Translations under genes and position numbers: made by a program
IMG/VR virus record: IMGVR_UViG_3300029787_000068
Location: 1-53,348 of that record
Reading direction: 5' to 3' (one strand)
Length of the DNA: 53,348 nt
Source: a virus
Part shown: positions 1 through 53,348 of the stretch, piece after piece
Layout of the letters: the number at the start of each line of letters is the position of its first letter
Numbering within the stretch: position 1 is the stretch's first letter
The notes under the pieces: model-generated
Database searches by the model: none
What the model saw: only the letters and a program-made list of their open reading frames with translations
Told to the model about the DNA's origin: nothing

Positions 1-122
1 GCTGCACCTGCCGCAGTCGTCTGCCCAGAAAACCGCTTGACCGCAGCACCCGCTTTCTGAAGGTTCGCAATCAAACGACCTACATTCGCGGACACTCTTA
101 GTACAAGATCGTTCGCTGCCAT
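1..122 (-). CDS. Tape measure protein, N-terminal end (partial)
   Basis: An ATG at 120-122 with AAGG just upstream opens a frame that runs off the left edge after about 40 codons. The residues are alanine-rich and amphipathic (begins MAANDLVLRVSANVGRLI, then NLQKAGAAVKRF), as in the helical start of tape measure proteins, which set siphovirus tail length. Position is the main argument: it follows the frameshifted tail-assembly chaperone pair by a few bases, the canonical order. Only the first residues are visible, so the call is inferred from context. Confidence 0.7.
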   Translation of the reverse strand, partial: MAANDLVLRVSANVGRLIANLQKAGAAVKRFSGQTTAAGA

Positions 123-131
123 CCTTGACCT

Positions 132-476
132 TTATTTCGGTTTTTCGACATGAACAAATCCATCAGGTGTTCCTAATGATGGACTTGATCTTCCTTGTCT
201 TTGGTTGTCTTCTCTCGGTCGCAAGTTAGACAGAAAAGACTTGATATCTTTTTGCTGTCCGTGGTTTGCAACCCTGTGCATCCCTAACTCTAAATTGACA
301 GTGGTGTATAGTCTTTCGTGTTGCTCCTTTACTAGTTCCTGAATTTGGTACAAAGTAAGTGTCAAGACCTTTTGGGGAGTCCATCCGTACTCGCTTCCAA
401 ATCTGTCGAAGATTTTGATGAGGAAGCTTCCACCGGCGTCAGCAGGCTGTCCATTGCGCCTTTCGGAATCAGTTGA
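132..476 (-). CDS. Tail assembly chaperone, frameshift extension (gpT-like)
   Basis: This frame continues the upstream chaperone after a -1 slip on a run of eight T. It has no good start of its own. The extension adds about 114 residues to the first 127 of the G-like protein, giving a fusion near 241 aa. It is polar and basic toward its end (GRSSPSLGTPDGFVHVEKPK), fitting the gpT part of lambda-type gpG/gpGT pairs, in which the fusion recruits the tape measure to the tail tube. It ends 10 bp before the tape measure start. The frame relationship is direct; function is from family knowledge and gene order. Confidence 0.75.
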   Translation of the reverse strand, partial: STDSERRNGQPADAGGSFLIKIFDRFGSEYGWTPQKVLTLTLYQIQELVKEQHERLYTTVNLELGMHRVANHGQQKDIKSFLSNLRPREDNQRQGRSSPSLGTPDGFVHVEKPK

Positions 477-856
477 AAAAAAAGCTGGCGCAATTCCTCC
501 CAATCGTTGACTGTCTTAAAAGCAATCGCCCACTTTAGCCAATCCGAAGCACCCATGTCTGAAAAATCATCGGGCGTCTTGCGAGTGCTACCCGCTGCTA
601 CTTGCTTCAGGGCATGTAGCATAATTGGATTACCTAAGAGAATAGCCAAAGCACCCAGTCCGTCCTCGTCGGAGAGTGTACTGCTTTGTTCCTGAAAGAC
701 GATGAGAAGATCCTTGAGTTCTTTACTAAGTCCAAGAATATCTTCTAGACTTAACTCGTAAACTTTTACTTCATCGGGATGGAACTTTTTGAGGGCGAGC
801 GATATTCCTATGTTTGCCGCCCGTGATGTTTGGTCGATCATTTCGGTTTCGGTCAC
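362..856 (-). CDS. Tail assembly chaperone (gpG-like)
   Basis: A 164-aa acidic protein starting with GTG at 856, overlapping the upstream stop as GTGA, with AAAGGAAAG as ribosome binding site. The middle is helical (LSLEDILGLSKELKDLLIVF). It lies between tail tube and tape measure genes and has a slippery T8 run near codon 127 where a second frame overlaps, the classic arrangement of tail assembly chaperones. Read without slipping it ends in a Ser/Thr-rich tail. No close homologue is claimed; the call rests on position, size and the frameshift layout. Confidence 0.75.
   Translation of the reverse strand: MTETEMIDQTSRAANIGISLALKKFHPDEVKVYELSLEDILGLSKELKDLLIVFQEQSSTLSDEDGLGALAILLGNPIMLHALKQVAAGSTRKTPDDFSDMGASDWLKWAIAFKTVNDWEELRQLFFQLIPKGAMDSLLTPVEASSSKSSTDLEASTDGLPKRS
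476..484 (-). other. -1 programmed frameshift site
   Basis: On the minus strand the codons CTT TTT TTT CAA form a C-T8-C run. The heptamer T-TTT-TTT allows both tRNAs to re-pair after a -1 slip, and the next codon becomes TCA in the frame that continues to 132. The two frames overlap through 362-476 with no independent start for the second, so slippage is the simplest explanation. Confidence 0.75.
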
Positions 857-1185
857 TTTTTCTTTCCTTTAGCTCGAAGGCTGTCATGTAACATGTCACG
901 CAGAGTCTCCTGCTGCTGACAATACTTCTTCGGTTCTACACTTGTATCACCGTTTGCGTAGTCAATTATCAACTTCGCAAGATCCCTCTCGTCCAGCGGA
1001 AGAGTGAACACAAAGAATATAGTGGTTCCACGTCCCGTCTTACCTTCCAAACGATCTAGCTTGGCACCATCCTGGCACCATATGAACGCCGCTTGGTCTA
1101 TATCTTTGGTCCGAAACTGAGAAGTTCCCTCAGTTATTTCGTCAACTAAATTCGCAGGGTCTGCGATATCTTGCGTCTTATCCAT
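853..1185 (-). CDS. Conserved phage protein, DUF5659-like
   Basis: A 110-aa soluble protein starting ATG with AAGGTTGAGAGAGT upstream. The pattern TKDIDQAAFIWCQDGAKL, a central FFVFTLP strand and a C-terminal lysine-rich helix resembles small phage proteins grouped as DUF5659, which have no proven function. Its stop overlaps the chaperone GTG start, so it is translationally coupled with it. It may act in tail assembly because it sits between tail tube and chaperone genes. Family assignment is from memory of the pattern and is tentative. Confidence 0.55.
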   Translation of the reverse strand: MDKTQDIADPANLVDEITEGTSQFRTKDIDQAAFIWCQDGAKLDRLEGKTGRGTTIFFVFTLPLDERDLAKLIIDYANGDTSVEPKKYCQQQETLRDMLHDSLRAKGKKK

Positions 1186-1214
1186 ACTCTCTCAACCTTC
1201 CGTGTTGGGTTGGA

Positions 1215-1607
1215 TTACGTCACGTCTGCATACGGGATGTCAATCGCCGTACCACTGGTGTACGTTCCACTGACGGTTACGCCAGAGGTGCTGTTCAAGG
1301 TCACTTCGGCTTTCTTACCGGAGTAAGTGAACGTGAACTTGCTGAATCCACCACCCACGGGAGCGGCTCCACCAGCACTGTACTCGTCCGAACCTTTGAC
1401 ATCGGCATCAGCAACTTTGCCAGCAACCGAATCAAGCGCGGAACGATTTGCGGCAACCCATGTATCAATGGCTTTGCCCAGCACCGAACGAAGCAGTTTG
1501 GTGGTTGAGAGATGATTGCTGTCGTCAGTGACAACAAATCGAACAACAGTCGTACCAGGATTTGAGTAAGTTACAGTGAACTTACCAATGGGATATGTGT
1601 TACCCAT
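1215..1607 (-). CDS. Hypothetical virion-region protein
   Basis: A 130-aa protein with a strong start (AGGAGATTTTCGTT-ATG). It is rich in Ser, Thr, Gly and Val with alternating beta-type patterns (KFTVTYSNPGTTVVRFVVTDD, later TFTYSGKKAEVTLNSTSG) around a short helical part. The composition suggests a beta-sandwich tail or decoration protein, but no family is recognised. It is the next gene after the 87-aa protein in the tail operon, and a terminator-like palindrome with a T-run lies just before its ribosome binding site. Confidence 0.6.
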   Translation of the reverse strand: MGNTYPIGKFTVTYSNPGTTVVRFVVTDDSNHLSTTKLLRSVLGKAIDTWVAANRSALDSVAGKVADADVKGSDEYSAGGAAPVGGGFSKFTFTYSGKKAEVTLNSTSGVTVSGTYTSGTAIDIPYADVT

Positions 1608-1635
1608 AACGAAAATCTCCTAAAAAAAAATTTAC

Positions 1636-1651
1636 GTGCAGACATCTGCAC
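1636..1651. repeat. GTGCA-N6-TGCAC palindrome copy
   Basis: GTGCAGACATCTGCAC, 7-bp arms, between two tail genes; followed on the minus strand by a T9 run, so it could also act as a weak terminator. Confidence 0.75.
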
Positions 1652-1655
1652 CTGT

Positions 1656-1919
1656 TTACAATGCCCCTTCGCGGAGCAAACGCAGCGTGTCATGGCGAAT
1701 CCGCTTCCTCGATACCCACACAGGCACCTTGGGAGCAGCACTACTGAAAGTGTTCGCCACATTATCGTGGACCGTTTGAAAGTTGTTCACAGCCGTACCC
1801 GTCTTGTTACACGACTGACGACGAGGCAATGCACGAAACGTGGCAACCTCTGCCGCAGTGTTAATACTAAGAGAGTTCAACTCTGTGTCGATCTTCGATC
1901 CATAATAGGAACTAGCCAT
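1656..1919 (-). CDS. Hypothetical small tail-region protein
   Basis: An 87-aa protein starting ATG with AAGGTGGGTGG upstream, placed directly after the tail tube gene. It has a helical N-terminal half and a basic C-terminus (VWVSRKRIRHDTLRLLREG). No family recognised. Genes here in related phages encode minor tail or tail-tube-associated proteins, so a virion role is plausible but only inferred from position. Confidence 0.55.
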   Translation of the reverse strand: MASSYYGSKIDTELNSLSINTAAEVATFRALPRRQSCNKTGTAVNNFQTVHDNVANTFSSAAPKVPVWVSRKRIRHDTLRLLREGAL

Positions 1920-1935
1920 CGACCACCCACCTTTC

Positions 1936-2445
1936 TTACGAGTCTACGATAGTACCAAAACGACCATTCTGACCAGCAACCTGGGTCTTCAGACACTCGA
2001 ACTCCACCTCGAAGGCAGTCTCTTCTTCACGGGTCATGTTGTACTCTTTTTCGTTAAGAGTCGTGACTCGCTCAAAAGTAAATGTTCGCGTTCCGCAACC
2101 AGGGCCAACGCCCGTCAGAACCATCTTGAACTCTTCGGTCCAACACGCATTGTTGTACCCAAGATACAGAGTGCTTGTGCCACTGCTATAGTTAGCAGCG
2201 GGCAACATAAACGCACGACGAAGTTGAACGAGGGTGACTTCCAGCATTGTCGTAGTCACGAACATCCGTTCTGATGTTCGAGCTTTCCGAACAACACCGA
2301 CAGCTTGATCAGCGTACACTTCTCGAACTTCCGGCTCGTATCGAACCGTAGTTCCACCAATTGTGTACCCGATGTCCACTGCACCACCACCGCCATCGAG
2401 AGAGATCGACGCCGATCCCACGATGATATTTGATGCATTTGGCAT
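1936..2445 (-). CDS. Major tail tube protein (probable)
   Basis: A 169-aa beta-rich protein with a strong ribosome binding site (AGGAGACCCTGAAA-ATG). It opens MPNASNIIVGSASISLDG, then continues with evenly spaced beta strands and an acidic C-terminal part with a fold-like pattern EEETAFEVEFECL. Size, beta content, a DIGYTIGGTTV-type segment and its place between the tail completion gene and the chaperones fit phage tail tube proteins of the lambda gpV/SPP1 class, which polymerise into the DNA channel. It is less likely another structural beta protein. Confidence 0.65.
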   Translation of the reverse strand: MPNASNIIVGSASISLDGGGGAVDIGYTIGGTTVRYEPEVREVYADQAVGVVRKARTSERMFVTTTMLEVTLVQLRRAFMLPAANYSSGTSTLYLGYNNACWTEEFKMVLTGVGPGCGTRTFTFERVTTLNEKEYNMTREEETAFEVEFECLKTQVAGQNGRFGTIVDS

Positions 2446-2472
2446 TTTCAGGGTCTCCTAGAACTTTGGAAA

Positions 2473-2952
2473 TTACAACGCACAAGGTTGAGTTGACCAG
2501 ATACAGTCTGCCTCAACCACGATCTTCCATACTTCTGTTTTTCCATCAAAATCCGGTGCATTCCGTTCTCGGAGTCTATGGTCTAAGACTCTCACTTCTC
2601 CATGACTCGACCCTGAAAAATCGTAATAAGAATGAGCGGCCCCATCCTGATTATCCAGCAATTGCTCGATTCTATCTGCTACGTCAAAAGCGGTCAATTC
2701 ATTTCTGCTAATGGCACAGTAATGGATCCTTGCCTTTTGCAGCTGAGTAACCACGTTGTTTAAAGGTATTGAATTTGTAATCTCTACACCTAGATACGGA
2801 GTATGATCCTTTCGGGGTTGCATATATCTCCCAATTCGGATCCTATCATCTCTATGGTTGGTCAGCGTAATCAAGCTATCTGACGACCCGCTATCGGTCC
2901 GCAACTTGTCGATCAGCTGCTTCAACAGCTGCTTGTTCTTTGGCATTGCCAT
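2473..2952 (-). CDS. Tail terminator / tail completion-like protein
   Basis: A 159-aa protein, start ATG with GGGGTGGTCTGTA upstream. The N-terminal helix (LLKQLIDKLRTDSG), a central beta region and the ending EVWKIVVEADCIWS match the general alpha/beta pattern of tail terminator proteins that cap the tail tube and join it to the head. It starts at the last base of the HK97 gp10-like gene and precedes the tail tube gene, the usual position. No motif is decisive. Confidence 0.55.
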   Translation of the reverse strand: MAMPKNKQLLKQLIDKLRTDSGSSDSLITLTNHRDDRIRIGRYMQPRKDHTPYLGVEITNSIPLNNVVTQLQKARIHYCAISRNELTAFDVADRIEQLLDNQDGAAHSYYDFSGSSHGEVRVLDHRLRERNAPDFDGKTEVWKIVVEADCIWSTQPCAL

Positions 2953-3500
2953 TACAGACCACCCCCCAGCATCTTGCGGTAGTGAAAAAATAAATGACGC
3001 ATAATCCTGCCCCGTGAACGCACTAAAAACTCCGGTCCGGCTGCGGCCAGTGCGGGCTTCATAAACGGGTGAGCTTTTACACCCTCCGTTTCAATTGTTT
3101 TAATTATGGCATGAGCAACTCGAACAGCGTCTGATCCGCTCAGTCCGTTCTTCTTAGATGCGTAGTCAATAATTTGACGCTTCTCTTGCTCGGATACAGC
3201 CCTCGGTTTGCCGCCCTCCTCGACCTCTTTCGCATACGCAACTCCCATCGCTCCGACGACGACACCTGGAACAGGGCCGGTCAGATCCTCTGTCTTAATA
3301 CGCTGGAACAATGCTCCTCGGAAGATCGACCCGTTATCTCGCAACTTAGTTCTGATCGCCGGAAGTAGCACTTGAATTGCAGTGGTGTGCAGAGACGCTC
3401 GGACAATCATATTTGACTCCCGTCCTAGCTGGGCGTACACCTCACCCGATCTTAGCTTCGTCGGTCCGGTCAATTTAAAGAGTAGAGTAGGTTGTGCCAT
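2952..3500 (-). CDS. HK97 gp10-like tail component
   Basis: A 182-aa protein with TAATG overlap to the upstream gene. The C-terminal segment VKAHPFMKPALAAAGPEF is the hallmark of HK97 gp10-like proteins, which lie near the head-tail junction. A middle YAKEVEEGGKPRAVS segment also fits. The N-terminus is beta-like and the last 20 residues are basic. Expected role: tail-side joining protein. Confidence comes from the HPFMKPAL motif together with gene order. Confidence 0.75.
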   Translation of the reverse strand: MAQPTLLFKLTGPTKLRSGEVYAQLGRESNMIVRASLHTTAIQVLLPAIRTKLRDNGSIFRGALFQRIKTEDLTGPVPGVVVGAMGVAYAKEVEEGGKPRAVSEQEKRQIIDYASKKNGLSGSDAVRVAHAIIKTIETEGVKAHPFMKPALAAAGPEFLVRSRGRIMRHLFFHYRKMLGGGL

Positions 3501-4231
3501 TACATCTCCAAGTCGTCGTCGACTTCTTCCTCTTCCATCATAAGGGCGGTATGGTGCATTGCTCCATGGATATCCACTGTATGGCGAACATGCTGAATCC
3601 GATACTCTTTAGTTGCCCCTGATTGATCAACGACTGAAAACGGATAGGTAGTTCCTCCTCCTGTGTGAAACGCAATCGTCGTCCAGTCCAGATTGAAAAT
3701 GTTCCAATGCTGCTCATACCCTTCAAACGTATGATTAACCGGAGCGACAGTATCTTTAAATTGCCAAGCGGAACCCGTCCACATAACGTGATAGTTTTTT
3801 GCTGGGTCGCCAGTGACGGAATGCTTGTTTGAATAGTACCCTGTTCCACCGAAGTCGTCGGTGTCCGCAGGAAACCAATACATAGTCTTGTTTCCATACG
3901 GTGTGGTGATCTCCACCTGTGGCGGCAATACCCCATCAATACCTCCGGCAACTTCGACATTAGGATAAGTCCCCCAGGGTACAGACACAAAATCATTTTT
4001 TTGAACTGCCCTGGATAACTCAAGAACTACTTTCCAGTGGGTGCCGCTGGCGACACCGTACACATCCTGTTCATCTTTGTCGTTCATGACCGTGATACGA
4101 CATCGACGATTGGAATAAATTGGAACCGTAGACGTTAAAGTAATACCACCGAAACCATCTACCTTTTCAATCTTGCGGATGATGTTTACTTCTTGACCTA
4201 ATCCGTAAAGTGGAAGTGTAGAGTTTTTCAT
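3500..4231 (-). CDS. Head-tail joining (head closure) protein
   Basis: A 243-aa protein with ATGA overlap to the connector gene. The first 80 residues and the last 40 resemble head closure proteins, ending in YRIQHVRHTVDIHGAMHHTA, a beta pattern like the measured-value tail end of SPP1 gp16-type proteins. Between them lies an aromatic, Gly-rich segment of about 100 residues (YWFPADTDDFGGTGYYSNK) not expected in short closure proteins, perhaps an inserted surface domain. The last residues are strongly acidic (EEEEVDDDLE). Confidence 0.55.
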   Translation of the reverse strand: MKNSTLPLYGLGQEVNIIRKIEKVDGFGGITLTSTVPIYSNRRCRITVMNDKDEQDVYGVASGTHWKVVLELSRAVQKNDFVSVPWGTYPNVEVAGGIDGVLPPQVEITTPYGNKTMYWFPADTDDFGGTGYYSNKHSVTGDPAKNYHVMWTGSAWQFKDTVAPVNHTFEGYEQHWNIFNLDWTTIAFHTGGGTTYPFSVVDQSGATKEYRIQHVRHTVDIHGAMHHTALMMEEEEVDDDLEM

Positions 4232-4935
4232 CCTTCGTACTTGTCCTCGTAATCTTCACGTTCCGTCGATGAAGTAAGAAACAGATCGACATCGTTGTAG
4301 TGTCTCATCAACATTCGATCAATCTCTACAAAACCTGTATTGTGTCCCCCAACCACGTTGCCGCCAGTTTTGAAAGTAATCTGAAAGTCATTCCAACCTG
4401 TCTGCATTATGTTGCTTGGAGTTTGCTGAGTGGACCCAGGCTTCAAGCTTTCCAACGTCAGCAGGATTGTGGCTCTCTTGATGTCGGCGGGGGTTGTCGC
4501 GTGTCCCCAGCTAGCAACTATCTGAATGTTGTTTTGACCCTTGGGCCAGACCCCGCCCGATCCAAACCTTCGACGAGGAGAATCCCCAGAGAACGATCTC
4601 GAAGTTTCTAGATAAAACGGATAAGCTTTGTAGTCGTCATTCGCTACAAAAGTATCCAGAACAGTACTGCCATCAAGATCCAATTCTTTGACTGACGTGA
4701 CTGATATGAGTCGAGTTTTTGTTTTTGGAAAGAAGAATATTTTTGTTCTTCCGTTCCCGTTAAAGTACAGCGTCTCTGTTTTGGCATGAAATATGTCCTC
4801 GCAGATCCCTTCAATTATTTCTTCAACAATTGCAATCTCGGCTGTAATTTCTGAACTAGTAAACTGAGAAAGATCTATGGTCTTCCCGTTTATCTTGTGA
4901 CCCGTGACATCGGCATTGACAGCGTAGTTCCCCAT
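4228..4935 (-). CDS. Head-tail connector (adaptor) protein
   Basis: A 235-aa protein with GAGGAGAGAGATA-ATG start overlapping the upstream stop. It has helical segments at 28-50 (SSEITAEIAIVEEIIEGIC) and near 152-165, separated by a beta region with KELDLDGSTVL, and a C-terminal FVEIDRMLMRHYNDVD segment. This layout is that of HK97 gp6/SPP1 gp15-like adaptors that bind under the portal. Its position next to other joining genes supports this, although two glycosyltransferase genes separate it from the capsid genes. Confidence 0.7.
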   Translation of the reverse strand: MGNYAVNADVTGHKINGKTIDLSQFTSSEITAEIAIVEEIIEGICEDIFHAKTETLYFNGNGRTKIFFFPKTKTRLISVTSVKELDLDGSTVLDTFVANDDYKAYPFYLETSRSFSGDSPRRRFGSGGVWPKGQNNIQIVASWGHATTPADIKRATILLTLESLKPGSTQQTPSNIMQTGWNDFQITFKTGGNVVGGHNTGFVEIDRMLMRHYNDVDLFLTSSTEREDYEDKYEG

Positions 4936-5621
4936 TATCTCTCTCCTCGATAAACTTCAGCGATGTGGCCGGTGGACTTTGGAGATACATCCGCAGTAAC
5001 TCCCTCAATAGCTGCCAACAGAGTGAGTATCGACTGGTCAAAGCAATGAGCTTTGATTTCGGGACACGGACCGATTGGCAAAAGGGCATCGGGATTACAA
5101 CACCATTCTAACCACTTAGTTACAAAATCTATTGACTGACTTCCTGCTCTCCATAAGTGATAACCCGCTAACAACATGGTAAGTCTGTAATACTCCTCGG
5201 TCTCTACTCCCATCGCTTGAAACGTACACGGATAGGTGCAATTCCAAGCTTGGTCCCCCCATTCGTGAAACAAAAATACGTCTCGGTCTTTACCTTGACG
5301 AGCGTCAAACTTTTGAAAAATTTGCAGGGGGGACTTATCGAATCGATGATCTGCATCCACATAGAAGATGATGTCTCCCTCGGATGCGACATTTTCCAAA
5401 ACGTGCTTGATCAGGTACGGCTTCCATAGCCACAACCCTGCACCGTTTTGGTATTCAAGAATGTTGGAGTTCGCGGACCGAAATTCATCGCTGATAACAG
5501 TCTCGTCAAACGTCAAGATGTGATCAAACCCTCCGACCTCTTGAGCAGTCTCTACTTGGATCTGCTGCCGTTGAATATACTTTTCGGCACCGGATGCATA
5601 GTTAATCAAATAGGTTGACAT
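4935..5621 (-). CDS. Glycosyltransferase-like protein (WLWKPY family)
   Basis: A 228-aa protein. Residues near 60-75 read GAGLWLWKPYLIKHVL and near 88-95 IFYVDADH. This pair, an acceptor-side WLWKPY motif followed by a DxD-type metal site, marks a GT-A-fold family common in cell-surface glycan clusters. The C-terminus has conserved-looking HCFDQSILTLLA. It overlaps the next glycosyltransferase by 16 bp and the connector start by one base, so it is expressed with head genes. Substrate unknown. Confidence 0.75.
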   Translation of the reverse strand: MSTYLINYASGAEKYIQRQQIQVETAQEVGGFDHILTFDETVISDEFRSANSNILEYQNGAGLWLWKPYLIKHVLENVASEGDIIFYVDADHRFDKSPLQIFQKFDARQGKDRDVFLFHEWGDQAWNCTYPCTFQAMGVETEEYYRLTMLLAGYHLWRAGSQSIDFVTKWLEWCCNPDALLPIGPCPEIKAHCFDQSILTLLAAIEGVTADVSPKSTGHIAEVYRGER

Positions 5622-6247
5622 CTGTCTTGTATCCTCTCAAACCAATCGTGTTTGTCGAACTGAACCCCGCCCGCACAATGTGCAATCACCGTATGATCTG
5701 GAGAAGGAGCAGGTCGAAGAGTTTCATATCCTATGTAGTTGTATTTGTCGGGCAGGAGTGCAACTGGAACATCTAAGTTATGCACCGCTTGGTTGAAATA
5801 AGACTGCTCATACACAAAAGTAGATTGATAGGGTGAATCGGAAACTAGTCGTCTTGCTTCTTTAAATACCTTCTCATGATGTGTACGGTTAAGAATCATG
5901 ATCCCAGTGTTGAAGTATCTTCCAGGTTTAATGCCAGGGCAGTTGACTAAGTGTTCCGCAAAGTACACCTCTGATAAAATATCAGACACTGCAATGATTG
6001 AAGGAAGATTCTTGTAAACTGATACGTCCCACTTCCGAAGCATCACAATGTCCGCATCAAAGAAGAAGACATTCTCTGCGTCCGTGTGATCCCAGATGTC
6101 CAACTTCAAAAAAGGTGCGGATGCCGGAACCACTGTGTTGTTTTTAATACATATCGAGTCGAGTCCTGTATATTTTTTAACATTGTCCATTGCTCTCCGT
6201 GCGAATTCTTCGTACTTACTTCCTGCGCCAACTGTTACTCCTATCAT
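5606..6247 (-). CDS. Glycosyltransferase, GT8-like
   Basis: A 213-aa GT-A-type enzyme. FFFDADIVML near residues 60-70 supplies the DxD metal-binding motif, YFNTGIMILN near 110-120 is the typical GT8/glycogenin-like acceptor-loop motif, and IAHCAGGVQFDKHDW near the end gives the conserved late His. It is shorter than many GT8 enzymes but keeps the core. Likely a retaining transferase using a nucleotide sugar. It starts two bases after the beta-helix gene, within the head operon. Confidence 0.8.
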   Translation of the reverse strand: MIGVTVGAGSKYEEFARRAMDNVKKYTGLDSICIKNNTVVPASAPFLKLDIWDHTDAENVFFFDADIVMLRKWDVSVYKNLPSIIAVSDILSEVYFAEHLVNCPGIKPGRYFNTGIMILNRTHHEKVFKEARRLVSDSPYQSTFVYEQSYFNQAVHNLDVPVALLPDKYNYIGYETLRPAPSPDHTVIAHCAGGVQFDKHDWFERIQDRCQPI

Positions 6248-7327
6248 TTAGTCTCCCAGTAAACCGCTCGCGTCTGCTAATCGACGAGCAGATTGTCTTG
6301 TTTGAAACACATCTGGTTGGGGAACAAACTCAAAAGCTCCGCAGTCAAAAGCTTCTTTCCTTCTTTGCTTCCTCAAATCGTAGTCAAATCCGAATGCTGG
6401 TTCCCCATCCGTCAAATGCCCTGCGTTAATAGCCTCAGATCCTTGTTTCAAAGTTAAAATATTAGAGGAAGCGTTTGTAAACAAATCGCTCGCGGATCTG
6501 TTTGCATAACTGCCCCCTGAAACACTAACAGGAAACTCTGATGTACTCGTATCACTTGCAAAGTTACCGTAATGTCCCTCGGTTATATTACTTGCATGAG
6601 CGGTTCGACTAGACGCCGAACTAAGTTCGTCATAGTCATCGGTACAATCCATAACTATGTTGTTGCTGATTCTAAAATTAATCGTAGGAGTGGAGGTGCT
6701 GCCCGCAAAAGTCCACGCAATACCGTCCCCACTCGAATCTTTCACAGTGTTGTTATACACCTCCCAAAATCGTCTAGTGATGCTGCCCGCACTTGCGCCC
6801 AGGACGATACCAATCCCCTGCCCACAATTTCTCACAATGTTGTTAAATACTTTACAACCAAAATTTCTTGCAAAGTTAAAAGAAGTCGCTAACCCCAGGC
6901 CGCAAGTAGCTTGTGTTCCAGCAGCCGGACCCACTACCAAACAACTTTCTGTAGTTCCTAAAACAGTACCAACACCCACTATTCCAAAAGTATTTGCACC
7001 CGCATCAACTGCGATTCCATCGATGTGCCAGTAATCGATATCACCACTGATCAATATACCGGCAGCAAACGCAGAAGATACAGCCGCATACGCTCCGGTA
7101 TTTGGAGTGACCCCGTCATGCCTATTGTTAGGGGCAGCGTAAATCTTCAGGGGTTCTGCTTCTGTAGTAGTAAACGATCCAGAAGTTGTGATGGACAACG
7201 GCCCAAGATCAGACCCTGAGTAACACATTGCTTGGGGGACATCGGTTCCTGACGACTTTGCCGCCCACCACGCTGCTAGAGTTGAATAGTCTTTTCCTGG
7301 GCCGACCGTGCTTGTAACAATTGCCAT
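6248..7327 (-). CDS. Right-handed beta-helix protein, possible head fibre or surface protein
   Basis: A 359-aa Ser/Thr/Gly-rich protein with repeated short beta turns (VFNNIVRNCGQGIGIVLG, then VYNNTVKDSSGDGIAW, then ISNNIVMDC), the signature of parallel beta-helix carbohydrate-active or surface proteins. An N-terminal GPGKDYSTLAAWW segment and a C-terminal FDYDLRKQRRKEAFDCGAFE motif are typical of secreted beta-helix domains. No catalytic residues are assigned. It could be a decoration or fibre protein, and glycosyltransferases directly downstream might act on it. The start has AAGGATCGATAG before ATG. Confidence 0.65.
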   Translation of the reverse strand: MAIVTSTVGPGKDYSTLAAWWAAKSSGTDVPQAMCYSGSDLGPLSITTSGSFTTTEAEPLKIYAAPNNRHDGVTPNTGAYAAVSSAFAAGILISGDIDYWHIDGIAVDAGANTFGIVGVGTVLGTTESCLVVGPAAGTQATCGLGLATSFNFARNFGCKVFNNIVRNCGQGIGIVLGASAGSITRRFWEVYNNTVKDSSGDGIAWTFAGSTSTPTINFRISNNIVMDCTDDYDELSSASSRTAHASNITEGHYGNFASDTSTSEFPVSVSGGSYANRSASDLFTNASSNILTLKQGSEAINAGHLTDGEPAFGFDYDLRKQRRKEAFDCGAFEFVPQPDVFQTRQSARRLADASGLLGD

Positions 7328-7708
7328 CTATCGATCCTTCAGTGAGCATTCGCTTTGGGTGAGCTTATTTACAGGAGTAGTCCGATCTCTAACTGTGATC
7401 TGCCGATCTTCGTGCAGACTTGAAATGTCAACGTGCTTGGTAGACACGGCTTTGACTACGGGTTCAGCATTGTTTGGAATTATTTCATAGTCTGCATACG
7501 GATAACTTAGTACTGGATGAACGATCCCATTAGCTTGTTTTTGCAAAAGCTTCGCTTCTATCTCGGGATCTTCTACTTCACAGACGGCATGCACACGCTT
7601 ATCTTCTACCCCCCACGGATGGTCCGGTAACGCAACAACAATCACATCACCGTCGAGGTAAATACCTTCGGATTCGTTTAAAGTACAGAATCGTAATGCT
7701 TCGATCAT
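7328..7708 (-). CDS. Hypothetical protein in head operon
   Basis: A 126-aa protein with GGAGGGTTAG-ATG start. It is beta-like at the N-terminus (GIYLDGDVIVVALPDHPWG) and charged at the C-terminus. No family recognised. It is tightly packed (start follows the upstream stop directly) between a small beta protein and the beta-helix gene, so a virion or assembly role is plausible. Confidence 0.5.
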   Translation of the reverse strand: MIEALRFCTLNESEGIYLDGDVIVVALPDHPWGVEDKRVHAVCEVEDPEIEAKLLQKQANGIVHPVLSYPYADYEIIPNNAEPVVKAVSTKHVDISSLHEDRQITVRDRTTPVNKLTQSECSLKDR

Positions 7709-7996
7709 CTAACCCTCCGACCAAGTAATACCAACAACTCCGTAAATTACAGCAGCGGTGCCAGAATCGCCTTTAACAAATACCTCTTTGATTCCCATGT
7801 GATTCAAACGGAACACGTACTCTGTCCCTGGTTGAACAGTAAAAAACTCGCCAGAGTCGTGAAGACCTGGGATGTTTACAAGAGCATCGAAAGAGGAAGC
7901 GGCGGTAACAATGACTATGAAAGAAGTGCAACCGTTTGCATCCTCATAAACATTTTTACCTGTTGATGTGATATTTTCAGATCCAGCGGTCGCCAT
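7709..7996 (-). CDS. Hypothetical small beta protein, possible capsid decoration
   Basis: A 95-aa protein with CGGAGATAAATAAC-ATG. Sequence alternates polar and hydrophobic residues (FIVIVTAASSFDALVNIPG, VYGV-type end) without helices, typical of a small beta sandwich. Small beta proteins next to major capsid genes are often decoration proteins, but no homologue is recognised and the call is inferential. Confidence 0.5.
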   Translation of the reverse strand: MATAGSENITSTGKNVYEDANGCTSFIVIVTAASSFDALVNIPGLHDSGEFFTVQPGTEYVFRLNHMGIKEVFVKGDSGTAAVIYGVVGITWSEG

Positions 7997-7997
7997 G

Positions 7998-8261
7998 TTA
8001 TTTATCTCCGTCTGATTTTTTTAGTTGATTAACAATCCATTTAACATCGTTCGAGATCTTTATCAAAAGATTCTCGTTATCGTTCACATCGGTCTCTACC
8101 TCTTTGACTGTTGTATTTAAGTCTTGAAGGTCATCTTCGTGTTTATCGAGTCGGTGCTGACTTATCCCATACGTTGCACTGATCGACGCCAAGACAATCA
8201 ACACAGTAAAAATAAATGCACATAGCTCGGGAGTAAAAAATTTCCATTCTTTAGCAGCCAT
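7998..8261 (-). CDS. Membrane-anchored coiled-coil protein, holin/XhlA-like
   Basis: An 87-aa protein with one transmembrane segment (residues about 10-31, LCAFIFTVLIVLASISATYG) followed by a heptad-like charged helix (HRLDKHEDDLQDLNTTVKE). Small TM plus coiled-coil proteins of this kind include XhlA-type lysis accessory proteins. Orientation here would be opposite to XhlA, where the TM is C-terminal, so this could also be a different membrane protein. Start: AAGGATTGAGAC-ATG. Confidence 0.55.
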   Translation of the reverse strand: MAAKEWKFFTPELCAFIFTVLIVLASISATYGISQHRLDKHEDDLQDLNTTVKEVETDVNDNENLLIKISNDVKWIVNQLKKSDGDK

Positions 8262-8264
8262 GTC

Positions 8265-9446
8265 TCAATCCTTGTTTAGAACTTCCCGTATAGCCCTGCG
8301 AACATTCTCAGGGTGAACAATTGCCACCTGCACAGAAACCCCCGACTTTGCGATTAGGGTCGCTACCCAATCTTCATCACTTACAGTAATACCTACATCA
8401 AACGCCTCTCCATTATTTGGAAGCTCGTCAACTATCTCTACGTCATAGTGCTGGGCTAAAAAACTAGCTAATTCATCGGTGGCTACCGTATGACCCACTA
8501 TGCCGATAGTCAAACGAGTTGCGGGCTTTGTGTCTCTTTGCATGATTTCCTTTTCGATTATATCCAAACCACAAGCAGAAAGAACATCATTCGTTGTCAA
8601 GAAATTTGAACAATGTTGTGCAACAGGGTCGTCCGAATCTAAAGAACGAGTGGGAACAAGCCCAAGCTTGTCAAAACAATCGACTCCCTTGAGATCTGGA
8701 TACCGTATGATGACATCTTTTTCATGCGTAGCAAAAAATAAAATGCACCCTGGAATGTTCAAAATGCCTGCAATGTGTGCGAATCCCGAATCGTTCCCAA
8801 TTAAAAATGATCCGTGTTCGGCAAGGTGCTTGACCTGCCAAACAAAATCCTCATTCACATCACTCAACTTAGTGATGCCTGTGTCGTTGAATCCAAACTC
8901 ATCTTTCGTACCTAGCCAAAACACATGAATCTTTCGATCCCTAATCTCATAAGCTAGTTCTTTCCAGCTGCTGTCTTTCCATCGACGATTCGGATTACTA
9001 GCACCTGGATGAAGATAAATCGCGGACTGACCTTCGTACCTTGGAATAGGATTTCGATAAATGTTTGCAAAATTACCAAGTCCAATGGGAAAGCCAAACC
9101 ACTTCTCAACAAGATCGTAGTACGACCCATCTCGAATGTGGGCTTGAGTAGCTACGACTCCGGCAAAGTCTAGAAGAACATCAAAATTCTTCCTGTAAAG
9201 ATCAGCGTCTCTGCACGAGATAACGTGATCCACCCCTTCAAGCTCTTGGATTAGAGAGATCTGATGAGGTTTGACCGCGATAGTGACTTCGCAATCTACA
9301 GACTTTAAAGTCTTCAGACCGGCTGAAACAATTATGACATCGCCCAGTCCGGTATCACACAACAAACATATCTTCATCCCCTCCCAGTTACTCGGAAGAG
9401 AGTACACAGGCTCATGTCGTTCGTTGATGTTTTCAAATCCGTCCAT
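8265..9446 (-). CDS. Glycosyltransferase, GT9 (heptosyltransferase-like)
   Basis: A protein of up to 393 aa. The GT-B signature is clear: KICLLCDTGLGDVIIVSAG at the start of the first Rossmann domain, YLHPGASNPNRRW before the second domain, and FLIGNDSGFAHIAGIL for the nucleotide-sugar site, all typical of ADP-heptose:LPS heptosyltransferase-like enzymes. About 90 residues at the C-terminus are extra and resemble a second small alpha/beta domain. The first ATG directly follows the capsid terminator T-run and lacks a ribosome site; Met24 at 9377, after GGGAGGGG, is a credible start that would put the Rossmann motif at the N-terminus. Confidence 0.85.
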   Translation of the reverse strand: MDGFENINERHEPVYSLPSNWEGMKICLLCDTGLGDVIIVSAGLKTLKSVDCEVTIAVKPHQISLIQELEGVDHVISCRDADLYRKNFDVLLDFAGVVATQAHIRDGSYYDLVEKWFGFPIGLGNFANIYRNPIPRYEGQSAIYLHPGASNPNRRWKDSSWKELAYEIRDRKIHVFWLGTKDEFGFNDTGITKLSDVNEDFVWQVKHLAEHGSFLIGNDSGFAHIAGILNIPGCILFFATHEKDVIIRYPDLKGVDCFDKLGLVPTRSLDSDDPVAQHCSNFLTTNDVLSACGLDIIEKEIMQRDTKPATRLTIGIVGHTVATDELASFLAQHYDVEIVDELPNNGEAFDVGITVSDEDWVATLIAKSGVSVQVAIVHPENVRRAIREVLNKD

Positions 9447-9449
9447 AAT

Positions 9450-9482
9450 AAAAAAGGACCGGACGGGCGAAATGCCCGCCCA
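9450..9482 (-). terminator. Terminator after the major capsid gene
   Basis: On the minus strand a GGGCGGGC-ATTTC-GCCCGTCC hairpin is followed by GG and CCTTTTTT. It lies between the capsid stop and the GT9 gene and should reduce read-through from the highly expressed capsid gene. Confidence 0.8.
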
Positions 9483-9519
9483 GCCCTTGTATCTTTAGCG
9501 AACGCGATACTTGCTGGAA

Positions 9520-10515
9520 TTAGCCAGTGTAATCGTTTCCGCTCATTGCAACGTCATTGGCAATCACGACAAGATCACTGTTCTCGATCTCGAAGTCCAC
9601 TCGGAAGTGAATCGTGATTTCCCATACATCCTGACGAGGCTGACGGTCGAACTCAATCGTGATGTCACGCTGGACAAAGTAGATCAAGTTGTTCAGTGGG
9701 GTACACCAGATCTGGGATCGGTCGCCCGAACCACCAGCACCGTCTTCCGGCATCAGGGGAACTTCCAACAGCGGAATTCCCCACGGGCCTGGGGCCAACC
9801 CGCTGCTGAGTGCAGCATCACCACCTGCGGTCTCGCGGTCACTCCAATCGAGCTTCCACTTGTCCGCTGGGCCTGACGGAACAATCCAGACATAGTCTGG
9901 CTTGGCGGCACGGTAACGGGAAGGAATCGCTCGCTTCATCTTGTAGTACAAGATTTTGGAAGGAGCTTTGTCGCCAGCATCAATCTGCTGTGCGGCAGGT
10001 ACACGATCCTTCAGGATCTGCGCCCATCCATCATTCACACCAAGAAGATTGTTCTCGGCAGTTTGTCCGTCACCCACAGCCTTGGTGTCGTCGCCTTCGA
10101 TGGCGGCAAGCTCGGTGTCGATGGCGATACGCTTCGAGAACATGCTCAAGAGCGTGTCACGAATTCCGGCCCGCTCAAGGTTGTCTTCCATGAAGTCAGT
10201 CTTGAGATCGAAAGCACTGCGATACTTCTCGCAGTCGTAAGTTACGACCGACTCGGTCGGGGTACGAGTCGAGGCTTTACTGGTTGTGTGCGCACCTTCG
10301 GTGACAATCGTTCCAAGATCCAACTTGTTGATTTCACCTTTGTTGCGGTTGACTCGCACCGTGCGAGCGCGTTGAAGAAGCACCGACTCGTTCACAACGA
10401 GATCGATGAAACGATTTGCCTGCTCTCGGTTCAGTACCGAATTCGGCAGGCTGGAGGAATCGATGGCACTCTTGCTCATCAACTCCTTCAACGGCAGCTT
10501 GATATTCGCTTCCAT
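9520..10515 (-). CDS. Major capsid protein, HK97 fold
   Basis: A 331-aa protein starting ATG with AAGGAATTTTTTTC upstream, directly after the prohead protease gene. The N-terminal LNREQANRFIDLVV and RARTVRVNRNKGEINKL, a central FMEDNLERAGIRDTLLSMF spine helix and the C-terminal FDRQPRQDVWEITIHFRVDFE, followed by a short end segment, match capsid proteins of HK97-type siphoviruses. Residues 16-32 (AIDSSSLPNSVLNREQ) recur in the DUF5824-like protein at 16.7-17.3 kb. A strong terminator follows the stop. Confidence 0.9.
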   Translation of the reverse strand: MEANIKLPLKELMSKSAIDSSSLPNSVLNREQANRFIDLVVNESVLLQRARTVRVNRNKGEINKLDLGTIVTEGAHTTSKASTRTPTESVVTYDCEKYRSAFDLKTDFMEDNLERAGIRDTLLSMFSKRIAIDTELAAIEGDDTKAVGDGQTAENNLLGVNDGWAQILKDRVPAAQQIDAGDKAPSKILYYKMKRAIPSRYRAAKPDYVWIVPSGPADKWKLDWSDRETAGGDAALSSGLAPGPWGIPLLEVPLMPEDGAGGSGDRSQIWCTPLNNLIYFVQRDITIEFDRQPRQDVWEITIHFRVDFEIENSDLVVIANDVAMSGNDYTG

Positions 10516-10550
10516 GAAAAAAATTCCTTATTCAAACGGAAATTGAAAAA

Positions 10551-12140
10551 TTACTCGACGTTGCCAAGAAACGGGAAAGTCGAATCAAACACAGAGTTCA
10601 TGTCGGGACTCGCGTCTTTTTCGACATCAATCTTCTCGTCGCGGTTTACTCCTTCGGGCATGGCTTTGCCAATACCTTCGGCGGTCTTCGCAACTTCTAC
10701 TACCTGCTCCTGGGTCTGCTTGAGATTCGTGGCAAGTGCGTTGAGAACGCCCATCACCTGATCAAAATCTCCTGCGGACTTGGCAACTTCAGCTTCTTCG
10801 TTTTCCGTTTCCGTGTCTTCGGCGTCTTTCTTCTTCGCCATTTTCTTTTTGTAAGCACCCTGTTGTGCTTCCTCTTTCTCTTCATCTTCCTCATCGTCTT
10901 TCGCAGCAGCAGCACCGCCACCACCGGCTCCACCTTTACCACCAGCTTTGTATGCAGCTTTTTCAGCCAACTCGGTGATTCCAGTAGTAAACGATTGAGT
11001 CATTGTCTCGAACATGGGACCAAGTGCGGCAGCAACACCAGCGGCTGTCTTTTCAGCAACCGTTCCGGCAAACGCTTCCATCTGTTCTTGGCTTTGGCTC
11101 GCCACCTCTTGATCATCAACGATCTCGGCGGTGGCTGTTGCAGTGGCCTCGTCCTGAGCCTCCACTACATCTTCAACTTTTTTCTCGTCAGACATTTCAG
11201 TCTCCTCTGAAGTGTGGTCTAAGGTAGCGAGCTTCTCAGCTTCTTCACTACCAAGTGATTGAGTAACCCAAGCAAAAGATCCATCCTCGGATTCCGGCTT
11301 CAGCGGGCCTGCAATAATATGGACACCGTCTGCCATTTTTACTGTAACAAGTTGGTTGGCATCGAAGTCACTTTGCTTCCGTTGAAATCCATAGAAAGAA
11401 TCGTTTTCGTCTTTCACAGCATCGCACTGCAAACTGTGAGTCTTGAAATATGCTTCCGCAATTTCTTTCGACTCATACTTACTTTTTTCTAACCGCACAG
11501 CGTAAACGCTAAGTGGCAGTCTGCGATCTACTCCATCTGCTGATTTTACGACGACAGCTTGAGCCGATGTCTGATCCGGTATGTGGGTCAGGCTTACTTC
11601 GTAGAGATCAATGTCTCTCAAAATTCTTTCGGTTGTTCCTCTGTCGTTCACTCGATAATCCACAGAGACAAGTCCTCGCCATGAGAAGGTCGAGAGTTCT
11701 CCCGACTTCACCATCTTGGCGACATCATCAACTGTGACATCAGCAACCACAAACAACCCTCGATCTCCAGGCCGCAGTCGAGGGATTTGTGCTTTAGGAA
11801 AAGTGTTGACTTGTTCTTTTGATCCCAGGTCAATCACTCCCCACTCTTTGTCATCTCCAATGTCAGCGATCTTCACCGCATGCATCTCTGTAGGTCGTCC
11901 TACTGCAATTCCATTCCCGTGACGGTCAAGCCAGAATTTGTGATTGACCAACAAAGTTGGTGCAACCATAAACTTCTCAATGTCAAACTCATCGGGTGGG
12001 ACTACGTCACCGCTTCGGTCCGATTCAGAGTTCTCTACAGAAGCAAAACCCTTCACAACCGTAGTGGTTTCATCGCTGTCTTGCGGGGCAAGAGCGACTG
12101 GAGCAGTAAGATGTAACAGTTCCCGTCCTGGGCGAGGCAT
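10551..12140 (-). CDS. Prohead protease fused to scaffold domain
   Basis: A 529-aa protein with CAGGAGATACTTAC-ATG. Residues 25-195 have the HK97/U35 protease pattern: VVKGFASVENSESDRSGD, an MVAPTLLVNH segment with the likely catalytic His, and LSTFSWRGLVSV with the likely Ser. The rest is low-complexity and acidic (EDEEKEEAQQG), Ala/Lys-rich and predicted coiled-coil, as expected for a fused scaffold delta-domain. It precedes the capsid gene by about 35 bp. A dedicated promoter lies 34 bp upstream. The fusion makes it longer than stand-alone proteases. Confidence 0.88.
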   Translation of the reverse strand: MPRPGRELLHLTAPVALAPQDSDETTTVVKGFASVENSESDRSGDVVPPDEFDIEKFMVAPTLLVNHKFWLDRHGNGIAVGRPTEMHAVKIADIGDDKEWGVIDLGSKEQVNTFPKAQIPRLRPGDRGLFVVADVTVDDVAKMVKSGELSTFSWRGLVSVDYRVNDRGTTERILRDIDLYEVSLTHIPDQTSAQAVVVKSADGVDRRLPLSVYAVRLEKSKYESKEIAEAYFKTHSLQCDAVKDENDSFYGFQRKQSDFDANQLVTVKMADGVHIIAGPLKPESEDGSFAWVTQSLGSEEAEKLATLDHTSEETEMSDEKKVEDVVEAQDEATATATAEIVDDQEVASQSQEQMEAFAGTVAEKTAAGVAAALGPMFETMTQSFTTGITELAEKAAYKAGGKGGAGGGGAAAAKDDEEDEEKEEAQQGAYKKKMAKKKDAEDTETENEEAEVAKSAGDFDQVMGVLNALATNLKQTQEQVVEVAKTAEGIGKAMPEGVNRDEKIDVEKDASPDMNSVFDSTFPFLGNVE

Positions 12141-12173
12141 GTAAGTATCTCCTGGTATGGAAATTTTGAGCTA

Positions 12174-12202
12174 ATTCTATGACGATATTGGATTTGCGTC
12201 AA
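12174..12202 (-). promoter_or_regulatory. Promoter for protease-capsid genes
   Basis: TTGACG (12197-12202) and TAGAAT (12174-12179) are separated by 17 bp, upstream of the protease-scaffold start. It lacks the CCGATA operator of the early promoters, consistent with late expression. A GTGCA palindrome lies about 47 bp further upstream. Confidence 0.7.
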
Positions 12203-12248
12203 TTGGATCTTAAATGTTTCCGTAAACGGGGCAGGTGTATCTGTTTAG

Positions 12249-12264
12249 ATGCACACGTCTGCAC
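12249..12264. repeat. GTGCA-N6-TGCAC palindrome copy
   Basis: ATGCACACGTCTGCAC, one of twelve dispersed copies, in the 128-bp gap upstream of the capsid promoter. The left outermost base deviates from the consensus. Confidence 0.7.
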
Positions 12265-12268
12265 TCGC

Positions 12269-12538
12269 TTAGTTCTTCTGTCCTGGTATTGCAGAGGGTT
12301 CTGTGTCTTCAATCACGTCAAATTCAAACTGTTTGGCATGCTCATCTAAAAAACTCAAGGCTCTCTGATTGAGACTGTAAAAGTTCAGTTCGCTGATATT
12401 TCGTCCTTTCAAATATCCCTTGGCTGCTATCCATGCGTTCCAAGTGTCAACTAGCGGTTGGTAGGCTTCGGACTCGGTGGAGATCTTACCTTCGTCAATG
12501 ATGTACACGTTATCTGTTTTATCTTTTAATTTTATCAT
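12269..12538 (-). CDS. Hypothetical protein between head genes
   Basis: An 89-aa acidic protein with ATGA overlap to the minor head protein stop. The N-terminus (MIKLKDKTDNVYIIDEGKI) is beta-like and followed by a helical part (AYQPLVDTWNAWIAAKGYL). No family recognised. Tight coupling suggests a role with the minor head protein, for example assembly or control of its zincin-like domain, but that is inference. Confidence 0.55.
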   Translation of the reverse strand: MIKLKDKTDNVYIIDEGKISTESEAYQPLVDTWNAWIAAKGYLKGRNISELNFYSLNQRALSFLDEHAKQFEFDVIEDTEPSAIPGQKN

Positions 12539-14913
12539 AGTCCTGGTATCCCTGGAGCAGTTGCAAAATCATCATGAGCTAGCAACCAGTTTTGCCGCTC
12601 TTTTGGTAATAATCTGAACCACGTTTGTTGTTCCAACGGAACTCCGTTCATGCTTTCCATAATATACACGAATCCCTCGGGGTCTCTCTGCATCAATAGC
12701 ATGGGGTCACTGTACAATTTCTCTAGGTACATACTGTGTATCTCAGTGCCTTTAACAGTTCCATCTCCTGCAAGAAATTGACCGCTCACCCGTCTCGATG
12801 GGTCTAAATAAATGCGACCTTGATAGTAATGTATAAAATCATCGGGGTGATAAATTTCTCCGTTCTTAAATAAGACATCGACGTATTTGTTTACATTAGG
12901 TGATGCACGATGCTTGAAGTACGCCCTGGCTGATCGAGAGTGATAGGCATCTTCCAAAGCGTGACCTATCTCATGAATTACAGTGTCCACAGGACTGTTC
13001 TTGTGCAGCAAGATATAGTCAATCTCGGATTTACCCGACCCGCCTGCAACCTTCAAACTACTTTGGTGCGCCCTTACTGTTTTGTTTAACTGCAAGACAT
13101 TGACTTGTGTACCTACCTCTCCATCTATAATCTTCATGAGTTGCAGTTGCTCATCTTTAAGCATCTTTAAATACGCTGTGAAATCTCGTCTTTGTGCCGC
13201 GCTCCCCCCGCCACTACTAAGCGCGCCATCTACCTTTTGAATTGTGTCATTTACATCATCAAGTTTGGAGAAGGCTTTCCTTTTCATCTCTTCGGTTAGT
13301 AACCCCTCACCAGAAGAAATGTCGTCAATAAAAGCGACCGCATCATCTACCTTACTTTGTGTTGCTTTGGTCACATTTACCGAAGTAGTCTTTCCGTACT
13401 CGGCTGTGCGAATGTCTGACCCGCCTGTCTGGCTATTAGTAGAAACCCTGATACCTTTTCCCGAAGTCTTCAGTCGCGGTCTTATTTTTTTAGAGAGTTG
13501 TTGTGAGAGTCTTCTAGCTTCAACACCTGCTTCTTCTACTTGGCTCATTAGCTTTAGGACTTCGTTACGAATCGGTCCAAGCTCTTGCCTTAAAGCGATA
13601 GACTCTGCCGTATCTCGAAGTGTACCGTTGGCTCTTCTAAACTTGGCAAGCTTCTCCGCTATCTCGTTAGCTTGTTTGTAGGCAGCACTGTTCTCCAGGG
13701 CAGCATTTGCTGCGGCAACTTTTTCTTGAGCTTTAACATATGCTAGATACGTTTGATCTTTTTCAAGGTCTGCGAGAATCTCGGTCCGCAACTTTTCAAA
13801 ATCTTGTGCTTCTTTCGCAGCGGCTGCTTCTTGAGGTGCTGCCTTGGGCTTCTTCTTTGGTTTTCTCTTGGGACGAGGTTTGGGTGTGTGGGTTCCTCTA
13901 AGTGCGCGTCTCTCGGCTGGAGTAATTGTTCGAGGTACAAATCCAGTCGCGTCCGGCAATGCCGTGGGTGTTGATCCTGGCCCGCCTCTCCACGGATCCA
14001 GTTGTATATTTTTGTCGGACAGGTCGGGGGTGACAGCGCATCGACAATTGATTGCTTGCGCCCCGTCACCTGGATGCAGCTGACCGGATGGAAAAACTTC
14101 TCCAATCTTAACCGTCACCCCGTCATTCAAAGCGTGTGCGGGTCGTGTCCGGCGATCTCCGACAGCCCACCACTGATGTGTCTTGACTCCGCTTCTAACA
14201 TACTGATCGTGTGTTGCGGTGGAGTGTGCGACCTGGGCCTCGGTCCGTGCAATCTTCAGGCTCCTGGCCGGAGTTACCCCGTTCATCTTAGCGATGCGGT
14301 CCGCTGCGGCTTGGTATGAGTTGCCCTTGAGATATACCTCTTCGCGGATGATCGCCCTGGCATCTCGGATAGTCTGCTCTGTGATGCCCTGGCCGAACTG
14401 AATGCCACGGTTGTCAAGCATCCAGATGACCTCCTCGTCAGTTAACTCAAACACCAGATCCATCGGTGCCTTGCTAGTGGTATACCTTCGAGAAAAATCT
14501 TCCAAGCGACGAGACTGTGCCTTGATTCCAAAACTTCTCAATGCAGTCACCGCTCCCATGTCGTACATTAGCGGTGCATATTTTCTATAGATATTCGCAA
14601 GTCTGCGAACTTCATCACTGTACTTGAGATCTCGGAATGTGCCAGGGTTCAGAACAGAGTTCAACGTGTCAGAGATGGCGGGCCGTCTTTGTTTGTACGG
14701 AAGGCGAGCGATCAGGCTGGATTGTCGCTGCATCGTCCGAAGAATTCCTGTGGACAGCAGGCGGGCCGACACCGCTTGATCTAAACGAACAAGACCACGT
14801 TGCAATTCCCTAGAGAACTGCCTCTCGATTTTTATGCGGAGAGAATCGGATGCGACACGATTGACAAAGATTCTCTTCGACAGATCACTTATCTTGTTCA
14901 GCAGGTTCGGCAT
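12535..14913 (-). CDS. MuF-type minor head protein with C-terminal zincin-like domain
   Basis: A protein of about 792 aa. Residues about 170-290 carry the MuF/SPP1 gp7 pattern: IAKMNGVTPARSLKIARTEA, then WWAVGDRRTRPAHALNDGVT and HPGDGAQAINCRC, as in minor head proteins that enter with DNA. A long Ala/Lys/Gln coiled region follows. Near 640 TVIHEIGHALEDAY gives HExxH, with GTEIHSMYLEKLY later as possible third ligand, so the C-terminus looks like a metallopeptidase. MuF proteins are often fused to toxin or enzyme domains. The ATG at 14913 (GGTGAAG before it) is preferred over GTG at 14922. It overlaps the portal gene. Confidence 0.8.
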   Translation of the reverse strand: MPNLLNKISDLSKRIFVNRVASDSLRIKIERQFSRELQRGLVRLDQAVSARLLSTGILRTMQRQSSLIARLPYKQRRPAISDTLNSVLNPGTFRDLKYSDEVRRLANIYRKYAPLMYDMGAVTALRSFGIKAQSRRLEDFSRRYTTSKAPMDLVFELTDEEVIWMLDNRGIQFGQGITEQTIRDARAIIREEVYLKGNSYQAAADRIAKMNGVTPARSLKIARTEAQVAHSTATHDQYVRSGVKTHQWWAVGDRRTRPAHALNDGVTVKIGEVFPSGQLHPGDGAQAINCRCAVTPDLSDKNIQLDPWRGGPGSTPTALPDATGFVPRTITPAERRALRGTHTPKPRPKRKPKKKPKAAPQEAAAAKEAQDFEKLRTEILADLEKDQTYLAYVKAQEKVAAANAALENSAAYKQANEIAEKLAKFRRANGTLRDTAESIALRQELGPIRNEVLKLMSQVEEAGVEARRLSQQLSKKIRPRLKTSGKGIRVSTNSQTGGSDIRTAEYGKTTSVNVTKATQSKVDDAVAFIDDISSGEGLLTEEMKRKAFSKLDDVNDTIQKVDGALSSGGGSAAQRRDFTAYLKMLKDEQLQLMKIIDGEVGTQVNVLQLNKTVRAHQSSLKVAGGSGKSEIDYILLHKNSPVDTVIHEIGHALEDAYHSRSARAYFKHRASPNVNKYVDVLFKNGEIYHPDDFIHYYQGRIYLDPSRRVSGQFLAGDGTVKGTEIHSMYLEKLYSDPMLLMQRDPEGFVYIMESMNGVPLEQQTWFRLLPKERQNWLLAHDDFATAPGIPGL

Positions 14914-16723
14914 CTTCACCACTATCTTGTTCAGGCTCTGACGCTTCTGGTGTTTCTTTTTCAGACTGAGAACGTGCAGACATCTGCATCTTCATGTCCT
15001 CGACCTCATCTTCAAGTTTTTGCTTCTCTGCACCAGATGCTTCGGTCAACTCGTCAACAAAGATCGGACCTTGAGGTGTGTTGATAAAGTTTCGGTCTCC
15101 TCCCACCACGGGTGCAAGTCCCAAACGCTTGGCGACTTGGTTGATGGTCATCACTCCCTTTTCAAGATAGCTGATATACACATTCTTCTCGGCTTCTCGA
15201 TCCCGAATGTCCAAGGGGTTGAACTTCAATGCAACAAGGTTCACACCCAGTCCAAGCTTGAGCAGTCGGTTCAGGTGATGCTCCCACACTCTCTGTGACG
15301 GAGTCACGATTCGATCCTTGTAGATCTCGGCCTGGGATAATCCCTTGCCGGATCCAAGCTCGGAATGTTCCGCAATACCGATGATCGCGGGGGACACACC
15401 GTGGGCTGTCATGATTCCCTGCGAGTTGTTCTTCCTGGTTTCTTGGAACGATCCTTCTTGAGCATCCGCTGCGAGCTTCTCGAATCTGAGCTTCACTTCG
15501 CCCCGCATCGCCGGAACAGGAATGATCAGGGTCTTGTGAGCTTTGCCCTTCACATGCTGTCCGAAGTACTGCATGATCGCGTCCTTCACATCCTTGGCGA
15601 GCTTTGCACCTTCGATCACCACAGCGTATCGAGGGACCGTGTTATGCTCGAAGAATTGCAGCATGAAGTCGCGGATGTGGACATTGCCCAGGACATCCCC
15701 CAGGGCGGGAACCACGTCAGCGTATCCGTAGTAGATCGTGCTGGCGTGATGCTTCGGAATCCAGATCACCTCGTTTGCTGATCGGTTGAAGTTGCTTGTG
15801 GGGAGTCCTGTCTCTCTGTCGCACATGTTCCAACTAAGAGATCCAGGCTTCAACTCCCCGTGTTTCTTTGGATCGTAAGGTAAAGGCTCTCCGCTTACAG
15901 GACTCTTTTCTTGACTGACAATCTTTGAACCAAATGGTTGATAATAGATGTATTTGGAATCGGAAAGCACTTCAACAAATCCCTTCCACCCTCGAAGAGG
16001 ACGGATTCGGGTTGACGGAATGTGTGCAAGTTTTCGGATCTTCATGTCAGCGGACCGAATCACTTCGATAGCTGCCCAACCAATTGCTTCATAATCCATG
16101 CAAGCCCGAAACAGTACACCTTCAAAACCGATCAGTTCGTTTGAGTCGTTGATGAACTCTTTGATTGCATCCACTTCTTGCTCAACTTGAGACTGCGAAA
16201 CTTTCGGAGGAAAATGCGCAGAAGACTTTCCATTTCTTTGACGAGCAAAAGCAACCGCCTGATCGGCTTCTTCATCGGAGACGACATTCACAATTGGATC
16301 GAGTGAATACTCTCGACCGACCGCATCGACTGTCTTTGTCTTTACACAACGAAAGTGGGTAGAGTCCACCTCAAGAAATGCGGACAGCAGTTCCGGTGGA
16401 TAAGGAGGCTCGACGACCTTGGTGGCAGAGAGTGAGGACATCCCCCCTTCGGCCAGACCAAGCTCCTCGTCGGTCTGTGTAGATCCTTCGACACTCTTCA
16501 TAACATCTAAGAGTGCGGAGTTCTGGGCTTCCTTATGAATTCGGTCCGAATCAAAGCAAGCCATGCTTCCTCGAATCAACTCTTTTTGAAGATCTCCCGC
16601 AGAAGCAATCCGGTCGTCGCCCGTGATGAAAGCCTCCTCGATAATGTTCTCGCCGTCCTCGGATGGCGGGATTGCATTCTTTTCGAGGATCTCCGCAAGC
16701 TGGGCGTCTGTTATGTCCGGCAT
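14885..16723 (-). CDS. Portal protein
   Basis: A 612-aa protein if begun at ATG 16723 (GAAAG upstream), preferred over 16777 because the longer start would overlap the upstream gene. Residues from about 100 give portal-like features: VDAVGREYSLDPIV, a long helix, KHHASTIYYGYADVVPAL, QFFEHNTVPRYAVVIEG and HGVSPAIIGIAEHSELGSGKG, typical of DUF935/phage portal proteins. The C-terminus is a charged coiled-coil (EKQKLEDEVEDMKMQM). It lies between terminase-proximal genes and the MuF protein, the usual order. Confidence 0.9.
   Translation of the reverse strand: MPDITDAQLAEILEKNAIPPSEDGENIIEEAFITGDDRIASAGDLQKELIRGSMACFDSDRIHKEAQNSALLDVMKSVEGSTQTDEELGLAEGGMSSLSATKVVEPPYPPELLSAFLEVDSTHFRCVKTKTVDAVGREYSLDPIVNVVSDEEADQAVAFARQRNGKSSAHFPPKVSQSQVEQEVDAIKEFINDSNELIGFEGVLFRACMDYEAIGWAAIEVIRSADMKIRKLAHIPSTRIRPLRGWKGFVEVLSDSKYIYYQPFGSKIVSQEKSPVSGEPLPYDPKKHGELKPGSLSWNMCDRETGLPTSNFNRSANEVIWIPKHHASTIYYGYADVVPALGDVLGNVHIRDFMLQFFEHNTVPRYAVVIEGAKLAKDVKDAIMQYFGQHVKGKAHKTLIIPVPAMRGEVKLRFEKLAADAQEGSFQETRKNNSQGIMTAHGVSPAIIGIAEHSELGSGKGLSQAEIYKDRIVTPSQRVWEHHLNRLLKLGLGVNLVALKFNPLDIRDREAEKNVYISYLEKGVMTINQVAKRLGLAPVVGGDRNFINTPQGPIFVDELTEASGAEKQKLEDEVEDMKMQMSARSQSEKETPEASEPEQDSGEDAEPAEQDK
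14974..14989. repeat. GTGCA-N6-TGCAC palindrome copy inside portal gene
   Basis: GTGCAGACATCTGCAT, within the 3' end of the portal coding region (codons for MQMSARSQ). One end base deviates. Intragenic placement resembles roadblock-type sites. Confidence 0.65.
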
Positions 16724-16733
16724 GACGTTCTTT

Positions 16734-17348
16734 CTATTTTTTTGATTTTTTTGGGTGACCTGCGGGAAGCAGATCATTATCTGTCGTGTACTTGGAATTC
16801 TTTGGGCTTCCGGTCCTCAGAAGATGTAGGAACGCATTGACTCTAGCGTTTGCCCATTGTCCTCGGGCCATGCCTGGACGGTGTGATGTAGAGAACGCTC
16901 CAGATCCTCGTCGATATACAGCCTTTAACTTTCCAAGAGTTGCTCGACTCCACGAAGGCTTGCCTGCTTTTTTCATTGACTCATTGTGAGTCTTGACCTT
17001 GTTGCGGAGAGTCTTCTCAGTTGCAGCAGATACAGAGACACCGCCGGACTGATTTTTGGCAGATCCTGGCTTGTTCCTTTTAGAACCTCGGACCTGATCT
17101 TTTTTTGGTGCAGGAGTAGATGCACCACCTGGGGCTTTAGACACAGAACCTTGTTCTCGGTTCGCCGTCGAGTTCGGCAATGAAGACGAATCTATTGCCG
17201 ACTTCATAACCTCAAAACCTTGTGCAGCTTTTTCTTTGTATTGCGCTTGTAACGATCCGCAGATTGCATTGGCTGCATCTTCAGACTTCCCTTTGCTTTT
17301 TTGGTCAGCTACACACGCCCTAAAGTTTTCATACCCTGCGAATGGCAT
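16734..17348 (-). CDS. DUF5824-like head-region protein
   Basis: A 204-aa basic protein starting ATG at 17348, one base after the upstream stop. Residues 1-40 form a compact Cys-containing helical domain (FRACVADQKSKGKSEDAANA); the C-terminal third has KAVYRRGSGAFSTSHRPG and WANARVNAFLHLLRTG, which resemble the phage DUF5824 family. The middle is Pro/Lys/Ser-rich. Residues 48-66 (MKSAIDSSSLPNSTANREQ) match the capsid N-terminus almost exactly. Its location between terminase and portal suggests a head-assembly or DNA-packaging role. Confidence 0.7.
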   Translation of the reverse strand: MPFAGYENFRACVADQKSKGKSEDAANAICGSLQAQYKEKAAQGFEVMKSAIDSSSLPNSTANREQGSVSKAPGGASTPAPKKDQVRGSKRNKPGSAKNQSGGVSVSAATEKTLRNKVKTHNESMKKAGKPSWSRATLGKLKAVYRRGSGAFSTSHRPGMARGQWANARVNAFLHLLRTGSPKNSKYTTDNDLLPAGHPKKSKK

Positions 17349-17349
17349 T

Positions 17350-17523
17350 CTACTTCTCTATGTTTGGAATACTTTGCCACTTAGCACATACATAAGAAGG
17401 CTCTACCACTGCCTTCCAATATGAACACAAGTTTCCTGAATACATGAACACACAGTTTGCACAGTTTTCAGATGTCTGTGCGGGTCCGTAAGCTTTCGGC
17501 AAGTTAGGATGTTCTTCGGCCAT
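17350..17523 (-). CDS. Small Cys-rich protein (57 aa)
   Basis: A 57-aa frame, start ATG overlapping the upstream stop (TAATG) and ending one base before the next start. The pattern CANCVFMYSGNLCSYWKAVV with a later YVCAKW gives four Cys spaced C-x2-C-x8-C-x12-C, and matches small phage proteins that may bind iron or zinc in a HiPIP-like way. Tight packing on both sides and the Cys pattern support a real gene. Confidence 0.8.
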   Translation of the reverse strand: MAEEHPNLPKAYGPAQTSENCANCVFMYSGNLCSYWKAVVEPSYVCAKWQSIPNIEK

Positions 17524-17843
17524 TACCATTTCACCTTGTCGGCCCAGTAGGCTGCGCTTAATTTTCCACGTTTAATGTTTTTTTTATGACGAGCTTTGAA
17601 GGATCTTCGTCTTGCTCGTTCCGCTGCCGTCTTTGGTTTCTTTCCCGCACCACTCACGCCTTGCTGTCCAAATCGGATGAGCTTAATAGTCCCGCCTTCT
17701 CTGGCAAGAACAGCATGTGACTTCTTTGGATGCTTTGGAGTTCTCTTTGGTTTGTTATAACCAGCAAAAGTCTCGCCACGATACGTGACAGACTTTGTGA
17801 TTATGTCTTTAAAATTTTGATACCCGTCAGACGCCTTGCTCAT
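17523..17843 (-). CDS. Small basic conserved phage protein (DUF6321-like)
   Basis: A 106-aa strongly basic protein. Residues 26-50 (FAGYNKPKRTPKHPKKSHAV) and 55-100 (IRFGQQGVSGAGKKPKT, RRRSFKARHKKNIKRGKLS, AAYWADKVKW) form a highly conserved-looking pattern seen in many phages next to terminase genes, sometimes labelled DUF6321. Function unknown; the basic charge suggests nucleic acid binding in packaging. Overlaps the 57-aa gene by one base. Confidence 0.8.
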   Translation of the reverse strand: MSKASDGYQNFKDIITKSVTYRGETFAGYNKPKRTPKHPKKSHAVLAREGGTIKLIRFGQQGVSGAGKKPKTAAERARRRSFKARHKKNIKRGKLSAAYWADKVKW

Positions 17844-17845
17844 CT

Positions 17846-19528
17846 CTACCCTATAGCAATATCATCGATGGTCGTTTCGGTCATAATAAAACTAGCGAGC
17901 ATGTCGTAAGTATCGGTGTGTCGCTGGTGATCCTTCCCCTTGCTCCACTCGTACCGTTGATTCCCACCCGAATCTTCAACTAAAGATCGAATCGGCATAC
18001 ACATCTCGTCAGTATACGAACCCCCAAGTATAGCAGCATAGTTGGTGGGCAGTAAATTCTTTTTGAGACGGATCTGAGCGAAAGACCTGTCAAGGACTTC
18101 GGTCCGGTCTGCATTGATGATTCGATTGACTAAATCGTAAGTTCTTCGCTTGTCTGAACCTTCCTTGGCGTACCGGCACAGCCAAACTTCACAGCCATAC
18201 TGCATGGCACCCTCTTGGAAATCGGCTGCTAGAGTAATCTCCGGCATGGAATCCATGACACACTTCTCGACGTTGTACAACTGGATCAGGTCGTACAGAT
18301 CTTCTACTGATCTAACCTTGCCGACGAAGACTGCCTGACGCTCTCCTCTAGACCGAAGATAGCTGATACGAACATCGAGAGTCGCCCCGACATCCACACC
18401 CATACTGCACGGACCTGGATGACAATGGCCCTTGATGTGAGCAATGTCTGAGTGAACTGCAAACGTATACGCATCGTCGTTCTGGCCGATGCAATTGTCC
18501 AGCATCGTAGGAGTGACCTTGTTTCCAATAGCATCGAACGGAAGACCCAGGTCAGAGTTGAAGAATCGCTGCATCAGACCAGGATCGTTGATCGCCCTGG
18601 TGAACCGCTCCCACATCCCAGCGATAGGATTGATCATGTTGCACAGCATGGAAAGGTGGTAGCCCTCAATCTGTGAGTCGGGATTTTGGGCTATCCACTT
18701 TCCATCTGTACTAGTTCTATCTAAAGCTCCCCCGCATTCGGGGCAGATCATATTGATGTCACGTCTACAACCTACGGTCCAATCACTGTCTCGAAGTTTC
18801 CAATCGATCACATTGCCTTCGTGATCGACAATCTCCTCTACAACTGTCTTGAACCAGTCGGTCTCTTGGAACTCCCCGCACTCTGTACAAGGGACGAACC
18901 ATTCACGTTGATCACTACGAAGGAAGTATTCATGTATACCGCGATTTTTTATCCTGGGGTTTGCAAGATATCTTTTAAACTGGTACTTCGACGCTCGAAG
19001 ACGGTCAATGGCGTATTCGATATTGTCCAAGTTACATTCATCGACTTCTTCAACGACAATAACATCTGCGGGAAACTCCTTGAAGTCGGATACTACGTTA
19101 CTTCCAACGTACTTGATCACCCCCTTTCCAAAAGACTTGATTGCCATCGAGTCAAAAAACCCCGCTCCCATGATTCTTTTATACTCGTTCACGTTTTGTA
19201 CGCAACGATCAACACGGTTCTGGACGTAAGTGTTTCGCATTTCATACTTAGGAACTACGAAAAACACTGACAATCCTACATACGCACAGGCTAAGTGATC
19301 GATCACGATAAACTCACTCTTGAAACTTTGTACGCTTCCCATCAGCACCATCTCTCGGGCCGTCGAGTTATACAAAGAACGAACATGAGGAAAGTGATCA
19401 AAGTCCATCGGCTCGTCGTGCGTATTCCGATGAAAGTTCAGTGCAAAGTTTAGCCGTGCTTGCTTCAACTCCAACAGCTTCTGGAGTACTAGCAAGTCAC
19501 GGTCTTTGATGTCGTCAAGTTGGTTCAA
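17846..19528 (-). CDS. terL: Terminase large subunit (GpA-like)
   Basis: A 560-aa packaging motor. The ATPase half has a Walker A-like GSVQSFKSEF near residue 62, Walker B VIVVEEVDE near 150, and two Cys pairs (CTECGEF, CPECGG) typical of GpA-type terminases. The nuclease half has GVDVGATLDVRIS and CVMDSMPE as acidic motifs. It cuts and translocates DNA at the portal. The start is TTG at 19528 overlapping the small-subunit stop as TTGA, with AAGG eight bases upstream. Length fits the family. Confidence 0.93.
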   Translation of the reverse strand: MNQLDDIKDRDLLVLQKLLELKQARLNFALNFHRNTHDEPMDFDHFPHVRSLYNSTAREMVLMGSVQSFKSEFIVIDHLACAYVGLSVFFVVPKYEMRNTYVQNRVDRCVQNVNEYKRIMGAGFFDSMAIKSFGKGVIKYVGSNVVSDFKEFPADVIVVEEVDECNLDNIEYAIDRLRASKYQFKRYLANPRIKNRGIHEYFLRSDQREWFVPCTECGEFQETDWFKTVVEEIVDHEGNVIDWKLRDSDWTVGCRRDINMICPECGGALDRTSTDGKWIAQNPDSQIEGYHLSMLCNMINPIAGMWERFTRAINDPGLMQRFFNSDLGLPFDAIGNKVTPTMLDNCIGQNDDAYTFAVHSDIAHIKGHCHPGPCSMGVDVGATLDVRISYLRSRGERQAVFVGKVRSVEDLYDLIQLYNVEKCVMDSMPEITLAADFQEGAMQYGCEVWLCRYAKEGSDKRRTYDLVNRIINADRTEVLDRSFAQIRLKKNLLPTNYAAILGGSYTDEMCMPIRSLVEDSGGNQRYEWSKGKDHQRHTDTYDMLASFIMTETTIDDIAIG

Positions 19529-20172
19529 AGTGACAAACCTTTTTTGATTAGCTTTTCAATTGCCTCTTCAATCTCTTCTCTCGTCTTGGTCTTACCTGGA
19601 TCTTCTTTCTCGGTCTTCGGCATCTCGTCCTGCATCTTGTGATAGATTCGGTCCGGCTCGACCGGCAGAACATTAGCTTTCTGGAGAATGTCGATCTTCA
19701 GCTTCCTGGCACTAAGTGCGGCCTGGAGCCACTTCACCCTCTCGGCCTGCGACCTGGGGTTTTGGTTTTGAGTTACCACGCCCGTGGCAGGGTCAATCGA
19801 AGTGTCGTCGTTCTGGCTGTTGTGGACTTCGTACAAACACACCCGCTCCATCTCACTTAGCCAAACCATCTGCTCGGCTATGTTGTCGGCACCGGACCGC
19901 TGTTCCATCTCTGTGCGGAATTCGGAGTACACATCCTGAAGCCACCGTCGAATGGTCTTATCGCTAACATCAAAGATCTTAGCTATGCCGGACACAGGAT
20001 GTCCCATCGTCGACCACTGAAAAGCTTGGGCTTTTTTATCCTCGGGAGTTAACGAATTCGCTTTAAATTTTGGATCATTCTCGTTGGCATCGTCACAGAC
20101 CTCCTCCGAATCTACGGGAGTAGAATCGAGATCTTCGAGTGCTTCAACGATTGATTTGTGCTTTTTAGCCAT
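19525..20172 (-). CDS. terS: Terminase small subunit-like HTH protein
   Basis: A 215-aa protein if started at ATG 20172, which has GGAGG six bases upstream; five codons further upstream lack this. Residues about 48-80 form a helix-turn-helix (GHPVSGIAKIFDVSDKTIRR), followed by a helical oligomerisation region and a charged Lys/Glu tail. It precedes terL with a one-codon overlap, as small terminases do. Small subunits bind the packaging site. Confidence 0.8.
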   Translation of the reverse strand: MAKKHKSIVEALEDLDSTPVDSEEVCDDANENDPKFKANSLTPEDKKAQAFQWSTMGHPVSGIAKIFDVSDKTIRRWLQDVYSEFRTEMEQRSGADNIAEQMVWLSEMERVCLYEVHNSQNDDTSIDPATGVVTQNQNPRSQAERVKWLQAALSARKLKIDILQKANVLPVEPDRIYHKMQDEMPKTEKEDPGKTKTREEIEEAIEKLIKKGLSL

Positions 20173-20188
20173 GAGATTCCTCCGCACT

Positions 20189-20218
20189 ACTATAGAAACA
20201 TTGTGGGAGGCGGGTCAA
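20189..20218 (-). promoter_or_regulatory. Promoter upstream of terminase genes
   Basis: TTGACC (20213-20218) and TATAGT (20189-20194) with an 18-bp spacer, just upstream of the small terminase ribosome site. It lacks the CCGATA element. It could start the late packaging/head transcript. Confidence 0.6.
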
Positions 20219-20943
20219 GATAATTTCTCCGCAATCGCCTCCTTTATAAAAGTAGCAGCATCCTGCCCGCTATCTTTCAGATGTGCGACCATATTTTCAA
20301 CAGTTTCCCAAGTATCGTCCTCGCACATAATAGCCATCTGAGTTTTACCTTTGACCGTAAAAAACAAATAGCTTTGATCTACAGTGACCGCCCCGTTTGC
20401 GTCTTTGAAAATGCCAGCAACGATACTCATCAATGACTCTGTGCCTTTGACCTCGGCCTTCGGCTCTTTCATGTCTTCGACAAACTTGTCGCCTTTTGCG
20501 GACTCCTTAATGAGATGCTTCTCCATCTCCTTCTTGTCCTCGAACCCCATCATCATCGGCATGTCAGCCATGTCCAGGCCGGAGTCCTGTGTGAGTTCGT
20601 TGACAAGATCCGTAAACTTGCGAGCGTTCAGATTGCCGGACAGGAGATTCCTTCGGACGGTCTTCAGCTTCTGCGTCTCAATATCCCAGTCGTCGTGGAT
20701 TACACACGGAACCTCTTCCATGCCTAGCAGCATCGCGGCGCGCCAACGATGTTCTCCTCCAATAATGGTGTAGTCTCCTTCCACTTCAGAGGAAGGTACG
20801 ACCACCAACGGATGCTCAAATCCGTCTTCTTCGATCTCCTTCATCAGCTGGTTGAAGATCTCTTCACTCTGCTCGTTCGGATTCCATTCGTTTGGAACAA
20901 GTCGATCAATGCCAACAAGAGTGGGGTCTTTGATTTCGGTCAT
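20215..20943 (-). CDS. ParB-like nuclease-domain protein
   Basis: A 242-aa protein. The N-terminal 110 residues match the ParB/Srx fold: IDRLVPNEWNPN, FEHPLVVV, YTIIGGEHRWRAAMLLG (the GGEHRWRA box) and an arginine-rich helix (VRRNLLSGNLNARKF). No DNA-binding partition domain is evident after it; the C-terminal 100 residues are alpha/beta. Phage proteins of this type, next to terminase genes, are presumed nucleases or NTP-binding regulators of packaging. Next gene upstream encodes an SDR-like enzyme. Confidence 0.82.
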   Translation of the reverse strand: MTEIKDPTLVGIDRLVPNEWNPNEQSEEIFNQLMKEIEEDGFEHPLVVVPSSEVEGDYTIIGGEHRWRAAMLLGMEEVPCVIHDDWDIETQKLKTVRRNLLSGNLNARKFTDLVNELTQDSGLDMADMPMMMGFEDKKEMEKHLIKESAKGDKFVEDMKEPKAEVKGTESLMSIVAGIFKDANGAVTVDQSYLFFTVKGKTQMAIMCEDDTWETVENMVAHLKDSGQDAATFIKEAIAEKLS

Positions 20944-20951
20944 AGCTACTC

Positions 20952-21593
20952 CTACAAAACAATTAGGTTATTTTTCGGGCTTTCGCTGTCTGTCAAAATT
21001 CGAGAAACTTCTGCTTCAGCGGTGTCTGCCCCTGCCGCCTTTCGGTCCGGCATCGCCACATACAAGATCTCTAGGTCCGGCATCACACGCTTGTATGCCT
21101 CGACCGTAGGAAGTGTTGCAGCTTTAGATGTGCAGTACGCAATCTCTTCTTCGGGAAGATTACTAATTCGCTGGTCGAGAAGAAAAATACATCTGGCTCC
21201 TTTGTTGAAACGATAACCCTGATACAGGTACATCGTAAGAACAAGCGGGCCGATCAAGTTCACCTGAAACGCTTCTCTCATCTCATGAACGCTAATCAGC
21301 AGCGGGTCGTTTGGATCGTGGTGTGCAGCTGCATGCACAATCCCGTCAAGCATGACCTTGTTGCTGACCATCCAGTTTGCAACTTGAATAATGGGTTTGC
21401 CTTCTAAAAAATCGCACGGCACCCAGTGATCGGTTTCGATAACCGGACTAAAGGTTTCCGACAAGAACGCTTTTGCATGTCGTTGGATGTCATACACCGT
21501 GTGTCGAGAATTTCGTAGCTCGGCAACGACACCGGCTCCATACGATTTGCTGGCTCCCGTAACTGCATAAGTTCGTCGAATGGATTGGATCAT
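20952..21593 (-). CDS. Short-chain dehydrogenase/reductase-like protein
   Basis: A 213-aa Rossmann protein. YAVTGASKSYGAGVV gives the TGxxxGxG-type cofactor loop, IVHAAAHHDPND matches the NNAG-equivalent region, VNLIGPLVLTMYL the following helix and IAYCTSKAA the catalytic YxxxK. It is shorter than the usual 250 residues, lacking the C-terminal substrate loop. A sugar-modifying role would fit the many glycosyltransferases here, but the substrate is unknown. It overlaps the upstream gene by four bases. Confidence 0.75.
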   Translation of the reverse strand: MIQSIRRTYAVTGASKSYGAGVVAELRNSRHTVYDIQRHAKAFLSETFSPVIETDHWVPCDFLEGKPIIQVANWMVSNKVMLDGIVHAAAHHDPNDPLLISVHEMREAFQVNLIGPLVLTMYLYQGYRFNKGARCIFLLDQRISNLPEEEIAYCTSKAATLPTVEAYKRVMPDLEILYVAMPDRKAAGADTAEAEVSRILTDSESPKNNLIVL

Positions 21594-21958
21594 GCACCGG
21601 CTCCTCCTTTAGGTACAACAATCTTTGGCTGTCGATCTTGTTCGACACGTTTCTCTGCAATCTCTTTCAGATGCTCCACCTTCGCATCGATATCAACAGA
21701 AAAGATATCAAGCATCTGGTCGACCTGCTCATCGGGCAAGAACGCAAAGATTGCCTTGATCAATGACGTAGTGACTCCTAGCTGCTGCTGCAATTGCAAT
21801 TGAGATTCCTTCATTCCCATCAACACATTGATCAGGCTCTGCGGATGAACGCTGCCCTCTACCGTCATGCCCAGCTTGACGCTGCCCTCTACTTTTTTGA
21901 TCGCGTCCATCAAACGGTTTTGACCGTCGACGAACTTTTCTTGATCGAACAATTCCAT
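21590..21958 (-). CDS. Hypothetical helical protein
   Basis: A 122-aa mostly helical protein (KEIAEKRVEQDRQ near the end, ESQLQLQQQLGVTTSLIKAI in the middle). No family recognised. Its start lies inside the 3' end of the alpha-CTD-like gene, overlapping it by 49 bp in another frame, and a GTGCA palindrome lies just upstream of the start, so its expression may be controlled there. Confidence 0.6.
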   Translation of the reverse strand: MELFDQEKFVDGQNRLMDAIKKVEGSVKLGMTVEGSVHPQSLINVLMGMKESQLQLQQQLGVTTSLIKAIFAFLPDEQVDQMLDIFSVDIDAKVEHLKEIAEKRVEQDRQPKIVVPKGGAGA

Positions 21959-22230
21959 TGCGTGGCTCCTTCCAGTGCATATGTATGCACTTTCTTAATT
22001 CGTGTCTGTTTGTAAATGCCTGCGTCCGCGAGTGCTGCCATCAGCTGCTTGTGGGTGGCAACGTCATATCCACTAACCTTGAACAACTCGGTGGAGGTTT
22101 TGCACAGAACTGCTTCGATAGTATCTAGACCCGCCCGCTCCAATGCATTTTGAGCGCGAGTCCCCAGGCCGGACTTCTCAAGATATGAGATAGGCTGCTT
22201 AATCAGAACTTCTAGACGACGAGCTATCAT
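21910..22230 (-). CDS. RNA polymerase alpha-CTD-like helix-hairpin-helix protein
   Basis: A 106-aa protein starting at ATG 22230 (GGAG seven bases upstream); a longer start at 22251 lacks support. Residues 15-70 (GLGTRAQNALERAGLDTIEA, ELFKVSGYDVATHKQLM, ALADAGI) align by pattern with the C-terminal domain of bacterial RpoA: the SxRxxNxL-like helix, TIGEL-like turn and the final helix. In bacteria this domain contacts UP elements and activators. A phage copy could alter host transcription or bind DNA alone. Confidence 0.7.
   Translation of the reverse strand: MIARRLEVLIKQPISYLEKSGLGTRAQNALERAGLDTIEAVLCKTSTELFKVSGYDVATHKQLMAALADAGIYKQTRIKKVHTYALEGATQWNCSIKKSSSTVKTV
21975..21990. repeat. GTGCA-N6-TGCAC palindrome copy
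   Basis: GTGCATATGTATGCAC with perfect 7-bp arms, inside the alpha-CTD-like gene and about 17 bp upstream of the start of the 122-aa gene. Confidence 0.75.
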
Positions 22231-22278
22231 GTGGCATCTCCATACGTCCACAAATTTATCGGTCGGGGTGTGAAGTGT

Positions 22279-22566
22279 TCAAGAGGGTGCGTGAATCTTT
22301 GGGGGATATTGGTTGAGCTTATCCCACAATTCGCTTCGATGAATCTTGATCAGTTCATGAGCTTGAAACGCCAAGCGGCCTCGGTCCTTGGTTTCACCCA
22401 AGTAAGTGACTTCAATGGTGCCTCCCAAAACTCCTTGAAGTTCATTGCAGATGTCCTCAATGTTCTGGCCGCAATGTGCTTTTTCGTAAGCAAATGCGAT
22501 CACCTCCCTGAGAAAATCCAAAGAGATCACCACTTTTTCTTCTGGCTTCCGTGACAGTACTAGCAT
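22279..22566 (-). CDS. csrA: CsrA-like translational regulator with internal insertion
   Basis: A 95-aa protein with GAGGAGTAGCAGG-ATG. MLVLSRKPEEKVVIS is the first strand pair of CsrA; after about 30 extra residues (helical, LREVIAFAYEKAHCG) the rest resumes as IEVTYLGETKDRGRLAFQA and IHRSELWDKL, matching CsrA strands 2-5 and the final helix. CsrA dimers bind GGA motifs in mRNA leaders to block or protect messages. The insertion falls between strands 1 and 2 and could change dimer or RNA contacts. Several leaders here contain ACAAGGA. Confidence 0.85.
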   Translation of the reverse strand: MLVLSRKPEEKVVISLDFLREVIAFAYEKAHCGQNIEDICNELQGVLGGTIEVTYLGETKDRGRLAFQAHELIKIHRSELWDKLNQYPPKIHAPS

Positions 22567-22585
22567 CCTGCTACTCCTCTCAAAG

Positions 22586-22834
22586 TTAGTATTTCAACGC
22601 TTTTCTTTTTGGTAGTTTTCTACCGAAACAATGTGTGTAATCGTCGGGTCCGGCATTTGCTTGGCAATACTTCACGATCTCTCTCTTAACACCGACCACA
22701 TCACCGTCCCACCTAAATCCTCCGGTGGGCAGATTAACCTCCCACAATTCGCCAGGGCCAGCTTTAGTTGCTTCGCCCTCGCCCAGGTTAGTGTTGATGT
22801 AAAAGTGCCAAGTTGTGTTTTTATCGTATCCCAT
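22586..22834 (-). CDS. Hypothetical small protein (82 aa)
   Basis: Starts ATG at 22834 with GAGGGGG upstream and TAATG overlap to the 51-aa gene. It reads as a small alpha/beta protein (TTWHFYINTNLGEGEA, FRWDGDVVGVKREIVKYC) ending in a basic cluster. No family recognised. It is in the CsrA operon. Confidence 0.65.
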   Translation of the reverse strand: MGYDKNTTWHFYINTNLGEGEATKAGPGELWEVNLPTGGFRWDGDVVGVKREIVKYCQANAGPDDYTHCFGRKLPKRKALKY

Positions 22835-22989
22835 TACTTCGTCCCCCTCTTTCTGGAATAGTACCAATCGAAGTATGCCTCATTACGAGGAACATAGATA
22901 AAAGAATCCTGTGAGTGGGATCCGTTCGGTTTCATCTCAGGCTCTTTGCCTTCTTTTTTAAGCTGTGCGAGTGTTTTTTGCTTTCCCAT
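22834..22989 (-). CDS. Hypothetical small protein (51 aa)
   Basis: ATG at 22989 with GGAGGAACAGAT upstream; ends in TAA overlapping the next ATG. Highly charged N-terminus (MGKQKTLAQLKKEGKEPE) and an aromatic C-terminus (FDWYYSRKRGTK). The overlap with genes on both sides supports a real coding frame. Confidence 0.7.
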   Translation of the reverse strand: MGKQKTLAQLKKEGKEPEMKPNGSHSQDSFIYVPRNEAYFDWYYSRKRGTK

Positions 22990-23134
22990 CTGTTCCTCCA
23001 AACCACTTCTCAACTTCTCGAAGCAGCATCATAGTTCCAAAAATTAGTCCAGCCTCTAATGGGCATGCGAGCATCATACCAAACCAAATACAAAAAGGTA
23101 GGGCGATGATTGCAAATAAAAGATCCACTTTCAT
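22958..23134 (-). CDS. Small membrane protein (58 aa)
   Basis: ATG at 23134 with AGGAGG and five-base spacing, the best ribosome site in the operon. Residues 3-38 hold two hydrophobic stretches (LLFAIIALPFCIWFGMM and AGLIFGTMMLL), then a polar tail. It overlaps the next gene in a different frame. Could be a holin-like or inhibitor peptide; no family recognised. Confidence 0.75.
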   Translation of the reverse strand: MKVDLLFAIIALPFCIWFGMMLACPLEAGLIFGTMMLLREVEKWFGGTDGKAKNTRTA

Positions 23135-23145
23135 AGTTGCCTCCT

Positions 23146-23200
23146 AAAAAAACCTGCAAGGGGTTCGTGGCGGGGCTAACTACCAATCCCCCCTCGCAAG
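23146..23200 (-). terminator. Terminator between 134-aa gene and the CsrA operon
   Basis: CTTGCGAGGGG pairs with CCCCTTGCAGG (two wobbles), followed by TTTTTTT on the minus strand. It ends the short transcript from the 23.84 kb promoter; partial read-through could feed the CsrA operon. Confidence 0.7.
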
Positions 23201-23220
23201 TCTTCAACAAGGATATTTCA

Positions 23221-23625
23221 TTAAACGAGTGTCGGCTCGACGTTTGCTTTGTAGATATCGCGGGCCATCCAATAACGATCTTCACGCTTGGTCTGCTCCC
23301 ACTTCCACGCTTGTCGCATCGTCATCTTAGCAAATCCCATCGGACACACAATCCACAGCGTGTCGTCCCGACCATCGTGTCGAACGTCGAACCGCTGCCC
23401 TTCGATGGAAACCCAAACGGTATCACCAACGCTCAGGGAGTAAAACTCATCTCCCCAGTACTTGCTGCCTTCAAGGTTGTTGCCCTGAAGCATGAACGTC
23501 TTCTCCAAGAGCATCTCGATGTTGTCCGCTGAAACCTCTTTCGCCATAGTGTGGTTGGAGGTGTTGTCCAGTCCGCTTTTGGGGTAGCAGGTCGCGAATA
23601 CAATTTGTACTTTTGCGGTAATCAT
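23221..23625 (-). CDS. Hypothetical protein (134 aa)
   Basis: GAGGAAACAAAACT-ATG start. Mixed alpha/beta with SVGDTVWVSIEGQRFDVRHD and a Trp/Arg-rich end (RQAWKWEQTKREDRYWMA). No family recognised. Second gene of the short operon driven by the 23.84 kb promoter. Confidence 0.65.
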   Translation of the reverse strand: MITAKVQIVFATCYPKSGLDNTSNHTMAKEVSADNIEMLLEKTFMLQGNNLEGSKYWGDEFYSLSVGDTVWVSIEGQRFDVRHDGRDDTLWIVCPMGFAKMTMRQAWKWEQTKREDRYWMARDIYKANVEPTLV

Positions 23626-23655
23626 AGTTTTGTTTCCTCGTTGAAAAGATTGTGA

Positions 23656-23802
23656 TTATTTGTTCAAAAGATTGTGAAGTGCGGTCAGGCTGTCAGCGGT
23701 GAAGAGGTCGGCTTCTTCGATGGTAACCTTCTCGACAAATGTTTCAGTGGCCTCGTCCCAGATCATGTCGCCCATTTCTGCTTCTCGGTGTGGATCGGAC
23801 AT
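23656..23802 (-). CDS. Small acidic protein (48 aa)
   Basis: First gene after the 23.84 kb promoter, with ACAAGGAAACAAACA-ATG. Strongly acidic (FVEKVTIEEADLFTADSLT) with one amphipathic helix. Acidic small early phage proteins often inhibit host enzymes, but nothing specific is recognisable. Confidence 0.75.
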   Translation of the reverse strand: MSDPHREAEMGDMIWDEATETFVEKVTIEEADLFTADSLTALHNLLNK

Positions 23803-23838
23803 TGTTTGTTTCCTTGTGTTGTTGTTTTGTATGTCTTA

Positions 23839-23866
23839 ATTATACATCCGTTATCGGCAACGTCAA
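23839..23866 (-). promoter_or_regulatory. Early-type promoter with CCGATAACGG operator
   Basis: TTGACG (23861-23866), 16-bp spacer containing CCGATAACGG, and TATAAT (23839-23844). Leader is CA-rich and ends ACAAGGAAAC before the 48-aa gene. Confidence 0.85.
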
Positions 23867-23875
23867 GCGGAATCT

Positions 23876-24103
23876 TTAGTTATTTTCGCGGGCCTCTTTT
23901 TCGCGGGCTTCGATCATCCACTTCGGGTATCCGTCCCTCGCATAAATTCGATCCAGCATCCGTTGTCCGGCTTCCATTTGTTCGTCTGTCAGCCCTTGCT
24001 CACCCGACTCTTCCCATGCTTCTTCGTGGGACTCGATGATGATCTTTCGTTCTTCGGCGGTCGCGTTCTTCGGTACTAAGGTGATTCGTTTTCCGTCTGA
24101 CAT
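23876..24103 (-). CDS. Small charged protein (75 aa)
   Basis: Start ATG at 24103 with CAAGGAAACAAAACA upstream, preferred over the longer frame whose first 15 codons lie in the leader. Glu/Arg-rich helical protein (ATAEERKIIIESHEEAW, MEAGQRMLDRIYARDG). No family recognised. It has its own promoter at 24.15 kb. Confidence 0.7.
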   Translation of the reverse strand: MSDGKRITLVPKNATAEERKIIIESHEEAWEESGEQGLTDEQMEAGQRMLDRIYARDGYPKWMIEAREKEARENN

Positions 24104-24146
24104 TGTTTTGTTTCCTTGTTGAAGCGTTGTTGTTTTGTATGCCCTC

Positions 24147-24174
24147 ATTCTACTAACTTATATCGGCAATGCAA
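24147..24174 (-). promoter_or_regulatory. Early-type promoter with CCGATATAAG element
   Basis: TTGCAT (24169-24174), 16-bp spacer with the CCGATAT half of the operator, TAGAAT (24147-24152). Drives the 75-aa gene with the common CA-rich leader. Confidence 0.75.
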
Positions 24175-24197
24175 CCGCAAAAGGTTAATTATTTTAC

Positions 24198-24216
24198 CCT
24201 ATAAAAATAGGGGTTT
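24198..24216. terminator. Palindromic terminator-like hairpin
   Basis: ACCCTATAAAAATAGGGGT-type hairpin with T/A runs nearby, behind the PLOD-type glycosyltransferase. Similar palindromes occur near 35.39, 44.29 and 50.48 kb. Confidence 0.45.
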
Positions 24217-24240
24217 CCGAACAAATCGTGTTTTTTATTT

Positions 24241-25047
24241 TTACGGGACTAGTTTCAGACATCCTTCTGGGGCAGATCCCATCGATTGAAATATCTCACA
24301 CCGAAGATCTTGTCGGATCCTACCGAAGTGCTTCTTGTATAACTGAGTGATGTGACCTTGTTCTCCGAAGTCATCGTCCCAGAGTTTAGTCATGATCAGG
24401 TCGTCGGTAATCTCTCGGAGAAAATCGGTGCGGGCAATCCACAGACCAGAGTTCAAAAATCTCCAAGGGACACTTCCTTGTTGTGCAACTTCGATCAGCA
24501 TGTTCCAGTGTTCTTCCCAATCATCATAGAACTCTTTCAACGAGAACGGGAAGACAGTCGCACTGGAGTTGAACAACCAATCACATTCCATGTACTTGAA
24601 CCGCCGGACAACTTCGTTCGGATGTTCGGTGAAGAAAGTATCAACATCCCACCCGATCACATAGGTCGTTGTAATCGAGCGAAGATGTTGAACCAACAGA
24701 TGTGGCTTCATCGCCACTGGTTTTTCGTAGCGTGTCCAATCCCACCCTTCACAAAGATTGGTTCCTTCGATTCCCCACGATACGAGATTCGAGAGAAGCA
24801 ACTCTTTAGTCAAAACTCTGTCGCACATGATTTGATCCTGCATGACATACGTGTCAGGTGTGTCTTTCGGATCGAACCACATGTACAGAATAGTTACATC
24901 GTCAAGCGGTTGGGGTTTGCAGGTTGAATAGATGTTACGAAAAAAGTCAGGCGTGAACACATTCGTTGCGTCCTTGCAAGATTCCCAAGTTCCATTCAGG
25001 TGAAACCCGATAGGGTAGCCACCTGTCCAAGTGTTCAGTACTCGCAT
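24241..25047 (-). CDS. Glycosyltransferase, PLOD/LH3-type GT-A
   Basis: About 268 aa from ATG 25047; a longer GTG start at 25089 would place the palindrome inside the gene. IGWDVDTFF near 140 gives the metal DxD, and WRFLNSGLWIARTDF near 210 is the FLNSG motif of procollagen-lysine glycosyltransferases and related bacterial GT25-like enzymes. The N-terminus MRVLNTWTGGYPIGF and HITQLYKKHF late in the protein also fit. Acceptor unknown. Confidence 0.75.
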   Translation of the reverse strand: MRVLNTWTGGYPIGFHLNGTWESCKDATNVFTPDFFRNIYSTCKPQPLDDVTILYMWFDPKDTPDTYVMQDQIMCDRVLTKELLLSNLVSWGIEGTNLCEGWDWTRYEKPVAMKPHLLVQHLRSITTTYVIGWDVDTFFTEHPNEVVRRFKYMECDWLFNSSATVFPFSLKEFYDDWEEHWNMLIEVAQQGSVPWRFLNSGLWIARTDFLREITDDLIMTKLWDDDFGEQGHITQLYKKHFGRIRQDLRCEIFQSMGSAPEGCLKLVP

Positions 25048-25069
25048 CCGTCCGATTCTTTTCAGGTTT

Positions 25070-25085
25070 GTGCAGACATCTGCAC
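25070..25085. repeat. GTGCA-N6-TGCAC palindrome copy
   Basis: GTGCAGACATCTGCAC with 7-bp arms, 23 bp upstream of the glycosyltransferase ATG, where an operator could act. Confidence 0.75.
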
Positions 25086-25172
25086 CCACTCAGAGGTTAG
25101 TTCGTTGTTTCTGATTATGGTATATCAACGACCCAAAGGGGTCTTCGATTATCCAAACCAACTAGCAAGTCG

Positions 25173-25640
25173 TCAAGGTAGCGCAGAGAAAATATCTACA
25201 AGTTGTGGAAACATTTTCTGTATGTCGATGTGTTGCTGCTTCAACACTTCGCTGTGAGTCTCCACAATACTCTCAACTTCCTTCTCGCACTTCTGAACTT
25301 TGTCTTGCAACTTCTGCCATCGAGTCATCAATCCTTTATCTTTTTTGAACAGTGCGTCGATCTTTTCCTGTATCGCAGCGACTTTCCGCTCATGGATCTC
25401 CAGCTGCGTCCTGAGTGCTTTCAGTTCGACCGTGGCTTCCTTGCCTGGGCGGGCCGCACTTTTGAGTAATGCTTTGGCTTTACTTAGCTCAAACAAGGTC
25501 AAACAGATCTGAGAAACTTCCATTTCTGCATCGGGGAACTCATGAATCGCAAGGTCTCCTTCAAGTCGGAGTTCCTTGTTTTTCATTTTCTCCATGCGGG
25601 TGCGAATTTCCTCGATGTCTTCGGGGAGTTTTTTTATCAT
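25173..25640 (-). CDS. Coiled-coil protein (155 aa)
   Basis: ATG at 25640 overlaps the upstream stop (ATGA). Nearly all helical with heptad-like Leu/Lys/Glu spacing (ELKALRTQLEIHERKVAAIQ, then KLQDKVQKCEKEVESIVE). The longer frame to 25817 is out-of-frame noise over the upstream gene. Function unknown; coiled coils here might be structural or scaffold-like. Confidence 0.65.
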   Translation of the reverse strand: MIKKLPEDIEEIRTRMEKMKNKELRLEGDLAIHEFPDAEMEVSQICLTLFELSKAKALLKSAARPGKEATVELKALRTQLEIHERKVAAIQEKIDALFKKDKGLMTRWQKLQDKVQKCEKEVESIVETHSEVLKQQHIDIQKMFPQLVDIFSALP

Positions 25641-26071
25641 GTAAGGGTCACCGTTTCGGGGGTGACCTGGACACAGTTCCGCTCCTCGCCCCACTTCACC
25701 CACACACGACCGTCTGGATGCTTTTCGAGATACTCCTGGGTAGGATCCTCCCAGGGCAGCGGGACCAGATTGTTGTAGTCCAGCTGAGTGATGTATCCGT
25801 AGCTCGTAAAGTTGCACCGATCCAACAGAGGAGTGTCGTCCTCTTCCTTGGGCTGGATTAACACCCCTTGGATATGTAGCTCGTCTCGATAGAAAAACAC
25901 GCCCAGGTCGTACAGGTAGCCTCGGCCCGCTTTAGCAATCTCTTCGTTGCGATCATACGGATCTCCAGGCAGTTCAAAGTCTCTTCGCAATACTTCGTCC
26001 AGAGGTCGGACCGAATAAAACCCTGCGGTCAGTACGCCCTTCAAAGTTGTCTTGGTTCTTGTATACGCCAT
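25637..26071 (-). CDS. Hypothetical protein (144 aa)
   Basis: Mixed alpha/beta protein with many aromatic and acidic residues (RGYLYDLGVFFYRDELHIQG, WEDPTQEYLEKHPDG). No family recognised. Coupled to the coiled-coil gene by ATGA overlap. Confidence 0.6.
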   Translation of the reverse strand: MAYTRTKTTLKGVLTAGFYSVRPLDEVLRRDFELPGDPYDRNEEIAKAGRGYLYDLGVFFYRDELHIQGVLIQPKEEDDTPLLDRCNFTSYGYITQLDYNNLVPLPWEDPTQEYLEKHPDGRVWVKWGEERNCVQVTPETVTLT

Positions 26072-26081
26072 TGCTTGTCTC

Positions 26082-26447
26082 CTAGAACATGTTAGGGAGT
26101 TCAGTAATTAGAGCGGTGCCACGTTCGTTGTGACGTACCACTCGCAACGCTGCGACCGACAGATTGTCGATACGCCCATCGTTTGAGTCGATCAAAATGT
26201 CTTGCGAATCCGGCATAATCAAAACCTTCAACGCTTTCTGTGTATCGATGCCGGTCAGATACCAACCCGTGCATTCCGAATCGATGAGTGCGTTCACATA
26301 CATCAGCATCTTCGGACAGGGGTCTCGGTCATTCCACTTTCGTTCTACGCACACGGGAACCGGATTTCCGTCCTTTGAAGAAAGTACACTTTGAGCTTGC
26401 GGTTTATTTTTTACAAGCCACTGGAATTTTTCAGTGCGGTCAGGCAT
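26082..26447 (-). CDS. Hypothetical protein (121 aa)
   Basis: Starts in an 8-bp overlap with the DUF6165-like gene. Beta-alpha pattern, KVLIMPDSQDILIDSNDGRI in the second half. No family recognised. Confidence 0.6.
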   Translation of the reverse strand: MPDRTEKFQWLVKNKPQAQSVLSSKDGNPVPVCVERKWNDRDPCPKMLMYVNALIDSECTGWYLTGIDTQKALKVLIMPDSQDILIDSNDGRIDNLSVAALRVVRHNERGTALITELPNMF

Positions 26448-26949
26448 GGGATTTTACTTCGACAGGTTCTTGGTGATAGTCGTTGTTGAATTTACTCTTC
26501 AACCTGTAACGGGTATCATTTAAAAAATACACGGATCTGGCACATTGCATCCATTGGAAGTCAGGGGCAAACGCATCTCCAACGGTGTCGCCCCCTTCTT
26601 TGCCAGAAGAAAACTTTTCCGCACACATAATCAATCCTTGTCGAATATCTGCTAGAGAATTATCGCCCTGAAATATGACTTTGTCTAGCTCTCGGATCTT
26701 ATCTTCGATATCCCAGAGTCGCTCGTTTATTTGTTTCAATTCTTTGTATGTTTCACTTTGAGTGATCTGCTTTGGATGGTGTCCGGCCTGCTGATGCTCG
26801 ATCAAAGCTTTCTCAAGACGGTAAGACTCTTCCCGAACTTGCAGCCTCTTGTCAGGGTCGGACAGACGCTCCATCTTAATTGCCAGAATGCTTAGTCTAT
26901 CCAGGGCTTCGCCAATACTAATCTCAATCTTCACTCCATTAAACGGCAT
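26440..26949 (-). CDS. DUF6165-like protein
   Basis: 169 aa from ATG 26949 with GAGGAGG nine bases upstream. The segment IEISIGEALDRLSILAIKME plus EESYRLEKALIEHQQAGHH strongly resembles DUF6165, a helical family found beside glycosyltransferases and in O-antigen-type clusters. It probably supports or binds a glycosyltransferase; no catalytic motif is visible. Overlaps the exonuclease 3' end by 11 bp. Confidence 0.7.
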   Translation of the reverse strand: MPFNGVKIEISIGEALDRLSILAIKMERLSDPDKRLQVREESYRLEKALIEHQQAGHHPKQITQSETYKELKQINERLWDIEDKIRELDKVIFQGDNSLADIRQGLIMCAEKFSSGKEGGDTVGDAFAPDFQWMQCARSVYFLNDTRYRLKSKFNNDYHQEPVEVKSHA

Positions 26950-27523
26950 AGATCTGTACCTCCTCATCCTCTTCTTCTGAGTTGAACATGTGCTTGAGGA
27001 CTTGCAACGCAAGGTGTGCGTCAGCCATCGCTCGATGGTGTCCCTGGACGGTAATACCTAGCTCTTTACATACTGACGCTAATCCTAATCCCTTGGGATT
27101 CCATCCTCTAGTCGATCCCCACATGTATACCATACTAGCAATGTCAATCGGCATGTCGTTGTGGGGGTAGCCTAGCCGGACCGACGAGTAGGCATGTCTC
27201 AACTGGTGGATGTCGGTGCCGCCCCAAGAGAACAGACGGAATGATTTGTATCGAGTAAACTCTGCCCACGACTTCCACATCTCTTCAAAGGTGGGAGATT
27301 CTTCGAGCATCTCGGGACGCAGGCCACTGAGTTGACTAGTAAACTCCGTGACAAAGTCCATGCGTTCGGGACGGATCAGCTGGCTGTATTCATTTAGAAC
27401 TTGCCAGGATCTGTTCACTAGAATAGCCCCGATCTCGATTATCTCGGGGGTGCCTCCCAGTAAAGCACCGGCATGCGGATCGGTGGTCTCTACATCAAAG
27501 ATTACAAAGTTCGCGTCTATCAT
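26939..27523 (-). CDS. DEDDh 3'-5' exonuclease
   Basis: About 194 aa from ATG 27523. FVIFDVETTDPHAGAL gives the first two acidic residues, FSWGGTDIHQLRHA a middle acid and HHRAMADAHLALQVL the closing His and Asp of the DnaQ/epsilon-type superfamily. Could proofread or degrade DNA or RNA. No polymerase is near it. The start lacks a clear ribosome site, so expression may be low. Confidence 0.8.
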   Translation of the reverse strand: MIDANFVIFDVETTDPHAGALLGGTPEIIEIGAILVNRSWQVLNEYSQLIRPERMDFVTEFTSQLSGLRPEMLEESPTFEEMWKSWAEFTRYKSFRLFSWGGTDIHQLRHAYSSVRLGYPHNDMPIDIASMVYMWGSTRGWNPKGLGLASVCKELGITVQGHHRAMADAHLALQVLKHMFNSEEEDEEVQIYAV

Positions 27524-27603
27524 AATAAAATGCGGGGGGCCGGTCTTTCTATGGGGGAAAATAAAAAGACCCGCCACCCCGCTACCACAAGGGTATGCTT
27601 TCC

Positions 27604-27978
27604 CTAGCTAAACAATCCGCTTTCGGTCAAGCCTTTCAACTGCTTCCAGTTGATCAAGGTTTTCCCTATTTTCAAACCTTCGGATGTAAAGGTTGCCTCA
27701 CATCCCATCTGTGGGACAAAGCAACTTACCGAAAAAGGCATCTTCAAAGATGCAGGTTTATTCGCTCGCTTCACTGCGGGCTTTGCTGCGGGCTTCCGTG
27801 TTTGTGTTGTCGCATCCTTCGCGTCAGTGCCATTAAGTTTCTTTCGGATGTTGTAAAAGGTCGCATCCGAAACCTCAAACTTCTCCATGACTTCCTTCTT
27901 GGTTGCCTTCGGATTTTGTTTGAGATAGTCAGTTACGAGGCGAGTTCGCTCGCCTCGCTTCAGGGTTGTGGTAGTCAT
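27604..27978 (-). CDS. HTH DNA-binding protein
   Basis: 124 aa from ATG 27978 with GGAGGTGGT directly before it. An N-terminal helix-turn-helix (KATKKEVMEKFEVSDATFYN) like sigma/resolvase-type recruiters, then an Ala/Lys/Pro linker (KPAAKPAVKRANKPAS) and a small C-terminal domain with two Cys. It has its own promoter. A candidate regulator of phage promoters. Confidence 0.75.
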   Translation of the reverse strand: MTTTTLKRGERTRLVTDYLKQNPKATKKEVMEKFEVSDATFYNIRKKLNGTDAKDATTQTRKPAAKPAVKRANKPASLKMPFSVSCFVPQMGCEATFTSEGLKIGKTLINWKQLKGLTESGLFS

Positions 27979-28034
27979 ACCACCTCCATACAAAAGGTTC
28001 ACAAAAGTGACAGCTAGCACTGCCGTACATATCT

Positions 28035-28064
28035 ATACTATTGGGTTGGCAATCAAAGAGTCAA
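28035..28064 (-). promoter_or_regulatory. Promoter for the HTH gene
   Basis: TTGACT (28059-28064) and TAGTAT (28035-28040), spacer 18 bp, directly after a strong terminator. No CCGATA element. Confidence 0.6.
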
Positions 28065-28077
28065 GGGGTTAGTGAAT

Positions 28078-28113
28078 AAAAAAACCCGACCCGTGGAGGC
28101 GACACGGATCGGG
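28078..28113 (-). terminator. Rho-independent terminator after holin-like gene
   Basis: CCCGATCCGTG and CACGGGTCGGG form a stem followed by TTTTTTT on the minus strand. It closes the transcription unit coming from the right. Confidence 0.88.
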
Positions 28114-28205
28114 CAGGAGGATAGGAACCTGTGGCGAGGTTCCAGAAGAGCAATCGCTCATCAGATGTTTGTCTATTCTCGTAGAGTCCACATCCTTAGT
28201 CAACT

Positions 28206-28385
28206 CTATTTGTCGCCGTCTTTAGCGAACAACAATCCGATTGCAGCTGTGACCGCTGCGACCGTGGTTGTCCAGTCCGGCTGTTCGCCATTTACCAATG
28301 CGAGACCAGCATGTGCAATCGCTATCCCCGCAGTAATAAGACCCGCAACCGTAGTCTTGACGTTACTTTTTATATCCTTACCCAT
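28206..28385 (-). CDS. Small membrane protein, holin-like
   Basis: 59 aa from ATG 28385 (AAGGAG nine bases upstream). Two hydrophobic stretches, VAGLITAGIAIAHAGLALV and TTVAAVTAAIGLLFA, joined by a short polar turn, with charged ends. Size and topology fit class II holins or phage-wide small membrane proteins. It lies downstream of the papain-like protease and other membrane genes. Confidence 0.6.
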   Translation of the reverse strand: MGKDIKSNVKTTVAGLITAGIAIAHAGLALVNGEQPDWTTTVAAVTAAIGLLFAKDGDK

Positions 28386-28445
28386 CAGTAGAATCTCCTT
28401 CGTGGAAAAAGCCACCGTCCAGCCCTGGACGGAACATGGTTATCG

Positions 28446-28778
28446 TCAGCCGAACTTTCGGCATTGAAACGTACCCGCTGACTTATCAGCGGTCTCCTTC
28501 TTCTTTTCTTCTTTCTTGGACTTGCCGGTGCCGTCACAAGTCTGGCACTTTACCATGACTGTGCCGTCACCGACTTTTCCTGTACCACCACAGTCCAGAC
28601 AAAGATCTCCAAGATCAGGCCCGACCGGATCAGCTTTACCGGATACGGCACCAGCGGTGGCTTCGATGATTCCTTGCCATTCACTCGCTGTCCATGCCTC
28701 CGCAGAACCAGATAGCAATACTAATAAGAGAAGCAGCGACAACGCCGAAGAACGCAAAATAATCAATCGGGTCCACAT
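28446..28778 (-). CDS. Exported protein with DnaJ-like Cys repeats
   Basis: 110 aa, TAGGAGACCTGT-ATG. A signal peptide (RLIILRSSALSLLLLLVLLS then SGSAEA-W) precedes two CxxCxGxG units (CLDCGGTGK and CQTCDGTGK), the zinc-binding pattern of DnaJ, and a Lys/Glu-rich tail. An exported zinc domain is unusual for phage and could act on the host envelope or on secreted virion glycans. Confidence 0.75.
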   Translation of the reverse strand: MWTRLIILRSSALSLLLLLVLLSGSAEAWTASEWQGIIEATAGAVSGKADPVGPDLGDLCLDCGGTGKVGDGTVMVKCQTCDGTGKSKKEEKKKETADKSAGTFQCRKFG

Positions 28779-28787
28779 ACAGGTCTC

Positions 28788-28949
28788 CTATTTACAAGCT
28801 TTGCAGTGACTAAGCGGAATGATCTGCACAGTCTTAACTTTGAGACACGCACCGCCACGGCATCGACGATGGTGAACTCTCCAAGCTACACCGCCAAAAA
28901 TAAAACACGCAATCAGTAAACTAGCAACCGAACTCTTCGCAAAATTCAT
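28788..28949 (-). CDS. Small Cys/His-rich protein (53 aa)
   Basis: ATG at 28949 with GGAGCAGATT upstream. An N-terminal hydrophobic helix (SVASLLIACFIFGGVAW) is followed by a basic stretch and Cys residues including SHCKACK at the C-terminus. Overlaps the protease stop by four bases. Probably an envelope-anchored peptide. Confidence 0.65.
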   Translation of the reverse strand: MNFAKSSVASLLIACFIFGGVAWRVHHRRCRGGACLKVKTVQIIPLSHCKACK

Positions 28950-29971
28950 AATCTGCTCCAGTAGTCAGAACCCCAGTCGGGGAGTTTTTGCGGGGGCCAT
29001 CCTTCGGCACCCGACAACGCTATGAAGGACCGCCTCTTCGCATCTGACCAACGAGACCAGAAGGCACCCTTCGGAATTTCAGTGTTCGTTCCGATAATTT
29101 TTCGACCGCCGGAGTTCCATCCAGATCCCCAGGAGTTCAGGATACAAACGACTGGCTCACCCCAGGTGTCGTATGCAATCTGTCGGTCGTCTACAGCAAT
29201 GATTGCCATCGCATGACTCCAACTGCCGGACCGCTTAGAAAATCCATACACATCCTTGCGGCTGCTCCATCCTTCACCGCCACATGTAGAGATCCCATAT
29301 CCATTTGCAATCAGGTCGCGAACTTCCTCAAAAGAATCGCAACTGGTCGCTTGTTTGATAGCATGCTTCATCCCGAACTCTTTGACAGAGTTGGGGGGTG
29401 AAGTTCGTCCCCACTTCCCTGCGAGAGATGCACTGTATTTGGTCAGATCGAATCCGAAGTCGGGCCGGTAATCTTTACGAACCCACATGCCGGATTCATT
29501 CACAGCCACTCGACTTGCATGATGACAGCCCCATCCATCCCCGCCATGATCACGCCACCAGTAGATCGCTTCCGTGGAGAGGACGCCATTTCGCTCTGCT
29601 ACATCCGAAACAGCGGGCGGGCCTTCTATGATGCCTGTGTCTTCGTCCGGCTTACCTGCTACAATTTCACAGGCTAAAGTTAACAGCTGTGCATTCTTAG
29701 TTGAGTGGCTGACGCAATCGCCCCGTCTTTGTGCGGGTCCAGGCATAGCCTGCGGCCAGATCATCTCAATGCACTTGAATGGAATTGACAGCTTCCCCTT
29801 TCCCGTCTCGGCCAGTCCGAACGAGTGACACGCATCTGAAGCATGAGGGGAAGACATCGTGTCGTTGAACTTGTCCTCTTCTTGCGGATCTGCATACACG
29901 CCTTCAAAGCCATCTTCATACGCTTTGACTAGGCTGTTCACAGACCTTACGTTTCTGAGTCGTCTTCTCAT
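28946..29971 (-). CDS. Papain-like (C1) cysteine protease
   Basis: About 341 aa from ATG 29971, which overlaps the upstream stop as ATGA. RGDCVSHSTKNA places the catalytic Cys, SGSWSHAMAIIA the His, and ILNSWGSGWN the Asn, in the papain order. Aromatic and Gly-rich surroundings fit the fold. It clusters with holin-like and membrane genes, so it may be a lysis enzyme cutting a protein-rich wall or a virion protease. No signal peptide is evident. Confidence 0.8.
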   Translation of the reverse strand: MRRRLRNVRSVNSLVKAYEDGFEGVYADPQEEDKFNDTMSSPHASDACHSFGLAETGKGKLSIPFKCIEMIWPQAMPGPAQRRGDCVSHSTKNAQLLTLACEIVAGKPDEDTGIIEGPPAVSDVAERNGVLSTEAIYWWRDHGGDGWGCHHASRVAVNESGMWVRKDYRPDFGFDLTKYSASLAGKWGRTSPPNSVKEFGMKHAIKQATSCDSFEEVRDLIANGYGISTCGGEGWSSRKDVYGFSKRSGSWSHAMAIIAVDDRQIAYDTWGEPVVCILNSWGSGWNSGGRKIIGTNTEIPKGAFWSRWSDAKRRSFIALSGAEGWPPQKLPDWGSDYWSRL

Positions 29972-30438
29972 TGTCGTGTGGCCCATCCTAGTGATTTAAA
30001 TACATCCACAACCTGCGCTCGGTTTGCATCGTTCAGCGGGACGACCTCGTCTCCAATTTGCAGAGTGATGTATTTGTCCACCGCTACGTTGTAGCCAGGA
30101 ATGAACGGGATCTGTCCGGCCTGAACTGCTAAAGCTCCAGCTTGCTGGTGAGTGTTCCGAACGTCTTGGGTGTTCGTCAGGATCTTTCGATCCGACCCGA
30201 TGACTGTTTCCAGTCCGAAAAATAACTTTCCAAGCTCGGGCTTTGCCTCGGGATGTTTAGCCAACACCTCAATCACGGGGCCAAGCTCTTGCTGTTGTGC
30301 AGACGTAGGCACATAGGCAGGATCTGTGTCGGTCCCGTCCGGCAGGTTGGACAACAATGGAACCAGCTTAAAAATTAAATACATCACCAACGCAATTACT
30401 GGTGAGTATCGGACTGCTTTCTTACCGTCCAAACTCAT
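29968..30438 (-). CDS. Membrane-anchored hypothetical protein
   Basis: 156 aa, begins in the 3' end of the neighbouring membrane gene. One N-terminal transmembrane helix (IALVMYLIFKLVPLL) then a soluble part with a helix (QQELGPVIEVLAKHP) and beta-like end. Could be an envelope or lysis accessory protein. Confidence 0.6.
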   Translation of the reverse strand: MSLDGKKAVRYSPVIALVMYLIFKLVPLLSNLPDGTDTDPAYVPTSAQQQELGPVIEVLAKHPEAKPELGKLFFGLETVIGSDRKILTNTQDVRNTHQQAGALAVQAGQIPFIPGYNVAVDKYITLQIGDEVVPLNDANRAQVVDVFKSLGWATRQ

Positions 30439-30737
30439 TTGGATCTCCTTGTGGATCTTGTTTTTGGTTGAGGCTGCGACTTATGTGAAGAGGGTTGTCG
30501 CCAATGATCCGCAATCACATCACCAGCGGCAACCACTGCCGCATACTCCTCGGGACATCCTTCGCAAGCTCGCATCAACTCGTTGATCAAATCCATACGA
30601 AGTTGAAAGTCTCGGGGCGTGTGTATTTTTTTAGTATCTGGGCCAAGTAAGTACTTGATGATGGGCGTCCAAAATATCGAGATGATCGACATTATGACTA
30701 AGCCCACGACAACCCATACCTCAATGCCTATGTTCAC
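30435..30737 (-). CDS. Single-TM protein (100 aa)
   Basis: Residues 5-27 (IEVWVVVGLVIMSIISIFW) are hydrophobic; the rest is basic and Ser/Pro/Lys-rich at the end (KSQPQPKTRSTRRSK). Coupled to its neighbours by overlaps. Possibly lysis related; no family recognised. Confidence 0.6.
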   Translation of the reverse strand: MNIGIEVWVVVGLVIMSIISIFWTPIIKYLLGPDTKKIHTPRDFQLRMDLINELMRACEGCPEEYAAVVAAGDVIADHWRQPSSHKSQPQPKTRSTRRSK

Positions 30738-30973
30738 GGTTCGTCCTCCATGCTCGGAAAAGTGGGAGTCTCCAGTCTCGGAGACTTAAACTTTTTCAAT
30801 TTCCTAAAATTTTCTTGATGCTCCTGCAAACAAGTATCACACAAATCTAGTTTGTCATCTTCTCGGATCGCCTCGGTTGAACGCTTAGACATGTCGGTCC
30901 ATTGCCAGTAAACCGTCAGGGCCGATGTCTTCGTCCCGCATGCACAGCAAAAGGTCGTGGTAATTTTCCCCAT
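30734..30973 (-). CDS. Zinc-finger-like small protein
   Basis: About 79 aa from ATG 30973. CCACGTKTSA and LCDTCLQEH provide two CxxC pairs. A longer upstream frame is unlikely because it runs inside the PD-(D/E)XK-like gene. The first 89 bp overlap that gene in another frame. The end overlaps the next start (ATGA). Confidence 0.6.
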   Translation of the reverse strand: MGKITTTFCCACGTKTSALTVYWQWTDMSKRSTEAIREDDKLDLCDTCLQEHQENFRKLKKFKSPRLETPTFPSMEDEP

Positions 30974-31307
30974 GCGTCTTGGTCGTATCGACGACCTCCA
31001 AATAAATGCCTGCCCGCTGACAAATGATGACACTCCGAAGATAGTAGATTCTATCGAGAGGCTCATCCTTAGCCAACAGAATTATTCCAGGCTTTTTCTG
31101 GAGTAATGCAGAATAGAGTAAAGCCTGACCTGGGGCTTCTTTATACTTCTTCAGCCATTCGACTTCAAAAGCATATTCATCGGTGACTACGTCTGCACGC
31201 GCACCGCAAAACGATTTGACTTCGGCCAGACCGCTTTTTTGTTGAGCAATCCATTTGCTCCAAGTGGTCTCTCTATCCGTCGATTTCGGGCGGGGGATCT
31301 GGTGCAT
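30885..31307 (-). CDS. PD-(D/E)XK-like nuclease fold protein
   Basis: 140 aa. FCGARADVVTDEYAFEVEWL and APGQALLYSALLQKKPGI match the pattern of small phage PD-(D/E)XK-fold proteins: an Asp in RxDV, Glu in the next strand and a helix with GQALLY. The usual Lys is replaced by Trp, so activity is uncertain. Function might be nucleic acid cleavage or binding. Confidence 0.65.
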   Translation of the reverse strand: MHQIPRPKSTDRETTWSKWIAQQKSGLAEVKSFCGARADVVTDEYAFEVEWLKKYKEAPGQALLYSALLQKKPGIILLAKDEPLDRIYYLRSVIICQRAGIYLEVVDTTKTHGENYHDLLLCMRDEDIGPDGLLAMDRHV

Positions 31308-31632
31308 TCCAATCCTTTGGTAGCTGGCCGTTCCACTTCTCGAACATTTTGATTGCTAGCTCTTCCTCAAGCTTGGCGTAGTGTGCAATCTTTTGAAGGT
31401 CTTGAACTTTCTTCTTTAACGCGCTGAGTTGAGCAAGTCCTCGGGTCTCTGATCGAGAAGCATACTTGATGATGTTCCCCATATTGTATCCGATACCGTT
31501 TAGTGTGATGTACACCACCGGCTCAATTTCATAAGTCTTATAGTGATCGCCACCTACTTGGTATGTAAGGCTTTCCATATCTTTCGTAACACTTCCATAA
31601 GTTGAGACGCCAGATTCTTCACATGAATCCAT
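31273..31632 (-). CDS. DUF3310 protein
   Basis: 119 aa from ATG 31632 with AAAAAGGAAAAC upstream. YQVGGDHYKTYEIEPVVYI and LNGIGYNMGNIIKYASR are the diagnostic DUF3310 motif, common in phages, proposed to be a nucleotide kinase or NTP-hydrolase-like protein. A helix with QDLQKIAHYAKLEEE follows. Confidence 0.85.
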   Translation of the reverse strand: MDSCEESGVSTYGSVTKDMESLTYQVGGDHYKTYEIEPVVYITLNGIGYNMGNIIKYASRSETRGLAQLSALKKKVQDLQKIAHYAKLEEELAIKMFEKWNGQLPKDWNAPDPPPEIDG

Positions 31633-31663
31633 GTTAGAGTTTTCCTTTTTTGTTTTCTTTTTT

Positions 31664-32281
31664 TTATTGGCATGAGTACGGTCTGATTTTCTCATTGGTC
31701 AAGTATCGCAACCTTTCATTGCTTACATCCCAAATATCGGGCCGATCATACTCGTCCAAAGATACGATCTTGCCTTGTAAAATATCACTCGAAACTTTTT
31801 CCGTGTCATGATAGTCAAACACATAAAATATCTCACAATCGTCACACGGAGTGTATCCCCCCGCTTTTCGATGAATTAGCAGATCCTTGACTAAATTATG
31901 CACCGCAATATCAAAAGCATGTGAAAAGTTGTTGCTGTCGTTGTGCGTGATTACAGAAGAGAACCCCTCTGCATCTTGCAACATGTTGTGCAATCGTAAG
32001 TATGCCGGAGATAGTTCGTCTTGACAGTACGCAAGGTGTTCGTCAATAACCTTTGACCCTTGCGGAAACGATCTTGGATCGTGATAGATGTAGTTCCAAA
32101 TATGAAAGTTCTCGATCTCCCAGTAGTTCATCGAGCGACGAAAAGATCGACGGAGGTCCGCATCCTGCCCGCCGGTCAAGCACACCACAGTGATGTTTGA
32201 GTCGGTGGCAAACAGTGAACCTCCATACAAGACTTCGTCTCCAGGTCGAGCAACAATCATCAAATGTTCAGCTTCACTCAT
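31664..32281 (-). CDS. PIG-L/LmbE-like deacetylase, active site altered
   Basis: 205 aa from ATG 32281 with AGGA nine bases before it. LMIVARPGDEVLYGGSL matches the N-terminal box AHPDDE of PIG-L deacetylases but has Arg for the zinc His and Gly for the first Asp; HNDSNNFSHAFDI supplies the later His motif. It may be inactive or use a different metal site. It overlaps the GT25 gene stop; a role in N-acetyl sugar processing would fit. Confidence 0.7.
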   Translation of the reverse strand: MSEAEHLMIVARPGDEVLYGGSLFATDSNITVVCLTGGQDADLRRSFRRSMNYWEIENFHIWNYIYHDPRSFPQGSKVIDEHLAYCQDELSPAYLRLHNMLQDAEGFSSVITHNDSNNFSHAFDIAVHNLVKDLLIHRKAGGYTPCDDCEIFYVFDYHDTEKVSSDILQGKIVSLDEYDRPDIWDVSNERLRYLTNEKIRPYSCQ

Positions 32282-33155
32282 CGGGTTGGTTCCTAAATCT
32301 TTCGGGATCCCAAGCTCCTTTGACGGCACCCTGGGGATACATCATTCTTCGGAGGTACGTCAGGATATCTGAGTGTACCGGATCGGCATCACTTTCGGCT
32401 GCGGGTTTATTTACCCACGCAATAATCTGTTGAATATCCAATTCGTTTTGGTCGTTGTCCAGTCCGAAAATATCCGACAACGCTGTCTGTGTCGTTGCCC
32501 AGTTCCCAGCAGTTCCATAGTCTACATCTTTGCCCAGCAGATCGGAATAAGATGCCCGCTGTGAAACTAGCATCGGCTCGAACGAATAGAACGGCATCTG
32601 ACATTGAGCATGCCATAGCCCAAGAATTTCGTCCTGAACATAGTAGTCGATGTTCTTCAGGCATTCGCCAATCATCCACGCCCCGACCTTCGGACGGAAC
32701 ATGTAGCAATGCATTCCGGTAGCCCCCAGGCATTTTCCAATCTTTTCATTGATCATGATCGGACCGACCCTGTGAAAACATCCGGCATACGCCAGTCCGT
32801 AATCGCGGGGAAGCATTTGATAGTACTTCACAAAGTCATCGAGGAACGTGTCGGGATCCAGCGGAACCGCATCGTCCTCAAAGATTAGTACTTCGTCATG
32901 CCCAGCGTTCAGGGCTTCACGCATGACCGCACAGTGAGACAGCGAACAGGCAACTGAACCCTTGCTGTGTGTTTCGTCTTCTCGATACTGACCAGCTTCA
33001 AGCGGGATCCCATCTTCGGCATCCCATGCTTGAAAGCGGTCAATGTCTGTGTTTAGTAATTCAACCCACACCTCCTCAAACTGCGACCAGCGATCAGGAC
33101 GCCGGTCTAGGTTGATGCAATACACCGCATCGAATAGTTCGTTTAATACGTTCAT
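32274..33155 (-). CDS. Glycosyltransferase, GT25 (LPS-type)
   Basis: 293 aa. VYCINLDRRPDRWSQFE at the N-terminus, SVACSLSHCAVMREAL and LIFEDDAVPLD are the three hallmark motifs of GT25 (LPS galactosyltransferase-like) enzymes; the EDD binds metal. The rest has an expected helical C-terminus. It is the first gene after the 33.2 kb non-coding region and starts an operon running left to the terminator at 28.1 kb. Confidence 0.88.
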   Translation of the reverse strand: MNVLNELFDAVYCINLDRRPDRWSQFEEVWVELLNTDIDRFQAWDAEDGIPLEAGQYREDETHSKGSVACSLSHCAVMREALNAGHDEVLIFEDDAVPLDPDTFLDDFVKYYQMLPRDYGLAYAGCFHRVGPIMINEKIGKCLGATGMHCYMFRPKVGAWMIGECLKNIDYYVQDEILGLWHAQCQMPFYSFEPMLVSQRASYSDLLGKDVDYGTAGNWATTQTALSDIFGLDNDQNELDIQQIIAWVNKPAAESDADPVHSDILTYLRRMMYPQGAVKGAWDPERFRNQPDE

Positions 33156-33159
33156 TCTG

Positions 33160-33356
33160 TTAGCATACTATAGTTTGGTCGAAAAAAAACCTCTCCTCTA
33201 CGGGCGAATATGAAGCCCTGAGAAAAAGGTCGGGTGTTTAGGCAGTCACGGACTCACCCGTGGAGGAACCGCTTGATGTGATCGCACCTCCAGTCCGACA
33301 GGGTAAATTATCCCGCCCCTGCGCCGGTTGTTTCGTTTATAAAGCCCCTGGTTGGG
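33160..33356 (-). ncRNA. Structured 3' region and terminator behind the 81-aa gene
   Basis: No ORF. Minus-strand hairpins CACGG-GTGAGT-CCGTG (33247-33262), TGGAGG...CCTCCA (33261-33292) and GGGC...GCCC (33198-33220) precede a TTTTTTTT run at 33182-33189. This could be a simple 3' UTR terminator or a small RNA processed from it. Confidence 0.5.
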
Positions 33357-33602
33357 TCAGCACCCCCTTTCTACACGGGCTGAAAAATCTTTGTTAGCTT
33401 CGATACGAGAATCGAAGTAGTGACCGCATGCCCAGCTGGTGTCTCCCACACCAATCCAACCCGTTACAAATCGGGCTTGAGTGGGGTCAACGGGATGCAG
33501 GTCCACGAGAATAATATATCCGTCTCTCGTTCCCTCTTCAGCGGGGATCAGGCTTGAGGCGACGATCATTCCGTTGATCCTTGGTAGGCAGTCTTGTGAC
33601 AT
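33357..33602 (-). CDS. Hypothetical early protein (81 aa)
   Basis: 81 aa, ACAAAGGAAAAAACA-ATG, following an operator-bearing promoter. Beta-rich (IILVDLHPVDPTQARFVTGWIG) with acidic and Cys residues (WACGHYFDSR). No family recognised. Confidence 0.7.
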   Translation of the reverse strand: MSQDCLPRINGMIVASSLIPAEEGTRDGYIILVDLHPVDPTQARFVTGWIGVGDTSWACGHYFDSRIEANKDFSARVERGC

Positions 33603-33642
33603 TGTTTTTTCCTTTGTTGAAGTATCGTTGATTGATGCCCTG

Positions 33643-33670
33643 ATTATAATACCGTTATCGGCAATGTAAA
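33643..33670 (-). promoter_or_regulatory. Early-type promoter with CCGATAACGG operator
   Basis: TTTACA (33665-33670), 16-bp spacer with CCGATAACGG, TATAAT (33643-33648). Drives the 81-aa gene. It lies just downstream of the giant RNA terminator. Confidence 0.85.
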
Positions 33671-33682
33671 CCCCAATTCCTT

Positions 33683-33859
33683 AAAAAAAATAAAAAAAAA
33701 TCGAGTCCCCTAACTAGGAGGCAGTCCGACTCGGGTTTCCATTCGTGTACTACCCGCCTCGCAGGTGCGCGCCCGCGAGGTGCCACTTGGTACATCTTCA
33801 ACAGCGGGTGAATTCATGTCCGCTGCATCCAACTTCTGCCTCCTAGTTAAAGGACTCGA
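33683..33859 (-). terminator. Terminal stem and T-run of the giant RNA
   Basis: CTGCCTCCTAGTTA-type arm (33836-33859) pairs with its partner at 33701-33724 over 24 bp with two imperfect positions, enclosing about 110 nt; the minus strand then reads a long T-run (33683-33700). Confidence 0.75.
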
Positions 33860-35304
33860 TACGATACGAGGGTAGATCACCGAACACCTTTTTGCTTGCC
33901 TTTAATCCGATGTGGTTCCATCGCTTGCAATCGACGGCATCGGCTGATTCCCTAATGACCCTCGAAATAATCGGGTGGCCTTTACGGGTCGGGCGGGTCG
34001 ATACATCATTAGCTCCCGCCTCCGGCACCTACCACGGTATCCGGCGGTGTCCGGTGATCTAACCTCGATACGAGTGAGTTTTTACTTCTGAGCAGGGTGT
34101 GAGTAAATATGCCCAGAGATTGCGGCGGCGTTTGCTTTAGGGGCTACGTTCCACTCAGGATCAATGTCCACTTTTGTGCTGCATCAGGTGGGACCGTATT
34201 AAGTTCCCAGCTGAGAGGTTTTATTTCAACCCTTCCCCATGTTCGCTCTGCATACCCCCTTCCGAACCTCTTACGAACTTAGGATCAACTCCCACGTTGT
34301 CTTTACACAGTTAGCTTCGATCCGTCCCACAACTGGATTGCACTCTTAGTGCGTAATGCAAAAGCACTCCCGTCACAGGTTGGCCCACTAACTGGCTGAC
34401 ACGGCCCGCCAGATTCGCACTGGGGGTCAGCTTCAAAGATCCGTACTGGTTTATAGCAAGAACCCACTCGATTGAATGACTAAGATCTTGAACCGAAACG
34501 GGGCGATATTCGCTGATCAGGCTTATCAGGAGGTGGGTTCAGCTAATGCTTTCGGCCCTCCTGCGAGATGGTCACACGTTCGCGTTGTGTGAGTCCCGTC
34601 GAGACGATTGACACGGTTCAAGATCTTAGTCACTCGGAGAGTAACCTGGGAGAGGGCATCACCCTGTCGGGTAGTCGAGCGTTATTGGTCCCGTCACTTT
34701 TGATGCCGCCCACCGCAATCGTAGCTGATGAGGAGCGACCATCAAAAGCCAGTTTATTGCAGTGGGTTGGGTGGTTGCTGTCGGAGTGCTTAGTTACTCA
34801 AGGCTACATTAAAACGCCATGTCCCGACCTTAGTGTTGGCTACAACCGTTTCACCCTCCCAGGTTACTCTCAAGAGTGTATTGAAAGGCTGACTCGTAGG
34901 GGAGTTAAACCCCCCGACACTGCATCCGAAAGTGAAACGCTGTAAAACGCTTCGGACTGCGGTTGTTCAATATCGTCATATCGAACCCCGATTGGCCCTT
35001 TACTTTCAGAAGTTACATCAGTGCCGCTTACTCAAGCGAGCCTTTCAATACACTCCATCGAGTGTGAGAGTAGAAGGTTCAAAGATTCACTTCTCCGAAT
35101 GGAGTCACAGCCACTTACAATCGGTCATGGATTTTCAAGCCATTAACTTTTTTTGAATCCTTGAACTTTCTACTCTCGAAGTTTTGTCGTACTGCTTCGC
35201 AGCCGGTGGGTACTTCTCCTCGACTAATCGTCGTGACCCTGTGTGATGTCGTTTGGTTCATTCGCATGTAAGTGAGTCACACAACTCACACTCAACTCTC
35301 ATGT
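33685..35304 (-). ncRNA. Giant structured non-coding RNA (about 1.6 kb)
   Basis: A gene-free stretch flanked by a promoter (35310-35337) and a terminator stem with long T-run. Three long stems stand out: 35066-35088 with 35155-35177 (23 bp, two wobbles), 34874-34890 with 35039-35055 (17 bp perfect), and 34477-34495 with 34614-34632 (19 bp perfect). Many small hairpins fill the rest, for example GTGAGT-TGTGTG-ACTCAC near the 5' end. Minus-strand reading and no convincing frame fit an RNA gene. It resembles large phage RNAs such as GOLLD and ROOL in size class and setting, but I cannot match their consensus from memory. Confidence 0.75.
35294..35304 (-). promoter_or_regulatory. ACATGAGAGTT start box
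   Basis: The first bases downstream of the promoter read ACATGAGAGTT, five bases after the -10, identical to two other leaders (50563-50573 plus strand, 52969-52979 minus strand). Confidence 0.65.
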
Positions 35305-35309
35305 TCTTA

Positions 35310-35337
35310 ATAGTACCATTATCGGAAACATTGTCAA
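35310..35337 (-). promoter_or_regulatory. Promoter of the giant RNA
   Basis: TTGACA (35332-35337), 16-bp spacer containing TTTCCGATAATGG, TACTAT (35310-35315). The -35 is consensus, stronger than most others here. Confidence 0.85.
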
Positions 35338-35384
35338 GCACAATCCAGACAATCTGAGAAAATAGTTTGCCGATAGCGGTTTAA

Positions 35385-35403
35385 CCCTATAAAACAAGGG
35401 AAA
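35385..35403. terminator. Palindromic terminator-like hairpin
   Basis: ACCCTATAAAACAAGGGA lies between the 35.48 kb gene and the giant-RNA promoter; stems of four base pairs with A/T loop and T/A run. Weak on its own; repeated at other transcript ends. Confidence 0.4.
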
Positions 35404-35428
35404 ACTATTTCTATCTATTTTTAGAAAA

Positions 35429-35444
35429 GTGCAGATGTCTGCAC
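35429..35444. repeat. GTGCA-N6-TGCAC palindrome copy
   Basis: GTGCAGATGTCTGCAC, between the glycosyltransferase stop and the giant-RNA promoter, about 92 bp upstream of that promoter's -35; a short T-run follows it on the minus strand. Confidence 0.75.
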
Positions 35445-35483
35445 ATCCGTACAGGTAATCTTTCCGATTTCGGAAGATTGAAA

Positions 35484-36377
35484 TTAGGTTGACACTGTTT
35501 CTAGTTGCTGCAAAAGATTGCGAAGACCTTCGGCCCGCTGCGAACCTCTCAACAAATTGTGTTGATCGCCTTCATCGTTACCGCTTGGAAGTCTGCAAAT
35601 GTATCCGCACATATCCACTTCACCATAAAACTTTGAAGGATCTTGAACTGCGTTCTTACGAAGTTCTGGTTCCCAGTGATCCCACAATCCTAACAAGCCA
35701 AGTCGATAAAGAAGTTCAACCTTGTCGGCTTTGCCGTACATGCACTCTTCATTGAATCGCTTGTCGTGGTTTGGTGTGAACGCTAGTTGTAACTCTGTCA
35801 GTCCGATACTTCGTTGCGTTCCAAAATCATATATTGATTTCAGAACTGGTGGGTCCGTCAAAAATGTATCGAGGTTGTCAACTCTCCATGTGGGGAATGC
35901 AAAGTATCCGGCCTCGGAATGATCTTCGGCAAACATACGAAACTGCATAAACCCATCGTCCCGAAAAAACATTCCACCGTCTTCGGGGCAGCACACATCT
36001 ACACCCTGCTCGAAACTAATATCGAGGCAATGGTTGCGGGCCGGATTTACGTTGGTGATATATTTTAATTTTTCTTTGGCTGATGGAAGGTTGTTGAACT
36101 CGGAGGGGAAGAACGGAATGTGGTAGATGTTTTCTTTTTGAACATCGTAAGCATGTAACATGCTTACAATCTCAATGCATGTTTGATTGTCAGCTATGCG
36201 ATTCAACAACCATCTTTTGCGAACCATGCCGAACTGGGATTCATGCTTCAAAATATATTCTAAATTCTTCAGGGTCTGGCCCTTCGGGTGCCTCGGAGGT
36301 AAATCGTTTCCAAGAATTCTCCATAGATCAAACACCATAACTTTATAACTCCATGAACTGGGTGTGCTGACATTCAT
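35484..36377 (-). CDS. Glycosyltransferase-like protein (NDLPPRH family)
   Basis: 297 aa from ATG 36377 overlapping the upstream stop (TAATG). LWRILGNDLPPRHPKGQTL and KNLEYILKHE, then WLLNRIADNQT are the motif set of a poorly described glycosyltransferase-like family also seen in giant viruses and bacterial surface-glycan clusters. NPARNHCLDISFEQGVD and CCPEDGG later give a possible metal/sugar site. It ends the five-gene glycosyltransferase operon. Confidence 0.65.
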   Translation of the reverse strand: MNVSTPSSWSYKVMVFDLWRILGNDLPPRHPKGQTLKNLEYILKHESQFGMVRKRWLLNRIADNQTCIEIVSMLHAYDVQKENIYHIPFFPSEFNNLPSAKEKLKYITNVNPARNHCLDISFEQGVDVCCPEDGGMFFRDDGFMQFRMFAEDHSEAGYFAFPTWRVDNLDTFLTDPPVLKSIYDFGTQRSIGLTELQLAFTPNHDKRFNEECMYGKADKVELLYRLGLLGLWDHWEPELRKNAVQDPSKFYGEVDMCGYICRLPSGNDEGDQHNLLRGSQRAEGLRNLLQQLETVST

Positions 36378-36982
36378 TATCGAAGTGCTTCTGTGCGTAA
36401 AGGAATATCGGACAGCACCGATTTTTCCCAAGGTAAAAACATCGAAGTGGTTTCGCAGTCGTCGGTCACATCTTGTTTAGTTTTAACATATCTGTCGTCT
36501 TCAAATTTCCACTTAATATTAAAGTAATCGTCCGAGGTGTCCCACGGATAGTCGTGAGTATGAAGATCGACCGGACAAATATGTGTACGGTATATTGCGA
36601 TGTCGGCATCTCGCAGTCTAAGAAACATGTCCCAGGCAGCGTCCGACTTTCGGATGATTCTTTCGTCGAATCTGCCTACTCTACAAAACAGATTCTGATG
36701 TAGACCGATCAGTCTATGATCCCCCATGTCTACAAATCCATACCCGAAATCTAACAGCGTAACTAGCTCATCCAGATGCTGTCGGCTAGGTCGTGACCAC
36801 TGATCACAAATAATTGTGTATTGACCCTGGCTCTCTGCAACGCACTCATTCCACATCGTGGCTTGAGACTCCCACGGACCGAATAGTCGCGTCCTGGGCC
36901 ATTGTGCGAGCTTGAGACAGGTGACAGCCTTGTCATCGTCTGGCACCAATTTAGTGACTATCGCCTGAGTCGCTTGAGACAT
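36377..36982 (-). CDS. GT-A-like protein without clear DxD
   Basis: 201 aa. MWNECVAESQGQYTIICDQW and LVTLLDFGYGFVDMGDHRLIG look like the second half of a GT-A domain, with YTIICDQ replacing the usual DxD strand. It overlaps its GT2 neighbour by 32 bp and the next by TAATG. Possibly an accessory or degenerate transferase. Confidence 0.5.
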   Translation of the reverse strand: MSQATQAIVTKLVPDDDKAVTCLKLAQWPRTRLFGPWESQATMWNECVAESQGQYTIICDQWSRPSRQHLDELVTLLDFGYGFVDMGDHRLIGLHQNLFCRVGRFDERIIRKSDAAWDMFLRLRDADIAIYRTHICPVDLHTHDYPWDTSDDYFNIKWKFEDDRYVKTKQDVTDDCETTSMFLPWEKSVLSDIPLRTEALR

Positions 36983-37607
36983 CTAGCACAGCCTTCCGTA
37001 GCTTATTTTCAATGGATCGAAACTCTGATCGAGTTGTAGATCCTATGGGGTCAAAATCATAGTGGTAGAGAACGCTATCAATTTTATAAAACTTTTCTAC
37101 TTTTGCAGCCATCTCCGTAGACCACTCGGAATCCTCTCCGAAATCCTGGTCAGGGAAAGAAGTCCCCTCGGTGAGCGAACGTCTCCACACGTTGGTATGT
37201 GACGCCTTAGATATGTGTGCATCTTCCGTGATATATCCGGCAGTCACCAGTCGAGGATCGTATGTGCAAAGTATATCACGTTCCAAACCTCCATGGTGAA
37301 GCATCAGATCGTACTGTATAACGTCCACCCCAGGATTTAAACCTATAGCTTGCAAAATGGCATCGACGTAGTCGGGCGAAATTCGGTCATCGTCGTCAAC
37401 GAACGTGAGGTATTCTCCGGTCGCCATTCCCATCAACAGGTTCCGCTTTGTGCCGACAGTATGCACTTGGTTATCCAGCAGTGCAAGGATCTCCACGTCA
37501 TCGCGGCCCGAAGTCTGATCTTGCAATTCTGCAACCATCTCGGGAAAGTGTTTTCCTAGCCGGTCGGGAATGGTCGTGATTAAGATCGAGAGTTTTCGGG
37601 TTCCCAT
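36951..37607 (-). CDS. Glycosyltransferase, GT2
   Basis: 218 aa from ATG 37607 (CAGGG near). LSILITTIPDRLGKHF, a GTKRNLLMGMATGEYLTF segment and FVDDDDRISPDYVD (DxD) define a GT2 family enzyme. C-terminal AAKVEKFYKIDSVLYHYDF ends as in GT2 enzymes. Overlaps the DXD-motif protein by 28 bp. Confidence 0.85.
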   Translation of the reverse strand: MGTRKLSILITTIPDRLGKHFPEMVAELQDQTSGRDDVEILALLDNQVHTVGTKRNLLMGMATGEYLTFVDDDDRISPDYVDAILQAIGLNPGVDVIQYDLMLHHGGLERDILCTYDPRLVTAGYITEDAHISKASHTNVWRRSLTEGTSFPDQDFGEDSEWSTEMAAKVEKFYKIDSVLYHYDFDPIGSTTRSEFRSIENKLRKAVLDVSSDSGDSH

Positions 37608-38458
37608 ATCCCTGGGATCTTGCTTCGCCCCTGCAAGTGTCTGGTGAAGGTGCATGGATGCTCTTTCCAATTTTTAGGTGTAAACCAATTGTTATACTTT
37701 TGAGAGATGGGAGATCCGGCAAACCAATGGATTCCTATCTGACTCGGAGGAAGGTCGTGACTCCACTCCCATATTTGCTCGATGCCTCTCCAGTTCCAAG
37801 GGTAAACATCATCCCCAGGTGAAGGTGTAAAAAGACGATGATTGTACCTCTCCATGATCCGTTGAGCCATGAAGTGTCCAGGGGAATGAGGTCGTATCTT
37901 TAAAATCTGACACACTCGGTTGGTGCCAAAATCTTGATATTGAGAAGGCTCCCCACCATCTTTACAGCTGTTATACATAAGTTCAAAAAACTTTAGTCCT
38001 GGCTTGCAACCTAAGAATCCAATAGTAAAGTCTCCGCAAGGCAAAGGTGCAACAAGGTCAGAGGACGCACACTTGTGCATTAGGTCGTCCATCGAATGCA
38101 TGTACAAAATATCCATGTCACTGTACCACCCACCGTGTTCATGCAGCACTTTCCACTGGTACATGTCGCACTGATGCACAGGATCCAAGTTACTTGGGAG
38201 ATCAACCACCTGAACATTTATAGGAAGATTGTATGCATCATGCATCCAGTCCGGTCCGTCATATCCGCAGAAGTCTTGTTGCTCTTGTGAAGTCCACACT
38301 GGCTTTGACTCAGAATCTCTCGACACATACAAAGTTGTTTCCCAGCTTGGATTGTGAAGGCAAAAAGTTTGCAGCGTCAAATACCGCAGCCACGACATCT
38401 TCCCGCCCGCCCAAAAAAAACACATTTTCTTGGGTATAGTTGTAACTTTATTCGACAC
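37580..38458 (-). CDS. Glycosyltransferase with DXD sugar-binding motif (GT32-like)
   Basis: About 292 aa from GTG 38458, whose AGGAGG lies nine bases upstream and overlaps the upstream stop as TAGTG. IPKKMCFFWAGGKMSWL and CDMYQWKVLHEHGGWYSDMD with DILYM match the GT32/DXD group, and WFAGSPISQKY near the end fits the acceptor loop. Role: sugar transfer in the operon. Confidence 0.8.
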   Translation of the reverse strand: MSNKVTTIPKKMCFFWAGGKMSWLRYLTLQTFCLHNPSWETTLYVSRDSESKPVWTSQEQQDFCGYDGPDWMHDAYNLPINVQVVDLPSNLDPVHQCDMYQWKVLHEHGGWYSDMDILYMHSMDDLMHKCASSDLVAPLPCGDFTIGFLGCKPGLKFFELMYNSCKDGGEPSQYQDFGTNRVCQILKIRPHSPGHFMAQRIMERYNHRLFTPSPGDDVYPWNWRGIEQIWEWSHDLPPSQIGIHWFAGSPISQKYNNWFTPKNWKEHPCTFTRHLQGRSKIPGIWEPENSRS

Positions 38459-39198
38459 TACCACGGTCCTCCTGACGCTTCCCACTTAATCTCTCCCGCC
38501 TCGGCCTGAGCTTTCTTTCGTTCATACAACTCTTTCGAGGGTATTACTAAACTACTCAGCCCTTGGGGTCGATGGTGATTCTGGTGGTAGCCTACAATTT
38601 GAGATGTAAAGACTGGTTTTAATCCCAGCCCATGGATTAAACAATCACCGAACCAATCGTCATCGTATCCTGGTTCGGTGAACTCTTCGTCATTGCCCCC
38701 AACAGCATACAGATCATTCTTCCACAACGCCCCCAAAAAAAAGAAAGGTCGTCTGTAGCTAGGGCTAGTGTATTCCATCAAAACTTGAAACTCTGGGGGA
38801 ACCCCTTCGATGTTGAACACAGTTGCAATGACAAATTCTTTAGGGTTCAGGGCGTAGCACAAATCTTGAATTGCGTTTCCTCGGTGTATTACGTCATCGG
38901 ACTGGGCAATAATAATCTCACCCTTTGCATGTCGGTACGCATGATTGCGAGCAACCGAAGGGTTTCGATATCGAGAATTTTCTAATCGGTGAAGTTTAAA
39001 GTTCGCATATCTTTCCCACTGCTTACACATCCACCAAGTCTCATCGTCAGATCCGTCATCTACAACAATCACCTCGAACTGTGGCGAATCATTTATCTGA
39101 GCATAGATAGATTCAAGAACTCGTTTAAGGTATTCTTCTTTGTTCTTAGTTGCAATGCATATCGATGCAGTTACACTTCCACAGGTTCGACAACTCAT
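38458..39198 (-). CDS. Glycosyltransferase, GT2
   Basis: 246 aa. TASICIATKNKEEYLKRVLE, VIVVDDGSDDETW and IIIAQSDDVIH provide the N-terminal strand, the first acidic pair and the DxD of a GT2 enzyme. NDEEFTEPGYDDDWFGDCL contains the ED-type catalytic acid. Starts the chain after the radical SAM gene. Confidence 0.88.
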   Translation of the reverse strand: MSCRTCGSVTASICIATKNKEEYLKRVLESIYAQINDSPQFEVIVVDDGSDDETWWMCKQWERYANFKLHRLENSRYRNPSVARNHAYRHAKGEIIIAQSDDVIHRGNAIQDLCYALNPKEFVIATVFNIEGVPPEFQVLMEYTSPSYRRPFFFLGALWKNDLYAVGGNDEEFTEPGYDDDWFGDCLIHGLGLKPVFTSQIVGYHQNHHRPQGLSSLVIPSKELYERKKAQAEAGEIKWEASGGPW

Positions 39199-39222
39199 TG
39201 ATCGAGAATCTCCTCGTCCAGT

Positions 39223-40329
39223 TTATACAAAATCGACGTGTCGTGGTTTGGGTTCCAGAGCATACAGAATAGTTCGATTCTTATTGTTAAACATACACCT
39301 CGGACAGCCTCGGGCATCAAACTCATTGAAGTTGTGCTTCTTCATGTCGGATTCCCAGAGAGACTTGAAAGTCTGATCTTTTATCGACCCGATTATGCCC
39401 TTCTCGTTGTAAGCTAAAACACAGCATCGGTACACGTTCAGGTCGCCACCGATGTAAGTGTTAAACTCTTGATATCCACAGTATGAATACTCGGGGTTCT
39501 TCAGTTCCAGATCCTCGGTCCGGTCTCCAAAGTTGTTGAAGACTTTGAAACTTTCGTCGGACAGGCTCGACGCTTCTCTAATGATCGCCTTTGCTTCGTC
39601 ATAGAATCCATCGAAGTAGCTGATACCCTCGTCCTGAAAGATCGCAGATATTCGTACATTGTCCACGCCTGCTTCTTTTGCTCGGACAGTGCAGTCAAGT
39701 ATCTCTTTCCAGTTTTCCTTGGTGACTACAAAACCAATTCCAATGATCAGGTCGGAGTTGGGTGTTTCTTTTTTAGCCGCACACAAGTCGTCGATGTTTT
39801 TCCAGGTACGATGAAAGTGTGTCTTTGCAACTCGTCGAATGCCGGAGTAGGTGTCTTCGTTTCCGGCATCGATAGAAAACCGAACCCACTGACCTCGAAG
39901 GTATGACTCGATCAATCCCTTTCTAAACACCGCCCCGTTGCTAACAACCCCAAGACCCATACCTCGGTCCGATACTGCATTGAAGATCTCGATGTGATCG
40001 GGGTGTACAGTCGGCTCACCTCCACCAGTTACTTGGATCGCACCGACTCCCATCTCGTAGCAATCGTCAAGGATCTCCATAACTTTTGGAGTCTCGATCA
40101 TCCGCTTCGGATTATTAGTCCCAACCTGGGCGAGTTCGGAGTCGCCAGCAAAAAGTTGGTTCGAGGTATAACCCGACATCCTGTATGCACAGAACGAACA
40201 GTCTTGATTGCACAAGTCCGAAATAATTAGCTGGACTTGAGTTGGAACAATTTGTTTTCCTGATCTGATACTATCTATCCGCTCTCGGTGATGTATCACT
40301 TTCAACGGGCTATATGGTGATCCTTCCAT
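39223..40329 (-). CDS. Radical SAM protein with SPASM-like C-terminus
   Basis: 368 aa. LCNQDCSFCAYRMSGY gives CxxxCxxC for the 4Fe-4S cluster; IQVTGGGEPTVHPDHIE is the GGEP motif; WVRFSIDAGNEDTYSG a middle barrel strand. Late Cys residues (YSYCGYQEF, YRCCVLAY, GCPRCMF) resemble a SPASM domain that binds extra clusters. Radical SAM enzymes with glycosyltransferases may modify sugars or peptides; the actual substrate is unknown. It is the first gene of the operon. Confidence 0.88.
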   Translation of the reverse strand: MEGSPYSPLKVIHHRERIDSIRSGKQIVPTQVQLIISDLCNQDCSFCAYRMSGYTSNQLFAGDSELAQVGTNNPKRMIETPKVMEILDDCYEMGVGAIQVTGGGEPTVHPDHIEIFNAVSDRGMGLGVVSNGAVFRKGLIESYLRGQWVRFSIDAGNEDTYSGIRRVAKTHFHRTWKNIDDLCAAKKETPNSDLIIGIGFVVTKENWKEILDCTVRAKEAGVDNVRISAIFQDEGISYFDGFYDEAKAIIREASSLSDESFKVFNNFGDRTEDLELKNPEYSYCGYQEFNTYIGGDLNVYRCCVLAYNEKGIIGSIKDQTFKSLWESDMKKHNFNEFDARGCPRCMFNNKNRTILYALEPKPRHVDFV

Positions 40330-40400
40330 AATCGACTTCCATTTCGTTCATAGTTTTGGGATAATTGCCACATCTCAACCCAGGTCACGGAGGCACCGCT

Positions 40401-40739
40401 TTGGGAACTAAAGAACGGATTATACAGGTTGCTTGGAAAAAATGGAGGCTTATTTTTGACAAGAACCTCCCTCGCGACACAGACGGCTATACCGAATCCC
40501 CTAATAAAAAACGTAAATCCATACGGATCAAGGATAATTTAGTAGGCCAGGACTTCTTGGAATGCTACCTACATGAGACTCATCATGCTGGGAACGACTC
40601 GATATGTGAAGATTATGTCGAGCAGATAGCCCATGATCAAGCCGCTTCGTTTTGCCATAAAGATTGCCTTGAGAGGTTTCTCTCATGCCCTCGGATCGTT
40701 TCAATGATCGAGGAGATTTTGGACGGTCGCAAAAAATAA
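40401..40739 (+). CDS. HExxH zincin-like protein
   Basis: 113 aa. TTG at 40401 with ACGGAGG seven bases upstream; an earlier TTG at 40365 lacks one. LECYLHETHHAGND with later ICEDYVEQIAHDQA gives HExxH plus acidic residues as in small metallopeptidase-like (SprT-type) phage proteins. First of two plus-strand genes. Confidence 0.7.
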   Translation: MGTKERIIQVAWKKWRLIFDKNLPRDTDGYTESPNKKRKSIRIKDNLVGQDFLECYLHETHHAGNDSICEDYVEQIAHDQAASFCHKDCLERFLSCPRIVSMIEEILDGRKK

Positions 40740-40783
40740 TGCTGTGGGTGGAACCTACTAGCTAACTCGTAAGGAGACAATTG

Positions 40784-41827
40784 ATGGCTAATCATACACC
40801 AGGATTTCGGTGGACCGAGGAGAAAGAGAAGTATATTAAAAAGAGATTGAAGGAGGATCCAGATACTTCTCTTTTAACTTTTGCAAAGTATTTTGGAATC
40901 TCTGCAAACGCTGTTCGTAAAAAAATCAAAAAGATGGGGTTCACTCTTCGAGGTCTTCGCAGAGGAGAATTCCACATCGAGTCGGAGACTGAGACAGAGA
41001 AAATAGATACAGCAGATGTGTGGGCAGCATACGAAAAACAAAACGAGAAGAAGATCGCCAAGCATAAAAACGATGGCAGATACATCGCAGAGTTTCCTGA
41101 AGAAGTTATCGCGGTGTCATTTATTAGCGATCAACACATTGCGGGCAATAACATCGTGGCTCTCAAGCGAATGCGTGAAGATGCGGAATTGATTGCAAAC
41201 ACTCCTGGTCTGTTCGCTTGTCTGGGCGGTGACTCTATCGACAACCATATCAAACACAGAGCAGCCATTCTCGCGGCCCGAACTACTCCAGGCGATCAGT
41301 ACGAACTATTCGATTACTACTTGAGTCTTTTCTCTGACAAGATCCTTGGAGTGATTACAGGCAACCACGACGACTGGACTCCCCAGGTCGCAGGTGTGGA
41401 CGTGATCGCACAGATTTGTGCAAAGCATGGGATCTCGTTTAGCAGCGACGAGGCTCGCATCCAGGCATATGTAGGCGATACAGAATACCGACTTGCATGG
41501 AGACACAAATATCGCTTTGGTAGCCAGCTGAACCAAACACACAGCCCGAAACAATGGTATCGGTTCGGACCAGAACCCTTCGACATCGGAGTTGTGTGCC
41601 ACCACCATGAGACTGCAATCGAGGCTTGCATGATGCACGGCAAGCAGACCTGGGTCTGTCGACCAGGATCCTATCAGATCAATTCAGCCTACGGTCGCCA
41701 GGGCGGGTTCAACGATTCCATCCCCGCCTGTCCGACATTCTTGCTGTACCCGAATCACAGACGCATCATCGGATTCCCCGATGTTCGTGATGCAGTGATC
41801 ACGCTGAATGCGGAGCGGGGTCAGTAA
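40784..41827 (+). CDS. Metallophosphoesterase with N-terminal HTH
   Basis: 347 aa from ATG 40784 with AAGGAGACAATTG. Residues 1-55 form an HTH (SLLTFAKYFGISANAVRKKI). The rest has the metallophosphoesterase motif order: ISDQHIAG, LGGDSIDN, GNHDDWTP, and a final HHHETAI. Could act on nucleic acids or nucleotides. Its end overlaps the convergent gene by 29 bp. Confidence 0.88.
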   Translation: MANHTPGFRWTEEKEKYIKKRLKEDPDTSLLTFAKYFGISANAVRKKIKKMGFTLRGLRRGEFHIESETETEKIDTADVWAAYEKQNEKKIAKHKNDGRYIAEFPEEVIAVSFISDQHIAGNNIVALKRMREDAELIANTPGLFACLGGDSIDNHIKHRAAILAARTTPGDQYELFDYYLSLFSDKILGVITGNHDDWTPQVAGVDVIAQICAKHGISFSSDEARIQAYVGDTEYRLAWRHKYRFGSQLNQTHSPKQWYRFGPEPFDIGVVCHHHETAIEACMMHGKQTWVCRPGSYQINSAYGRQGGFNDSIPACPTFLLYPNHRRIIGFPDVRDAVITLNAERGQ

Positions 41828-42050
41828 TCACTTGGTGCTTAGTTTCGACCCAGCATCGTGCGCCACATGAAAGCGGATCGTCGGGCCGGTACACGACCCG
41901 TGCGATCTCGTTGCCTTCTTTGTCCACGATCACTGCTTGATGAGCGTATCGATTCTCTTTGTAATCCTTCACGGTCAACACAGGATCGGTCCCACCATTT
42001 TTCTGGTTGGCCTTCACCTTGTGTTGATTTACGTGAATGATTGTTTTCAT
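41799..42050 (-). CDS. Conserved phage protein (83 aa)
   Basis: ATG 42050 chosen because MKTIIHVNQHKVKANQKNGG is the typical start of a widespread phage protein with a C-terminal PDDPLSCGARCWVET box. The codons upstream have weak support. Function unknown. Convergent overlap with the metallophosphoesterase. Confidence 0.75.
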   Translation of the reverse strand: MKTIIHVNQHKVKANQKNGGTDPVLTVKDYKENRYAHQAVIVDKEGNEIARVVYRPDDPLSCGARCWVETKHQVITDPAPHSA

Positions 42051-42077
42051 CTTGTCCCAAGATGGAAAGGGAATCTG

Positions 42078-42093
42078 GTGCATACGTCTGCAC
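42078..42093. repeat. GTGCA-N6-TGCAC palindrome copy
   Basis: GTGCATACGTCTGCAC, directly at the 3' end of the 42.09-42.45 kb gene, before the 83-aa gene start. Confidence 0.75.
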
Positions 42094-42452
42094 TACTTTG
42101 CAAAGACTTCTGTCATCCAGGTCGTTGTCACTTTGATAACTGCGAAGTCTCCTTCCGCTTGCAAATGGTTAGCCACCGCACACGCATCGTGATAAGTGTC
42201 TCGAAAGATTGTTCCAATAATCTCCTGAGTAACCACGTTAAGCTGTCCGTTTATCTCCGTAAGTAGGACACCTCTTTCCCGCAGACCATCAACATCCTTC
42301 GGGTCCACCGGCCAGTAAGTGTTCTCGCCATCGGTCCATGTAGCGTCTTGGTACATGTCAAAGATTTTGTCTTTAACTTCTAGGAGTTGATAACCTTCCG
42401 TGGTTTTATTGAGAACCCTATACACAAACCGCACTTCATACTCTTCTGCCAT
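42093..42452 (-). CDS. Hypothetical protein (119 aa)
   Basis: ATG 42452 with GAGGACGGT. Alpha/beta with EYEVRFVYRVLNKTTEGY and an FRDTYHDACAVANHLQ helix. No family recognised. Follows the HTH gene with overlap. Confidence 0.65.
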   Translation of the reverse strand: MAEEYEVRFVYRVLNKTTEGYQLLEVKDKIFDMYQDATWTDGENTYWPVDPKDVDGLRERGVLLTEINGQLNVVTQEIIGTIFRDTYHDACAVANHLQAEGDFAVIKVTTTWMTEVFAK

Positions 42453-42459
42453 ACCGTCC

Positions 42460-42729
42460 TCACTTCTTTTTTGATCCATAGGGGCGACCAAGCTTTGGCT
42501 TGTTTGGTTTGAACTCGATGATCTCGTCACGCTTAATCAACCAAGTTCGGATCCCATACTTCTCGCCATAGAATCCTTTGGATGCAAGATTCCGTGCTTG
42601 CCGGACCGAAACATTCAAGTAACGAGCAACCACTTCCATCGGGATATGATCGCTGGTCGGAAAACCTAATTCCTTACACAGTCGATCAATGTGGTTGCTT
42701 TCCTTCTTTTTGTCTATCGCTGTCGTCAT
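42460..42729 (-). CDS. HTH protein (excisionase-like)
   Basis: 89 aa. MEVVARYLNVSVRQARNLAS is an HTH motif, followed by RTWLIKRDEIIEFKPNKP, a wing-like part. Strongly basic. It has an operator-bearing promoter and a 14-bp direct repeat at its -35; a possible regulator of the early promoters or of its own. Confidence 0.75.
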   Translation of the reverse strand: MTTAIDKKKESNHIDRLCKELGFPTSDHIPMEVVARYLNVSVRQARNLASKGFYGEKYGIRTWLIKRDEIIEFKPNKPKLGRPYGSKKK

Positions 42730-42762
42730 CTGTATACCTCACAAAAGGGTTAATAAAAAAAA

Positions 42763-42791
42763 ACATAACTGTTATCGGATCATTCTGTCAA
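42763..42791 (-). promoter_or_regulatory. Promoter of the HTH gene with CCGATAACAG element
   Basis: TTGACA (42786-42791), 17-bp spacer with CCGATAACAG, TTATGT (42763-42768). The 14-bp repeat GTCAAGTGCGGTGA (42787-42800, 42812-42825) covers the -35 and upstream. Confidence 0.75.
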
Positions 42792-42825
42792 GTGCGGTGA
42801 TCAAGCTGCCCGTCAAGTGCGGTGA
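42787..42825. repeat. Two 14-bp direct repeats at the HTH promoter
   Basis: GTCAAGTGCGGTGA occurs at 42787-42800 and 42812-42825, 25 bp apart, in the last codons of the adjacent gene. Helically phased repeats at a promoter suggest operator sites. Confidence 0.65.
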
Positions 42826-43417
42826 CCATCCCCCACTTAAACCCGCACTCAGGGCAGGTGTGTTCATACCGTGCTGCCGATACTTTTCTCGGATCTTTGG
42901 GGGAAAGCGGATATTCTAGGTCTTCATATTTTGGCTGCTCATGCATGGGGGAATAGCTGGCCGCACACGGAGGAAATAGACAGGAGGTCGGACTTCTGAA
43001 CTTACTCACCATCGCTCGGGACTGACCGACTCCGGCATATCGAAAATGAAAATAATAATTCTTTGTTTTTGGTTCGTATGGATCGTTGAACATCTCCCAG
43101 ACGTTATCTCTCAGGAACACGCCGGAGTCCTCCCACCAAGTAAATAACTCATTCGATGCATGAGACGCAAGCCAAGTGATATCGTAGTCCTGTGTCGGCC
43201 AATGTATTATTCCTTTGACGAGACTGGTGGTCGAACTGACAGATAGCCCTTCGACGTTTTTTATATACCACTTCATCAAGAACTTCAGGCTACACGTTCC
43301 ATAAAAGAATTCGTTCCGTTTGACGCCCTCCGAATACATATCATCAAATGATCCGACCGACTCTGCTATTGCATGGGCAGTGATCATCCTCTCTTCAGCG
43401 ATTTCAATTGGAATCAT
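42788..43417 (-). CDS. Hypothetical protein with zinc-ribbon end
   Basis: 209 aa, GGGGGTACGA-ATG. Aromatic central part (FLMKWYIKNVEGLSVSST, YYFHFRYAGVGQSRAM) and a C-terminal YEHTCPECGFKWGMV with one CxxC pair. No family recognised. Confidence 0.6.
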   Translation of the reverse strand: MIPIEIAEERMITAHAIAESVGSFDDMYSEGVKRNEFFYGTCSLKFLMKWYIKNVEGLSVSSTTSLVKGIIHWPTQDYDITWLASHASNELFTWWEDSGVFLRDNVWEMFNDPYEPKTKNYYFHFRYAGVGQSRAMVSKFRSPTSCLFPPCAASYSPMHEQPKYEDLEYPLSPKDPRKVSAARYEHTCPECGFKWGMVTALDGQLDHRT

Positions 43418-43596
43418 TCGTACCCCCAGACTACATCTTCGTCTCTCGGTCTGGCGAAGAACTCTTCCCGCTCCCGTCGATCTCGGTGTTGGCAGTTAGA
43501 GCATCCTGCCGGTCTCCAGCACTTGTGGAGTTCGATCCAGCACTGGTGCAAAGCTGATCCGCATCTCAAACATTGGTATTCTTTGTCTTCGTCCAT
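43414..43596 (-). CDS. Small Cys/His zinc-binding protein (60 aa)
   Basis: Start overlaps the upstream stop (TAATG). YQCLRCGSALHQCWIEL, then CWRPAGCSNCQHRD, give several CxxC-like sites and an Arg-rich helix. A likely zinc-finger regulator. Confidence 0.65.
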   Translation of the reverse strand: MDEDKEYQCLRCGSALHQCWIELHKCWRPAGCSNCQHRDRREREEFFARPRDEDVVWGYE

Positions 43597-43772
43597 TATT
43601 TTGAAATTACTCTCGACTCATAGGTTTTGTTGTTGTACTCAAAGGTCACGACATCTTCGCCGTGGATGTTAGATCGTATGTTCAGTGTTTTCATGCGGGC
43701 CTCATTCCAGCGGACCTGCTCTCCGTCGATAATCACATAAGTGCGAAACGATTTTCCTGGGTGGATATTCAT
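43596..43772 (-). CDS. Small beta protein (58 aa)
   Basis: ATG 43772 overlaps the upstream stop (ATGA). MNIHPGKSFRTYVIIDGEQV and TFEYNNKTYESRVISK are short beta strands. No family recognised. Confidence 0.65.
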   Translation of the reverse strand: MNIHPGKSFRTYVIIDGEQVRWNEARMKTLNIRSNIHGEDVVTFEYNNKTYESRVISK

Positions 43773-44002
43773 TTGTACATACTCCAGTATCGGTTCGATG
43801 ACTCTTCCACTTTGCGAGCATGCTCCTTGATCATCTTCACAGCGTAGTGGATCTGATCGAGGTAATGCTTCTCGTTCGGATGGTTCGGGTAATCTTTCAG
43901 CGTCTGCCGACAATCGTCTCGGATGTAAAAAAGTTGGAGGATGTTAGCGTCAGCGTAGATCTCTCGGAACTTCTCTTCGGTGATTGGTTTGGATGTAATC
44001 AT
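43769..44002 (-). CDS. Small helical protein (77 aa)
   Basis: ATG 44002 in an ATGA overlap with the 61-aa gene. TEEKFREIYADANILQLFYI and HYLDQIHYAVKMIKEHARKV are helices. Third gene of the 44.2 kb operon. Confidence 0.65.
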   Translation of the reverse strand: MITSKPITEEKFREIYADANILQLFYIRDDCRQTLKDYPNHPNEKHYLDQIHYAVKMIKEHARKVEESSNRYWSMYK

Positions 44003-44184
44003 TTCCCCAGGAATTCCTTTCGTGCTGCTGTTTCTTCTCGGATGACCTTCTTGACGATTGCGATGCGATGCACATCGCCTTCCTCTTCTGCGTTCGCCAA
44101 GAACGCTTCCATCTCTCGTTCCGTTGCACCGTGCAACAGGTTCTCGATGTTTCGTGTCAAAGTTTTCCAAATTCCGTGATGCAT
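43999..44184 (-). CDS. Small helical protein (61 aa)
   Basis: AAGGAACCCAAGAC-ATG start, first gene after the 44.22 kb promoter. Helical and charged (ATEREMEAFLANAEEE, VIREETAARKEF). No family recognised. Confidence 0.7.
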   Translation of the reverse strand: MHHGIWKTLTRNIENLLHGATEREMEAFLANAEEEGDVHRIAIVKKVIREETAARKEFLGK

Positions 44185-44221
44185 GTCTTGGGTTCCTTGT
44201 TGCGTTGTTTGTTATGTCCTA

Positions 44222-44249
44222 AGTATACCATCCTATATCGGCATTGCAA
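44222..44249 (-). promoter_or_regulatory. Early-type promoter with CCGATATAGG operator
   Basis: TTGCAA (44244-44249), 16-bp spacer with CCGATATAGG, TATACT (44222-44227). Leader ends ACAAGGAACC. Confidence 0.85.
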
Positions 44250-44282
44250 CCCTAAAAGGCTACTTTTTTTAGAAATTTTTTT

Positions 44283-44304
44283 ACCCCTATTTTTATAGGG
44301 GTTT
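44283..44304. terminator. Palindromic terminator-like hairpin
   Basis: CCCCTATTTTTATAGGGG with a short T-run on the plus strand, behind the acidic 144-aa gene. Related palindromes lie near 24.2, 35.39 and 50.48 kb. Confidence 0.5.
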
Positions 44305-44738
44305 TAGTTCATCTCGGGATCGCCTGGGGGATGGACTTCATCATCTGAATCAAGATTGTTCAGATCTTCCCAGTTGAAATTCCCAGACTTGGAAGCGTCT
44401 GTGAACGCTGCTTCGAGTTTGAAAACATAGCTGGCCGCATCGGTCAGAAGGATGCTCCACTTCTCATCACACTCATCTTGAAACTCGCGGGCCGATCTCA
44501 AAGCACCTTCGACAGAACACGCTCGACTAATAACTTCCGAAACAGTTTCCTCTTCATCTTCGTCCTCTTCGTCGACAGCGTATTCGTCGGTTGCAACTTC
44601 AGCGATCACCGCCCAGGGTAAATCCATTCCGCAATTGCAATCTTCATGTTCACATACTGACTCGTCACCTAAGAAGTCAACAACTAACAGCTGGATGTTC
44701 TCGACGTTGCCGCTGAACTCTTCTATTTGTCTCTCCAT
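44304..44738 (-). CDS. Acidic hypothetical protein (144 aa)
   Basis: Very acidic middle (AVDEEDEDEEETVSEV) with Cys-rich N-terminal part (CEHEDCNCGMDL). Follows the methyltransferase with a 16-bp overlap. Acidic phage proteins next to methyltransferases can be DNA mimics, but nothing specific is recognised. Confidence 0.6.
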   Translation of the reverse strand: MERQIEEFSGNVENIQLLVVDFLGDESVCEHEDCNCGMDLPWAVIAEVATDEYAVDEEDEDEEETVSEVISRACSVEGALRSAREFQDECDEKWSILLTDAASYVFKLEAAFTDASKSGNFNWEDLNNLDSDDEVHPPGDPEMN

Positions 44739-45583
44739 CGCACAGCCTCCGTGATCTGTTCGCGTCTATCGTGTTGAATTTGTTTGTAGTCTTCATTCAA
44801 CTCGATACCAATCCATTTGCGATCAAGTAACTCGGCAACAACTCCAGTTGTGCCGCTTCCATAAAACGGATCCAATACTGTACCACCTTTCGGACAGCCA
44901 GCAAGGATGCATAATTTTACCAGATCAGGTGGGTAGGTTGCAAAGTGAGATCCTGTGAATGCCTTAGTCGTGATCTCCCAAACAGATCTGCGATTCTTTT
45001 TCTCACCGACTGTGTATTCAAAGTCTCGTCTGGTTTGAAAATCTCCGGTCCTTCCCTGGCCGGATTTACTGTTTGCATACTTTCCACGTTTGACGTTTAT
45101 CTTCATCCCTGGATGCAACGAGTCTTCAGCGATTGCGGCCTGATCATAATAGTATTTTTTTTGTTTCGAGAACATGAATATATATTCGTGAGATCGAGTG
45201 CATCTATCTGCACAATTCTCGGGTGACGGATTCGGCTTACTCCAGACGATGTCCTGGCGAAGGATCCAGCCATCGGCCTGCAATGCGAAGGCTAACTTCC
45301 ACGGGATGCCTGCGAGGTTCTTGCTGGTGCGTCCAGGTCGCTCCATGATGTACGAATCCCCGATGACTATCCACAGAGTCCCGTTATCTTTGAGGGCTTT
45401 GCGGGCCGACCTGAAGACTCTCACAAGCTCTACCAAGTACTGCCCCGTGGTCTTCTCTAGGCCGATCTGCGCAGGATCCCCGTAATCCCGTAGCTGAAAG
45501 TACGGAGGAGATGTCACGATAGAACTTACCGATCCGGCTGATAGCTTTTGGAGTTCTTTGCGAGCGTCACCAAATATGATCAT
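44723..45583 (-). CDS. DNA methyltransferase (TSPPY type)
   Basis: 286 aa. SSIVTSPPYFQLRDYG near the N-terminus is motif IV for N4-cytosine/N6-adenine methylation; GTVLDPFYGSGTTGVVAEL near the C-terminus is the SAM-binding motif I, so the order is beta-class. EYIFMFSKQKKYYYD lies between. Target not predictable. It could protect phage DNA from restriction. A GTGCA palindrome lies inside. Confidence 0.9.
   Translation of the reverse strand: MIIFGDARKELQKLSAGSVSSIVTSPPYFQLRDYGDPAQIGLEKTTGQYLVELVRVFRSARKALKDNGTLWIVIGDSYIMERPGRTSKNLAGIPWKLAFALQADGWILRQDIVWSKPNPSPENCADRCTRSHEYIFMFSKQKKYYYDQAAIAEDSLHPGMKINVKRGKYANSKSGQGRTGDFQTRRDFEYTVGEKKNRRSVWEITTKAFTGSHFATYPPDLVKLCILAGCPKGGTVLDPFYGSGTTGVVAELLDRKWIGIELNEDYKQIQHDRREQITEAVRWRDK
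45198..45213. repeat. GTGCA-N6-TGCAC palindrome copy inside methyltransferase
   Basis: GTGCATCTATCTGCAC, one internal position differs between arms. Located in the first half of the methyltransferase coding region. Confidence 0.65.
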
Positions 45584-45731
45584 ATTTCAAAAATTTTAAC
45601 GAAATTTTTTACCGAAAAATGTAGACGATTCCGGCTGCATTTTACAAATTTTTCAGGGAAGCTTGGAAACAAATCGGGGAAGTTTTCGTTCTACTTGGTA
45701 GAGGGCGGGCAGAAGTCGGGAGTTGTGGACC
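45584..45731. other. 148-bp gap, possible weak promoter
   Basis: Gene-free. AT-rich near the methyltransferase start, with TTGTAA then TACATT 18 bp apart on the minus strand as a weak promoter candidate. No clear hairpin. Confidence 0.4.
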
Positions 45732-46193
45732 CTAACGGATAGAGTCGGGCGGGTCATTCGCATTGACGAAGCCGAAGCGGTTCGTGTGCGGCATCATTCG
45801 AGTGATTATCGTCTTCACAGTTCCAGGGGCATTTGGGCATTGTTCAATCGGGCATCCAGGTGCCAGTAATTCATGAGTCATAGGAGGGAAATCTTGGTAT
45901 GAGCGTCTTGTCAAATTATCAAACAGAACGGGCATCTTCCACAGTGCGATCCAGCCTTCAAAGTTGCACATCTTGCAGTGTTCTTCGAGGCTACGTCCTT
46001 CAAGTATTGCATCGCGGTCCTCGTCGGAGAGTCGTGCGATATGCGTCTCGATGCAAAGTTGGTAGACGAGTTCAGGGAAGTGCAGCACACCTTGCCCCAT
46101 GTAGATCGAAGAAGCATAAATCATCTTAGCGGACAGGGATTCAAAGCCAACACCGGCTTCACCTCTTTGTTGAGCTAGTAAATCTGGAAACAT
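45732..46193 (-). CDS. Hypothetical Cys-containing protein (153 aa)
   Basis: GGAGGTGTAAGCCT-ATG. Cys residues in HCKMCNFEGW and CPIEQCPNAP, plus IARLSDEDRDAILEG. No family recognised. Lies upstream of the methyltransferase with a 148-bp gap. Confidence 0.6.
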   Translation of the reverse strand: MFPDLLAQQRGEAGVGFESLSAKMIYASSIYMGQGVLHFPELVYQLCIETHIARLSDEDRDAILEGRSLEEHCKMCNFEGWIALWKMPVLFDNLTRRSYQDFPPMTHELLAPGCPIEQCPNAPGTVKTIITRMMPHTNRFGFVNANDPPDSIR

Positions 46194-46271
46194 AGGCTTA
46201 CACCTCCACAGGATTATCAGGAATGCATAACTGGACGACCTTGCGTTCTTAGAGACATCTAGTTTTTCAGT

Positions 46272-46571
46272 TTAGCTTACAAGGAGGCGATCCTTGGCTA
46301 TACGGATCTTCAAGATAGCATCGATGCCCCCATTGTGCCACAGTTTTTCTTGTGCAGCATTGTCAGGAACAGTACCTGGAATCAGGACAAGTTCGTCACC
46401 GTCTGTATCGTAGACCCAGCCATTCATCACCGAACAGATACTCTTGTCATCGCAATGCCAACTGTGTCCCTTGTATTTCACGAACTGATACGTTGAAAAC
46501 AAAGCGTCTTCAAACTCAGTGATCTCAGTCGATGGTCTCCACTTCTCGTTCGGCAGCATCATCATGTACAT
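46272..46571 (-). CDS. Hypothetical protein (99 aa)
   Basis: ATG 46571 after GGAGTGCAAGG chosen over the longer frame. TYQFVKYKGHSWHCDDKSIC and VLIPGTVPDNAAQEKLWHNG; beta-rich. No family recognised. Confidence 0.55.
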   Translation of the reverse strand: MYMMMLPNEKWRPSTEITEFEDALFSTYQFVKYKGHSWHCDDKSICSVMNGWVYDTDGDELVLIPGTVPDNAAQEKLWHNGGIDAILKIRIAKDRLLVS

Positions 46572-46613
46572 CCTTGCACTCCGTAACAAAGTCAGGGTTC
46601 CTTTCCCCCTCAT

Positions 46614-47494
46614 TGTGCAAACCTATCCCCGCCTTGCAACCCCGCATCATGTCATCCCCCAGAGGCAACGATACCCCGCCCGCTAAACTAAAAAATAAAA
46701 TTAAAAATCATACACGTTCGTAGTTTTTGCAACATAGTATGAGAACCGGACACAGCCCTTTTGATTTCGCGTCTTCAAGAAATTCGATGCACTATATATT
46801 GTATGCGTGTATGTACCCTATGTATGTGTGTGTAATGCTATGCAATTGTTTGCTTGATGCTACGCTGTATGTGCTATGTATTGTGTGTGTGGCACCCCCC
46901 ACCCCCTATGTGTAAATTTATTTATTCATTGTGTGTGTCCCCCCTATGTGTCATGTGTGTAAATTATTTGTGTGATGATGTTCATGTGATGTGTGTATGT
47001 GTATGCCTACTATGTGTATGTATATGTATGTGATGTATGCTATGTGTATGTGCTATGTGTTAGCTATGTGTATGTGTATGTATGTGTATTGATTAGCTAT
47101 GTATGTATGTACTATGTATGTATTATGTTATATGTATGTGTATGTACCCCCCCTCTCTCCCCCTCAGCCCACCACGTATGTATGTACCCCCCTCCGGTAT
47201 TAAAATTGAGATGTGTATCCTACCCCCCTCGGGCTACCTCTTTTGTGCAGCTGTATGCACCACCACCCCTACCCCCCTCGGGATGTCCTCGGGATATTGA
47301 AAGAGATCCGCTGTTCGTTCGGGTTAGTTAACTGAAAGATCTTAACCTTTAAGAGATATGTAGATATCTTTGTAGATCTTGATAATAATAAGAGGCACCC
47401 CTACCCCCACCCCCCTACGCGCGATGTACTATGCGTGCGCGCGCGTTATATACCCCCTATAGTCCCCCTTTTGGGCGTTTCGCTGCGCTCTGTT
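46614..47494. repeat. Low-complexity alternating purine-pyrimidine region
   Basis: About 0.9 kb without credible genes. From about 46.80 to 47.14 kb the plus strand is dominated by TATGTGTATG/TGTATG units; CCCCC blocks and CGCGCG alternations follow to 47.45 kb. A GTGCA palindrome lies at 47245-47260. Such sequence can form Z-DNA; replication origin or recombination hot spot are options. Frames here are tandem Tyr/Val artefacts. Confidence 0.7.
47245..47260. repeat. GTGCA-N6-TGCAC palindrome copy
   Basis: GTGCAGCTGTATGCAC inside the low-complexity region; two internal bases differ from the best copies. Confidence 0.6.
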
Positions 47495-47500
47495 TCCAGC

Positions 47501-47512
47501 AAGCTATAGTAT
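47501..47512. repeat. AAGCTATAGTAT boundary box
   Basis: AAGCTATAGTAT, one of six related boxes (48735, 49277, 51870, 52511, 53175). Here a CCGCTACCGG box follows on the plus strand. Confidence 0.65.
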
Positions 47513-47535
47513 CGGGGATTATTTTTGTGCCGCTA

Positions 47536-47591
47536 CCGGCTAAATAAGAGCCTCTCAGACCTACCCAGGGAGGAGTAAAATCTGAGAGACT
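47536..47591 (-). terminator. Terminator behind the 47.6-47.9 kb gene
   Basis: GAGTCTCTCAGA pairs with TCTGAGAGGCTC around a 20-nt loop, then TTATTT on the minus strand. Weak T-run but good stem. Confidence 0.6.
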
Positions 47592-47605
47592 CGACTCGCG
47601 AATTC

Positions 47606-47917
47606 TCAGGCTCCTTTCTTGATTACCAGATCGAAAGATCCGCAGCAGTTCGAGACGTGGAAGCCTTGGTAGGTGTCGTTGTCGATGCGGGTGAAGTAGT
47701 CTCGGCTACCCTTTACGAACCATGCTCCGGCCACTCCGCAGTGGTTGTCGAAGCCATCGCTCGGCAGAGCGACATCGTAGGTGTCTTCGACCGGCATCGT
47801 GCAATCGTACATCCCGTCGAACTTCGACTCCAGCTTGATCAAGAGACCTTTGCCCAGGTTCTTGCGGATGAAAGATTTGACGGTTGCGAGCGTTGCTTTT
47901 TTTTCGGTCTTGATCAT
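47606..47917 (-). CDS. Hypothetical early protein (103 aa)
   Basis: Preceded by GAGGACAAGAAA-ATG. VKSFIRKNLGKGLLIKLESK then FDGMYDC, GFDNHCGVAG and NCCGSFDLVIKKGA; seems a conserved small phage protein with unknown role. Own operator-bearing promoter. Confidence 0.7.
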   Translation of the reverse strand: MIKTEKKATLATVKSFIRKNLGKGLLIKLESKFDGMYDCTMPVEDTYDVALPSDGFDNHCGVAGAWFVKGSRDYFTRIDNDTYQGFHVSNCCGSFDLVIKKGA

Positions 47918-47960
47918 TTTCTTGTCCTCGTTGTTGATTGTTTCTCTCTTGTATGCTCTT

Positions 47961-47988
47961 ATTATAACCCTTATCGGCTAGGTTGCAA
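47961..47988 (-). promoter_or_regulatory. Early-type promoter with CCGATAAGGG operator
   Basis: TTGCAA (47983-47988), 16-bp spacer with CCGATAAGGG, TATAAT (47961-47966). Confidence 0.85.
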
Positions 47989-48028
47989 GCCTAATTTTAG
48001 CTTTTTTTCCTTTTTTTTGGATCTTTTT

Positions 48029-48322
48029 TTAGCAGTTGATCGTCGCCCACTTGCCGTCTTCTTTGTACTGGCAGTCGGTCAAGCCGTAGCTGTTCTCCAG
48101 GTCGTCGAATGCCTCCAGGCAGCTGTCTTCGCGGCTGTAACCCTCAAACAGTACCACGCCGTCAGCATCGAGGAGACGGAACTTGTGCGGGTACGTTTCC
48201 GCTTCGCTCTTGCGTCCCAGCTGCTTATCGACCAGGGATGGTCCCGCCAGCTTGCGAGTACTAACGAGGATGGGGGCCGGTCCGTTCCAGTCGAGCTTGC
48301 TGGTAATGATGTAGTGTTTCAT
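48029..48322 (-). CDS. Hypothetical early protein (97 aa)
   Basis: MKHYIITSKLDWNGPAPILV start, beta/alpha pattern, LRSREDS-like middle (GYSREDSCLEAFDDLENSYG). No family recognised. Second gene of the unit from 48.57 kb. Confidence 0.65.
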   Translation of the reverse strand: MKHYIITSKLDWNGPAPILVSTRKLAGPSLVDKQLGRKSEAETYPHKFRLLDADGVVLFEGYSREDSCLEAFDDLENSYGLTDCQYKEDGKWATINC

Positions 48323-48323
48323 C

Positions 48324-48527
48324 TTAGATCTTTACTCCGTTGAGGATTTGATTGTGGGTTCCCTGCTTGCTGACGATGCTTCGCAGGCTGCTGGTGTGAA
48401 CTTTGCGGCAACCGCCCAGGCTGCTGGTGACCACTGCCTGATTGCCTTTGACGATCAGCACCTGAACGATTCCCTTGCCAGAGACCAGGGCGATGGCGTG
48501 GTTCGGATTGAAGGTTGTGGTTTTCAT
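48324..48527 (-). CDS. Hypothetical early protein (67 aa)
   Basis: ATG 48527 with AAGGGAAGCGAG. TTTFNPNHAIALVSGKGIVQ and QAVVTSSLGGCRKVHTSSLR; beta-like and basic. First gene after the 48.57 kb promoter. Confidence 0.65.
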   Translation of the reverse strand: MKTTTFNPNHAIALVSGKGIVQVLIVKGNQAVVTSSLGGCRKVHTSSLRSIVSKQGTHNQILNGVKI

Positions 48528-48566
48528 CTCGCTTCCCTTGTTGTTGATTGTGTTTGACATGTCCTG

Positions 48567-48594
48567 ATTATACATCCTATATCGGCAGTGTAAA
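48567..48594 (-). promoter_or_regulatory. Early-type promoter with CCGATATAGG operator
   Basis: TTTACA (48589-48594), 16-bp spacer with CCGATATAGG, TATAAT (48567-48572). Confidence 0.85.
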
Positions 48595-48734
48595 GAGGAA
48601 CCTGAAGAAAATTCGGCTTTTTTAGGAAGTTTTTTTTTGCCTGCCGATTCGGTGATTTTCCGGCGACATCGAGATATTAATATAGCCGCTAGGGGGTCTA
48701 TTTGGGGCTATGCGGGCCGCAAAGGTGGGCCAGA

Positions 48735-48757
48735 AAGCTATAGCTTGCGAGCGCGCT
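48735..48757. repeat. AAGCTATAGCTTGCGAGCGCGCT boundary box
   Basis: Boundary box family member, with CTAGCGGCT-type sequence upstream on the same boundary. Confidence 0.65.
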
Positions 48758-48773
48758 AGGGAGCGAAATAGGA

Positions 48774-48804
48774 GGTCAGAGGGATTTCCCCTCTGCCTCC
48801 CTCC
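48774..48804 (-). terminator. Hairpin behind the 91-aa gene
   Basis: GAGGCAGAGGGG-AAAT-CCCTCTGACCTCC stem followed by TATTTC on the minus strand. Confidence 0.5.
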
Positions 48805-48810
48805 CGTCTG

Positions 48811-49089
48811 CTAGCACTCGCAGAGGCCAAGGCTCTCAGCGACTCCCTCGGGGTCGCTGGCGACCTCTGCCTCGATGAGGCTTTGGATCTCAGCCATCTC
48901 CTCAGCGGAGAACTCCTGGCCGTCAGTCACGACTACCTTGCCCTCGACCCATGCCTCGGCGTCAGCGGCCCAGGCCGGATCCGACGAATGGTTGGCCTCT
49001 TCCAGTCCGACCTCACACTCAAGGTCAACGTGAACGATCTTGCGGCCAGAGGAAAGGACGGTATCTTGAAGAAGTGTTGCGAATGTCAT
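48811..49089 (-). CDS. Acidic early protein (92 aa)
   Basis: ATG 49089 with AAGGGAGTCGAGACC; the longer frame (49131) begins inside the leader. Highly acidic (VDLECEVGLEEANHSSDPAW, AEEMAEIQSLIEAEVASDPE), Cys at the end. No family recognised. Possibly a DNA-mimic-type inhibitor. Confidence 0.65.
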   Translation of the reverse strand: MTFATLLQDTVLSSGRKIVHVDLECEVGLEEANHSSDPAWAADAEAWVEGKVVVTDGQEFSAEEMAEIQSLIEAEVASDPEGVAESLGLCEC

Positions 49090-49137
49090 GGTCTCGACTC
49101 CCTTGCTGTTGTTGTTGTTTCCGTTTGTCATGCCCTG

Positions 49138-49165
49138 ATTATACTTCCTTTATCGGCAACCGCAA
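49138..49165 (-). promoter_or_regulatory. Early-type promoter with CCGATAAAGG operator
   Basis: TTGCGG (49160-49165), 16-bp spacer with CCGATAAAGG, TATAAT (49138-49143). Confidence 0.85.
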
Positions 49166-49276
49166 CCCCAGTCTGAACTTTATTTTGCTTTTTTCGGATC
49201 TTTTTTTTTGGCGTCAATTGGCGACTATTTTCGCCATCCGGCGAAAATGCCCGCTAAGTGGTAGGGGTTCCTAGCC

Positions 49277-49289
49277 TACTATAGTATTC
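49277..49289. repeat. TACTATAGTATTC boundary box
   Basis: Member of the AGCTATAGTAT box family; here the first half is CTACTATAG rather than AAGCTATAG. Confidence 0.6.
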
Positions 49290-49471
49290 TGGATTTTATT
49301 TTGGCCGTTAGGGGCTGAATTTCGACCTCGGAGGTAGCAAAGCTCGGGACTTTGCGATTTTGCGATTTTGCCCGTATCGTCTGAAGTCGATATATCGACC
49401 GGCCCGATCCTGTGCGATTTTAGGGGTATTCTGGGCGATATCGAAAAAACCCCCCATTGTCCCCATTGTGA

Positions 49472-49488
49472 TGGACCAACCGTGTCCA
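49472..49488. repeat. TGGACCAACCGTGTCCA box
   Basis: Imperfect inverted repeat (GGAC...GTCC) found also at 52420-52435 and 53083-53099. Confidence 0.7.
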
Positions 49489-49558
49489 CCCCCTAGCCGA
49501 TAATGAGGGGGGATCCAAATATTTTGGGGATTGTCCAAATATTTTTGGGATCCGGCCA

Positions 49559-49574
49559 GTGCAGTCGTCTGCAC
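49559..49574. repeat. GTGCA-N6-TGCAC palindrome copy
   Basis: GTGCAGTCGTCTGCAC, directly after the T-run of the neighbouring terminator. Confidence 0.7.
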
Positions 49575-49577
49575 ATA

Positions 49578-49611
49578 AAAAAACCCCCGCCCGCTGAACA
49601 GCGGACGAGGG
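49578..49611 (-). terminator. Terminator behind the 145-aa gene
   Basis: CCCTCGTCCGCTGTTCAGCGGGCGGGGG stem followed by TTTTTTT on the minus strand. Confidence 0.85.
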
Positions 49612-49641
49612 ATCAACAAGGAGAATTCCCTGCCCGATCTT

Positions 49642-50079
49642 TTAGATCTCAAAGATCGGTTTGATTGCCTCATAGCATGCATTCAATATTTGATATTGAA
49701 TGTCGATGAACGTCGACCAGATCAGGAAGACCCCATTGGTCAACGCTTCCAGCGTTTGCAACACACCGACCGAGTTAGCCGATACCAGTATGCCGATGAT
49801 CACACCGAACGCAAACACCGACCCGACCACAAACGCACCCCAACCGATTTGATGCCAGAACAATCGTTCTGCATCGAGTTCGGTCAGATCAAAATCGTAA
49901 TCGTCCTCATCGACCAACTCGACATCGTCGAGGTCGTCAAGGTCGATGGCTTCGGCAGCGGGCCGAGTTGCAACCGCTTGCAATTCTACTGGCTCACCAC
50001 CGATGGTATCGACCTGACTCCAGACCGATCCCTGTCCGTTTCGACGGACTGCATCTTGTAGCGTGAAACGCTCTTGCAT
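49642..50079 (-). CDS. Membrane protein with acidic N-terminal part (145 aa)
   Basis: ATG 50079 with AAGGAGAGAAAACTT. Polar/acidic first half (LDDLDDVELVDEDDYDFDLT), then hydrophobic segments (WGAFVVGSVFAFGVIIGILV and LTNGVFLIWSTFID). Two helices are expected. Could be a superinfection-exclusion or host-membrane protein. It follows two tiny hydrophobic ORFs. Confidence 0.7.
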   Translation of the reverse strand: MQERFTLQDAVRRNGQGSVWSQVDTIGGEPVELQAVATRPAAEAIDLDDLDDVELVDEDDYDFDLTELDAERLFWHQIGWGAFVVGSVFAFGVIIGILVSANSVGVLQTLEALTNGVFLIWSTFIDIQYQILNACYEAIKPIFEI

Positions 50080-50096
50080 AAGTTTTCTCTCCTTGA

Positions 50097-50135
50097 AAAA
50101 ACCGACTGGGCGGGGGGACGATGTGTCCCCCCTCT
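50097..50135 (-). terminator. Attenuator-like hairpin before the 145-aa gene
   Basis: GGGGGGAC-ACATC-GTCCCCCC hairpin followed by CGGTTTTTTC, between the 28-aa and the 145-aa genes, so read-through may be regulated. Confidence 0.6.
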
Positions 50136-50140
50136 TGACC

Positions 50141-50227
50141 CTATCGACGTTTGCGGTCGCCTGGCCGCGTGATGTACAAACAACACGCAACCGAGACGAG
50201 AACGCAAAGCAAACTGAAACTCGTCAC
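50141..50227 (-). CDS. Tiny hydrophobic protein (28 aa)
   Basis: GTG 50227 with AACAAGGAGGACAACAA upstream. VTSFSLLCVLVSVACCLYI is a single hydrophobic helix, followed by TRPGDRKRR. Sits just before an attenuator-like hairpin, which suggests a leader peptide or a small membrane protein. Confidence 0.6.
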   Translation of the reverse strand: MTSFSLLCVLVSVACCLYITRPGDRKRR

Positions 50228-50275
50228 TTGTTGTCCTCCTTGTTAAGGGGAAGTGGACGGGAAACGCTGGCGTGG

Positions 50276-50365
50276 TCAAACCATCTTGACCGCTATAACC
50301 AGCAACGAAGCGGAAACGGCGACCATCGCCATTGCCGAAGCGGAAACTAAAACTAAACTCTTCAT
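50276..50365 (-). CDS. Tiny hydrophobic protein (29 aa)
   Basis: ATG 50365 with AACAAGGAGTTCGATC. MKSLVLVSASAMAMVAVSAS then LLVIAVKMV is almost entirely hydrophobic. First ORF after the 50.41 kb promoter. Confidence 0.65.
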   Translation of the reverse strand: MKSLVLVSASAMAMVAVSASLLVIAVKMV

Positions 50366-50408
50366 GATCGAACTCCTTGTTGAAGGGAAGCGTAAATGTC
50401 ATATGAGT

Positions 50409-50437
50409 ATGTTAGCTGTTATCGGTTACCTTGTCAA
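50409..50437 (-). promoter_or_regulatory. Early-type promoter with CCGATAACAG element
   Basis: TTGACA (50432-50437), 17-bp spacer with ACCGATAACAG, TAACAT (50409-50414). Confidence 0.8.
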
Positions 50438-50528
50438 GTAAAATCCACCTTTTTCGGAAAGTTTTTTTTGCCTTATTTTATAGGGGTTTCCGACCGAATA
50501 ATTTTTTATTTTTATTGGCCGATATCGG

Positions 50529-50557
50529 TTGACATGCCGATACTAATAGTGTCTAAT
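50529..50557 (+). promoter_or_regulatory. Plus-strand promoter for GP88-like gene, two CCGATA sites
   Basis: TTGACA (50529-50534), 17-bp spacer with CCGATAC, TCTAAT (50552-50557); another CCGATATCGG overlaps the -35 side. The transcript begins with the ACATGAGAGTT box at 50563. Confidence 0.8.
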
Positions 50558-50562
50558 AGCTT

Positions 50563-50573
50563 ACATGAGAGTT
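50563..50573 (+). promoter_or_regulatory. ACATGAGAGTT start box
   Basis: Five bases after the -10, identical to boxes at 35294-35304 and 52969-52979. A leader of about 170 nt with no credible ORF follows. Confidence 0.65.
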
Positions 50574-50734
50574 GGGATTGGTTATCCCTTACATGCGTTT
50601 GAACCAAGTGACAAACCAACGGCAAAGATGCAGTAATGCAAGTTGAGCCGTGAGCCGGTTGCCGGTGTCGAATCAATAAGTTAGTTATCAAAAAACAATT
50701 TGTGTTTCTTTTCTCTTTTCAACAAGGAGCGATT

Positions 50735-51553
50735 ATGCCAATCACTTTGAAACTAGCAGGCGATTTGTGTAAAGCGAACGGGTTTGGATCCCTACTAACT
50801 TTGCCGAATCACAATGCCAAGCTTGCCAAGAGCAAGGGCTTCTACAATTGTGGAATTTCTTTTGTTCCTGGCAACCTTTCAGGCCATGAAGTTTGTCCTG
50901 GTCGTGGCAACTGTTTCACCTTTGAGGGTGAATCGGTTTGCCTTGCGACCAAGGGACAAGCGGAGGGCTTGTCATCTATCAACGAGGCTAGGAAAGCACG
51001 AACCGTGTTTCGGTTCGCGGATCCTGAGCGGTTCGACGATGTGCTACGTGCAGAAATGCACAAAGCGGATCGGGCCGCTAGTCGGGCAGATGTGCCGGTT
51101 GCGTTTCGACCGAACATCTTTTCTGACTTGCCTTGGCATAGGTCGCATCCTTGGATGTTCACCGAATTTGCTCATTGGAGCTTCTACGGTTACACCAAGG
51201 TGCGTGGGTTCTATCGGGAATATCTCGGTGGCAAGCTTCCCGCGAATTATCATCTGACTTATTCCTACTCGGAACGGGTCGACGATGATTATTGTCGGGA
51301 CATCCTCGGGCAGGGTGGTACGATGGCCGTTGTCTTCAAAGGCAAGACGGCTGCGGATCTCCCGAAACGGTTTCTCGGTCACGATGTGATCGATGCCGTT
51401 TCATCCGATCTTCGTTTTCAGGATCGGCCAGGGGTTGTTTGCGGGCTGGCCGTTAAGACGCCAAAACGTAAAGCGGATGCAATCCGCTTTCGCGGGCTGG
51501 TGACTCGGTCAGGCTTTGTGGTGGATCCGGCAACCGACAGCCGGTGCGAATAG
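50735..51553 (+). CDS. GP88-like phage protein
   Basis: 272 aa from ATG 50735 with CAACAAGGAGCGATT. Residues 20-60 (NAKLAKSKGFYNCGISFVPG, then CPGRGNCFTFEGESVCLAT) match the mycobacteriophage gene-88-type family (nucleotidyl or nuclease-like of unknown activity) that starts with a lysine box and CxxGxGxC pattern. The C-terminal part has KTAADLPKRFLGHDVIDAVS and DRPGVVCGLAVKTPK. The only plus-strand gene in the right half apart from the 40-42 kb island. Confidence 0.7.
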   Translation: MPITLKLAGDLCKANGFGSLLTLPNHNAKLAKSKGFYNCGISFVPGNLSGHEVCPGRGNCFTFEGESVCLATKGQAEGLSSINEARKARTVFRFADPERFDDVLRAEMHKADRAASRADVPVAFRPNIFSDLPWHRSHPWMFTEFAHWSFYGYTKVRGFYREYLGGKLPANYHLTYSYSERVDDDYCRDILGQGGTMAVVFKGKTAADLPKRFLGHDVIDAVSSDLRFQDRPGVVCGLAVKTPKRKADAIRFRGLVTRSGFVVDPATDSRCE

Positions 51554-51566
51554 CCTGCGGAATTTA

Positions 51567-51606
51567 CCCCCTTGGATCTTCGGATCTGAGGGGGTTTTTT
51601 TTTGGT
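51567..51606 (+). terminator. Terminator after the GP88-like gene
   Basis: CCCCCTTGGATC-TTCG-GATCTGAGGGGG hairpin followed by TTTTTTTTT on the plus strand. Confidence 0.9.
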
Positions 51607-51904
51607 TTTTTTTTGATAATTGTGCCGATAGGGGTTGATTTATTAAAGTTGATTTGTTACTCTGAAGGGAGTGGTGGGCGGGGTCTAGGCCCGCCGTGCG
51701 GATCGACCCGATAAAATTAAGGGTCCACCCTCCCTCCCACCCTGTTAAGGTAACCGATATCGGCACACTTCACAACCCCCCATGTGGCTAAATCTTTAGA
51801 GAAAACGGAAATAATTGTAGCCGCTATCGGCTCCATATTCGACGCCTAACGGCATCGAGAGGGGGGTCAAAGCTATAGTATTCGAGCGCGCTTTCATAGC
51901 TAAA
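51607..51904. other. Non-coding stretch with operator-like sites
   Basis: About 300 bp without a convincing gene. CCGATAGGGG near 51632, a perfect CCGATATCGG near 51753 and CCGCTATCGG near 51824 lie here, and the boundary box at 51870-51892. Polar direction is unclear. Confidence 0.5.
51870..51892. repeat. AAGCTATAGTATTCGAGCGCGCT boundary box
   Basis: Full-length member of the box family, identical to the 52511 copy over 23 bp. Confidence 0.75.
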
Positions 51905-51925
51905 AAACGAGCCTTTCGGCTCGCC
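51905..51925 (-). terminator. Terminator behind the 60-aa gene
   Basis: CGAGCC-GAAA-GGCTCG hairpin followed by TTTTTT on the minus strand. Confidence 0.85.
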
Positions 51926-51937
51926 TCTCCCTGGTGA

Positions 51938-52120
51938 TCAGCTGATCATTTCAGGGAACGTGATGAGGATCTCGTCCGCACCGTATACCGCACGCTCACC
52001 GCACGCTTCACAAGCGTACTTCCTAGCGTCCGGTTCTACCATGCCGGATTCCTCATGACAGCTAACGCAGAACCCAGTGGATTCGTAGCTAGCCGCCTCA
52101 ATCTGCTCAAGAGAAAACAT
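51938..52120 (-). CDS. Small zinc-ribbon protein (60 aa)
   Basis: ATG 52120 with AAGGAGGAGAAAACA. GFCVSCHEESGMVEP and YACEACGERAVYG give two CxxC pairs about 20 residues apart, as in zinc ribbons. Second gene of the 52.34 kb unit. Confidence 0.75.
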   Translation of the reverse strand: MFSLEQIEAASYESTGFCVSCHEESGMVEPDARKYACEACGERAVYGADEILITFPEMIS

Positions 52121-52188
52121 TGTTTTCTCCTCCTTGCTGAAGGAAAGCATACGATCCACTCGCGGGGGGATCGCGTCCCCGTTGTCTC

Positions 52189-52299
52189 TCATCCTTGTCG
52201 GATGGCTTGGGCAACCATTGCCCTCCATCGGGCGGGGCTGATTCCCTCGGGTCGACTGCCACCGAATCGGACGATCATTTGTACTCGGGTGACTGTCAT
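52189..52299 (-). CDS. Very small basic protein (36 aa)
   Basis: ATG 52299 with AAGGAAAACAATC. MTVTRVQMIVRFGGSRPEG then ISPARWRAMVAQAIRQG; Arg-rich helix. First gene of the unit from the 52.34 kb promoter. Confidence 0.6.
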   Translation of the reverse strand: MTVTRVQMIVRFGGSRPEGISPARWRAMVAQAIRQG

Positions 52300-52339
52300 G
52301 ATTGTTTTCCTTGCTTGCGTTGTTGTTTTGTATGCTCTT

Positions 52340-52367
52340 ATTATAACCTTTATCGGATGCATTGCAA
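52340..52367 (-). promoter_or_regulatory. Early-type promoter with TCCGATAAAGG operator
   Basis: TTGCAA (52362-52367), 16-bp spacer with TCCGATAAAGG, TATAAT (52340-52345). Confidence 0.85.
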
Positions 52368-52419
52368 GGGCATCTGGAGAAAAAGAGAAGTTTTTTTGGA
52401 AGTTTTTTTATCGGGCTGG

Positions 52420-52435
52420 GGACCAACCGTGTCCA
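52420..52435. repeat. GGACCAACCGTGTCCA box
   Basis: Second of three copies of the box; it lies between the GTGCA palindrome and the promoter. Confidence 0.7.
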
Positions 52436-52451
52436 ATGTTAAGATGGGTTA

Positions 52452-52467
52452 GTGCATACGTCTGCAC
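52452..52467. repeat. GTGCA-N6-TGCAC palindrome copy
   Basis: GTGCATACGTCTGCAC, identical to the 42078-42093 copy, about 85 bp upstream of the promoter. Confidence 0.75.
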
Positions 52468-52510
52468 AGGGGCTGTATTTTAGCCTGTAACGGAAGATTA
52501 TTTGGCCCGC

Positions 52511-52533
52511 AAGCTATAGTATTCGAGCGCGCT
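52511..52533. repeat. AAGCTATAGTATTCGAGCGCGCT boundary box
   Basis: Second full-length copy, immediately behind the tandem hairpins. Confidence 0.75.
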
Positions 52534-52548
52534 ACTCAGAAAGAAGAA

Positions 52549-52611
52549 GCGAATCCCAGTGACAAGCCTGTCGGATTCGCCTCGGTCCCCAGTGTCAAGC
52601 CTGACGGGACC
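52549..52611 (-). ncRNA. Tandem pair of covarying hairpins
   Basis: Two consecutive units behind the 51-aa gene. Unit 1 (52584-52611): outer stem GGTCCC/GGGACC with inner stem GTCA-GGCT-TGAC and ACT bulge. Unit 2 (52549-52580): outer stem GCGAATCC/GGATTCGC, inner stem GACA-GGCT-TGTC, ACT bulge. Sequence differs in stems but pairing is retained, and loop GGCT and the bulge are the same. Confidence 0.7.
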
Positions 52612-52618
52612 ACTCGCC

Positions 52619-52774
52619 TCAGTCGTCAGCTTCGACGACCTCAAACCCCGAAGGGACAAACCATCGGGACATGATGTCCCGACCGTGGGCTTCAGCTTCG
52701 GCAACGGTATCAAACCGCTTCCCGTTGTAGCTGAATCCCGATTCCCCTGGGATGATAAATGCAACCTTGTACAT
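52619..52774 (-). CDS. Small conserved-looking protein (51 aa)
   Basis: ATG 52774 with AGGGAGATATAA. MYKVAFIIPGESGFSYNGKR, then FDTVAEAEAHGRDIMSRW; alpha/beta and acidic at its end. Its mRNA leader is over 200 nt and highly structured. Confidence 0.7.
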   Translation of the reverse strand: MYKVAFIIPGESGFSYNGKRFDTVAEAEAHGRDIMSRWFVPSGFEVVEADD

Positions 52775-52979
52775 TTATATCTCCCTGTTGAAGGAAAGGT
52801 TTCTTGGTCAACTCTCGGGGTGACCGTCTTATTCCCCGTTGAGGATTTTCTACGGTTCCTGCCAACCGCTTCGGAAGCAATCTTTTAAGAGGATCCGAAG
52901 TTCCTCTCTGGATGTTCTACGGTTCCAGCAACCGCTTGAGTTTCAGTCTTTAAAGAGCAAACTCAAGTAACTCTCATGT
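52775..52979 (-). promoter_or_regulatory. Structured 205-nt leader of the 51-aa gene
   Basis: Contains two copies of an AAGCGGTTG/GGAACCGTAGAA unit (52844-52871 and 52911-52937), each a CGGTT/AACCG hairpin, and inverted repeats CTTGAGTTT/AAACTCAAG (52934-52966) and CTTCGGA/TCCGAAG (52869-52900). Starts with the ACATGAGAGTT box. Could be a riboregulator or processed RNA. Confidence 0.6.
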
Positions 52980-52984
52980 AATCA

Positions 52985-53012
52985 ATATTACCATAATCGG
53001 ATACATTGTCAA
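52985..53012 (-). promoter_or_regulatory. Promoter of the structured leader, TCCGATTATGG element
   Basis: TTGACA (53007-53012), 16-bp spacer with TATCCGATTATGG, TAATAT (52985-52990). Same class as the giant-RNA promoter. Confidence 0.8.
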
Positions 53013-53082
53013 GTAAAATCCAGAAAAATAACCGGATTATTTTATTTTCTCGGAAATATATTTTGAGTTTTTTTATGGGGGG

Positions 53083-53099
53083 TGGACCAACCGTGTCCA
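53083..53099. repeat. TGGACCAACCGTGTCCA box
   Basis: Third copy, between the GTGCA palindrome and the promoter, as at 52.42 kb. Confidence 0.7.
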
Positions 53100-53115
53100 T
53101 TGGTAAACTGGGTAA

Positions 53116-53131
53116 GTGCCTACGCCTGCAC
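53116..53131. repeat. GTGCC-N6-TGCAC palindrome copy
   Basis: GTGCCTACGCCTGCAC, weaker copy with two substitutions. Confidence 0.6.
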
Positions 53132-53174
53132 AGAGGCTCTTATTTAGCCGCTAACGGAAGATCTTTTGGCATGC

Positions 53175-53187
53175 AAGCTATAGTATG
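53175..53187. repeat. AAGCTATAGTATG boundary box
   Basis: Partial member of the boundary box family, here followed by GCCC repeats. Confidence 0.6.
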
Positions 53188-53220
53188 CCCGCCCGCCCTA
53201 AAATTACCGCCAGCGGCACC

Positions 53221-53264
53221 CACTACATCTTGGGGGTCACTCGATATCGACGCACAAGATGTAG
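53221..53264 (-). other. Hairpin with 11-bp arms at the right end
   Basis: ACTACATCTTG (53221-53231 region) pairs with CAAGATGTAGT about 20 nt later. Probably the end of an upstream transcript from outside the window. No gene is seen from 53.27 to 53.35 kb apart from another inverted repeat TCTGAGA/TCTCAGA. Confidence 0.5.
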
Positions 53265-53348
53265 TACCCCATATGTTGATTCCATCGCCTGGGGTCTGAG
53301 ATAATCAGGCCGAACCCGAATTGGAAAATTTCTCAGATAGACGTGGGT

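What the first reader, a model, noticed from the sequence alone, without database searches (positions are those of the whole stretch)
33685..35304. Giant structured RNA of about 1.6 kb in a phage
The region has no convincing ORF, its own consensus-like promoter and a terminator with a 24-bp stem and long T-run. Three long inverted repeats (23, 17 and 19 bp) lie at distances that nest like RNA domains, and many small hairpins occur. Large phage-borne RNAs GOLLD and ROOL are established families that can reach hundreds of nucleotides; this one is larger and I cannot assign it. The ACATGAGAGTT start shared with two other leaders suggests strong and co-regulated transcription.
Basis: partly seen in the sequence, partly recalled or inferred. 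Interest (0 to 1): 0.95.

Follow-up and report, generated by a model that had tools for sequence, protein, structure and literature searches.

The report
Giant modular structured phage RNA
A virus of bacteria carries a 1.6-kilobase gene that makes no protein but an elaborately folded RNA, roughly twice the length of a typical GOLLD RNA and unlike any catalogued family; one relative keeps the shape through paired mutations while lacking three whole domains.

Summary
Window 35304..33683, minus strand, is a free-standing non-coding transcription unit of about 1.62 kb: a sigma-70-like promoter (TTGACA-16-TACTAT), +1 near ACATGAGAGTT, and an end at a 24-bp stem plus T9-A-T8. No reading frame in it matches a protein family. 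The minus strand folds far better than shuffles (z = -10.8, and better than the plus strand). It consists of at least six domains, most closed by stems of 18-24 bp, including an almost linker-free four-way junction. One homologue was found, in a related phage (IMGVR_UViG_3300030102_004647): a 1.03-kb version with the same promoter and start. It has seven double compensatory changes (0.4 expected) and an almost superimposable D2a fold, and it lacks exactly three domains at helix boundaries. Rfam 15, including GOLLD and ROOL, gives no match; no other relative turned up in IMG/VR, GTDB genomes, INPHARED or PLSDB. So it is a new, very rare, unusually large and modular RNA of the "large ornate phage RNA" kind, not a member of GOLLD or ROOL. 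Function is inferred only: most likely an abundant lytic-phase structural or scaffold RNA, possibly self-associating.

The parts
35310..35337 (-). Promoter: TTGACA-16-TACTAT with CCGATAATGG box in the spacer
   Evidence: kept in the homologue as TTGACA-16-TAATAT; the same layout in about 10 other promoters of the window
35294..35304 (-). Expected transcription start / first transcribed bases ACATGAGAGTT
   Evidence: identical in the homologue G001 65619 and in two other leaders of this window
33683..35304 (-). Whole RNA gene, about 1,620 nt
   Evidence: MFE z -10.8; no coding signal
34090..35298 (-). Long-range helix joining the 5' end (35298-35284) to the 3' side of the core (34104-34090); closes the part shared with the homologue
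   Evidence: mean pairing probability 0.95; identical in the homologue
35066..35177 (-). Domain D1: 23-bp stem with a variable tip
   Evidence: z -5.9 (homologue -6.1); 4 double-compensatory changes, 1 kept through G-U, 1 broken
34465..35064 (-). Domain D2: four-way junction closed by CACUCGAU/AUCGAGUG (8 bp), carrying arms D2a, D2b and D2c with at most one unpaired base between arms
   Evidence: z -11.4; helix list
34873..35056 (-). Arm D2a (23-bp stem, internal branches)
   Evidence: z -8.8; homologue folds nearly identically, z -7.8; 3 double-compensatory pairs; covariance model of its inner part finds only these two copies in the related phages
34637..34871 (-). Arm D2b (18-bp stem), only in this phage; absent from the homologue exactly between D2a and D2c
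   Evidence: z -5.4; alignment
34474..34635 (-). Arm D2c (22-bp stem)
   Evidence: z -7.0; two changes both kept as G-U
34074..34460 (-). Domain D3: sequence-conserved 3' core, fold unresolved (34133-34300 is 98% identical to the homologue)
   Evidence: z +0.3
33867..34067 (-). Domain D4 (21-bp stem), only in this phage
   Evidence: z -6.3; absent from the homologue
33700..33860 (-). Domain D5 (24-bp stem), only in this phage; its 3' arm abuts the T-run
   Evidence: z -7.3; absent from the homologue
33683..33700 (-). Terminal T9-A-T8 run; the homologue has T9-A-T9 and the same kind of promoter downstream

Best explanation
It is an independent non-coding RNA gene of a tailed phage. SHOWN by sequence: promoter, shared start sequence, a 1.6-kb non-coding body, a chain of long-stemmed domains maintained by compensatory changes, and presence or absence of whole domains at helix boundaries between two related phages. 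INFERRED: the RNA is transcribed from the minus strand as one molecule. Its 5' end pairs with the end of the 3' core to close a shared body of about 1 kb (5' leader, D1, D2 junction, D3 core), to which D2b, D4 and D5 are added as peripheral arms. It works as a stable, abundant structural or scaffold RNA during phage growth, most likely by RNA-RNA self-association and/or by binding host or phage ribonucleoproteins, in the manner proposed for GOLLD and ROOL. The sequence-conserved, poorly self-folding D3 core would be the functional (binding or pseudoknotted) centre and the modular arms a variable periphery. My confidence is about 0.92 that it is a real structured RNA and about 0.35 for this mode of action; the figure given is for the whole statement.
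For: Fold far beyond chance and better on the minus strand; each domain separately. Compensatory changes with a null and slid controls. D2a fold retained in the homologue, and a D1 stem retained around a tip of different length. Promoter, +1 sequence and T-run conserved while three domains differ. The UUUU to UUCG swap in a D3 hairpin loop is a typical RNA change. Flat phase distribution of substitutions and no protein family. Large ORF-less phage RNAs are known to be abundant (ICP1, PMC7567579; phage K, PMC9241854) and GOLLD/ROOL form RNA-only cages (PMC12286853).
Against: No expression data. Only two members, so the covariation is strong in D1/D2 but thin elsewhere (D3: 1 double change, 7 broken pairs). 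Nothing in the sequence points directly to oligomers or to a partner; only one palindromic hairpin loop appears in the window RNA and it is not in the shared part. No tRNA genes are nearby, unlike many GOLLD/ROOL loci. High identity of the core is not unique: about ten other stretches of the genome reach it.
Confidence: 0.55

Rival explanations
1. Precursor of several small RNAs: the 18-24-bp stems are RNase III sites, as in rRNA precursors, and each domain (112-235 nt) is released as a separate regulatory RNA. The array gains and loses members.
For: Long, almost perfect stems closing independent domains, and precise presence/absence of whole domains between two phages.
Against: The 5' end pairs with the 3' side of the core, and an 8-bp helix ties D2a, D2b and D2c into one junction with no room between arms. 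No antisense match of 13 nt or more to genes of this phage beyond two chance-level words.
Confidence: 0.2
2. RNA decoy against a host defence or regulator (for example a double-stranded RNA sponge).
For: Many long double-stranded arms that come and go, as expected of something titrating a protein by copy number of arms.
Against: No repeated sequence motif among the arms (self-comparison finds none); the D3 core is conserved in sequence rather than in a recognisable fold.
Confidence: 0.12
3. Very long structured leader of the downstream 81-aa gene (33357-33602) or another cis-acting regulator.
For: Same strand, directly upstream; the same first bases head the leader of a GP88 gene.
Against: The RNA ends in a stem plus T9-A-T8, and the 81-aa gene has its own TTTACA-16-TATAAT promoter at 33670..33643, also kept in the homologue, where a different small gene follows the RNA.
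Confidence: 0.07
4. DNA-level hairpins (packaging, replication or recombination sites) without an RNA role.
For: Inverted repeats alone cannot tell DNA from RNA.
Against: The minus-strand RNA is about 50 kcal/mol more stable than the plus strand, several changes are kept only as G-U pairs, and a promoter and T-run frame the unit exactly.
Confidence: 0.06

Closest known systems
GOLLD RNA (Rfam RF02032)
   Same: Phage-encoded, very large, multi-branched, no ORF, conserved 3' region and variable 5' region (the last from PMC12286853)
   Different: No covariance match at E<=10; about twice the length (GOLLD env-38 is 833 nt); no tRNA nearby; chain of 18-24-bp closing stems; whole domains also added at the 3' end
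ROOL RNA (RF03087)
   Same: Large phage/prophage structured RNA of unknown function, RNA-only cage
   Different: No match; [quoted passage not shown]
OLE RNA
   Same: Large ornate RNA with a proposed scaffold role
   Different: Mostly bacterial, about 600 nt (PMC12054373), with membrane protein partners; no Rfam match here
ICP1 0.8-kb and phage K lnc001/lnc002 transcripts
   Same: ORF-less intergenic phage regions, own early promoter in one case, very abundant (PMC7567579, PMC9241854)
   Different: Shorter (0.8 kb; 0.63 and 1.15 kb); no secondary structure described in the passages read; no sequence similarity to any phage record by distant blastn

Membership tests
GOLLD (RF02032) | Match to the family covariance model (416 positions) | tested here: not met
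   nothing at E<=10 in the RNA of either phage
GOLLD (RF02032) | Phage or prophage location | tested here: met
   terminase, portal and head genes in the window
GOLLD (RF02032) | Close to tRNA genes (frequent, not obligatory) | tested here: not met
   no tRNA in the 53-kb window
GOLLD (RF02032) | Homo-oligomeric cage | not testable with these tools
   needs native gels / cryo-EM
ROOL (RF03087) | Match to the family covariance model | tested here: not met
   (one search had no positive control; searches used the full Rfam library)
OLE and all other Rfam 15 families | Match to any of 4227 models | tested here: not met
   homologue only chance hits at E 0.8-10, far below gathering scores
Large ornate structured phage ncRNA (kind, not a family) | No conserved protein | tested here: met
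Large ornate structured phage ncRNA (kind, not a family) | Secondary structure supported by covariation | tested here: met
   (two sequences only; D1/D2 well, D3 not)
Large ornate structured phage ncRNA (kind, not a family) | Transcribed as a stable, abundant RNA | not testable with these tools
   promoter and T-run only

The most novel reading that the evidence does not exclude
A new family of giant phage RNAs, the largest free-standing one of the ornate kind, that assembles by RNA-RNA contacts into a large particle and evolves by adding or losing whole long-stemmed domains at junctions, as ribosomal RNA gained expansion segments.
Probability: 0.3. Interest if true: 0.92.

Novelty: new variant of a known kind. 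Interest (0 to 1): 0.76.

Why it matters
Very few large structured RNAs without a coding function are known outside the ribosome, RNase P and introns, and the phage ones (GOLLD, ROOL) turned out to build RNA-only cages. A family up to twice that size, with a 1.0-kb and a 1.6-kb form in two related phages, separates core from accessory domains and makes two questions testable: what such RNAs do for a phage, and how big RNAs grow by domain insertion.

Tried and rejected
Rfam, whole library at gathering and at E<=10 and GOLLD/ROOL singly: no membership. Distant blastn in phages and plasmids: nothing. Two related phages with 85% identical terminase (G002, G003) hold flanking genes but not the RNA, by blastn and by covariance model; the ORF-less stretches of G002 looked like open coding sequence cut by my chunk borders. 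Kissing loops: no shared palindromic loop found. Antisense targets in the phage: none. I first read the near-identical D3 core as extraordinary, but about ten other stretches of these two genomes are as conserved, so it is not used as main evidence. A 57-aa frame on the opposite strand of the core (34109-34282) has no family. Group I/II introns, rRNA and known ribozymes are excluded as far as Rfam goes.

Full report
WHAT IS THERE. The stretch 33685-35304 of this 53-kb phage contig (terminase, portal and head genes present; the record is a virus record) is an ORF-poor gap whose gene lies on the minus strand. Read that way it has TTGACA-16-TACTAT (35337..35310), then ACATGAGAGTT at the expected start, then about 1.6 kb of strongly self-complementary sequence, then a 24-bp stem whose 3' arm runs into T9-A-T8. 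The next gene, 81 aa at 33602..33357, has its own promoter TTTACA-16-TATAAT (33670..33643), so the RNA is a unit of its own.

MORE THAN CHANCE. The RNA folds at -642.5 kcal/mol against -519.3 +/- 11.4 for 24 dinucleotide shuffles (z -10.8), and the complementary strand reaches only -592. Domain by domain: D1 z -5.9, D2a -8.8, D2b -5.4, D2c -7.0, the complete D2 junction -11.4, D4 -6.3, D5 -7.3. The exception is the 3' core D3, z +0.3: its nested fold is not better than random. Either it is pseudoknotted, or protein-bound, or selected for sequence.

ANATOMY (RNA numbering from 35304 = 1). Helix 7-21/1201-1215 joins the 5' end to the end of the core. D1 = 128-239 (23 bp). D2 = 241-840: an 8-bp helix CACUCGAU/AUCGAGUG opens into three arms, D2a 249-432 (23 bp), D2b 434-668 (18 bp) and D2c 670-831 (22 bp), with at most one unpaired base between neighbours, that is, an almost perfect four-way junction. 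D3 = about 845-1231. D4 = 1238-1438 (21 bp). D5 = 1445-1605 (24 bp), then the T-run.

THE HOMOLOGUE. Terminase and neighbour-gene searches led to IMGVR_UViG_3300030102_004647 (G001), overall 87% identical over the shared 45 kb. At the same place (65619..about 64580, minus) it has a shorter RNA of about 1.03 kb. Promoter (TTGACA-16-TAATAT), ACATGAGAGTT, 5' leader, D1, D2a, D2c and D3 are present. D2b is missing exactly between D2a and D2c. D4 and D5 are missing between the end of D3 and the T-run, which itself (T9-A-T9) is kept. In G001 the last bases before the T-run, GAACCCAC, can pair with GUGGGUUC about 390 nt upstream; the window can form the same helix with one mismatch (inspection).

COVARIATION. 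On helices taken from the window's own fold, 153 scorable pairs outside D3: 18 have a change, 13 of these still pair, 7 of them through double compensatory changes. Randomising the 3' changes gives 0.41 on average, at most 4, none of 20,000 reaching 7; sliding the partners by 1-3 bases gives 0-1. The D1 stem alone has four double changes. D2a folds into nearly the same structure in both phages. In a D3 hairpin the loop UUUU is replaced by UUCG. D3 as a whole is not supported (1 double change, 7 broken).

NOT CODING. No ORF tested in the unit has a Pfam or PHROGs match, substitutions fall evenly on the three phases (38/42/39), and apparent ORF matches between the two phages are short, mostly without a ribosome-binding site on the RNA strand, and cut by the domain indels.

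RARITY. No match in 50,697 phage records or 72,556 plasmids by distant blastn; five patterns from the RNA in IMG/VR and two in GTDB genomes gave only G001 (with profile re-checks). Two other relatives, with 85% identical terminase, have neighbouring genes but no copy. Exact-pattern scans would miss strongly diverged members.

REGULATION. The RNA promoter belongs to a phage-wide set with a CCGATA box between -35 and -10 (15 sites vs 2.3 expected; listing). Three of the promoters start with ACATGAGAGTT; the GP88-family gene at 50738 (PF17338) also shares UUACAUGCGNNUGAACCAANNGACA further into its leader (profile hit; alignment), with a small hairpin of different sequence between the two shared blocks. 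This supports common control and perhaps a common 5'-protecting element; it is not proof of strong expression.

WHAT IT PROBABLY DOES. Shown: a conserved structured non-coding RNA gene with modular domains. Inferred: a structural or scaffold RNA of the lytic phase, the reading that best fits one closed shared body plus optional arms and the behaviour of the nearest kinds: GOLLD rises during lysis and both GOLLD and ROOL assemble as RNA-only cages (PMC12286853); large ORF-less RNAs are the most abundant phage transcripts in ICP1 (PMC7567579) and among the most abundant in phage K (PMC9241854). Rivals are an RNase III-processed array of small RNAs, a decoy for a host protein, a long cis leader and DNA-level hairpins; reasons for the ranking are in the rival list.

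MEMBERSHIP AND NOVELTY. It is not a GOLLD, ROOL, OLE or any other Rfam 15 RNA by covariance search. It may well work like GOLLD; that is a separate and untested statement. Size (1.62 kb vs 833 nt for GOLLD env-38 and 659 nt for ROOL env-120) and domain gain/loss at helix boundaries set it apart, hence 'new variant of a known kind'. I know of no described family that matches, but subscription literature was not searchable.

Noticed in passing
window 23848, 24157, 33652, 35316, 44232, 47968, 48576, 49147, 50517, 51623 and others: An operator-like box (T)GCCGATANNGG sits in the spacer of most recognisable phage promoters; 15 sites vs 2.3 expected. Possibly the site of a phage repressor or activator.
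   Followed up: partly
window 1636, 12249, 14974, 25070, 30297, 31183, 35429, 42078, 49559, 52452, 53116: Dispersed 16-bp palindrome GTGCAGACRTCTGCAC and variants; 32 strand matches vs 3.35 expected. One lies just upstream of the RNA promoter; terminator, operator or other site unclear.
   Followed up: no
window 48735, 51870, 52511, 53175: Repeated block AAGCTATAGTATTCGAGCGCGC near small genes, four copies vs 0.01 expected.
   Followed up: no
window 50563-50737 (+): Leader of the GP88-family gene shares about 45 nt of interrupted sequence with the 5' end of the giant RNA, with a hairpin of different sequence in between.
   Followed up: partly
window 52979..52765 (-): Leader with the same ACATGAGAGTT start, followed by what looks like two similar hairpin units (GCGGTTGCTGGAACCGTAGAA / GCGGTTGGCAGGAACCGTAGAA) before the ORF at 52764; riboswitch- or attenuator-like.
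   Followed up: no
L031 4501..4307 (-), contig G001: In the homologue a 65-aa very basic ORF (KRKKMK, RAARRRGK) lies directly after the RNA; it is absent from the window. Candidate RNA-binding partner or unrelated.
   Followed up: partly
window 36951-39198 and 32274-33155: The RNA lies in a cluster of glycosyltransferases (PF00535, PF04488, PF01755) with a radical SAM/SPASM protein at 39223-40329.
   Followed up: partly
window 46780-47200: Long low-complexity TATGTGTATG-type stretch.
   Followed up: no
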